This document shows, piece by piece, positions 1-34,926 of a stretch of DNA of 34,926 bases (positions are counted from its first letter, which is position 1; each line of letters opens with the position of its first letter). Below the pieces are notes generated by a model that worked only from the letters and a program-made list of their open reading frames with translations, was not told where the DNA came from and did not search any database. The stretch comes from an uncultured Solirubrobacteraceae bacterium (GTDB lineage: Bacteria; Actinomycetota; Thermoleophilia; Solirubrobacterales; Solirubrobacteraceae). The position numbers were made by a program, and so were the translations under genes. The stretch lies in the NCBI GenBank assembly GCA_902806175.1, contig CADCVQ010000025.1, positions 1 through 34,926 of the forward strand. The letters are read 5' to 3'.

Positions 1-2652
1 GAGGCTGTGGACGATGGCCTCGCGGGCCGCCTGCAGCGCTTCGGGGAGCTTCTCGGGATCCCGGCCGCCGGCCTGCGCCATCGTGTCGCGCCCCCCGCCC
101 CCGCCACCGGCGGCCGCGGCCGCCGCCTTGACGACGGCGCCGGCCTTGACCCCGCGCGCCACGAGCGCCGGCGTGACCGCCGCGACGAGATGCACACGCC
201 CGTCGACGGCCGCCCCGAGCACGGTCACGGACTCCTCACCGAGCTTGCCCTTGATGCGGTCAGCGACGTCCATGAGCTCCTTCGCGCCGTCTGCGCCGGC
301 AACGATCTCGGCGACGACATCGGCGCCGGCGATCTGTGTCGCGGCGGCGGCCAGCGCGTCGGCGTCGACGGCCGTCGCGGCGCCGTTGGCCGACGACGCC
401 TTCGCCGCCGCCTGCCTGACGCGCTCGCGCAGCTCGCCGATCGCCTCGGGCAGGTGCCCGACATGCGTCTTCAGCAGCGCGGCGGCCTCGCGTGCATTCG
501 CGTCGCTCGTGCGCAGCTCGGCGACGGCCGCCGGCCCCGTGATCGCCTCGATGCGGCGCACGTTGGCCGCGCTGGAGCTCTCGCTCTGCAGCTTGAAGAC
601 GCCGATCTCGGCTGTCGATCGGACGTGCGTGCCGCCGCACAGCTCGCGCGAGTACTCGCCGTCGCCGATCTGCACCATCCGCACGACGTCGCCGTACTTC
701 TCGCCGAAGAGCGCCATCGCGCCGAGTGCGCGCGCCTCGTCGAGCGTCGTCGTGATCGGCCGCACCGGGTCGTTGCGCAGCACCCACTCGTTGACGCGGT
801 CCTCGATCGCCTGCAGGTCCGCGGGCGAGATCCGCTCGCCATGGGAGAAGTCGAAGCGCAGCTTGTCGGGCCCGACGTAGGAGCCCGCCTGGCGCACGTG
901 CGCGCCCAGGCGCTCGCGCAGCGCGGCGTGCAGCAGGTGCGTCGCGGTGTGGTTGGCGGCCGTCGCGGTGCGCGCCGCCCGATCGACGCGGGCGACGACG
1001 CGCTCGCCGGGCACGAGCCTGCCGTGCTCGATCTCGACGACGAGCGCCTGGTCGTCGCCGACGCGCACGACGTCGACGACGCGCGTCGCGCAGTCGCCGG
1101 AATCGCACTCGATCGTCCCGCTGTCGGCGACCTGCCCGCCGCCCGTCGCGTAGAACGGCGACTCGGCGAGCTTGACGAGCATCCGCTCGTGCTCTCGCCC
1201 TCCGGCACCCGTCACGGCGCCGATCGTCGTGTGCTGCTCGAGCGTCTCGTATCCGGTGAAGTCGGTCTCGAAGCCGGCCGCCCGCGACAGCGCCAGCGCC
1301 TGCTCGCGCAGCCCGCCGCTGGAGGTCGCCTCCGTGCGGCCGCCGGCGCGCGCGCGGGCGCGCTGCTCGTCCATGAGCGCGTCGAAGCCCGTCGTGTCGA
1401 CGTCGAGGCCTTGCTCCAGCGCCAACTCCCGTGTGACCTCGAACGGAAAGCCGTAGGTGTCGTGCAGCTTGAAGGCATCCAGCGCGGGGATCATCTTCGT
1501 CGCGCGAGCGCGCTCGACGACCTCCTCGAGCAGCTTGGAGCCCTGCTCCAGGGTGCGGCCGAAGCCCTCCTCCTCGGAGCGCACCCAGCGCATGATCGGA
1601 TCGCGCTCGCGGTCGAGCTCCGGATAGGCGCTGCCCATGATCTCGATGACCCGCTCGGCGAACGCCGGCAGGAAGCCGGGCTGCATCCCGATGCGATTGC
1701 CCTGCTGGATCGCGCGGCGCATGATCCGCCGCAGGATGTAGCCGCGGTCCTCGTTGGACGGCACGACGCCGTCGGCGATCAGGAACGTCATCGCGCGCGA
1801 GTGATCGCTGAGGATCCGCAGCGCGCGCTCGTCGGGCTCGCTCATCGCCAACTCCCGCCCGAGCGCCATGAGCGGCGCGAAGGTATCGGTCTCGAAGACC
1901 GTCTCGACGCCCTGCTGGATGACGGCCATCCGCTCCAGGCCGAGGCCCGTGTCGATGTTGTTGGCGGGCAGCGGCGCGAGCGTCGGGCGGCCATGCTCGT
2001 CCTTGCCGAGGTCGTACTGCGTGAAGACGAGGTTCCAGTACTCCAGGAAGCGCTCGTTCTCGCCGCCGGGCAGGTCGTCCTCGGTGCCGTACTGCAGGCC
2101 GCGATCGATGTAGAGCTCGCTGCACGGCCCGCACGGACCGCTGTCGCCGCCCTGCCAGAAGTTCTCCGAACGCGGACACAGGACGATCCGCTCACGCGGC
2201 ACGCCCACCGACAGCCACGCCTCGATCGCCTCCTCGTCGGGCCCGAGACCGAGCTCCTCGTCACCCTCGAAGACCGTGATCCAGATGTCGTCGGGATCGA
2301 AGCCGAAGCCCGTCTGCGACAGCTCCCAGGCCCACTCGACGGCCTCCTGCTTGAAGTAGTCGCCGATCGAGAAGTTGCCGAGCATCTCGAAGAACGTCAG
2401 GTGGCGAGCGGTGTTGCCGACGTTGTCGATGTCGGTCGTGCGAAAGCACTTCTGGACCGTCGCCAGGCGCGGGTGCGGCGGCTTCTCCTCGCCGCGGAAG
2501 TACGGCACGAGCGGATGCATGCCGGCCGTCGTGAGCAGCACGGACGGGTCGTAGGCCGACGGCACGAGCGACGCCGACGGCAGGCGCCGGTGGTCGCGCT
2601 CCTCGAAGTAGCGCAGGAACGTCTCGCGGATGTCGCCCGTGGACTTGGCCAT
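1..2652 (-). CDS. alaS: Alanyl-tRNA synthetase (3' end beyond window)
   Basis: Charges tRNA-Ala with alanine in the cytoplasm. Read on the minus strand from ATG at 2652 (MAKSTGDIRETFLRYFEE), the frame stays open for 884 codons to the window edge, so only the last few residues should be missing. The class II catalytic domain is N-terminal (TAGMHPLVPYFRGEEKP; NVGNTARHLTFFEMLGNFS). The editing-domain zinc motifs are both present: HTATHLL near 950 and ELCGGTH near 630. The C-terminal part has the glycine-rich patch (GGGGGGRDTMAQAGG) typical of the C-Ala domain. The start codon overlaps the stop of mnmA as TGATG, which implies translational coupling. Identity is certain; only the 3' end is unseen. 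Confidence 0.97.
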   Translation of the reverse strand, partial: MAKSTGDIRETFLRYFEERDHRRLPSASLVPSAYDPSVLLTTAGMHPLVPYFRGEEKPPHPRLATVQKCFRTTDIDNVGNTARHLTFFEMLGNFSIGDYFKQEAVEWAWELSQTGFGFDPDDIWITVFEGDEELGLGPDEEAIEAWLSVGVPRERIVLCPRSENFWQGGDSGPCGPCSELYIDRGLQYGTEDDLPGGENERFLEYWNLVFTQYDLGKDEHGRPTLAPLPANNIDTGLGLERMAVIQQGVETVFETDTFAPLMALGRELAMSEPDERALRILSDHSRAMTFLIADGVVPSNEDRGYILRRIMRRAIQQGNRIGMQPGFLPAFAERVIEIMGSAYPELDRERDPIMRWVRSEEEGFGRTLEQGSKLLEEVVERARATKMIPALDAFKLHDTYGFPFEVTRELALEQGLDVDTTGFDALMDEQRARARAGGRTEATSSGGLREQALALSRAAGFETDFTGYETLEQHTTIGAVTGAGGREHERMLVKLAESPFYATGGGQVADSGTIECDSGDCATRVVDVVRVGDDQALVVEIEHGRLVPGERVVARVDRAARTATAANHTATHLLHAALRERLGAHVRQAGSYVGPDKLRFDFSHGERISPADLQAIEDRVNEWVLRNDPVRPITTTLDEARALGAMALFGEKYGDVVRMVQIGDGEYSRELCGGTHVRSTAEIGVFKLQSESSSAANVRRIEAITGPAAVAELRTSDANAREAAALLKTHVGHLPEAIGELRERVRQAAAKASSANGAATAVDADALAAAATQIAGADVVAEIVAGADGAKELMDVADRIKGKLGEESVTVLGAAVDGRVHLVAAVTPALVARGVKAGAVVKAAAAAAGGGGGGRDTMAQAGGRDPEKLPEALQAAREAIVHSL

Positions 2653-4043
2653 CACGCGGCGATTGTGGCGCATCCGACGATCGCGTCCCCGCGCAGGAAG
2701 ACCGCCGTCTGCCCGGGCGCGGCGCCATCGCACGGCTCGTCGAGGCGGATGTGATCGCCGTCGAGGCGACAGGCGAGCGCAGGCGCGTGGTAGCGCAGGC
2801 GGACCGCGTCTGGCTCGGCGCCGTGCAGGCGCACGCCACGCACGCGCACGGTGCTCGTCGCGAGCTGCTCGCGGCTGCCGACGGTGACCGTGTTGGCGCG
2901 GGCATCGGTGGCGATCACGTACAGCGGCTGCGCCGCGGCGATCCCGATGCCCTTGCGCTGGCCGACGGTGAAGCCGTGGTGGCCGTCGTGGCGGCCGAGC
3001 ACGCGCCCCGCGCTGTCGACGATGTCGCCCGCGCGCCGTCCGAGGCCGCCGTGGCGGGCGAGGAACGCCGCGCGGCCCGTCCCGGCGAGAAAGCACAGGT
3101 CCTGCGAGTCGGGCTTGTCTGCGACCTCGAGCCCCGCCTGCTCGGCGAGCGCGCGCACGTGCTTCTTCGTGTGCTCGCCGAGCGGAAAGCGCAGCCGCGC
3201 GAGCGCGTCGCGGCTCAGGGCGGCGAGCGTGTAGGTCTGGTCCTTCTCGGGGTCGACCGCGAGCCGCAGCAGGCCGTCGCGGGTGCGGCGGGCGTAGTGG
3301 CCGGTCGTCAGGGTCGCCGCGCCGATCCGGTCGGCGAAGTCGAGCATCGCGTCGAGGCGCACGTGGCCGTTGCAGCGCACGCACGGGTTCGGCGTCACCC
3401 CGTCGGCGTGCTCGCGCAGCCAGGGGCCGACGACGCCGTCGCGAAACTCGTCGCGCAGGTCCAGCGTGAAGTGCGCGAAGCCGAGGCTGTGCGCCAGGCG
3501 GCGCGCGCCACGGACCGCTGCCGCCGAGCAGCACGAGCGTTCGCCGTCGTTGTCGACGTCGGCCCACAGCTCGAGTGTCACGGTGGCGACCTCGCCCTCG
3601 CTGAGGATCGCGGCGACGGCGCTGTCGACGCCGCCGGACATCGCCACGAGCCTGCGCCGCGGGTCTGTCGGCAGCGCGCCGCGGGCCCGTACGGCGCCGC
3701 CGAGCGCGCGATGCAGCGCGTCGGAGACGAGATCTGCCGCGTGCAGCTTGCCGGCGCTGAGGCCGCCGAGCTCGGCAGCGATCTGCGGCGAGCCGATCCG
3801 GGCGGCGTCAAGCAGGCCGGCGCCCTCGACGAGCGCCACCGCGGCGCTGCCGGCCGCGAGCATCGTCCCGCAGCCGGAGGCCTCGAAGCCCGCCTGCATC
3901 ACGCGCTCGCCGTCGGTTGCGAGCGAGAAGCGCACGAGGTCGCCGCAGGCGGCGCCGCCCGCCGCGCCGTCGAATGCGCCCGCGGGCGTGCGCCCGCGAC
4001 CGCGCGGGTGGGTCAGGTGGTCCTCGAAGCGCTCGTCGGGCAC
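2652..4043 (-). CDS. mnmA: tRNA-specific 2-thiouridylase MnmA with N-terminal IscU/NifU-like domain
   Basis: Thiolates U34 of tRNA-Lys/Glu/Gln. The protein is 463 aa, about 100 longer than usual, because residues 1-118 form an IscU/NifU-N-like scaffold domain: HLTHPRG, ACGD (Cys33, Asp35), GCGT (Cys58), and KLHAADL (Lys99, His101), where the third scaffold cysteine is replaced by Ala102. The MnmA part follows from about 130, with the PP-loop SGGVDS (136-141), a CxxC at NPCVRCN (Cys221, Cys224), the DSQDLCF cysteine (Cys317) and the C-terminal beta-barrel (FTVGQRKGIG). Start is GTG with no Shine-Dalgarno; a TAGACT box lies 7 nt upstream. The MnmA call is firm, and the scaffold domain call rests on motif order and spacing. 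It is co-directional with alaS and overlaps it by one base. Confidence 0.93.
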   Translation of the reverse strand: MPDERFEDHLTHPRGRGRTPAGAFDGAAGGAACGDLVRFSLATDGERVMQAGFEASGCGTMLAAGSAAVALVEGAGLLDAARIGSPQIAAELGGLSAGKLHAADLVSDALHRALGGAVRARGALPTDPRRRLVAMSGGVDSAVAAILSEGEVATVTLELWADVDNDGERSCCSAAAVRGARRLAHSLGFAHFTLDLRDEFRDGVVGPWLREHADGVTPNPCVRCNGHVRLDAMLDFADRIGAATLTTGHYARRTRDGLLRLAVDPEKDQTYTLAALSRDALARLRFPLGEHTKKHVRALAEQAGLEVADKPDSQDLCFLAGTGRAAFLARHGGLGRRAGDIVDSAGRVLGRHDGHHGFTVGQRKGIGIAAAQPLYVIATDARANTVTVGSREQLATSTVRVRGVRLHGAEPDAVRLRYHAPALACRLDGDHIRLDEPCDGAAPGQTAVFLRGDAIVGCATIAA

Positions 4044-4050
4044 GTGTTCG

Positions 4051-4056
4051 AGTCTA
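4051..4056 (-). promoter_or_regulatory. Putative -10 box for a leaderless mnmA-alaS transcript
   Basis: TAGACT on the minus strand ends 7 nt before the mnmA GTG, and no ribosome-binding site is visible. That spacing would place the transcription start at or next to the start codon. No clear -35 element is visible. Inferred by comparison with similar arrangements elsewhere in this window. Confidence 0.4.
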
Positions 4057-4215
4057 GATCGGCGGGCGGGCGGCGGCCGGGGATCGTCGATCGCTTCATC
4101 GGGTTCGAGTCTTCGAGCGCCCTCCGGTGCGCCCGCCCTGCACCCGCAGATCGGCGGGCTGACGAGCGGGCCGCGGGCGCCCGGCCGAGTGGGGCAGTCA
4201 CGAAGGATCTGTGGC

Positions 4216-4221
4216 TACGAT
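4216..4221 (+). promoter_or_regulatory. Putative -10 box for a leaderless multicopper oxidase transcript
   Basis: TACGAT is followed by 6 nt and then the ATG at 4228. No Shine-Dalgarno sequence precedes the start, so transcription probably begins at the initiation codon. The -35 region is not recognisable. It lies in the 184-bp divergent gap with mnmA. Confidence 0.4.
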
Positions 4222-4227
4222 GGCTCC

Positions 4228-5265
4228 ATGCAAAAGACATTTAGTTGGATCCGCAACCTGCTGCTGCTCACCACGCTGTGGCTCGCGACTGCCGACGTGG
4301 CGCACGCCGTCCAGCGCGACGTCTGGGTGGCGGCGGTGCCCGTGAGGTTCGACTTCATGCCGTGGGGACGGGACCCGATCTCGGGCAAGACGTTCACTGC
4401 CGAGCAGCGTTTCGCGCCGGCGACGATCTATCGCCGCACGACACGCAACTGGCGCAGGCCGCTGCGCAACTCCGACGTGAGCAGCCTGCCGCGCGACGGC
4501 GTGCCGGGCCCGCTGATCCGCGCCAGGGTCGGAGACACGATCAACGTGCACTTCAAGAACCTCGAGCCCGCCGGCGGGCGCGCCCACTCGATGCACTTCC
4601 ATGGCGTGCGCTATCCGCCCAGCTCCGACGGTGCGTTCGTGCCCGGAGTCTCGGGGCCCGACGCCGAGGTCAAGCCCGGTCAGAGCTGGACCTACCGGCT
4701 GCGGGCGATCCGCGAGTCCGAGGGCGTCTGGCCCTACCACGACCACGCGCCCGACATGCACCACGCGATCGAGGAGGGGATGTACGGCGCCCTGTCGATC
4801 ATCGGGCGCAAGGATCGCTGGCCCGACCGGGAGTTCGTCGTCGTCTTCAACTCCACGCACGAGTTCGAGACGATCAACAACCGCGCCTTCATCAACAACA
4901 CGCCGACCTTCCGGGCGCGCGTCGGCGAGGTCGTGCAGTGGGACGTCCTCGCGCTCGGTTCGGCACACCACACCTTCCATGTCCACGGCCATCGCTGGCT
5001 CGACGAGAACCACACCCCGCTCGACACGCGCACCATTGGACCGGCGGAGAGCTTCAGGGTGCGCTGGACCGAGCGCGAGCCCGGCACCTGGCTGTATCAC
5101 TGCCACCGCGAGGACCACATGTCGCGCGGCATGGTCGGGCTCTACAAGGTCGCACCAGCGGCAAAGGGTCAGCGACGCAAACGGCCGGGGGGCTCGGCGG
5201 GGCAGGCCCCGGCACCGGCGGCGCCGCCGGCGCACTCAGATGACGGGCACGCGCACGAGCACTGA
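4228..5265 (+). CDS. Secreted two-domain multicopper oxidase (small-laccase type)
   Basis: Oxidises phenolic or metal substrates outside the membrane while reducing oxygen to water; the actual substrate cannot be told. 345 aa with a signal peptide ending near AHA27. Copper ligands are complete: HFHG (123-126), HDH (171-173), HTFHVHGH (248-255) and HCHxxxHM (291-298). Domain 1 has HDH instead of HCH, so the type 1 blue copper is only in domain 2. With two cupredoxin domains this fits a two-domain, trimer-forming laccase with the trinuclear site at subunit interfaces. The tail is Pro/Ala-rich and ends in a His/Asp cluster (HSDDGHAHEH) that might bind metal. The frame is open far upstream, but ATG 4228 is chosen because the signal peptide begins there. 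Confidence 0.92.
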   Translation: MQKTFSWIRNLLLLTTLWLATADVAHAVQRDVWVAAVPVRFDFMPWGRDPISGKTFTAEQRFAPATIYRRTTRNWRRPLRNSDVSSLPRDGVPGPLIRARVGDTINVHFKNLEPAGGRAHSMHFHGVRYPPSSDGAFVPGVSGPDAEVKPGQSWTYRLRAIRESEGVWPYHDHAPDMHHAIEEGMYGALSIIGRKDRWPDREFVVVFNSTHEFETINNRAFINNTPTFRARVGEVVQWDVLALGSAHHTFHVHGHRWLDENHTPLDTRTIGPAESFRVRWTEREPGTWLYHCHREDHMSRGMVGLYKVAPAAKGQRRKRPGGSAGQAPAPAAPPAHSDDGHAHEH

Positions 5266-5282
5266 CCCGGACTGACGGCGTC

Positions 5283-5302
5283 GCGCCCGGGCTCCCGGGC
5301 GC
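5283..5302 (+). terminator. Hairpin after multicopper oxidase
   Basis: A perfect inverted repeat, GCGCCCGGG and CCCGGGCGC around 2 nt (8 bp with a 4-nt loop), lies 17 bp after the stop codon. There is no clear T-run, so it may act weakly or together with Rho. Confidence 0.5.
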
Positions 5303-5527
5303 TGGTTAGGCTTGGCCGAGCTCGAGGCGGTTGCCGAACGGTGAGCGAGCCGTGCGCCGCGTGATCGCGGGCCGAGGCCCGCGCCATCCAGTGGCGCCGG
5401 CCCTGCGTGGCCCGGTCGCGACAAACGCGAGACGGACGACGATCGGGCTTGCCTTGCCGGGTGGCCGACGAGCAAGATCCTTGGGGTGGAGGCTTCAGAT
5501 GAGTGGCGTCGTGAGGTCGGGCGAGCG

Positions 5528-6742
5528 ATGAGCGTCGTTGTCGCAGCGGACGTCGCGCGCGCGCGTGTCGCGGTTTGTGACGTGGCGCGGCGTACGCCTG
5601 TGCTGGAGTCCGAGGCGCTGTCGGAGCGCTGCGGCGCGCGGGTGTTGTTGAAGGCGGAGAATCTGCAGCGCACGGGGTCGTTCAAGCTGCGCGGCACGCT
5701 CAACAAGTTGGCATCGCTGGCAACGGGCTGCGAGCGCGGTGTCGTGGCCGGTAGCGCAGGCAACCACGCGTGGGCGCTGGCCGATGCAGCGCGGGCGCTT
5801 GGCGTGCCGTGCGAGGTGTTCATGCCGGCCCAGGCGCCGCTCGCCAAGATCGAGGGCTGCGCGGCGCTGGGCGCGCTGGTGCACCTCGGCGGAGACTCGC
5901 TGGAGGACTGTTTTGCGGCGGCGACGGCGCGGGCGCAGGAGGGCGGGCTGGCGTTTGTGCATCCCTTCGACGACCCCGACGTCGTGGCCGGCCAAGGCAC
6001 GATCGGGCTCGAGCTGCTCGAGGATGTCGAGGACCTGGCGAAGGTCGTCGTTCCTGTCGGCGGCGGAGGATTGGCGAGCGGGATCGCGATCGCGGTGAAA
6101 TCTGCCCGTCCGGGGGTCGAGGTCGTCGGCGTGCAGGCCAAGGCATGTGCGCCGTTCGCCGAATCGCTGCGGCGTGGCCAGCCGGTCGCTGTCTCATCCG
6201 CGCTGTCGATCGCCGACGGGATCGCGGTCAAGCGGCCGGGCGCGCTCACGCTCGCGCTCGTGGCGCACTGGCTGGATGATGTGGTCGCAGTTGGCGAGGA
6301 TGAGATCGCCGAGGCGATGGTGCTGCTGATGGAACGCAGCAAGCTGGTGGTCGAGGGGGCAGGGGCCGTGGGCGTGGCAGCACTGCTGGAGGGCCTTGTC
6401 GCGCCCGCGCGACGCGGGACCACGGTGGTCGTGCTATCCGGTGGCAACGTCGACGCCGGGCTGCTTGCCGCGGTTACCCGCCGCCACGAAACCCAGGTCG
6501 GGCGGCGGCTGGCGCTCTTCACCCGCGTTGCTGACCGGCCCGGCTCGCTGGCAGGCCTGCTCGCTTGCGTCGCCGCCGCCGGTGCCAACCTCGTCGAGGT
6601 CGAGCATGTCCGCGAGGGCGTCGACCTGCATGTCCGCGAGACCGCCGTGCAGCTCGTGCTGGAAACCCGTGGGCGCGAGCACGCCCAGCAAGTACTCAAG
6701 GCGGTCGCAGACGACGGCTACGTGGCGCGGATGCTCGACTGA
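5528..6742 (+). CDS. ilvA: Threonine ammonia-lyase (PLP-dependent) with C-terminal ACT-like domain
   Basis: Deaminates threonine to 2-oxobutanoate, the entry to isoleucine synthesis. 404 aa from ATG 5528. The PLP lysine is Lys53 in TGSFKLRGTLNK; the phosphate-binding loop is PVGGGGLASG; the AGNHAWALA loop is also present. The last ~75 residues (RLALFTRVADRPGSLAGLL and onwards) form a single ACT-like domain, the medium-length form of this enzyme. An in-frame GTG at 5486 would add 14 residues with no support from the family, so 5528 is preferred; a GAGG lies 11 nt upstream. It appears monocistronic and converges on the hydratase gene. Whether it is biosynthetic (feedback-inhibited) or catabolic cannot be decided from sequence. 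Confidence 0.93.
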   Translation: MSVVVAADVARARVAVCDVARRTPVLESEALSERCGARVLLKAENLQRTGSFKLRGTLNKLASLATGCERGVVAGSAGNHAWALADAARALGVPCEVFMPAQAPLAKIEGCAALGALVHLGGDSLEDCFAAATARAQEGGLAFVHPFDDPDVVAGQGTIGLELLEDVEDLAKVVVPVGGGGLASGIAIAVKSARPGVEVVGVQAKACAPFAESLRRGQPVAVSSALSIADGIAVKRPGALTLALVAHWLDDVVAVGEDEIAEAMVLLMERSKLVVEGAGAVGVAALLEGLVAPARRGTTVVVLSGGNVDAGLLAAVTRRHETQVGRRLALFTRVADRPGSLAGLLACVAAAGANLVEVEHVREGVDLHVRETAVQLVLETRGREHAQQVLKAVADDGYVARMLD

Positions 6743-6858
6743 CACGCCGCCGCGTGCACAGCACGGGCGCAACTGAGCGACTTGTCCGGCGTCGGGCACC
6801 CTACGGCTACCGCATCGTCGGGCGGGACGGCCGGAGGCGGCAGCGCGAGAGCGCCCGT

Positions 6859-7545
6859 TCAAGGCGGAACTGTTGTCTTGGCCGCAAGCGTCAGTTCGAC
6901 CGCGCCGAGGTTCCGTATGTCCGCTTGAATCTGGTCACCAGGCTGAACGGGCACGTGAGTGAGAGCGCCGGCCAGGATGCGGTCACCCCGCTGTAGCTGC
7001 TCACCGGCGGCTGCGAGAAGTTGCGCGACGGCGCGCACAACATCGCCGTGATCCTCGCCCGCTGTCGCCCAGGCACGCCGCTTGGCGTTGATCGTGAGTC
7101 GGCCCTCGAGTGGGCTCACATCGACCGGTCGCGCAGGGCCGAGAACGAAGGCGCGGTGAAACGCATTATCGATCACGATCCCCTCGAGGTCATCGGGCGG
7201 TCGACGAACGTCGACGATCTCCAGCGCGACTGCCGCGCCGGCGATCGCGGCTCGGGCCTCGTCTGCGCTGGCATCGCCTGCGACGTCTTGCCCGATCACC
7301 AGGGCAAGCTCCGTTTCTGCGCGAAGCTCCGCTCGGTCCTGCGCGATGTAGCTGTCGCCTGTCCGAAGAAGGGTGGCGGTCGTGAGATGGCCGATGATCG
7401 GATCGTCGCCGATGACCGCTTCAACTTCTGTGAAGTTCAAGCCGAGCTTCCATCCGATCCGGCGCTCGCCTGCGTCAAGAGCAGTTCGCCAGCGGACGAG
7501 TTGTTCGTTCAGCGCCGCCGCAACCCGCGGATGAACATCACTCAT
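6859..7545 (-). CDS. 2-keto-4-pentenoate hydratase / fumarylacetoacetate hydrolase family protein
   Basis: 228 aa from ATG 7545 (MSDVHPRVAAALNEQLVRW). The protein resembles MhpD/XylJ-type hydratases, which add water to 2-hydroxypenta-2,4-dienoate in meta-cleavage of aromatics; 2-oxo acid decarboxylases share the fold. Supporting features are GWKLGLN near the start, a RAETELALVIG segment carrying acidic metal ligands, ALEIVD, and a GALTHVPVQPGD C-terminal motif. No other meta-cleavage genes are nearby, so the substrate is unknown. An upstream in-frame start would add 11 residues and is not favoured. It is transcribed towards ilvA and leaves a 116-bp gap. Confidence 0.8.
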   Translation of the reverse strand: MSDVHPRVAAALNEQLVRWRTALDAGERRIGWKLGLNFTEVEAVIGDDPIIGHLTTATLLRTGDSYIAQDRAELRAETELALVIGQDVAGDASADEARAAIAGAAVALEIVDVRRPPDDLEGIVIDNAFHRAFVLGPARPVDVSPLEGRLTINAKRRAWATAGEDHGDVVRAVAQLLAAAGEQLQRGDRILAGALTHVPVQPGDQIQADIRNLGAVELTLAAKTTVPP

Positions 7546-7772
7546 CGCGTCATCGAACCACAACCGCCCGCCCGCCACGGGCGCGGATGCCGGGTGTTCG
7601 CCGGCGCGTGCCGGTCGCCGCCCCGGCCCGACGAGGCGTAAGACTTCGTCAGCTCGAGCCGTCCGTGGTCTCCACCATCGCGATCTCCGCTCGGAAGCCC
7701 TCGAGCGCCACCACGCGGTCCACGCAACCGCCCTACCTGCTGGTGCTGGTGATGGCCGTGCCGACCCTTGGT

Positions 7773-7778
7773 TATGCT
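7773..7778 (+). promoter_or_regulatory. Putative -10 box for a leaderless RCC1-protein transcript
   Basis: TATGCT ends 7 nt before the ATG at 7786. It overlaps another in-frame ATG (7774), which argues that 7774 is not the start. No Shine-Dalgarno is visible. Confidence 0.35.
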
Positions 7779-7785
7779 CGCCGAG

Positions 7786-9777
7786 ATGCTGCGCATGACG
7801 CGAAGGGCGGTGCTGCGCGGGCTCGCTGCAGCGGTCGCCATCGGTGTCGCGCTTCCCGCGGGAGTCCCCGCCGAGCAGGCCTCGCGACCGTCGTCAGCGG
7901 CGGCGGGCGGGCTGGACGTCGGCAGATATCACGCCTGTGCGGTGCTGACGACAGGCGGTGTGCGCTGCTGGGGCTATGGGTTCGACGGGTCGCTTGGCTT
8001 CGCCTCCAGGGAGTCGATCGGCGACGACGAGCTCCCAGCCGCCGCGGGTCCCGCGGATCTGGGTGCGGGCCGCACAGCGGTCGGGCTGAGCGCGGGATTC
8101 ACCCACACCTGTGCCGTGCTCGACGATCGCAGCGTGCGCTGCTGGGGCTTCGGCGCGGACGGGCAACTCGGGTACGGCAACACCAACTCCATCGGCGACG
8201 ACGAGACGCCGGGCTCAGCCGGCGCGGTGAACCTCGGCGTAGGACGCAGCGCCACGGCGGTCACCGCAGGGCGGGCCCACAGCTGCGCGGTGCTCGACGA
8301 CGGCAGCGTGCGCTGCTGGGGCTTTGGCTTCGACGGGCGCCTGGGCTACGGCAACACCAGCGCCATCGGCGACAACGAGGTCCCGGCTGCAGTCGGCCCC
8401 GTGAAGCTCGGTGCCGGGCGCACGGCCAGGGCGATCACCGCGGGCGACTCGCACACCTGCGCGCTGCTGGACGACGGCGCCGTGCGGTGCTGGGGCTATG
8501 CGGGCAACGGCCAACTCGGCTACGGAAACCCGACGACCTTCTCGGATACGCAGACCCCCGACACGGCCGGTCCGGTCCAGTTCCCCACCGGACGCACCGC
8601 CGTCGCGATCAGCGCCGGCAGCTATCACACGTGTGCGCTGCTCGACGACGGTACGGTGCGCTGCTGGGGCTTCGGTGGCAACGGCCGCCTCGGCTACGGC
8701 GCCACGTTCAGCGTCGGCGATAACGAGCTTCCGGTGTCATTGGCGCCCGTCGCCCTCGGCGCGGGGCGGACCGCGGTGGCGATCAGCGCGGGCGCCGATC
8801 ACACCTGTGCCGTGCTCGACAACGGGGCGGTGCGCTGCTGGGGCGCGGGCCGCAACGGCCTGCTCGGCTACGCCAACGCGAACGACGTCGGCGACGACGA
8901 ATCCCCCGGCTCGGTCGGCCCGGTCGATCTCGGGCCCGGCCGCAGGGCAGTCGCGATCAGCGCCGGCAGCAACAGCACGTGCGCCCGCCTGGATGACGCC
9001 AGCGTGCGCTGCTGGGGCGATGGCGCCAACGGGCTGCTGGGCATATGCGACACAGACGTCGTCGGCGACGACGAGACGCCCGCCTCGTCGGACCCGGTCG
9101 CTCTCGGCGACCTGGGTCTTCCGGGTCCCGCATGCGCGACGCCGGCTGCACCGACGCGACCGGGCGGCGGAAGCTCATCTCCGCTTGATTTCGGGCCGAG
9201 TCTGCCCCCGCCACCCGCCGCCGCGCCGCTCACGGTGCGCGACGACGGGCTTGCTGCCCAACGCGCTCGCGCCCGCGCCCTGCGCGACTGCCGGTCGAGC
9301 GTCTCGCGCCGGATGCGCGCGCAGCAGCGCCGAGTGCGCTCGCGCCCGCCGCGTGTACGCGCCATCGCGATCCGTCAGATCATCAGCCGCGCCGGCACGG
9401 CTCGCCGCGCCTGCCTGGAACGCTTCGCACGCCAGCCCGGGCGCATGACCTCGGTGACCGCTCGGGTGACGAGCCGGCACGCCATCACCCTCGCCTTCAA
9501 CGCCGCGGGCAGCGACGGGACGAAGCCGCCGCCTGCCCGCAGGTACCTGATCAAGCAGTCGCTGCGCCCGCTGCGCACGGCGCGCGACGTTCACCGTGCT
9601 CCCTCTCTGTGCAGGGGCGCGTGCACCTTCGACGTTTCCGAGCTCGGCGCCCCGATCACGCTGAACGTGACCGACCTGCGGCGTCGGCGCACGTATCACT
9701 ACGCGGTGGCCGCCCGGGACAATGTCTCGGGCGTCCGTGGGCCGTACTCGGAGGTCGTCAGCGCCAACACGGGCTGA
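7786..9777 (+). CDS. Exported RCC1-repeat beta-propeller protein with fibronectin-like C-terminal region
   Basis: 663 aa. The N terminus (MTRRAVLRGLAAAVAIGVAL) is a signal peptide with twin arginines, though not a full Tat consensus. Residues ~43-443 are seven 58-aa repeats, each with a core like HTCAVLDDGSVRCWG and ending GDDExP...LGAGRTAVA. Seven is the number needed to close an RCC1 propeller. Every repeat has two Cys ten positions apart, suggesting a disulfide in each blade. A Pro-rich linker and an Arg-rich helical stretch with two Cys follow, then a C-terminal segment (TYHYAVAARDNVSGVRGPYS) that reads like a fibronectin type III strand pair. The likely role is an extracellular binding scaffold; the ligand is unknown. 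In-frame ATGs at 7774 and 7795 are alternative starts. Confidence 0.85.
   Translation: MLRMTRRAVLRGLAAAVAIGVALPAGVPAEQASRPSSAAAGGLDVGRYHACAVLTTGGVRCWGYGFDGSLGFASRESIGDDELPAAAGPADLGAGRTAVGLSAGFTHTCAVLDDRSVRCWGFGADGQLGYGNTNSIGDDETPGSAGAVNLGVGRSATAVTAGRAHSCAVLDDGSVRCWGFGFDGRLGYGNTSAIGDNEVPAAVGPVKLGAGRTARAITAGDSHTCALLDDGAVRCWGYAGNGQLGYGNPTTFSDTQTPDTAGPVQFPTGRTAVAISAGSYHTCALLDDGTVRCWGFGGNGRLGYGATFSVGDNELPVSLAPVALGAGRTAVAISAGADHTCAVLDNGAVRCWGAGRNGLLGYANANDVGDDESPGSVGPVDLGPGRRAVAISAGSNSTCARLDDASVRCWGDGANGLLGICDTDVVGDDETPASSDPVALGDLGLPGPACATPAAPTRPGGGSSSPLDFGPSLPPPPAAAPLTVRDDGLAAQRARARALRDCRSSVSRRMRAQQRRVRSRPPRVRAIAIRQIISRAGTARRACLERFARQPGRMTSVTARVTSRHAITLAFNAAGSDGTKPPPARRYLIKQSLRPLRTARDVHRAPSLCRGACTFDVSELGAPITLNVTDLRRRRTYHYAVAARDNVSGVRGPYSEVVSANTG
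7912..9120 (+). repeat. Seven tandem 174-bp RCC1 repeat units
   Basis: Units begin at 7912, 8086, 8260, 8434, 8608, 8782 and 8956; the last is slightly shorter. All encode the same 58-aa pattern, and nucleotide similarity is highest around the CWG core. This is a protein repeat inside the gene, not a mobile repeat. Confidence 0.85.
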
Positions 9778-9817
9778 TCTGGGCCTCGCCCCGCGCAGGA
9801 CCGCCCGCCAAACCGCA

Positions 9818-9838
9818 CGCGGATCTCGCCGATCCGCG
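9818..9838. terminator. Bidirectional hairpin between convergent genes
   Basis: CGCGGATC and GATCCGCG pair perfectly around a 5-nt loop. It lies 40 bp after the RCC1 gene stop and 23 bp past the end of the opposing BNR gene, so it may terminate both. There is no marked T-run. Confidence 0.5.
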
Positions 9839-9861
9839 CGCGCCTTGACGGGTGTGGTGGT

Positions 9862-12804
9862 TTAGCGGCGGATGCGTGGGAAGCGTGTCGGGGCGGTGGC
9901 GGGTGCGATGCGGGCGTTGCCGAGGAAGCGGGCGGTGATCCGCAGTTGCGGGATGGTCATGCCGAAGCGTCGCGCGGTGGCGAACGTGACGGTCGATCGG
10001 TATGTGCAGTCTCGTCGCTGGACGAAGACGCGGCGCGAGGAGATCGTCGTGCCGCCGCGCTTGATCGTGACCGAGACGGGTCCTCGGCAGCCGACCGCCC
10101 GCGAGATGCCGCGCGGCAGCGTCAGCCGTCCGGTGATCGTGAAGCGATACGGTGCGCGCAGGTCGCGTGCCGGCGTCACGCGGGCGCTGAGGCGGCCCCT
10201 GCGGCGCGCCGTCGCGGGTGTCGCCGCGCCCGCCGCTGCTGGTTGGGGCGTAACGACGGCCGCCGGCGCGTCGCTCGCGGGCTGCGCGGGCGACTGTGCG
10301 GGCGGCGCCGGTGGCGCCGGATCGCTTCCGCCCGTGCCGATCGCCGACACGACGCGATCGACGAGCGGCTCGACGCCGAGCGCGGTCAGCCGCGTCTGCG
10401 CCGTCGCGCTGCTGGCCGACGGCGTCAACAGCATCAGTCCCGACAGCCGCGCGACGGCCGCTGCGAGCACGCCGGCATCCAACGGTCGTGTCGCGTCGGC
10501 GACGTAGACGACGTTGGCCGGCAGGCCGCGGGTGCGGGCCTCGGTCAGCACCGCTTCGGACGTCGCGGACGCGTCGGCGCCATCCAGGCGCCGGACATTG
10601 GCCTCCCCCAGCAGGGTGTTCAGCTGGCCCTGCACGCCGGGATTGACCGACGTGGTGTTGCCGACGATCAGCACCTTCTTGATCCCCAGCGAACTGATCG
10701 CCGCGGTCGTCGGCGGCGGAGCCGTCGTGCGCGCATCGACAAACAACATCGGCAGCCGCAGCGCCGCCGCCAATGCCGCCGCCGACGCCGCCTCGGGCGT
10801 CGCCGGATTGACGATCACGGCCTCCGGATTGGCGCCGCCCGGCAGCGGTCGCAGCAACTCGGCGATCTGCCGCGCGACATCGGCTGGGCGGTTGGCGATC
10901 GTGACGTTCGACGCCGCGCCGATCCGCGACACGTTCTCGCCGCCGCGCGTCACATCGCGCAGATCGCCCGACACGCCCGTCGACAGCGACGACGTGTCGC
11001 CCAGCACGAACGCACCCACCGGCCGCAGCCGCGCCGCCTCGTCCCTGACGACCGCCGGCAACCCGCCCGCCGCCGACACCAACAGCGGACCAAGATTGGC
11101 GCGCGCAAGCACCGCGCCCGCCAACGCCCCCGCCACATCACCCTCACCAACCACCACCACCCGCGTGCCGGGCTCACCGGGAGCGATCGCCTCGCCGCCA
11201 CCGGGGTAGGCCAGCCGCGACAGACGCACCGACAACCCCGCCGGCGACGCCGTCGCGACCGAGCTGCTGCCCACCTCCCCACCAGGACTCAACCGCGACA
11301 AGAAGATGTCCTGAATCCCGTTGTCGACATTGCCGGTCCGCGAATCCATGAACGCCGCCAGCACACTTCCGTCGGACAACGGCAACGAGACCGGCCCGTA
11401 GAAGCTGTAGCTGCCGAGCTGGGAGTCGATCCCGGTGTCTCGGTTGATCGATCGGTCCGTGACCCGGCGGTTGGGGCCGAACGTCGCGCCGCCGTCGGTG
11501 GAGCTCGCAAAGTAGATGTCGCCGATGCGGGTCCCGCCGGGCCCCGGGTACCCGTGCCGCCTGTCGAACCAGGTGACGTTCACGCGCCCGCCAGGGCCGA
11601 CCGCGACCTGCGGGAAGGACTGGACGGCGCCCGCGGGATCGTCGTTGGGTCGAACGACGGTCGACCAGGTTTGCCCGCCGTCGGTCGATCGCTGCAGCTG
11701 GATGTCGTCGGGGTCGCTCCCGACGGGCTTGTAGTAGGCGACGTAGAGCGTCCCCGTTCCCGCGGGGGTTGCCGGATCGATCGCCAGCCGGGGCTGGCCG
11801 GTGCTGCCGGACAGGGGGACGTTGGTGCTGCGATGCGTCCAGGTCTGGCCGAGGTCGGTGGACTTCGCGACGACGATGCAGTTCGTCTGGATGACTGGAT
11901 TGGGTGGGCACGTGACGCCGGCGAGGCGATCGACGCTCCGGTAGGCCGCGTATACGGCACCGTCCGGCCCGACGACCGGCTGGGAGAGCTCGCGCACGAT
12001 CTCGTCCGGCGTCCCGACGGTGGTCGCGTCGGCCGCGTTGCGCACGTTCCGCGCACTGCCCACGACCGCCGGGGTCCATGTGGCTCCGGCGTCGTCGGAG
12101 CGGGCGGTCAGCATGCGCCGCGGCCCACCGGCAGCAGTGATGTGCAGCTCCCACGCGTTCACGTAAAGGCGGTCAAGGCCAGCGGTTCCCGCTCCGCGCT
12201 GGACGGCGATCTGCGGACGGGTGGCGACCGGCTGGCCGCGCGGAGCGCCCGCGATCGCCCGCAGGGCGGGCTCGAAGGTGCGGCCCCCATCGGTCGAACG
12301 CGCCACCATGACGTCGTCGCCCGCGCCGCCCTCGAGCGGCGGGGAGGTGTCCAGGCGGTTGGGTTCGCCGCGGTGCACCGAGAACGTGATGTAGACGTTC
12401 TCGTTCGAGCCGAACACGATCCCGGTGTTGAAGTGCGCATATCCACCGGCGTCGAAGTTCTGCTCGCAGGCGGGCGTGGGGAACGGCGGGTCCTCCCCGC
12501 CGATGCGGTTCCTGAGGCGCCCACCGCTCCACGTGCGACCGCCGTCGAAGCTCACGTTGTAGTTGCATTCCAGGTTGATCGGGTCGATCTCGGCCTCGAC
12601 CATGTGGTTCGGGTTGGCTGGATTGACGGCCAGGCCGGGCACGTCGCGACCGCGGGCCGTGCTGAGGGGAGGTAACAGATAATTCTCGCCGAACCGCGGC
12701 CCCGGGGCCGCCTGAGCCGGCACGACGGCGACGCAGCAGACGGCGGCAACCAGCGCCGACGCGGCGACGAAGACCAACCCTGCCTTGCGGAGTCCTCCGC
12801 GCAT
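9862..12804 (-). CDS. Secreted BNR-repeat (sialidase-like fold) protein with CWB2 cell-wall-binding repeats
   Basis: 980 aa with a signal peptide (LVFVAASALVAAVCCVAVV, cleaved after AQA). Residues ~35-520 form a sialidase-type propeller with repeated Asp-box-like motifs (SFDGGRTWSGG, STDGGRTFEP, STDLGQTWTH, STDGGQTWST, STDGGATFGP). Catalytic sialidase residues are not obvious, so hydrolase activity should not be assumed. Residues ~550-820 resemble tandem putative cell-wall-binding repeat 2 (PF04122) units (VVVVGEGDVAGALAG; KKVLIVGNTTSVNPGVQ; VVYVADATRPLDAGVLAAA), which could hold it to the envelope. After a Pro/Ala linker comes a basic Ig-like C-terminal domain with two Cys. The ATG has a GGGAGGGG site 8 nt upstream (12813-12820). 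Confidence 0.82.
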   Translation of the reverse strand: MRGGLRKAGLVFVAASALVAAVCCVAVVPAQAAPGPRFGENYLLPPLSTARGRDVPGLAVNPANPNHMVEAEIDPINLECNYNVSFDGGRTWSGGRLRNRIGGEDPPFPTPACEQNFDAGGYAHFNTGIVFGSNENVYITFSVHRGEPNRLDTSPPLEGGAGDDVMVARSTDGGRTFEPALRAIAGAPRGQPVATRPQIAVQRGAGTAGLDRLYVNAWELHITAAGGPRRMLTARSDDAGATWTPAVVGSARNVRNAADATTVGTPDEIVRELSQPVVGPDGAVYAAYRSVDRLAGVTCPPNPVIQTNCIVVAKSTDLGQTWTHRSTNVPLSGSTGQPRLAIDPATPAGTGTLYVAYYKPVGSDPDDIQLQRSTDGGQTWSTVVRPNDDPAGAVQSFPQVAVGPGGRVNVTWFDRRHGYPGPGGTRIGDIYFASSTDGGATFGPNRRVTDRSINRDTGIDSQLGSYSFYGPVSLPLSDGSVLAAFMDSRTGNVDNGIQDIFLSRLSPGGEVGSSSVATASPAGLSVRLSRLAYPGGGEAIAPGEPGTRVVVVGEGDVAGALAGAVLARANLGPLLVSAAGGLPAVVRDEAARLRPVGAFVLGDTSSLSTGVSGDLRDVTRGGENVSRIGAASNVTIANRPADVARQIAELLRPLPGGANPEAVIVNPATPEAASAAALAAALRLPMLFVDARTTAPPPTTAAISSLGIKKVLIVGNTTSVNPGVQGQLNTLLGEANVRRLDGADASATSEAVLTEARTRGLPANVVYVADATRPLDAGVLAAAVARLSGLMLLTPSASSATAQTRLTALGVEPLVDRVVSAIGTGGSDPAPPAPPAQSPAQPASDAPAAVVTPQPAAAGAATPATARRRGRLSARVTPARDLRAPYRFTITGRLTLPRGISRAVGCRGPVSVTIKRGGTTISSRRVFVQRRDCTYRSTVTFATARRFGMTIPQLRITARFLGNARIAPATAPTRFPRIRR

Positions 12805-13128
12805 GCTCTCAGCCCCTCCCGGTTAACCGCAGACCCAAGATTTCGTCTAGGGACACGGGCAAACCTAGCACCGTGTTCACGGCGGCCCGCCGGCGTTCAC
12901 CCCGTCCTCCAGCGCGAGCGGTCTGACGTGAAGGGCGCGTAACGTCCCCGCAGTCGCCAAGCCGCGGTCGACGGCTTGGGCCTGCAGCATGAACCGATCC
13001 TCGCCGAGTCCTCGCGAGCATGTGCGCCGCCGCCGCTCTCGTGGCAACCGGGCGTGACGAGACGCAGGTGAGGCTGTCGGCGCCCGTTCGAATCGCCGGC
13101 AGGCTCGCCGCGTGGCGCCGTACGAGGA
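12805..13128. other. Intergenic stretch without a recognisable gene
   Basis: Holds the 5' region of the BNR gene: its ribosome-binding site and a minus-strand TAGGTT at 12862-12867 that could be its -10 box. Open frames on both strands give Arg-rich, low-complexity translations with no family features. No hairpin of note was seen. Confidence 0.5.
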
Positions 13129-13405
13129 TTGCAAGACAACGTCCGGCTCTCCAGCCGGTCCTTCGATTCGCGCATCGGAGCCCGCGCCGCGCCTGACCTG
13201 CCGATCGACTTCGGCTCGCGCCTCGGCCTGTCCAGCCGAGACGAAGCGCTCCTTGGCCGTCTGGACCGACAGCCGCCTCGGAACCGACGCCACCGGCCGC
13301 CAGTACATCTTCGCCGCGGCCTACGAGCCCGCTCCCGAGCCCGCTCTCGCACGCGCACCGGTCATCGGAGCGCTCCCGGCGCTGGCCATGGGCTTTGCGA
13401 CCTGA
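13129..13405 (+). pseudogene. Decayed C-terminal fragment of a BNR-type protein
   Basis: Two overlapping frames together read like the end of a BNR/sialidase-like secreted protein. The first gives NVRLSSRSFDSRIG and then DLPIDFGSRLGLSSRDEALL; near 13245 the sense moves to another frame as LAVWTDSRLGTDATGRQYIF, then AAAYEPAPEPA, ending at the stop 13403-13405. The phrase AVWTDSR...QxIFAA is characteristic of the last propeller blades in such proteins. No start, signal peptide or earlier blades are found upstream. It lies head-to-head with an intact BNR gene, so it could be a relic of a duplication. A homology search of both frames would confirm or refute this. Confidence 0.55.
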
Positions 13406-13557
13406 CCGCGAGGACCCGAAGGCGAGAAAAACGGGCGCGTGACGGTCGTTTGAAGCCGAGAGTTGTTCCTAGGGCCTTTCCGCTACATGAAGTTCGTCCC
13501 CAGCGTTGGTATGGTCGGGCGAGCATGTTCCATCGTCGTCAATGCAAAGGATCGTTC

Positions 13558-14256
13558 ATGCACCCTCTTGCGAAGCGCGCCTGGCTTTTCGTGGCACTCG
13601 GGCTGCTGGCGGTTCCGGTCACCGCCGCCGGCGTGGCCTACGCCTGTACGGCGCTGGCGACGGTCGCCGCCGAGCGGTCCTCGGTCGTCGCGGGCGAGAT
13701 CGTCACCGTCTCGGGCAAGGGCTTTGCCCCGCACGATGCATCCGATATCCGCACGGCACCCGCGGAGGTTCACCTGGACTCCGCGACGGGCCCCGTGCTC
13801 GCGAAGGCTTCGCCGTCGTCCAACAACACCGGTGGAACGTTCAGCGTGCCCGTCACCATTCCGGATGTCCCCGCGGGTACCCATGTTCTGGTCGTGACGC
13901 AGAACGGGATCGACGGGCGCCCCGCCTACGGAACGCCCGCCCGCACCGTCCTGGAGGTCCAGCCGAAGCCGGCGCCGCCGCCGCCGGCCGCGCAGCCGGC
14001 GCTGACGGTCCCGGATGCCGCCCCGGTGCTGCCGGTCGCGCCGCTCGTCGCACCACCGGTCAACACGCCCGCTGCCCCGACTGCCTCGACGACGGCGCGG
14101 GCACGTGCAAGGGCACGTGCACGGGCACGGGCCATCTCCTTGTGCAGGTCCAAGTACAGCACGAAGCGCGCGAAGACCTCGGCCGCCCGCAGGCGCATGG
14201 CAAGGAAGCGGGCATCCTGCATCCGAGCGGCCAGCAGCCGGGCAGCCGAAGCCTGA
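13558..14256 (+). CDS. Small secreted Ig-like protein with Arg/Ala-rich tail
   Basis: 232 aa from ATG 13558, with AAAGGA about 5 nt upstream and a TATGGT that may be a -10 box at 13510. A signal peptide (LFVALGLLAVPVTAAGVAYA) leads into a cysteine and one beta-sandwich-like domain, residues ~30-125 (SSVVAGEIVTVSGKGF; VPAGTHVLVVTQNG). A Pro/Ala linker follows, then an RARARARARAR run and a basic C terminus with two Cys (SLCRSKYSTKRAKTS; RKRASC). The N-terminal half is similar in layout to the product of 16111-16971. Function unknown; the basic tail could bind anionic wall polymers. Confidence 0.75.
   Translation: MHPLAKRAWLFVALGLLAVPVTAAGVAYACTALATVAAERSSVVAGEIVTVSGKGFAPHDASDIRTAPAEVHLDSATGPVLAKASPSSNNTGGTFSVPVTIPDVPAGTHVLVVTQNGIDGRPAYGTPARTVLEVQPKPAPPPPAAQPALTVPDAAPVLPVAPLVAPPVNTPAAPTASTTARARARARARARAISLCRSKYSTKRAKTSAARRRMARKRASCIRAASSRAAEA
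14095..14132 (+). repeat. Short GGGCAC/GTGC-type tandem repeat encoding Arg-Ala
   Basis: A 6-bp-type repeat (variants of gcacgg/gcacgt) encodes five to six Arg-Ala dipeptides in the preceding gene. Such tracts may vary in length by slippage. Confidence 0.6.
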
Positions 14257-14278
14257 GCCGAGCCTCCTTGCTTGACGC

Positions 14279-14301
14279 AGGGCCGCCATCACGGCGGCCC
14301 T
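14279..14301 (+). terminator. Hairpin after the Ig-like secreted protein gene
   Basis: AGGGCCGCC and GGCGGCCCT pair perfectly (9 bp) around a 5-nt loop, 22 bp after the stop at 14256 and 13 bp before the next start. There is no T-run. It would separate the two genes. Confidence 0.55.
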
Positions 14302-14314
14302 GGCAGCTGTTGGC

Positions 14315-15244
14315 ATGAACCGCGTTCGGTTGATGACGTGGTGTCCGAGGTCGGTCAGCGGCATGCATCTGCCGGCCTTCGCCGCGGTGGAGGCCGGCCT
14401 GTTCGCCGGACAGGGTTTGGACGTCGAGTACGTTCCGTCGGCCAATGCCCCTGAGGCGGTGGCCGCGGGCGATGCCGACTTTGCACTGACATCCGCGGTC
14501 CACGTGCTCGCGGGGCAGACGCAGGCGGGCGGCCGCCTGCCTGTGCGCTTCGTCGCCACCCTTCACCAGCGCAACCCGATCGTCGGGGTCGTTCGCGAGG
14601 ACTCCGGGCGCCGGAGGCCCGAGGACCTGGCCGGTGCCCGCGCCGCGCGCTGGAACATCCCGTGGTTCGCGCGCGAATACGCAGGCGCGATACGCCACAT
14701 GGGTCTCAAAGCGCCGGTCCTGATCGACGCGCCGGGAGGGCTTGACGAGGCGCTCGGATCGGGCGCCGTCGAGGTGCTCCCGATGTGGATGGACGACACG
14801 ACGCCCGCCCGGATCCAGGGCATGGTCCTCCACCACCACGGCGAGGAGATCCCGATTCGTGCGATCCCGCTGGACGTCCCCGTCTACAGCACGGGGCTCA
14901 TCGCCGCCGACCATGTCCCACTCGACGTGGTGACTCGGATGAGGGATGCGCTGGCCGGCGGGCACGAGCTTCAGCGCGAGGAGCCCGAGCCGGGGCTGGC
15001 GGGCTTCCGGCGCCACTTCCCGGCGGTCTCCGAGGAGCACGCGCGCGTCAACTGGGCGCTCTACGAGCCCAACGCGTTCGACGGCGGGGGCCCGGGGAGC
15101 ATGAACGCGGGTCGCTGGGAGGACACGATCCCCTACACCGCCGAAACGCACGGCCTGTCGACCTTGCCTGCCGAGCGGGTCTACCGGCCCGAGCTGCTGA
15201 CGCCTGCGCTCGGGCAGTCCGCGGCTGGCCCGGTCGTCCGCTAG
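14315..15244 (+). CDS. NMT1/THI5-like (SsuA-type) ligand-binding protein
   Basis: 309 aa with the periplasmic-binding-protein fold of the NMT1/THI5-SsuA family: HLPAFAAVEAGLFAGQGLDV is the usual N-terminal pattern (partner enters, becomes active, moves on), followed by AVAAGDADFALTS and RRPEDLAGARAARW. Such proteins deliver thiamine precursors, sulfonates or nitrate to ABC transporters, or (THI5 proper) make the pyrimidine precursor. No signal peptide or lipobox is visible, and no permease or ATPase gene adjoins, so a transport role is doubtful. A cytoplasmic enzyme or sensor is possible. The ATG has no Shine-Dalgarno. Confidence 0.7.
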   Translation: MNRVRLMTWCPRSVSGMHLPAFAAVEAGLFAGQGLDVEYVPSANAPEAVAAGDADFALTSAVHVLAGQTQAGGRLPVRFVATLHQRNPIVGVVREDSGRRRPEDLAGARAARWNIPWFAREYAGAIRHMGLKAPVLIDAPGGLDEALGSGAVEVLPMWMDDTTPARIQGMVLHHHGEEIPIRAIPLDVPVYSTGLIAADHVPLDVVTRMRDALAGGHELQREEPEPGLAGFRRHFPAVSEEHARVNWALYEPNAFDGGGPGSMNAGRWEDTIPYTAETHGLSTLPAERVYRPELLTPALGQSAAGPVVR

Positions 15245-15515
15245 GTGGATCTACGCCAGCGCTGCGTCGGCGGCGCGCGGGCTTCCGGTCGAGCCTCGCG
15301 ACAATCGACATCCACGTCAGCGATCGCGCATTGATCGGCCGCGCACAGCACGACGATCCCTCAGCGCCGCAACGAACAGGTCCGTTCATCGCAGACCACA
15401 TCGACACGGTGAAGTGGCGCGATACGTCGTCCCGGTGGCTCCGCTGCCCGCTCAGCTTCAGTCGGCGGCGGGTCGCCGTGCACGTCCCGCTTGCGGTCCT
15501 TGAAAGACTGCGTTG

Positions 15516-15956
15516 ATGTCGCGCTCCGAGCGCCGCCCGGCTGGTCTGCACCGGACGATCCCGGCGCTGCCCGTGCGCGACGTGCGCGCGTCCTGCGCTC
15601 ATTACCGCGATCGGTTCGGCTTCGAAGCTCGCCACGAGACCGACGGCTTCGCCGTGCTGGTCCGCGACGCTTCGGTGTTGCACCTCTGGGGCGCGAGCGA
15701 CGAGAGCTGGCGCACGCGCGGGGACCTGACGCGTCGGCCGATCTGCTCGGGCGCGGAGTCGTTCATCGCCGGAACCGCAAGTTGCCGGATCGAGGTCACC
15801 GACGTCGACGCGATGTTCGAGGAGTTGCAGCACGCCGACGTGCTGCATCCGACCGTCGGCGACCAGGCGGCGACGACGGACTTCGGTACCCGTGAGTTCG
15901 CCACGCTCGACCTCGACGGCAACCTGCTGACGTTCTTCCAGCGCGACCCCGCGTAG
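15516..15956 (+). CDS. VOC-superfamily protein (bleomycin-resistance/glyoxalase-like)
   Basis: 146 aa from ATG 15516; a TTG directly before is less likely. The pattern is that of bleomycin-binding proteins: TIPALPVRDVRASCAHYRDR, FGFEARHETDGFAVLVRD, a middle part with CRIEVTDVDAMFEEL, and a final EFATLDLDGNLLTFFQR. Members bind glycopeptide antibiotics without metal or act as metal-dependent lyases and dioxygenases. The first metal position is not clearly a His, so binding rather than catalysis is more likely. It stands alone, converging on the RTX gene; its ligand is unknown. Confidence 0.8.
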   Translation: MSRSERRPAGLHRTIPALPVRDVRASCAHYRDRFGFEARHETDGFAVLVRDASVLHLWGASDESWRTRGDLTRRPICSGAESFIAGTASCRIEVTDVDAMFEELQHADVLHPTVGDQAATTDFGTREFATLDLDGNLLTFFQRDPA

Positions 15957-16052
15957 CCCGGCGCGCCGTGGGAGCCACAGGGCGCGTCACAACAGGAAGC
16001 GCCGGCCAGCGCCGGGCTTCACGGGGCTACCACTGCCACCGCGCGACCACAT

Positions 16053-16083
16053 GGGAGCCCGGCCCGACGGGGCACGGGCTCCC
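16053..16083. terminator. Strong hairpin between convergent genes
   Basis: GGGAGCCCGGCCC pairs with GGGC-A-CGGGCTCCC around GACG, giving about 13 bp with one bulged base. It sits 28 bp past the end of the minus-strand RTX gene and about 97 bp after the VOC gene. It has no T-run but is the most stable hairpin seen in the window. Confidence 0.6.
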
Positions 16084-16110
16084 GAAGCCACCGCGGCGGC
16101 AGCGAAGGCC

Positions 16111-16971
16111 TCAGCGACGGACGCGATCTCCCGGGCCGCGGGAGACGCGGTCCTGGCTGTCGGCGTAGAGGAGGTCGCGGCCGCCCTGGCCGGAGAGGCG
16201 GTCACGGCCGGCGTTGCCGCGCAACGTGTCCAACCCGAGGCCGCCGCTCAGCACGTCGGCGCCGAGGCCGCCGAACAGCTTGTCGTTGCCGCCGGCACCG
16301 AAGATCTCGTCGTCACCGGAGCCGCCGGTCAAGTTGTCGTTGCCGATCGCGCCGCGGATCTCGTCGTCGCCCGCGCCGCCGTTGACGCGGTCGTTGCCGC
16401 CGCCGCAGTCGATGAAATCATCGCCGCCGCCCGCCAGCACGACGTCGTTGCCTGCTCCACACCTGATCACGTCGCGCCCGGACGTGCCGACGAGCCGTTC
16501 GCCGCGGGCGGTGCCGGTGATGACCTTCCCGCCTGCGCCGGGCGTCGGGGCGAAGGGGTTGATCGACGGGGGGTTCGCGCCCGTGCCGGGCGTCGGCGCA
16601 GGCGCCGGACCCACGTCGCCGCCCGTGACCTCGAACGCCGCCTTTCCTTCCGAGTGCGACGCATGCTCGTCCGCCGTCGCCGCCGAGATCACGTAGGCGC
16701 CCGCCGGCACACGCGGCACGGTGACGTTGACCGTGAGCGTCGGCCCCACCCCGCTGGCCAGCCGCGGCCCATCGAGGCCGTTCCAATGCACGTCGACCGG
16801 GACGTCGCGCGGGAAGCCGGTTGCGGTCACCGACACGGTGGAGCCTGTCGTAGCACTCGCCGGACTGACCGTCACGGTGCCGTTCGGGACGCATGCCCAC
16901 GCCAAAGAGGCGAGCGTGAGCGGCAGGGCGAGAACACCCAGAAGACAGACGAAGATACGACGCGAGACCAT
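16111..16971 (-). CDS. Secreted Ig-like protein with RTX calcium-binding repeats
   Basis: 286 aa. A signal peptide (IFVCLLGVLALPLTLASLAWA) leads into one Ig-like domain (SPASATTGSTVSVTATGF; VPRVPAGAYVISAATADEH), a Pro/Gly linker and then about nine GGxGxDxxx nonapeptides (GGDDFIDCGGGNDRVNGG; GGAGDDEIRGAIGNDNLTGG) that form a calcium-loaded parallel beta-roll. It ends shortly after the repeats in a basic tail. No type I secretion genes are nearby, and the Sec-type leader argues for the general pathway, as is common for RTX proteins in Gram-positives. A GAGGAGG (16978-16984) lies 6 nt before the ATG. The Ig-like half parallels the 13558-14256 product. Confidence 0.82.
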   Translation of the reverse strand: MVSRRIFVCLLGVLALPLTLASLAWACVPNGTVTVSPASATTGSTVSVTATGFPRDVPVDVHWNGLDGPRLASGVGPTLTVNVTVPRVPAGAYVISAATADEHASHSEGKAAFEVTGGDVGPAPAPTPGTGANPPSINPFAPTPGAGGKVITGTARGERLVGTSGRDVIRCGAGNDVVLAGGGDDFIDCGGGNDRVNGGAGDDEIRGAIGNDNLTGGSGDDEIFGAGGNDKLFGGLGADVLSGGLGLDTLRGNAGRDRLSGQGGRDLLYADSQDRVSRGPGDRVRR

Positions 16972-16977
16972 CCAGAT

Positions 16978-16984
16978 CCTCCTC
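16978..16984 (-). promoter_or_regulatory. Strong Shine-Dalgarno of the RTX gene
   Basis: GAGGAGG on the minus strand, 6 nt before ATG 16971. This fixes the start and contrasts with the leaderless genes nearby. Confidence 0.75.
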
Positions 16985-17226
16985 GAGGGCAGTTCCGCAG
17001 CTGCGCGAGCGACGCGAGCCTTGTGCGGGGACCGTTAGGGGCCGTTCACACTGTGTGCTACCCACCTTAGCGATGGCCGAACGCCTACCTGCACGCGCAC
17101 GGCACCGGTGGTGCGGCTCTGAGGTGGCCGATCGCTGCGCGTGATACCCGCTGTGGCTGCCTGCACGCCCGTCGAGCTGACGGTCGCCGTCTCACAGACC
17201 TGCCGCCGCCTGCCGATAGCAGTTCC

Positions 17227-19032
17227 ATGGCGTCACGCGACCCACGTCCCGCGCTGAGCGCAGCGAGCCTCGGGGCCCTGCGCGGGCTCTTCAACGCCGA
17301 TGCCGAGGGTGAGCTCGCGGCGCGGCGCGCGCCGCAGGGCCGCCCCGGCTACGCCGACGCCGTCGACGCCGAGGTTCAGGCCTCACACGAGCTGCGCGCG
17401 GAGCGCGAGCGGGTCGCCGATCAGGCCGCGCTCAACGACGCCGTGCTCGCGACCTCGCACGACGCGTTCATCTCGATCGACGCGGGCGGGCGGATCACCA
17501 CGTGGAACGCTCGCGCCGAGGAGATGTTCGGCTGGCCGGCCGCGATCGCCCAGGGCCGCTCGCTGGCGCGCACGATCATCCCGCCGGCGCTGCGCGCCGC
17601 GCACGAGGCCGGGATGAGGCGCTTTCTCGAGACCGGCGAGTCTGGGGTGTTCAACAAGCGCCTGGAGCTGACGGCGCTGCATCGCGACGGCACGGAGTTT
17701 CCGATCGACATGACGATCACGCCGCTGCGCCTCGCCGGCACGTACAGCTTCAACGCCTTCATCACCGACGCCACCGGTGCGCGCCGGGCGGCGCGCCATC
17801 GCGAGGCGCAGCACGGCGTCGTGCTCTCGCTCGCCGAGGCCGCCACGACCGAGCGGGCGCTGGCGGGTGCGCTCGAGGCGCTCGCGACCGGCCTGGAGTG
17901 GGAGGTCGCGAGCTTCTGGTCGGCCGACCGCGAAGGCAGCGGGCTGCGCTGCGAGGGCATCTGGCATACCGGCGCGCCCGGGATGGACGCCTTCGAGGAC
18001 ATGACCCGGGCGCTCGTGCTCGCTCCCGGCGAAGGGCCGCCCGGGCGTGCCTGGGCGCAGGGCACCGCGATCTGGATCGACAACGTGCAGCGCGATCGCG
18101 GGCTGCCGCGCCGCGGCCTCGCCGCCCGCGCCGACCTGCTCACCGCCGTCTGCGTCCCGGTGCGCTGCGAGGGCGAGCTCGTCGGCGCCCTGGAGCTCTT
18201 CACGACGCAGGCTCGCCGCCGCGAGCGCGACCTGCTCGCGATGCTCGACGCCACCGCCTCGCAGCTGGGCCAGTTCGTCGAGCGCAAGCGCGCCGAGGCC
18301 GAGAGCGACCGCCTGAAGAACGAGTTCTTCGCGCTCGTCTCACACGAGCTGCGCACACCGCTGACGTCGATCATGGGCTACGTCGAGCTGCTGAGCGAGG
18401 AGCCCGATCTCGCGCCCGACCTGCGTCACTTCGTCGACGTCATCGACCGCAACGCGTCGCGGCTGCAGCAGCTGCTCGGCGACGTCCTGTTCGTCACCCA
18501 GGTCGAGGCGGGCCGCTTCGACCTGCAGCCCGGCCCGGTGGCGTTCAACGAGCTCGTCCAGGCGGCGGTCGATCACGCCCACCCGCAGGCGCAGCTCGGC
18601 GGGATCACGGTCCGCACCGCGCTTGCGCCGGTGCCGCCGCTGCTCGCCGACCGCGATCGGCTGCATCAGCTGCTCGACCACCTCATCTCCAACGCGCTGA
18701 AGTTCACGCCGCCAGGCGGCGACGTCCACGTCGGCCTGGAGCGCGACGGCGAGGAGAGCGTCGTGCTGAGCGTGCGCGACACCGGCATCGGGATCGCCGA
18801 GGACGAGCAGGAGCGCCTGTTCGAGCGCTTCTTTCGCACCTCAGAGGCGACCGCGCGAGCGGTCGCGGGGGCCGGCCTCGGGCTGACGGTCTGCAAGTCG
18901 ATCGTCGAGGCCCACGGCGGCCGCATCGGCGTCACCAGCCGCCCGGGTGCGGGCACGACCGTGCGCGTGGACCTGCCCGCGCACCCGGCCACCAGCGCCG
19001 GCCGCGGCGAGCTGCGCGTCGCGGCTCAGTAG
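17227..19032 (+). CDS. PAS-GAF sensor histidine kinase
   Basis: 601 aa with no membrane segment, so a cytoplasmic sensor. Order: a coiled N-terminal segment; a PAS domain at ~75-185 (DAFISIDAGGRITTWNARAE; MFGWPAA); a GAF domain at ~200-350; HisKA with the phospho-acceptor His373 in VSHELRTPLTSI; and HATPase_c with N box (HLISNALKFTPPGGDV), G1 (VRDTGIGIAEDE), F box (LFERFFRT) and G2 (GAGLGLTVCKSIVEAHGG). All kinase residues look intact. Its 3' end overlaps that of the receiver gene on the opposite strand by 7 bp. It probably phosphorylates that receiver, though partners cannot be proved from sequence. No Shine-Dalgarno precedes ATG 17227. Confidence 0.9.
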   Translation: MASRDPRPALSAASLGALRGLFNADAEGELAARRAPQGRPGYADAVDAEVQASHELRAERERVADQAALNDAVLATSHDAFISIDAGGRITTWNARAEEMFGWPAAIAQGRSLARTIIPPALRAAHEAGMRRFLETGESGVFNKRLELTALHRDGTEFPIDMTITPLRLAGTYSFNAFITDATGARRAARHREAQHGVVLSLAEAATTERALAGALEALATGLEWEVASFWSADREGSGLRCEGIWHTGAPGMDAFEDMTRALVLAPGEGPPGRAWAQGTAIWIDNVQRDRGLPRRGLAARADLLTAVCVPVRCEGELVGALELFTTQARRRERDLLAMLDATASQLGQFVERKRAEAESDRLKNEFFALVSHELRTPLTSIMGYVELLSEEPDLAPDLRHFVDVIDRNASRLQQLLGDVLFVTQVEAGRFDLQPGPVAFNELVQAAVDHAHPQAQLGGITVRTALAPVPPLLADRDRLHQLLDHLISNALKFTPPGGDVHVGLERDGEESVVLSVRDTGIGIAEDEQERLFERFFRTSEATARAVAGAGLGLTVCKSIVEAHGGRIGVTSRPGAGTTVRVDLPAHPATSAGRGELRVAAQ

Positions 19033-19502
19033 CCGGGCGGCGGGCGCGACGTCAGCACGCGCGGTATCGCGGGCGCGGGCGGTGTCCGCTCGTCAGCGGG
19101 CACCGGAGTGCGAACCGAGCCGCTACGCCAGGCGTCAGCCGGGCCGAGCGCGGCGTCGACGGCCGCCATCAGCGCGGGGGCGACGAACGGCTTGGTGAGG
19201 TATGTCGCGCCGAGGGCGCGGCCGGCGGCGATGTCGGCCGGCAGGATGCGGGCGCTGAGAAAGATCGCGGGCAGCTGCTCGAGGCCTTCGCGCCGGCGCA
19301 GCTCGACGAGCAGCTCCAGGCCGCTCATGCCGGGCATCGTGACGTCGAGGATCGCGAGATCCGGCGCTCCGCGGTCCTGCACCAGTTCCAGCGCGGCGGC
19401 GCCGTCGGGCGCAACGAGAACCTGATGTGCCGCCTTGCGCAGACGGAAGTCGACGAGGCCGCGCACGTCGCGGTCGTCGTCGACGACGAGGATGTGAGCC
19501 AT
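19026..19502 (-). CDS. Single-domain response regulator (receiver only)
   Basis: 158 aa. The receiver domain spans 1-120, with the acidic pocket Asp8-Asp9-Asp10, phospho-acceptor Asp53 in LAILDVTMPGMSG, and the Lys of YLTKPF. There is no DNA-binding or enzymatic output domain; the last ~35 residues are a Pro/Arg-rich tail. Such CheY-like proteins work by protein contact or in a phosphorelay. It lies tail-to-tail with the PAS-GAF kinase, making that kinase the likely partner. It is 29 bp downstream of the thioredoxin-like gene on the same strand, so the two may be co-transcribed. Confidence 0.88.
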   Translation of the reverse strand: MAHILVVDDDRDVRGLVDFRLRKAAHQVLVAPDGAAALELVQDRGAPDLAILDVTMPGMSGLELLVELRRREGLEQLPAIFLSARILPADIAAGRALGATYLTKPFVAPALMAAVDAALGPADAWRSGSVRTPVPADERTPPAPAIPRVLTSRPPPGY

Positions 19503-19531
19503 CGCGACGAGCGCCCCAGGGAGGCCGCGCT

Positions 19532-20152
19532 TCAGGGGCGACCGGCGAGAGCGTCGTTGACGGCCTGCGTGAGCTCGCCACGTTCAGACAGTCCGACGAT
19601 CGCGCGGCTGCGGCGCTGCTTGTCGATGACGAGCGTCGTCGGCGACTGGTTCACCGTCACGCCCTGCGTGATCGACTCGTACTGGCCCACGCGGCTGATC
19701 GGGATGACGTGCACGGCGACCTTGCCGCCGTGGCGGCTGAGCCCGCGGACGGCGCCGCGCGTCGCGACGTCATCGGCGCCCTTGGCGTTCCAGAAGAGCA
19801 GGACGACGACCTTGCCGCGGCGGATGTCGCGCACGACGGCGGCCTCGCGCCTGTTGGCGGGCTTCACGTCTCGCGCGGGCTTCGCGGCGGGCGTGGCGCC
19901 GGCGGGCGCGGCGGCCGCGGCTGCCGTCGCCGGCGCGGCAGTGCCGCCGGCAGCGCTCGTCGCGTCGGCCAGCGTGGCGTCCGCCGCCTTGGATGTGGCG
20001 GCGGCGTCCTTGGCCTTGCCGATAGCGGTTACCGGCGCGGCCGGCGTGTCGGCGACGTCCGCGGGCTTGGGCCGCAGGGCGACGAGCCACAGGGCGGCGA
20101 GAATGACGGTGGCCGCGAGGGCGATGAGCATCGGGCGCGAAACCTGGTCCAT
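19532..20152 (-). CDS. Membrane-anchored thioredoxin-fold protein lacking the CxxC
   Basis: 206 aa. An N-terminal membrane helix (PMLIALAATVILAALWLVAL) is followed by a ~75-residue Ala/Pro-rich linker and a thioredoxin-like domain from ~105: GKVVVLLFWNAKGADDVATR where the active-site CxxC would sit, then VAVHVIPISRVGQYESITQG and the cis-proline loop QSPTTLVID. There are no cysteines in the domain, so no disulfide chemistry; a binding or structural role at the outer membrane face is more likely. Start ATG 20152, divergent from the DksA-like gene across 303 bp. The fold call rests on the strand pattern and cis-Pro loop. Confidence 0.7.
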   Translation of the reverse strand: MDQVSRPMLIALAATVILAALWLVALRPKPADVADTPAAPVTAIGKAKDAAATSKAADATLADATSAAGGTAAPATAAAAAAPAGATPAAKPARDVKPANRREAAVVRDIRRGKVVVLLFWNAKGADDVATRGAVRGLSRHGGKVAVHVIPISRVGQYESITQGVTVNQSPTTLVIDKQRRSRAIVGLSERGELTQAVNDALAGRP

Positions 20153-20204
20153 GGCCCCGTAGTCGGCACCGCGCCGGCGCGGCGCAAGCAGCGCCCTGCC
20201 GGGC

Positions 20205-20384
20205 TAGTACACGTGTCCGGAAGCTCTGTGGGGTTTTGCCGGATGCCCGGCCGTGATCTGACGGTCGACGGTGTCCCGCCTTCGTGCTGGTGGCACGGCG
20301 GCGGGCGCCGGCGGCCGTCAGGCGCGGATCGGGCGCCGGGAAACCCGCAGAACTTGCGGATGCGTGTACCAGTACACGTGTCCG
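20205..20384. repeat. Long imperfect intergenic palindrome with duplicated AGTACACGTGTCCG
   Basis: Arm 20205-20248 matches the reverse complement of arm 20331-20371 at about three-quarters of positions (core GTACACG..TCCG.AAG.TCTG.GGG). TGACGG/CCGTCA pairs lie nested inside. The 14-mer AGTACACGTGTCCG occurs at 20206-20219 and again at 20371-20384 in the same orientation, and a perfect palindrome GTGTACCAGTACAC spans 20364-20377. It fills most of the gap between two divergent genes. It could be a dyad operator, a structured leader or a miniature inverted-repeat element; sequence alone does not decide. Confidence 0.65.
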
Positions 20385-20442
20385 TCCCGCTGCGGGCAGA
20401 TTGGCGCGGGATCCGTCGCGCAGCGCCGCCGGGAGCATCGGG

Positions 20443-20448
20443 TAGAAC
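20443..20448 (+). promoter_or_regulatory. Possible -10 box of the DksA-like gene
   Basis: TAGAAC ends 7 nt before ATG 20456 and no ribosome-binding site is present. The final base departs from TANNNT, so support is weaker than for the other leaderless candidates. Confidence 0.25.
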
Positions 20449-20455
20449 ATGGCGC

Positions 20456-20836
20456 ATGCCGCAGCGCGATCACGAAGCCGACCGCGAGGCGACCCGCCGC
20501 GTGCTCGAGGAGCGCCGCGACCGCAACCGCGAGCGCGTGGCGGCGCTCGCCAGGCCACCCGAGCTCGGCGCCGCCCAGGGCTTCGGCAAGCGCATCGGGG
20601 ACGGCACCACGGAGGCGATCAGCCGCCTGACCGACATCGGCGTCGGCAGCTCGCTGGAGAGCGCGATCGGCCGGACGGAGCGAGCGCTCGCAAAGCTCGA
20701 GGAGGGCACGTACGGGTTCTGCGACAGCTGCAGCGAGCCGATCGCGCCCGCGCGCCTGCAGGCGATGCCCGACGTCGCGCTCTGCGTCGCCTGCGCCGCA
20801 ACCGAGCGTCGCGAGCGGCCCGCGCGGCGGCGCTGA
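20456..20836 (+). CDS. DksA/TraR-family C4 zinc-finger protein
   Basis: 126 aa. A charged N-terminal helical region is followed by LESAIGRTERALAKLEEGTY and the zinc finger GFCDSCSEPIAPARLQAMPD ... CVAC, with all four cysteines present. Family members bind the RNA polymerase secondary channel; in actinobacteria related proteins (CarD-independent, RbpA-independent) are poorly studied, so the exact effect here is unknown. ATG 20456 is preferred over an out-of-frame ATG at 20449. The stop lies 21 bp from the end of the opposing aspS gene. Confidence 0.85.
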   Translation: MPQRDHEADREATRRVLEERRDRNRERVAALARPPELGAAQGFGKRIGDGTTEAISRLTDIGVGSSLESAIGRTERALAKLEEGTYGFCDSCSEPIAPARLQAMPDVALCVACAATERRERPARRR

Positions 20837-20857
20837 CGGCCGGCCGGGTCGCTGCCG

Positions 20858-22666
20858 CTACTGCCCGGGCGCCGCCGCCGAGCGCAGGCCCAGCTCGCGC
20901 AGCTGCCTGGCATCGACCGGCGCAGGAGCGCCCGTCAGCGGGTCCGAGCCGCTGGCGGTCTTCGGAAACGCGATCACGTCGCGGATCGAGTCGCGGCCGG
21001 CGAGCAGCGTGACGATGCGGTCGATCCCGAAGGCGATGCCGCCGTGCGGCGGCGCGCCGAAGCGCAGCGCGTCGAGCAGGAAGCCGAAGCGCTGCTGGGC
21101 CTCCTCCTCGTCCATGCCGATCGCCCCGAAGATCATCCGCTGCACGGCAGGATCGTGGTTACGGATCGAGCCGCCGCCGAGCTCCCAGCCGTCGACGACG
21201 AGGTCGTAGGCGCGCGACAGCCACGCGCCGGGGCCGTCGCTCGCGGCGAGGTCCTGCGCGGTATTGCCGCCGGGCGCCGTCGGCGCCGTGAAGGGATGGT
21301 GCGACGCGTCCCAGCGCTGCTCGGCCTCGTTGAAGGCGAACATCGGGAAATCGACGACCCACAGCACGTCGTGCCGGCCCTCGGGCACGAGGCGCCAGCG
21401 GTCGGCGAGCTCCAGGCGCAGCACGCCGAGCGCGTTCGCCGCGACGGACGCCGTGTCGGCGACGGCGAGCAGCAGGTCGCCGCGCTGCGCCCCCAGCGCC
21501 GTCGTCACCGCGGCGGTCTCGGCCTGCGAGAGGAACTTCGCGATCGGCGAGCGCCAGCTGCCGTCCTCCTGCACGAACGCCCACACGAGCCCGCCCGCGC
21601 CCGCGCGCTTGGCGACCTCGGTCAGCTCGTCGAGCTCCTTGCGGGCCACCTCGCGCGCACCGGCGTTGATCGCGCGCACGGCGCCGCCGTTCGCGACGAC
21701 GGAGGCGAAGACCTTGAACTGGGAGTCGCGCAGGTGCTCGGAGACATCGCTGATCTGCAGCCCGAAGCGCCGGTCGGGGCGGTCTGAGCCGAAGCGCAGC
21801 ATCGCCTCCTCGTAGGCCATCCGCTCGTACGGCGGCGGCGGCACGCCGAGCCCGCCGACCTCGAAGACCTTCGCCATGAGGCGCTCGTTGACGTCGATGA
21901 CGTCGTCCTCCTCGACGAACGACATCTCGAGGTCCAGCTGCGTGAACTCGGGCTGGCGGTCGGCGCGCAGGTCTTCGTCGCGAAAGCAGCGCGCGATCTG
22001 GAAGTAGCGCTCGTAGCCGGCGACCATCAGCAGCTGCTTGAAGAGCTGCGGCGACTGCGGCAGCGCATAGAAGTTGCCCGGCGACAGGCGCGAGGGGACG
22101 AGGAAGTCGCGCGCCCCCTCGGGCGTCGAGCGCGTCAGGATCGGCGTCTCGACCTCGAGGAAGTCCTCGTCGGACAGCGTCTCGCGGATCGTGCGCACGA
22201 TCTCGTGGCGCAGCACGAGCGCGTCGACCATGTAGCGCCGGCGCAGGTCCAGCGTACGGCTGCGCAGGCGCGTCATCTCGTCGAGGTCGGCGTCGGTGTC
22301 GATCGCAAAGGGCGGCGTCGCGGACTCCGCGAGGACCGTCATCTCGCGGGCCTGGATCTCGATCTCGCCCGTCGCGAGGTCCGGGTTGACGTTTCCCTCC
22401 TCGCGCAGGACGACAGCGCCGGCGACGCTGACGACGTACTCGCTGCGCAGCCGCTCGGCGGCGGCGAAGAGCTCGGTGCCGTTCTCCGGATGAAAGACGA
22501 GCTGCACGATCCCGGCGCGGTCGCGCAGGTCGATGAAGATCAGCCCGCCGTGGTCGCGGCGGTTGTGGACCCAGCCCGAGACGCGCGCGGTGCTCCCGGC
22601 GCTCGCGGCGCCCAGGCCGCCCGCCCAGCTGTCGCGGTACGGGTTGGCGCGCGGCGCGCGCCTCAC
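20858..22666 (-). CDS. aspS: Aspartyl-tRNA synthetase, probably non-discriminating
   Basis: 602 aa bacterial-type enzyme. It has an OB-fold anticodon domain (GWVHNRRDHGGLIFIDLRDR), class II motif 2 (CFRDEDLRADRQPEFTQLD), the bacterial GAD insert, and motif 3 (HGGIAFGIDRIVTLLAG). His39 in RRDHG and Gly91 in EEGNVNP are the anticodon-domain residues seen in AspRS that also charge tRNA-Asn, in contrast to Leu and Lys in the E. coli enzyme. This suggests Asn-tRNA is made indirectly by GatCAB (inference from known families). The GTG start overlaps the hisS TGA as GTGA, so translation is coupled. Confidence 0.96.
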   Translation of the reverse strand: MRRAPRANPYRDSWAGGLGAASAGSTARVSGWVHNRRDHGGLIFIDLRDRAGIVQLVFHPENGTELFAAAERLRSEYVVSVAGAVVLREEGNVNPDLATGEIEIQAREMTVLAESATPPFAIDTDADLDEMTRLRSRTLDLRRRYMVDALVLRHEIVRTIRETLSDEDFLEVETPILTRSTPEGARDFLVPSRLSPGNFYALPQSPQLFKQLLMVAGYERYFQIARCFRDEDLRADRQPEFTQLDLEMSFVEEDDVIDVNERLMAKVFEVGGLGVPPPPYERMAYEEAMLRFGSDRPDRRFGLQISDVSEHLRDSQFKVFASVVANGGAVRAINAGAREVARKELDELTEVAKRAGAGGLVWAFVQEDGSWRSPIAKFLSQAETAAVTTALGAQRGDLLLAVADTASVAANALGVLRLELADRWRLVPEGRHDVLWVVDFPMFAFNEAEQRWDASHHPFTAPTAPGGNTAQDLAASDGPGAWLSRAYDLVVDGWELGGGSIRNHDPAVQRMIFGAIGMDEEEAQQRFGFLLDALRFGAPPHGGIAFGIDRIVTLLAGRDSIRDVIAFPKTASGSDPLTGAPAPVDARQLRELGLRSAAAPGQ

Positions 22667-23916
22667 CGCATGCCCCGCCGGTCGCGCAGGATCCGCGCGA
22701 CCAGGCCGACCGTGTCGACCTCGAACTGCTCGCCCGCCTGCGTGTCCTTGAGCATCGTCTTGTCGTCTCCCACGATCGCAACGTACCGGGCGCCGATCCG
22801 ATCGGCGTGCTTGAGCTGTCCCTTGCGCGAGCGCCCCGCGAGCTCGACCTGCGCGTTCATCCGCGCGCGGCGCGCCTCGTCGACGATCGCAAACGCGCCC
22901 GGGCGCTGCTGCGGGGAGTCAAACCCGACGTACAGGTCGACCGGCGGCGGCGCGACCGGCAGGCCCGACGAGGCCAGCAGGATCCGCTCGATCCCGGCGG
23001 CCCAGCCGCAGCCGGGCGTCGCCGGACCGCCGAGCATCTCGACGAGCCCGTCGTAGCGCCCGCCGCCCGCGACGCCGCTCTGCGCGCCCAGCGCGACGGA
23101 CGTGAACTCGAACACCGTGCGCGTGTAGTAGTCCAGCCCGCGCACGAGCGTCGGGTCGACCTCGTGCGCGACGCCCGCGCGCAGCAGCAGTTCGCGCACG
23201 GTCGCGAAATGCTCGGCGTCGGCGGCGTCGAGGTGATCGAGCAGCAGCGGCGCGCCGGCCATCACCGCGCGCGTCCCCGGGTGGTCTGAGTCAAACGCCC
23301 GCAGCGGGTTGAGCTCGATGCGGCTGCGCACGTCCTCGGAGAGCTCGTCGGCGTGTGCGCGCAGATAGGCCTGCAACTGCTCGCGGTAGGCCTGGCGCGC
23401 CGCGAGCGTGCCGAGACTGCCGACGCGCAGCCGCAGCCCGCCCACCTCGCACTCTGCGAGGAGCGTGGCGAGCAGCACGATCAACTCGGCATCGACGGCC
23501 GGGTCGTCGGATCCGACCGCCTCTGCGCCGATCTGCCAGAACTGCCGGAAGCGGCCCTGCTGGGGCTTCTCGGAGCGAAAGAAGCTCGACAGGTACCAGA
23601 GCTTCACCGGCTGGGGCAGCTTGTGCATGCCGTGCTCGACGTAGGCGCGGCAGATCGGCGCGGTCCCCTCGGGGCGCAGCGTGACCGAGCGCCCGCCGCC
23701 GTCGTCGAAGGTGTACATCTCCTTCTGGACGATGTCCGTCGATGCGCCGACGCCGCGCGCGAAGACCTCGGTCTGCTCGAAGGTCGGCGTCTCGATGCGC
23801 CGGTAGCCCGCGCCCTCGAGGATCCTGCGCGCGGTCGCCTCGATCGCGACGCGGGCGTCGGCGTCCTCTGGCAGCACGTCGTACGTGCCGCGCGGAACCT
23901 GCAGGCGCTCGGGCAC
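22663..23916 (-). CDS. hisS: Histidyl-tRNA synthetase
   Basis: 417 aa, normal length. Class II motif 2 is VTLRPEGTAPICRAYVEHG; the histidine-A motif is VRGLDYYTRTVFEF; the C-terminal anticodon domain begins near 325 (PPVDLYVGFDSPQQR) with SRKGQLKHADRIGARYVAIV. The GTG start shares one base with the TAG stop of the upstream MBL gene (TAGTG), and the 3' end overlaps aspS. The hisS-aspS pairing is common in bacteria. Confidence 0.97.
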   Translation of the reverse strand: MPERLQVPRGTYDVLPEDADARVAIEATARRILEGAGYRRIETPTFEQTEVFARGVGASTDIVQKEMYTFDDGGGRSVTLRPEGTAPICRAYVEHGMHKLPQPVKLWYLSSFFRSEKPQQGRFRQFWQIGAEAVGSDDPAVDAELIVLLATLLAECEVGGLRLRVGSLGTLAARQAYREQLQAYLRAHADELSEDVRSRIELNPLRAFDSDHPGTRAVMAGAPLLLDHLDAADAEHFATVRELLLRAGVAHEVDPTLVRGLDYYTRTVFEFTSVALGAQSGVAGGGRYDGLVEMLGGPATPGCGWAAGIERILLASSGLPVAPPPVDLYVGFDSPQQRPGAFAIVDEARRARMNAQVELAGRSRKGQLKHADRIGARYVAIVGDDKTMLKDTQAGEQFEVDTVGLVARILRDRRGMR

Positions 23917-24563
23917 TACCAGTTCGCGGGCTGCGTGAGGAACGGGTTCGTCGCGCGCTCGCGGCCGAGCGTCGTGATGCCCATGTGGCCGGGATGCACG
24001 ACGGTGTCGTCAGCGAAGCGCTCCAGCAGAAGAGCGATCGAGCGCATCAGCGTCGGACCGTCGCCGCCCGGCAGGTCGATCCGCCCGACCGAGCCCTGGA
24101 ACAGCACGTCGCCGGAGAAGAGCGCGCCCTCGTCGCGAACGGCGTACGTGACGTGGCCGGGGCTGTGGCCGGGCGTGAACACGACGTCGAACGTCAGCCC
24201 CGCGAGCTCGAGCGTCTCACCGCCGGCGACGGTCTGCTCGGGATCCCAGGACTCATAGGGGCCGAAGCCCGGCCAGGGGACGAAGGCCATGACGTCCTGC
24301 AGCACCGCGACCTCGATGACCGGGCAGTAGACGGGAGCTCCCGTGGCCCGCGCGACCGGAGCGACCGCCCCGACGTGGTCGAAGTGCGTGTGCGTGAGCA
24401 GGATCGCGTCGAGCGTGACGCCCGCGTCCTCGATCGCGCCGAGCAGGCGCGGCGCCTCCTCGCCGGGGTCGACGAGAACCGCGCGGTCGCTGCCCTGCGG
24501 GCGGACGAGATAGCAGTTCTCCTGCACCATCCCGACCGTGAACAGCCCGACGTCGAGCGTCAT
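23916..24563 (-). CDS. Metallo-beta-lactamase-fold hydrolase (glyoxalase II-like)
   Basis: 215 aa from ATG 24563. The zinc motif THTHFDHVG is present, with further ligands in TPGHSPGHVTY, FSGDVLF and VHPGHMG, as in glyoxalase II-like thioesterases. These hydrolyse thiol esters such as S-lactoyl conjugates; the physiological substrate here is unknown. The N-terminal VGMVQENCYLV pattern is typical of the subgroup commonly found just upstream of hisS. It overlaps hisS by one base and begins 11 bp after the two-TM protein gene. Confidence 0.9.
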   Translation of the reverse strand: MTLDVGLFTVGMVQENCYLVRPQGSDRAVLVDPGEEAPRLLGAIEDAGVTLDAILLTHTHFDHVGAVAPVARATGAPVYCPVIEVAVLQDVMAFVPWPGFGPYESWDPEQTVAGGETLELAGLTFDVVFTPGHSPGHVTYAVRDEGALFSGDVLFQGSVGRIDLPGGDGPTLMRSIALLLERFADDTVVHPGHMGITTLGRERATNPFLTQPANW

Positions 24564-24574
24564 CGGACGCGCAC

Positions 24575-24949
24575 CTACTTCACCTTGGACGCCTTCGTCG
24601 CCTCCTGCTTGACGCGCCGGCGATAGATCAACATGTCGGTGTAGTAGCCGAGCGGGATGTAGAAGAGAAAGACGAAGCCCGTCAGCGAGATCGCCTGCGC
24701 GATCTCGGTCTGAAAGGCGAACACGAGCAGGACGCCGAACACGATCGCCGCGAGCGCCGCGCGCTTGGCGGCGGAGTTCCAGGACGGCTCGCGCATCATC
24801 CGTTCGCGGCGGCGCTGGGCGGCAAGCTCCTTGTCGGACAGCTTGCGCTCGGCGGCACTCGGCGGACGCCCGGTGCGCCCGCGCGCCTCGACCATCCCGG
24901 CGGCGTTGCCGCGGTGCTTGCTGCGCCGCTTCTTCTTCGTCTGCGCCAT
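24575..24949 (-). CDS. Small basic protein with two membrane segments
   Basis: 124 aa. A very basic N-terminal part (KKKRRSKHRG; RRRERMMREPSWNSAAKR) is followed by two hydrophobic stretches at ~65-82 (AALAAIVFGVLLVFAFQ) and ~87-105 (AISLTGFVFLFYIPLGYYTD), then a basic C terminus. By the positive-inside rule both ends are cytoplasmic. No family recognised. It lies between ftcD-like and MBL genes with gaps of 9 and 11 bp, so it is part of the operon. Confidence 0.8.
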   Translation of the reverse strand: MAQTKKKRRSKHRGNAAGMVEARGRTGRPPSAAERKLSDKELAAQRRRERMMREPSWNSAAKRAALAAIVFGVLLVFAFQTEIAQAISLTGFVFLFYIPLGYYTDMLIYRRRVKQEATKASKVK

Positions 24950-24958
24950 GGCTGCCGG

Positions 24959-25852
24959 TCAGCTTAGCCCGGATCGGAGCGCGTCCTCGAGGCTGCGGCG
25001 GTTGCGCACGTCGACGCCGTCGGGAAAGCCGTCGAACGCCTCCTCGGGCGCCAGCCCGACAAGCTCGCAGGACGCGACGGCCGCGTGACGGGCAACCGCG
25101 GCGACGACCGCCGCAAGCGGTACCGCGCGATGGTCCTCGACGTTCGTGGAGACCTGCGCGACTCCCGCTCGTGCGGGCAGATCGAGGCCGATCGCGCGCA
25201 CGCCGGGCAGCCCGTCGTCGCCGCCCTCGCGGATCAGCGCGGCGATCCTGCGGGCGTCCTCTTGCGAGGCCGGCGCCGCCAGCTCGACGTTGAACGCGAC
25301 GAGCGGCGCGCGGGCGCCGACGAGCACGACGCCCGTGCGCGGATCGATGAGACGCGGCCCGAAGTCCGGCGCGAGGTCGCCGGCCGCGACGCGCTCGGTC
25401 AGCGCGCTCAGTCCGCCGCGGCGGATCTCGTGGCGCGTGCGGCCGTCGGCGAGCACGCCGTAGAGGAAGACCGGCAGACCCGTGCGGCCGAGCTCCTCGC
25501 CGGCGACGAGCGCCGCCGCGCAGGCAGCCCCGCGCCGCGCGTCGTCGAGGAAGACGATCGGGGCCACGTCGAGCGCGCCGACATGCGGGTGGCTGCCGCG
25601 CTCCTCGCGCAGGTCGATGTGGTCGCGGCATGCGCGCGCGCCGGCGACGAGGGCGTCGACGAGCTGGTCGCTGCTGCCGGCGAGCGTGTAGACCGTGCGG
25701 TGGTGATCGGGGTCGGAGTGCACGTCGAGCAACCGCGTGCCCGGCGCGCCGAACGCGGCGCCGATCGCGGCGATCGCACGCTCGTCGCGACCCTCGGAGA
25801 CGTTCGGGATCGTCAGCAGGATGTCGTCGGCGGGGTCCACCTGGTGGCGCAC
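24959..25852 (-). CDS. Glutamate formimidoyltransferase (FtcD N-domain type)
   Basis: 297 aa. It transfers the formimino group between N-formimino-glutamate and tetrahydrofolate in histidine breakdown, or acts on formyl-folate in related members. IPNVSEGRDERAIAAI, LDVHSDPDHHRTVYTLAG and GSHPHVGALDVAPIVFL are the family signature. The cyclodeaminase half of vertebrate FtcD is absent, as usual in many bacteria. The start is GTG 25852, but GTG 25840 has a better-placed GGAAGG (11 nt upstream) and is a real alternative that drops four residues. No other histidine-degradation genes are adjacent. Confidence 0.88.
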   Translation of the reverse strand: MRHQVDPADDILLTIPNVSEGRDERAIAAIGAAFGAPGTRLLDVHSDPDHHRTVYTLAGSSDQLVDALVAGARACRDHIDLREERGSHPHVGALDVAPIVFLDDARRGAACAAALVAGEELGRTGLPVFLYGVLADGRTRHEIRRGGLSALTERVAAGDLAPDFGPRLIDPRTGVVLVGARAPLVAFNVELAAPASQEDARRIAALIREGGDDGLPGVRAIGLDLPARAGVAQVSTNVEDHRAVPLAAVVAAVARHAAVASCELVGLAPEEAFDGFPDGVDVRNRRSLEDALRSGLS

Positions 25853-25866
25853 CTTCCGGTCGCGTT

Positions 25867-26817
25867 CTAGTCCAGCAGCCAGCGGCCGCGCTCGAGCACC
25901 TGCGCGTCGCCGATCCGCAGGCTCGGCTCGAAGACGACGACGTCGAGGTGCACCGGGACCGTGACCGTCCCGCCGATGCCGGCGCTCGCGCCGAACGCGA
26001 TGTGCGTCGTGCCGAGGATCTTCTCGTCCTCGAGGATGTTGCCGGTGACCGTCGCGCGGTCGTTCGTGCCGACGCCGAGCTCCGCGAGGTTGCGACCCAG
26101 CGGGCCGTGCGCGTCGAGCACGCCGAGAAAGCGGCGCACCCCGTCGGCGTCCCCGTCGGTGCCCGCCAGGACGCCGTCGCGCACCGTCAGCAGGACGGGT
26201 TCATCGGTCAGTCCGACGCCCGCAAGCGCCGACGTCGCGATCGTTCCGTCGCCGCCCGCCGGCGACATGAAGCCCTCGCCGCAGGGCAGGTTGCCAAATG
26301 CGCCCGGCGCTGTCAGGTCGCCCTCGTCGGAGATGCCGCCGCGGCCGCGCAGATCCAGGCGCAGGTCGGTGCCGCGAGGGCACGTCACATGGGCCTCGTC
26401 GGCCTCGGTCAGCAGCGCCGCCACGGCGCGGCAGCGAGCGGCCAGCACGTCGAAGTCGGTGCTCATCAGCCGTGCGAGCATGTCGGCGGTGACGCCCGGC
26501 AGTGTCGCGCCGCGGTGACCGAGCTCGCACGCGTGCTTGCGCGCGCTCGTGTGCGACAGCGACGGCATGCACGGCGCGATGAAGACGTCGGCGGCAGCGA
26601 ACGCGGCGGCGACCGGCGCCGGCGGCTCGGTGCCGCGGCTGGGGTTCGGCGGCAGGATCGTCAGGACGGCGTCGCCGCCCGCGGCGCGCGCGGCCTGCAG
26701 CAGCGACTCGCCGAGCGGCGCGCTGTCGGGATCGGCGACGACCAGGACCGTCTCCCCCGCGCGCACGCGCAGGCAGCGCTCGACGACGGTGACGACGGCC
26801 TGCTCGAGCTCGCTCAC
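25867..26817 (-). CDS. Aminopeptidase T (M29)/NicX-like metalloprotein
   Basis: 316 aa from GTG 26817. The pattern matches the M29-related COG2309 family, which includes leucyl aminopeptidases and the non-heme-iron 2,5-dihydroxypyridine dioxygenase NicX: TCPRGTDLRLDLRGR, NLPCGEGFMSP, GRNLAELGVGTND, EDEKILGTTHIAFGAS and a final VPVHLDVVVFEP. The conserved Glu, His and Asp residues needed for metal are visible, but peptidase and dioxygenase members cannot be told apart here. An open frame extends ~100 codons upstream; that part is Arg/Ala-rich shadow and runs into the divergent gene. A TAGCCT 10 nt before the GTG may be the operon promoter. Confidence 0.75.
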   Translation of the reverse strand: MSELEQAVVTVVERCLRVRAGETVLVVADPDSAPLGESLLQAARAAGGDAVLTILPPNPSRGTEPPAPVAAAFAAADVFIAPCMPSLSHTSARKHACELGHRGATLPGVTADMLARLMSTDFDVLAARCRAVAALLTEADEAHVTCPRGTDLRLDLRGRGGISDEGDLTAPGAFGNLPCGEGFMSPAGGDGTIATSALAGVGLTDEPVLLTVRDGVLAGTDGDADGVRRFLGVLDAHGPLGRNLAELGVGTNDRATVTGNILEDEKILGTTHIAFGASAGIGGTVTVPVHLDVVVFEPSLRIGDAQVLERGRWLLD

Positions 26818-26941
26818 GATGGCGCGAAGGCTAGTGGCCGCCCCCTGTCTCGATCGTTCGTCCACCCGAGTGCGCGGCGGCCAACCTCGCGCGCGACAGC
26901 CCGTTGTGATCCCCAACATGTCCATCTGCAGAGGAGAACCC

Positions 26942-27523
26942 ATGAAGAAGCTCGCCGTGATCGCGGCGCTGGCGGCTGGTGCCGCGGTCGCCGTCCCCGC
27001 GCAGGCCGCCAGGCCCGCGGATCCCGGAAGCCAGCGCTCGGCGCAGGGCAAGGCGCACGAGCAGGGCAGCGCCCACCGCGCTTCCTCCAGGGCCGACGGC
27101 TCGAAGGGCAAGGGGCGCTGCGCGCCGCGCTCGGTCGGCTACGTCGCGTCCGGCGACTTCGTCTCGAGCACGCTGGTGCAGACGCAGGGCTCCGACACGG
27201 CCGACGTGTCCGGCGACGACCGCTGGAGCGGCGCGCTCGTCGTCGCGGTCAAGCGGACCAACCACCACGCGCGCGCCGACAAGGGCACGACGAAGACGTA
27301 CACGCTGAAGGACGCCAAGGTGCGCCTCGCCGACCGCGACGACGACGGCACCCGCGATGTCCCGGTCGCCGGCGACCGCGTGCGCGTCCAGGGCAAGATC
27401 ACCCGTCTGAACCGCGGCTGCGAGGCGGCCGCCTTCTCACCGCAACTGACGATCCGCTCGGTCGGATTCCACGAGCCGAAGTCGGCTGAGACGCCGGCTC
27501 CGAACCCCGCTCCGGCTCCGTAA
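26942..27523 (+). CDS. Small secreted protein, OB-like fold possible
   Basis: 193 aa with a clear signal peptide (MKKLAVIAALAAGAAVAVPA, cleaved after AQA) and a strong GAGGAG 5 nt before ATG (26931-26936). A low-complexity charged segment (SQRSAQGKAHEQGSAHRA) follows, then a beta-rich domain with two Cys: GRCAPRSVGYVASGDF ... LADRDDDGTRDVPVAGDRVR ... LNRGCEAAAF. The strand pattern could be OB-like, but I recognise no family with confidence. The C terminus is Pro/Ala-rich. It is divergent from the NicX-like gene by 124 bp. Confidence 0.8.
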   Translation: MKKLAVIAALAAGAAVAVPAQAARPADPGSQRSAQGKAHEQGSAHRASSRADGSKGKGRCAPRSVGYVASGDFVSSTLVQTQGSDTADVSGDDRWSGALVVAVKRTNHHARADKGTTKTYTLKDAKVRLADRDDDGTRDVPVAGDRVRVQGKITRLNRGCEAAAFSPQLTIRSVGFHEPKSAETPAPNPAPAP

Positions 27524-27540
27524 CCGGCGGCGGCGATGCG

Positions 27541-27567
27541 CGCGCTCCGGTGGTGAGCCGGGGCGCG
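27541..27567. terminator. Hairpin between convergent genes
   Basis: CGCGCTCCGG pairs with CCGGGGCGCG (one G-U) around a 7-nt loop, 17 bp after the secreted-protein stop and 19 bp past the end of the opposing gene. Confidence 0.5.
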
Positions 27568-27586
27568 GCGCGTCAGCCCGGCGGCG

Positions 27587-28126
27587 TCAGCCGGCGATGA
27601 CCGCGACCTTGACGCGACCCTCGCCCACGGTCCTCGTGAGCTGCGCGCCGGCGGTCACGATGCACGTCCTGGCGTTCGCCATCGGCAGCGGCACCTCACG
27701 CGTGTTCGGCGGCTTGGTTCGGTAGGAGCCCCTGCCGACGCGGGCGCGGCGGTCGCGGAAGCAGCCGAGCTGATAGTTGACGGTCACCGTCTGCTTGGGC
27801 GCCGCGCTGACCCTGATCCGCACGCGCGTCGGTTCGATGATCGTGCCGCGCGCCTGCGCGACGGCGAGGCGGCCCTCGCGCCGCGCCTCGTCGAGCAGGC
27901 CGCTGCGCGCCACGGGGGCTCCCCTGGGCGCCCGGTTCCTGCGGCCCGGAAGCTGCGACGGATCGCCCTCGCCGACGCCGACCGAGGGATCAGGCCCGTC
28001 GGGGCCATCGTCGCCACCGGACAGCACGAGGACGAGGATGCCGGCGACGATCAGCAACGCGACCAACCCGGCCACGATGAGGTACAGCGGCCTGATCTCT
28101 GTGATCTTCCCGACGAACTTCTCCAC
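27587..28126 (-). CDS. Single-pass membrane-anchored protein of unknown function
   Basis: 179 aa from GTG 28126, with GGAAGGA about 6 nt upstream. One membrane helix at ~14-36 (LYLIVAGLVALLIVAGILVLVL) is preceded by a short cytoplasmic end. After an acidic linker (GGDDGPDGPDPSVGVGEGD) and an Arg-rich segment, a beta-rich domain (PTRVRIRVSAAPKQTVTVNY) carries two Cys (GCFRD; RTCIV), probably disulfide-bonded outside. The domain resembles the C-terminal part of the BNR protein in style, but family membership is not established. It ends 127 bp upstream of the tRNA gene. Confidence 0.75.
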   Translation of the reverse strand: MEKFVGKITEIRPLYLIVAGLVALLIVAGILVLVLSGGDDGPDGPDPSVGVGEGDPSQLPGRRNRAPRGAPVARSGLLDEARREGRLAVAQARGTIIEPTRVRIRVSAAPKQTVTVNYQLGCFRDRRARVGRGSYRTKPPNTREVPLPMANARTCIVTAGAQLTRTVGEGRVKVAVIAG

Positions 28127-28237
28127 GCCGTTCCTTCCGTCGTCTCAGAGGCTGCCCACGAACGCGCACCTTACGGCGCAGCGCCCGCAGGCGACGCGCA
28201 ACCGCCATCCCACCTCAGCCGAGACCGAGACCCCGGC

Positions 28238-28243
28238 TACACT
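28238..28243 (+). promoter_or_regulatory. Probable -10 box of the tRNA gene
   Basis: TACACT lies 10 nt upstream of the mature tRNA 5' end, the usual distance. No convincing -35 hexamer is visible. Confidence 0.4.
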
Positions 28244-28253
28244 TCGCGCCCCC

Positions 28254-28327
28254 GCCGGAGTAGCTCAGTCGGTTAGAGCAGCGGAATCATAATCCGCGTG
28301 TCGGGGGTTCGAGTCCCTCCTCCGGCA
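28254..28327 (+). tRNA. tRNA with CAT anticodon (probably elongator Met; Ile2 possible)
   Basis: A 74-nt cloverleaf. Acceptor GCCGGAG/CTCCGGC pairs perfectly, the D arm is GCTC/GAGC, the anticodon stem GCGGA/TCCGC encloses loop ATCATAA (anticodon CAT at 34-36), the T arm is GGGGG/CCCTC with loop TTCGAGT, and the discriminator is A. CCA is not encoded. It lacks the unpaired first base of initiator tRNA. It could be elongator tRNA-Met or, after lysidine modification, tRNA-Ile for AUA. Its 3' half is a likely integration site, with an integrase 99 bp downstream. Confidence 0.93.
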
Positions 28328-28414
28328 TCGCGAAACGCCTGCATATGCGGGATTTTGTGTTTTCGGGCGTTGCGCGGTTTGCAATTGTGTCCCGAATATG
28401 TCCCGGGATCGACC

Positions 28415-28420
28415 TAGAAT
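28415..28420 (+). promoter_or_regulatory. Putative -10 box for a leaderless integrase transcript
   Basis: TAGAAT, followed by 6 nt and the integrase ATG. No Shine-Dalgarno is present; this is the best match to a TANNNT box with a start-codon transcript in the window. Confidence 0.45.
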
Positions 28421-28426
28421 CGGCGC

Positions 28427-29620
28427 ATGCAGGCGGTCGGAGAGCGCGCGATATCGGGTCATGTCTTCCGCGTGGAGGGCAAGCGCCGGCCGGTGTGGCG
28501 AGCCAAGTACCGGCTGCCCGACGGGCGCCAGGTACAGCGCACGATCGGCCCCGCCTGGACGGCGCGCGGCCGGCCGGCGGCGGGCTACTTCACGAAGCGC
28601 ACGGCGGAGGCATGGCTCGCGTCGGTGCTGTCGGCGGCGCGTGCGGGAACGCTGCCGGGGATGGTGCGGACGGGCGTGACGTTCGCCGAGGCATGCGAGG
28701 AGTACCTGCGCTGGCTCGAGCAGGACCGCGATCGCAAGCCGTCGACGGTGCGCGACTACGGATCGGTGATCCGCGCGCATCTGCTGCCGGCGTTCGACTC
28801 GCGCCCGATCGAGGACATCAGCGACGACGACATCGAACGCTGGAAGGTCGGCTTGGGCGTCGAGAGCGGGATGTCGAACGCAACGAGGCTCAAGATCCTG
28901 ACGATCCTCAGCGGCATCTTCGAGCGCGCACGCAAGGTCCACAAGCTGCCGCGCAACCCGATGGCGGCGATCGAGAAGCCGATCCAGCGCGTGCGTGGCG
29001 ACATCGACGTCTTCAGCGTCGAGGAGGTCATGGCGCTCGTGCGCGCCGCGGCCGATGAGCAGGACGCCGCGATCTACCTGACGGCCGCGCTGACCGGTCT
29101 GCGCCGCGGCGAGATCGTGGCGCTGCGCTGGCGCGACGTCGACTTCGCAGGCCCGTCGATCCGCGTGCGCGCGAGCTACACCGAGGGTGGCCTGACAACG
29201 CCGAAATCCGGCAAGGTCCGCGCGGTGCCGATGGCGCCGCAGGTCTCGTCTGCCCTGGCCCGGCTCGCTTCGCGCGACGCGTACACCGGCAACGACGATC
29301 TCGTGTTCCCCGGCACCGGCGGTGGCTACCTCGACGCGTCCGCGCTCCACCGCCGCTACAAGCGCGCGTTGGAGCTCGCGGGCCTGCGCCCGCTGCGCTT
29401 CCACGACCTGCGCCACACGTTCGGAACCCGCACGATCGCGACGGCGTCGATCCTGCAGGTCAAGGCGTGGATGGGCCACGCCGACGTCGCCACGACGATG
29501 AAGTACCTGCACTGCGCGCCGCGCGCGGCGGAGGCGCGGCTCGTGGCCGAGGCGTTCGCGTTCGAGGAGCCGGGCGCCGAGGCCGCGCCGGCGTCGGCGG
29601 CCGCGGCGGGCGAGCGGTAG
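28427..29620 (+). CDS. Tyrosine recombinase / phage-type integrase
   Basis: 397 aa. It has an N-terminal arm-binding-like part (YFTKRTAEAWLASVLSAAR), a SAM-like core-binding domain (TFAEACEEYLRWLEQDRDRK) and a catalytic domain. The catalytic set is complete: Arg226 (TGLRRGE), Lys in TPKSGKVR, His326-x-x-Arg329 (HDLRHTFGT), His351 (WMGHADV) and nucleophile Tyr360 (TTMKYLH). It ends in an Ala/Glu-rich tail. It would insert or excise the element at the adjacent tRNA. The 3' 265 bp overlap the excisionase-type frame on the other strand. Confidence 0.95.
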   Translation: MQAVGERAISGHVFRVEGKRRPVWRAKYRLPDGRQVQRTIGPAWTARGRPAAGYFTKRTAEAWLASVLSAARAGTLPGMVRTGVTFAEACEEYLRWLEQDRDRKPSTVRDYGSVIRAHLLPAFDSRPIEDISDDDIERWKVGLGVESGMSNATRLKILTILSGIFERARKVHKLPRNPMAAIEKPIQRVRGDIDVFSVEEVMALVRAAADEQDAAIYLTAALTGLRRGEIVALRWRDVDFAGPSIRVRASYTEGGLTTPKSGKVRAVPMAPQVSSALARLASRDAYTGNDDLVFPGTGGGYLDASALHRRYKRALELAGLRPLRFHDLRHTFGTRTIATASILQVKAWMGHADVATTMKYLHCAPRAAEARLVAEAFAFEEPGAEAAPASAAAAGER

Positions 29621-29835
29621 CGCCACCGGCTGTTGGCGGTGCGCGTAGCGAGCCACTCCTCGAGCATCGGCCGCGTGAAGCGGATGTGCCGGCCGACCTT
29701 CAAGCACGGCAGCGAGCCCGATCGGACGGCCTCGTAGATCCAGCTGGTCCTGACCGACAGCAGCTCGGCAGCCTGCTCGGGCTTGAGCAGCGGCTCGGCG
29801 AGGGACGGTGGGATTGGGTCGGCGTGGAATGACAT
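29356..29835 (-). CDS. Excisionase-family helix-turn-helix protein (extended frame)
   Basis: 159 aa from ATG 29835. Residues 15-68 form a MerR-like winged HTH of the excisionase family: LLKPEQAAELLSVRTSWIYE, AVRSGSLPCLKVGRHIRFTR, PMLEEWLATRT. It would bind DNA to direct excision, or control int. Family members usually stop soon after this; here the frame runs on for ~90 residues antisense to the end of the integrase, and that tail (low-complexity, then YFIVVATSAW) shows no family features. The functional part probably ends near 29630, but the first in-frame stop is at 29356. Confidence 0.75.
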   Translation of the reverse strand: MSFHADPIPPSLAEPLLKPEQAAELLSVRTSWIYEAVRSGSLPCLKVGRHIRFTRPMLEEWLATRTANSRWRYRSPAAAADAGAASAPGSSNANASATSRASAARGAQCRYFIVVATSAWPIHALTCRIDAVAIVRVPNVWRRSWKRSGRRPASSNARL

Positions 29836-30294
29836 GGGCGGCGTTCGCTGCGGTCCTCTACAAAAGAGGAGCCTGAAGCGCGAGAACTGGCCCCCCGCGC
29901 GCAGCGGCCGCGCGTCTGGAGCCGCTGGCGAGCAGAGCCAGCGGCGCGAGCGGCACGGTCCAGCCGGCCGTTGCGGGTGCGGCGCCGCACGGCCCTCAAG
30001 CAACAAGACGGCGACAACGCCATCCAAGTCGCGCCGCACCACGACAACACCAACCGCGACGACAACACCGTTGACCCACAACACCGTCGCCCGCCCGTCC
30101 CCCGTCTCCCGTCCCGGCTCCCCCAGCGACCGCCGCTGACTTCTCCAACCATTCCGCTACCCCTTGCTCAACCTCCTGCTCGACCTTTTGCGCTTGCCGC
30201 CGCCCCGCCTCCGGCCTCCGCTTTCCGCCTGGAAGGCCCAGGCGCTACGGGACTTTGCGTCCGGAGGCGGTGCGGCGGCCCCTTCTCGGCGCTC
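29836..30294. other. Gene-poor stretch upstream of the excisionase gene
   Basis: The plus strand is strikingly C-rich and G-poor at ~30000-30190. No convincing gene is present: open frames in several directions are low-complexity. It contains the hairpin at 29921-29945 and a smaller TCCTCT/AGAGGA hairpin at 29855-29871 just before the excisionase start. It is probably regulatory or a degraded junction. Confidence 0.5.
29921..29945. promoter_or_regulatory. Perfect 9-bp hairpin upstream of the excisionase gene
   Basis: GCCGCTGGC and GCCAGCGGC flank a 7-nt loop, 86 bp upstream of ATG 29835 on the minus strand. There is no T-run. It could be an operator, a leader structure or a terminator; it is isolated from any stop codon. 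Confidence 0.4.
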
Positions 30295-30300
30295 GGCGTC

Positions 30301-31820
30301 CTGTTCGTGGTCGCCGGGGCGCTGGCGTGGGCGCGGCGCCCGAGCAACCGCATGGGTGCGCTGCTGGTCCTCGGCGGCGTCATGGTGCTCGTCGCGGCGG
30401 GCGGCAACACTTCGCTGCCGCTGCTCGCGCGGGTCGGCGAGTACGCCGCCGTGCTGCCGCTCGCGGTCGTTGTCCACCTTCTGCTCGCGTTCCCGTCGGG
30501 CCGGCTGCGCCACCGCTTGCCGCGGCTGATCACCGCCGCCGCGTACGTGTCGGCGCTGGGGGTGCAAGCCGGGCAGATCGTGGGCGACGACCCGACGGCG
30601 TGGTCGCAGGCGCAGCACGTCTTCGGGGCGGTGATCACCGGCCTAACGGCGGCGGTCCTCGTCCACCGGGCGCGCACCGCCACGTCGTTCCAGCGGCGGA
30701 CGCTGATGCCGCTGTACGCCTACGGCGCCTTCACGATGCTCGCCATCGTCTTCAGCGCGCAGGTGCTCTCGAAGTGGTTCGGCGTCGGGCCGTTCGGCGT
30801 GTTCGGCGTGCAGCAGGCCGTCATCGCAGGCGTGCCCCTCGCGTTCCTCGCGGGCGTGCTGCGCGGCGGCTTCGCGCGCACCGGGGAGCTCGCGGAGCTC
30901 GGGAGCTGGCTTGGCACGGCCGACGGGGCGCGTCCGACGTTGCGCGACGCGCTGGCCGCGACGCTCGGCGACCCGGCGCTCGGGCTGTGGTTCTGGCTGC
31001 CCGAGGACGGCCGGTACGTCGACGCCGACGGGGCGCCGGTCGGGTCCAATGGCCGGGCGGTCACCGAGGTGGAGCTGCGGGGGGACCGGATCGGGGCGAT
31101 CGCCTACGACGACGAGCTCATCGCAGACGCGGACGTCGTGCGCGCCGCGGGCCGCGTCGTAGCCGTCGCGGTGGACCGCGCGCGCCTCAACGCCGTGTTG
31201 CAGGCCAACCGGCGGGAGCTGGAGGAGTCGCGCGCGCGGCTCGTCACCGCGGGCGATCGCGAGCGCCGGCGGATCGCGCGCGACCTGCACGACGGCGTGC
31301 AGAGCCGCCTCGTCGCCCTCGCCAGGGGGGCCGGTCGCCTGGTGGCCGACCCCGCGACCCCGGCGCCCGTCGCCGCAGAGGCTCTGGCGCTGCGGGCCAC
31401 AGCCGAGGCGACGCTCGACGAGCTCCGCAACCTGGTGCAGGGCGTCATGCCCGCGCTGCTGGTCGAGCGCGGGCTCTGCGCGGCCACAGAGGACCTCGTG
31501 GACCGCGTGCCGGTGCCGACAGAGCTCGTCCTCGCCGTCGACGACGAGGACCTGCCGCAGGAGGTCGAGACGACCGCGTACTTCGTCGTGGCCAGGCGCT
31601 GACGAACGCCGTCAAGCACGCGGACGCGAGCCGGCTGACGGTGCGCGTCGGCCGGGACGCGGACGTGCTGGCGGTGGAGGTGCGCGACGACGGCGTGGGC
31701 GGCGCCGTAGGCCTGACGAGTCTCCGCGACCGCGTCGACGCGCTCGGCGGGCGCCTGCTCGTCGAGAGCCAGGCCGGCGCCGGAACCCGAGTCCGCGCGG
31801 AGCTGCCGTGCGCGTCGTGA
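30301..31820 (+). pseudogene. Frameshifted NarL-type sensor histidine kinase
   Basis: A membrane sensor in which helices (GVLFVVAGALAWARR; MGALLVLGGVMVLVAAGG; AAVLPLAVVVHLLLAF) precede a HisKA_3 domain with phospho-acceptor motif RRRIARDLHDGVQSRLVALA. At ~31594 the frame breaks: it reads TTAYFVVARR and stops at 31602, while LTNAVKHADASRLTVRVG and the rest of HATPase_c continue in a +1-shifted frame to 31820. Restoring one G would give FVVAEALTNAV, the expected N box. The lid after DDGVGGA is also shortened. No start codon gives a full-length N terminus; candidates are GTG 30307 or ATG 30352. Sequencing error is possible for the frameshift. The 3' end overlaps the regulator gene. Confidence 0.75.
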
Positions 31821-32455
31821 TCGGCGAGGACGAGGCGCTCCTTCGGGAGGGCCTCGTCCTCATCCTCGGGCAGTCGGAGTTCGAGCTGGCGGGCGCCGCC
31901 GAGGACGCCGACGCCCTCATGGCGCTCGTCGAGGAGGCGAAGCCGGACGTCGTCGTCACGGACATCCGAATGCCGCCCGGCCGCACCGACGACGGCCTCC
32001 GCGCGGCGATCGCGATCCGCCGCCGGTGGCCCCACACGGCCGTGCTTGTGCTGTCCCAGCACGTGCAGCGCCGCTACGCGCATGAGCTCCTGGGCGACCG
32101 GCCCGCCGGCGTCGGCTACCTGCTCAAGCAGCGTGTGGCCGACGTGGACGCGTTCCTCCGCGCAGTGCGGACCGTCGCCGCAGGCGGCGCGGTCATCGAC
32201 CACGAGGTCGTCGAGATCATGCTCGACCGCTCGGCCCGCCATGACCCCGGCCTCGCCGCGCTCCCCGCGCGGCAGCGCGAGGTCCTCGGGCTCATGGCCG
32301 AGGGGCTGAGCAACGCCGGGATCGCCCACCGCCTCTACGTCACCGAGAAGGCGGTGGTCCAGCACTGCTCGAAGATCTACGCCGCGCTCGGCCTTGCGCC
32401 GACAACCGACGAGCACCGGCGGGTGCTGGCCGTCGTGCGCCACCTCGCGGGCTGA
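31808..32455 (+). CDS. NarL/LuxR-family response regulator
   Basis: 215 aa from GTG 31808, overlapping the kinase 3' end by 13 bp. The receiver has Asp8, phospho-acceptor Asp52 (VVVTDIRMPPG) and Lys in YLLKQRV. The C-terminal LuxR-type HTH (PARQREVLGLMAEGLSNAGI; LYVTEKAVVQHCSKIYAALG) binds DNA. It forms a two-component pair with the upstream kinase. If that kinase is truly broken, this regulator is orphaned or uses other phosphate donors. Targets unknown; the neighbouring monooxygenase is a candidate only by proximity. Confidence 0.92.
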   Translation: MRVVIGEDEALLREGLVLILGQSEFELAGAAEDADALMALVEEAKPDVVVTDIRMPPGRTDDGLRAAIAIRRRWPHTAVLVLSQHVQRRYAHELLGDRPAGVGYLLKQRVADVDAFLRAVRTVAAGGAVIDHEVVEIMLDRSARHDPGLAALPARQREVLGLMAEGLSNAGIAHRLYVTEKAVVQHCSKIYAALGLAPTTDEHRRVLAVVRHLAG

Positions 32456-32959
32456 GCCGAAGACGGTTCGCAGCGATCGGGCGACCGCGGACAGCCAGGA
32501 GGTGATGGCAAGCCGCAGCCGAGCGCGCGGTGAAACCCGCCGCCAGTACTTGACGACGTCGCGGTGATGACCGGCGTGCCGTTGAGGTCGTTGCGGGGGC
32601 GCAGGTAGGCGGCGGCGACCGCATCCGGGTCGTACTGGTGCTCCGTAGGGCACGAGGCGCACGGTGGTGCTCGAGCCCCCGGCCAGGCAGATGAGGACGA
32701 TCGCCGACAGGTGAACGCGCGATGCAGACACGACGGACCCAACTCCCATTGGTCCCGCGACCGACCCGCTCACTGCCCGTCGACGGACAACGAGGTGCAG
32801 CGACACCCGCGCACACGGGACCTAGGTCCTCTTCCCCCAAGAAGCAACGGTCGCTACACTCGCGCGCGATACTGGACCCCGGAGGGTGCTCCGACGACTG
32901 CGTAGCGGTCGTCTCACGGGTCCGCTGCACGTGGCGGCAGGGACTTCGATCCGTGACAT
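32456..32959. other. 519-bp intergenic region, no convincing gene
   Basis: On the minus strand a signal-peptide-like stretch (VHLSAIVLICLAGGSSTTVR, near 32720-32660) and, in another frame, EHQYDPDAVAAAYLRPRNDL near 32640-32580 could be remains of a small secreted protein broken by a frameshift; support is weak. A TACACT at 32855-32860 may be the -10 box for the downstream monooxygenase, giving a leader of ~110 nt. Confidence 0.35.
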
Positions 32960-32966
32960 AAGGAGG
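32960..32966 (+). promoter_or_regulatory. Strong Shine-Dalgarno fixing the monooxygenase start
   Basis: AAGGAGG, 8 nt before GTG 32975. An in-frame stop at 32954-32956 lies just upstream, so GTG 32975 is well supported. Confidence 0.8.
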
Positions 32967-32974
32967 AATCTGGC

Positions 32975-34926
32975 GTGGAACGGGGCGGGGTGCGGGAATC
33001 TCAATACAGGACGACAGGTGCCGACCATGACGGAGGCGACGGCGTTCTGTCCGGTGCGGACGGCGTACCCCAGCATGTCGGAGTAGTTGACCAGCCGATC
33101 GTTGATGCGCCGCCGGAGGTCGTCTCCGATGCGCCGCCGGAGGTCGTCTCCGATGCGCCGCCGGACGTCGTCTCCGATGCGCCCGTCGCGCCGTTCTATC
33201 GGCTGCCGCAGGTCACGCCGTTGTCGAAGATCGGGACGCCGGATGAGCGTCGGCGCTGGTGGGCGCCGGCCGGTTGGTTGCTCATCGCCGTTACGAGCCT
33301 GGTCTTCTACGCAATTCTGGTGGCGCTGTCCCCGCTGCTGCTGACCGCGATCGTCGGCCGCCGGATCTGGCGCACGACGCTGCGCTACCGCCGCTCGCCG
33401 GCGGACCTGCGCATCGCCGTGATCGGTGGCGGTTGGAGTGGTCTGCAGTGTCTGCAGCGTTTCCGTGAGATCGGCGTCGAGCAGGTCGATGTGTTCGAGC
33501 GCTACGACGACGTCGGCGGCACGTGGAGTCCGCACCTGCGCTACCACGGGCTTCAGACCCACGCCAGCATGACGGTCACCTCATTCGATGGGGTCCCTTA
33601 CAGCGAGGACCCCGACGTGCAGGGCGGGAAGGTCATGGCCGAGGAGGTCCAGCGCTATATCCACCGCTTCGCCGACGCGCGGAACCTGGGTTCGCACTGT
33701 CAGCTCAACAGCAATGTCGAGTCGCTGAGCTACTCATCCGCGGACCGCACCGGGACGTTGACCGTCACCGACACCCGCACGGGCGAAGCACGGACTGCTG
33801 GACCCTATGACCTCGTGATCTGGGCGTCGATGGCGGCTTTCGGCCCGATCCCACATCTTCCAGGAGCGGAGGAGTTCCGGGGTCGGCAGCTCCACACCGT
33901 GTCCTTCTCAGATGCCGAATTCGACGACATCGTGCGCCACAACCGGCGGGTCGTCCTGGTCGGCGGAGGCAAAGCTGCCTGCGACATCGCGTTGGGCCTC
34001 CGCCGGGGGGGTCACGACAACTTCGCGTGGGTGATGCGCAGGCCTTACCTGTTCTACAAGTTCGAGGCGCTGCTGCACGATGCATCGCCGATGAACAAGC
34101 TGCGTGGTCTCAGTTACCTCGCGACTGTGGTCTGGACCGGCGTGTCACGACGGTTCGGAGCCATCCTGCACTGGTCATCCGGCCACCTGCACGCCATCGG
34201 TCGCCCGCACACCGACTTCACCCGCTTCCACGGTGGGGTTCTTTGCCCGACGCAGCGCCGACAGCTGCGAGATATTTCATACACGATCGGAAACCCGGTT
34301 CGGTTCGAGAAGGACGCAGTCGTCCTCGAAGACGGAGCGGAGTTGCCGGCCGACGTTGTCATCTGGGCCACCGGCAACAGCACCGGCATCGACACCCTGG
34401 GGCTGGCGAAGGACGGGAAGCCGTTCACCTTGGACCCGAAGGCCAAGCTCTACAACCACTTCGTCGTTCCGGACCTGCCGGTGCTGGCTTCCTCGACCGC
34501 ACTGTGGACGACCTTCGGGCCGATGCGTGCCACCAACGCAGCCGACCTGGCCGTCTACCACCTCGCCGTGCGCAAGGAGCGCTCGCAGAGGGAGATGCAG
34601 AGGGCCGCACGGCGACAGATCAGCCGGAACAGCATCCTGCACTCCTTCATCTGGGCGCGCGACGCGTGCTGGCTACAGCGATGGGTGCATTTCCACATCG
34701 ACCTCGTGCTGCAAGGCATCACTCCGGTGGAGGCCTTCTTCAAGCACGCTCTAGAGGTCTTCGTGTTCGCGAAGGAAACGCCACTGCGGTTCAATCTGCT
34801 GCCGTCTGGACCTGCCGGCGCGCCTGCTCGGGGTCCCGAGGCGGGAGCTGTATGGCGACCGGTCGCCAACGGCGACGGAGTGGCGGGCGTCGCGGGGGTG
34901 AGCGCGGTGATCGCCCGCGAGGAGAG
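32975..34926 (+). CDS. Membrane-anchored FAD/NADPH flavin monooxygenase (3' end beyond window)
   Basis: 650 codons with no stop before the edge. The N-terminal ~100 residues are disordered and contain a tandem DAPPEVVS repeat; a hydrophobic segment follows at ~101-127 (WLLIAVTSLVFYAILVALSP). From 146 the enzyme matches the flavin-containing/Baeyer-Villiger monooxygenase group: FAD-binding GGGWSG (151-156), GGTW (181-184), the signature FRGRQLHTVSF (301-311, FxGxxxHxxxF), NADPH-binding GGGKAA (330-335) and VVIWATGNSTGIDTLGLA near the end. It probably oxygenates a small or lipophilic substrate at the membrane. Codon use is somewhat less GC-biased than the housekeeping genes, which fits acquisition. 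Typical family members lack the repeat region and anchor. Confidence 0.85.
   Translation, partial: MERGGVRESQYRTTGADHDGGDGVLSGADGVPQHVGVVDQPIVDAPPEVVSDAPPEVVSDAPPDVVSDAPVAPFYRLPQVTPLSKIGTPDERRRWWAPAGWLLIAVTSLVFYAILVALSPLLLTAIVGRRIWRTTLRYRRSPADLRIAVIGGGWSGLQCLQRFREIGVEQVDVFERYDDVGGTWSPHLRYHGLQTHASMTVTSFDGVPYSEDPDVQGGKVMAEEVQRYIHRFADARNLGSHCQLNSNVESLSYSSADRTGTLTVTDTRTGEARTAGPYDLVIWASMAAFGPIPHLPGAEEFRGRQLHTVSFSDAEFDDIVRHNRRVVLVGGGKAACDIALGLRRGGHDNFAWVMRRPYLFYKFEALLHDASPMNKLRGLSYLATVVWTGVSRRFGAILHWSSGHLHAIGRPHTDFTRFHGGVLCPTQRRQLRDISYTIGNPVRFEKDAVVLEDGAELPADVVIWATGNSTGIDTLGLAKDGKPFTLDPKAKLYNHFVVPDLPVLASSTALWTTFGPMRATNAADLAVYHLAVRKERSQREMQRAARRQISRNSILHSFIWARDACWLQRWVHFHIDLVLQGITPVEAFFKHALEVFVFAKETPLRFNLLPSGPAGAPARGPEAGAVWRPVANGDGVAGVAGVSAVIAREE
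33104..33184 (+). repeat. 24-bp in-frame tandem repeat (about 3.4 copies)
   Basis: Units start at 33104, 33128, 33152 and (partial) 33176. The first three are nearly identical (third differs by Glu to Asp) and encode DAPPEVVS. Being in frame, copy changes would lengthen or shorten the disordered N terminus without shifting the reading frame. Confidence 0.85.

Follow-up and report, generated by a model that had tools for sequence, protein, structure and literature searches.

How MnmA handles its sulfur, whether by a persulfide or an Fe-S cluster, and how it is supplied in organisms without Tus proteins are both disputed (PMC11784392). C-type MnmA enzymes carry the signature CC-CxxC-C (PMC11784392), and that of Thermus needs a [4Fe-4S] cluster for activity (PMC8584467). 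In C. perfringens, mnmA (trmU) is the last gene of an iscS-iscU-mnmA operon, cpe1785-1783, which is co-induced by cysteine depletion (PMC2940859) and encodes three separate proteins. A third relevant system is SufU, the zinc sulfurtransferase, which bears its persulfide on Cys40/41, the position equivalent to Cys33 of the protein described here (PMC10216065, PMC11021402). We found no published description of an IscU-like domain fused to MnmA in the open-access literature. A Rubrobacter xylanophilus protein is presumably named 'Bifunctional protein NifU/MnmA' in UniProt.

The window, by which we mean the whole analysed stretch of 34,926 nucleotides from an uncultured Solirubrobacteraceae bacterium, encodes such a fusion next to alaS:

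2652..4043, minus strand: fused gene for an IscU-like domain plus MnmA, 463 aa, GTG start (ORF with Pfam and NCBIfam profiles)
3690..4043, minus strand: IscU/NifU_N-like domain, residues 1-118 (PF01592; IscU fold)
2655..3671, minus strand: MnmA half, residues 125-463 (Pfam, NCBIfam; 2hma, Z 38.8)
1..2652, minus strand: alaS, 3' of mnmA, extending past the window edge

The sequence-only reading had placed the gene at these coordinates without stating its strand, and the two-domain identity it proposed is borne out by Pfam and NCBIfam. It had also named two observations that would count against it, the lack of a NifU_N match in residues 1-118 and a start codon 3' of that segment. Neither was found, since PF01592 (NifU_N) matches residues 8-114 (E 2.2e-18; score 67 bits, cut-off 22) and the GTG at 4043, the sole start candidate near the domain start, includes the domain. 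Moreover, the ATG or GTG starts of relatives ('MADERFEEHL') align with this GTG, and a start-codon artefact was therefore ruled out. Chance or assembly joining of the two parts was likewise rejected, as the identical fusion occurs in about 100 genomes, including single-contig ones. The mnmA stop and the alaS ATG overlap by one base (TGATG). A search of the window's genome recovered no second, unfused MnmA, and the fused protein is its only MnmA. Judged from sequence, the cell's only tRNA U34 2-thiouridine synthase is thus one that bears a covalent, specialised IscU-like domain. The AlphaFold2 model of the fused protein is confident throughout (pLDDT 95.8, pTM 0.93).

Within the MnmA half, PF03054 matches residues 132-320 (E 8.9e-56), PF20259 and PF20258 make up the rest, and both NCBIfam equivalog cut-offs for MnmA are passed (NF001138, 314 bits against 284; TIGR00420, 259 against 237). 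All three MnmA structural domains are present and the PP-loop SGGVDS, residues 136-141, is invariant. The cysteines of this half, placed by alignment, are the following:

3528..3533, minus strand: Cys171-Cys172, the CC motif of C-type MnmA
3372..3383, minus strand: Cys221-x-x-Cys224, the CxxC motif
3093..3095, minus strand: Cys317, the third predicted active-site cysteine

Cys221/224 and Cys317 had been picked out beforehand and are indeed present; the pair at 171/172 had been overlooked, and it completes the CC-CxxC-C signature. The half therefore has the PP-loop, cysteines and three domains of a C-type MnmA such as that of Thermus thermophilus, from which the window protein differs by an additional N-terminal IscU-like domain of ~120 residues.

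This domain belongs to the IscU/NifU_N fold family, with a match far beyond chance and conservation across the class. Its best fold match is 4eb5_C (Z 21.3), IscU structures score Z 18-21, and the nearest matches, 4eb5 and 4eb7, are IscS-IscU complexes. The closest relatives in both sequence and fold are scaffolds of the clostridial NifU type (TIGR03419) and A. fulgidus IscU (4eb5), with which it shares fold, length and the CGD, GC and KxxH motifs. However, it is joined to MnmA and misses the IscU/NifU equivalog cut-offs by a wide margin (TIGR03419, 61.7 against 187.9; TIGR01999, 44.3 against 192.4), and its five-residue assembly site reads CDCHA instead of Cys-Asp-Cys-His-Cys, '...KMHCSNL' of A. 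fulgidus IscU aligning with '...KLHAADL'. The codons concerned are:

3945..3947, minus strand: Cys33, at the SufU Cys41/Cys40 position, kept in 98/101 fused domains
3939..3941, minus strand: Asp35, metal-ligand position (alignment)
3870..3872, minus strand: Cys58, metal-ligand position (alignment)
3738..3743, minus strand: His101-Ala102, with Ala at the place of IscU's third Cys (alignment)

Alignment to A. fulgidus IscU confirms all five residues as the sequence-only reading gave them, and the Cys-to-Ala change it pointed out is invariant in the window's order, with HA in 37/37 sequences of families f1-f4 and HG in f5. The counterpart of the missing residue in ISCU2 is Cys138, the persulfide acceptor of the ISC system. 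The domain also misses the SufU equivalog cut-off (TIGR01994, 26.2 against 92.5), although Cys33 lies, by position, at the persulfide-accepting first cysteine of SufU. Other likenesses to SufU (B. subtilis 5xt5/6jzw, M. tuberculosis 8odq) are a four-ligand metal site, predicted here, and a genome in which SufS is the sole clear desulfurase. It differs from SufU in being nearer to IscU in sequence and fold, in having His and not Cys as the last ligand, in being fused and in sharing its genome with standalone SufU.

We compared the assembly residues across 101 fused domains, whose sequences are related and therefore do not give independent counts: Cys33 remains in 98, Asp35 in 71, Cys58 in 80, His101 in 50 and the third Cys in 24. 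All five occur together in 0/101, whereas separate IscUs adjoining mnmA have all five at 9/9 loci, as do 11 aligned IscUs from Clostridia, Chloroflexota and Kmv33. The alignment shows that one or more of the five cluster-assembly residues have gone from the IscU part, while Cys33 has been kept. Of the 14 domain columns with the highest conservation, only that of Cys33 holds a chemically reactive residue. Exactly four ligands are present in about 70 of the 101 domains, as C-D-C-H, the metal-binding set of free ISCU2 (PMC11021402), or as C-D-C-C, which can be compared with the SufU zinc site (PMC10216065). In family f9, Cys33 is the sole ligand left in 17/17, with Asp35, Cys58 and the third Cys lost from every one of them.

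These counts bear on one of the options raised earlier, that the domain hands a cluster to the catalytic site. As a scaffold or carrier it would supply the C-type MnmA half with its [4Fe-4S] cluster, and a bridging ligand donated by MnmA or the desulfurase would perhaps stand in for the lost residue. The full CC-CxxC-C pattern, of the type that needs such a cluster in Thermus (PMC8584467), the coupling of IscS, IscU and MnmA in the parent operon and the IscS-IscU complexes as nearest fold matches all agree with this. We nevertheless consider it unlikely, as the complete assembly site is missing from every fused domain yet present in the separate neighbours, f9 and f12 retain a single ligand beside an intact C-type MnmA, and many unfused MnmAs do without a fused scaffold. 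A cluster might still be bound by the C-D-C-C domains (f8, f10, f11 and f55). Another of the earlier options, hand-over of sulfur, fits better because the kept cysteine sits at the SufU acceptor position.

Loss of part of the cluster site with one cysteine kept suggests, at the level of sequence, that a scaffold has become a sulfur carrier within the enzyme itself. We put the chances at about even that the domain has been converted to a sulfur relay feeding MnmA in cis. It would no longer build clusters; Cys33 would lie close to a single metal ion in a mononuclear site, probably zinc, held by Cys33, Asp35, Cys58 and His101. Persulfide sulfur would pass from a cysteine desulfurase to Cys33 and on to the MnmA active site of the same chain, where Cys317 or a cluster bound by Cys221, Cys224 and Cys317 would receive it. 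The domain would thus take the role of TusA-TusBCD-TusE in E. coli; like that pathway and YrvO-MnmA it would bring persulfide sulfur to MnmA, with the differences that the proteins are others and the carrier acts in cis. An IscU derivative tied to a C-type MnmA, stripped of cluster-site residues and left with one cysteine, is an evolutionary hint that the domain passes sulfur and not a cluster to MnmA, and the fusion offers a single-protein system in which to test the two.

The probable donor differs between lineages. In Rubrobacter (f23), f10 and f11 an IscS gene lies directly 5' of the fusion and its product is the likely donor. No IscS neighbour gene occurs in the window, and no IscS-type (type I) desulfurase was found in 20/20 genomes of f1-f4, from the window's order, the best match being SufS-like; the donor there is therefore probably SufS. 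Searches of the window's genome with PF00266 and TIGR03402 returned only SufS as a clear desulfurase, and this SufS has the HPHD stretch of the SufU-dependent B. subtilis enzyme. For a bacterial order with SufS as the only desulfurase found, the fusion may offer a thiolation route. Against the relay, the standalone SufU proteins of the same genome could serve as alternative sulfur carriers.

The conservation of the domain could instead reflect metal-stabilised docking. As a docking or allosteric module it would recruit SufS or IscS, the desulfurase would give sulfur to MnmA directly, as is known for B. subtilis YrvO (PMC5372745), and the domain cysteines would carry none. An intact IscU fold and the IscS genes beside the fusion in f23, f10 and f11 are in keeping with this; however, Cys33 is kept even where all other ligands are gone and would be unneeded for docking, and we regard this account, too, as improbable. 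Still more doubtful is the view that the domain is left over from the fusion and decaying, tolerated as harmless. In its favour, ligands have been lost in several lineages, f7 and f34 have a truncated domain, and four sampled f8 members lack it. The truncation and absence, together with the loss of Cys33 from three fused proteins, all outside the class, also speak against the relay, the domain being dispensable in some lineages. Against a relic, the domain is nearly as conserved as MnmA in the window's order (mean pairwise identity 58% against 65%), and 12 of its columns, all four remaining ligand positions among them, are invariant across 36 sequences. The earlier suggestion of an inactive docking remnant suits f7, f34 and part of f16, and not the other lineages.

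The fusion is common across the class, as a survey of relatives proposed earlier now shows: it is retained in at least 95/103 sampled genomes of the window's order, and occurs in other orders and in Rubrobacter. The three genes are separate, in the order iscS-iscU-mnmA, in f6, f29 and f51, and also in Lachnospiraceae, Chloroflexota, Kmv33 and C. perfringens, with the IscU site intact in the homologous operons checked. Comparison of these loci shows that the fusion originated from iscU and mnmA as neighbours in such an operon. A somewhat less than even case can be made that IscU became a covalent sulfur carrier, perhaps several times: on fusing to MnmA the assembly site would have been lost, only what a SufU-type sulfurtransferase needs would have been kept, and in the window's order SufS would have come to be served instead of IscS. 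The fusion would then be a possible example of a scaffold turned sulfurtransferase. A quick tree requires 10 label changes overall; for the fused label, 7 is the minimum that its starred branches allow. The same architecture is seen in the Rubrobacter NifU/MnmA fusion (f23 and Rubrobacter sp., L204), which differs from the window locus in having the IscS gene directly upstream.

The sequence-only reading had proposed that one gene of the window joins an IscU/NifU-like domain to MnmA, the tRNA U34 2-thiouridine synthase, and domain searches bear this architecture out.

2652-4043, minus strand: fused iscU-like/mnmA gene, 463 aa, GTG start

Pfam matches NifU_N to residues 8-114 (E 2.2e-18) and assigns the three MnmA domains to residues 132-461. 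Against NCBIfam, the protein passes the MnmA model above its cut-off and scores below their own cut-offs against the IscU, NifU and SufU models. Moreover, the AlphaFold2 structure predicted from an alignment of 52 sequences (pLDDT 95.8, pTM 0.93) has both domains ordered, with a long helix (97-121) running into the MnmA half. The N-terminal part of the prediction has an IscU fold, with a Z of 21.3 against A. fulgidus IscU bound to IscS; the C-terminal part has an MnmA fold, with a Z of 38.8 against 2hma. Downstream lies alaS, whose ATG has one base in common with the mnmA stop. The fused protein is the sole MnmA found in the window genome, which also encodes two other NifU_N proteins, standalone and near-identical SufUs (L001, L002; G000:C38, C22), one adjoining sufS and the other on a different contig.

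How many Thermoleophilia share the fusion had been left as a question by the sequence-only reading; it proves common. In a sample of 299 genomes of the class, 103 of them from the window's order and many of them metagenome assemblies, a single tblastn match spanned both halves in 94/103 genomes of the order. Inspection added a 95th (G011), giving at least 95/103. Beyond the order (anonymous families f1-f4), the fusion occurs in f5, f9, f10, f11 and part of f8 of the same class and, outside it, in f23, the family that includes Rubrobacter. Taxon names among the genomes were Solirubrobacterales, Thermoleophilaceae, Thermoleophilia and Rubrobacter.

In f6, f29 and f51, iscS, iscU and mnmA are separate adjacent genes in that order, an order also found in Lachnospiraceae, Hungatella, Cellulosilyticum, a Dehalococcoidia and the Actinomycetota isolate Kmv33. 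C. perfringens has the same order, and there the genes respond to cysteine depletion (PMC2940859). The iscS gene immediately precedes the fused gene in f23, f10 and f11; none was found beside it in f1-f5, f8 and f9 within flanks of ~6 kb where the contig permitted. Because the three genes adjoin in relatives and iscS directly precedes the fused gene in three families, gene order shows that the fusion united neighbouring genes of a single operon. When fused, separate and truncated are mapped as labels onto a quick tree built from the MnmA half, 10 changes are required, with at least 7 for 'fused' forced by the starred branches, which makes more than one fusion event, or fusion with repeated loss, likely.

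Canonical IscU has five assembly residues, corresponding to C33, D35, C58, H101 and C102 in window-protein numbering. All five are present in 9/9 separate IscUs adjoining mnmA and in 11/11 IscUs from Clostridia, Chloroflexota and Kmv33; they occur together in 0/101 fused domains. Individually, C33 is retained in 98, D35 in 71, C58 in 80, H101 in 50 and C102 in 24 of the 101, which share ancestry, such that these counts are not independent events. The replacement of the third scaffold cysteine by Ala, seen earlier in the window protein, holds throughout f1-f4 and in most of f23 (pattern CDCHA). The pattern is CDCHG in f5 and CDC-x-C in f10, f11, f55 and part of f8, whilst Cys33 alone is left in f9 (17/17) and f12, and in f7 and f34 the domain is truncated or unrecognisable. 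Selection on the domain was assessed from conservation alone, and among its 14 most conserved columns Cys33 is the only reactive residue. The MnmA half retains its CC, CxxC and third cysteine almost everywhere. One f23 locus, L159 (G359:C12, 4547-6052), carries IscU-like and MnmA parts in the same frame with one TAA between them; as its IscU part has the CDCHA of its fused sisters, the locus probably reflects an assembly error, readthrough or a split that followed the fusion.

SufU accepts the persulfide from SufS on its first cysteine, which is Cys40 in the M. tuberculosis protein and Cys41 in that of B. subtilis, whilst zinc remains on the other ligands (PMC10216065). Human ISCU2 uses its third cysteine, Cys138, as the acceptor, and the first, Cys69, is non-essential for persulfide acceptance (PMC11021402). 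The first cysteine of E. coli IscU is the most exposed and closest to the IscS loop (PMC2854127). Because the acceptor is the first cysteine in SufU but the third in ISCU2, the fused domains appear to have shed what an IscU scaffold needs and retained what a SufU-like carrier needs.

A profile search found type I desulfurase absent in 20/20 tested genomes of the window's order, several of them single-contig. Their best TIGR03402 matches reached about 117-152 bits and, in the window genome and others, fell in the same place as the SufS match. Families f5 and f23 do have the type I enzyme (262-454 bits). In the window genome, SufS clears the SufS profile and has an HPHD stretch in common with the SufU-dependent SufS of B. 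subtilis. Judged from these profiles, the desulfurase donor has likely switched. The comparisons establish the fusion, how far it extends, its operon origin and the residue pattern. In the relay that we propose from them, sulfur would pass from the desulfurase to a persulfide on Cys33, in a domain that may bind metal, and onwards in cis to the MnmA active site; we infer the donor's identity likewise.

E. coli MnmA can receive sulfur via the Tus relay and B. subtilis MnmA directly from YrvO (PMC5372745). A [4Fe-4S] requirement is contested for the MnmA of E. coli (PMC11784392) and supported for the Thermus C-type enzyme (PMC8584467). In the open-access literature, which was covered in part, we found no published description of an IscU-MnmA fusion, nor any account of its extent across the class, of the consistent loss of one or more site residues or of the probable change of donor. 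The architecture is probably already recorded, since a Rubrobacter protein presumably bears the UniProt name 'Bifunctional protein NifU/MnmA'.

Lastly, six f7 MnmAs (L050, L051, L088, L090, L093, L096) have an N-terminal extension of ~75 residues (...GDSSRDGD...), which gave no Pfam match in L051, the single one scanned. As their tree position adjoins fused f11, the extension looks like a shortened IscU-like remnant that has lost its cysteines. Two unfused f8 MnmAs (L086, L087) have an altered CC (CR or AC) and retain CxxC and the last cysteine. Within the window, a divergent neighbour at 4245-5265 (plus strand), ~200 bases from the start of the fused gene, has by eye a signal-like N-terminus together with HFHG and HCH motifs that resemble those of multicopper oxidases. 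Also by eye, the large protein encoded at 7768-9777 (plus strand) contains repeated 'CAVLDDGSVRCWG' units and is RCC1-like.
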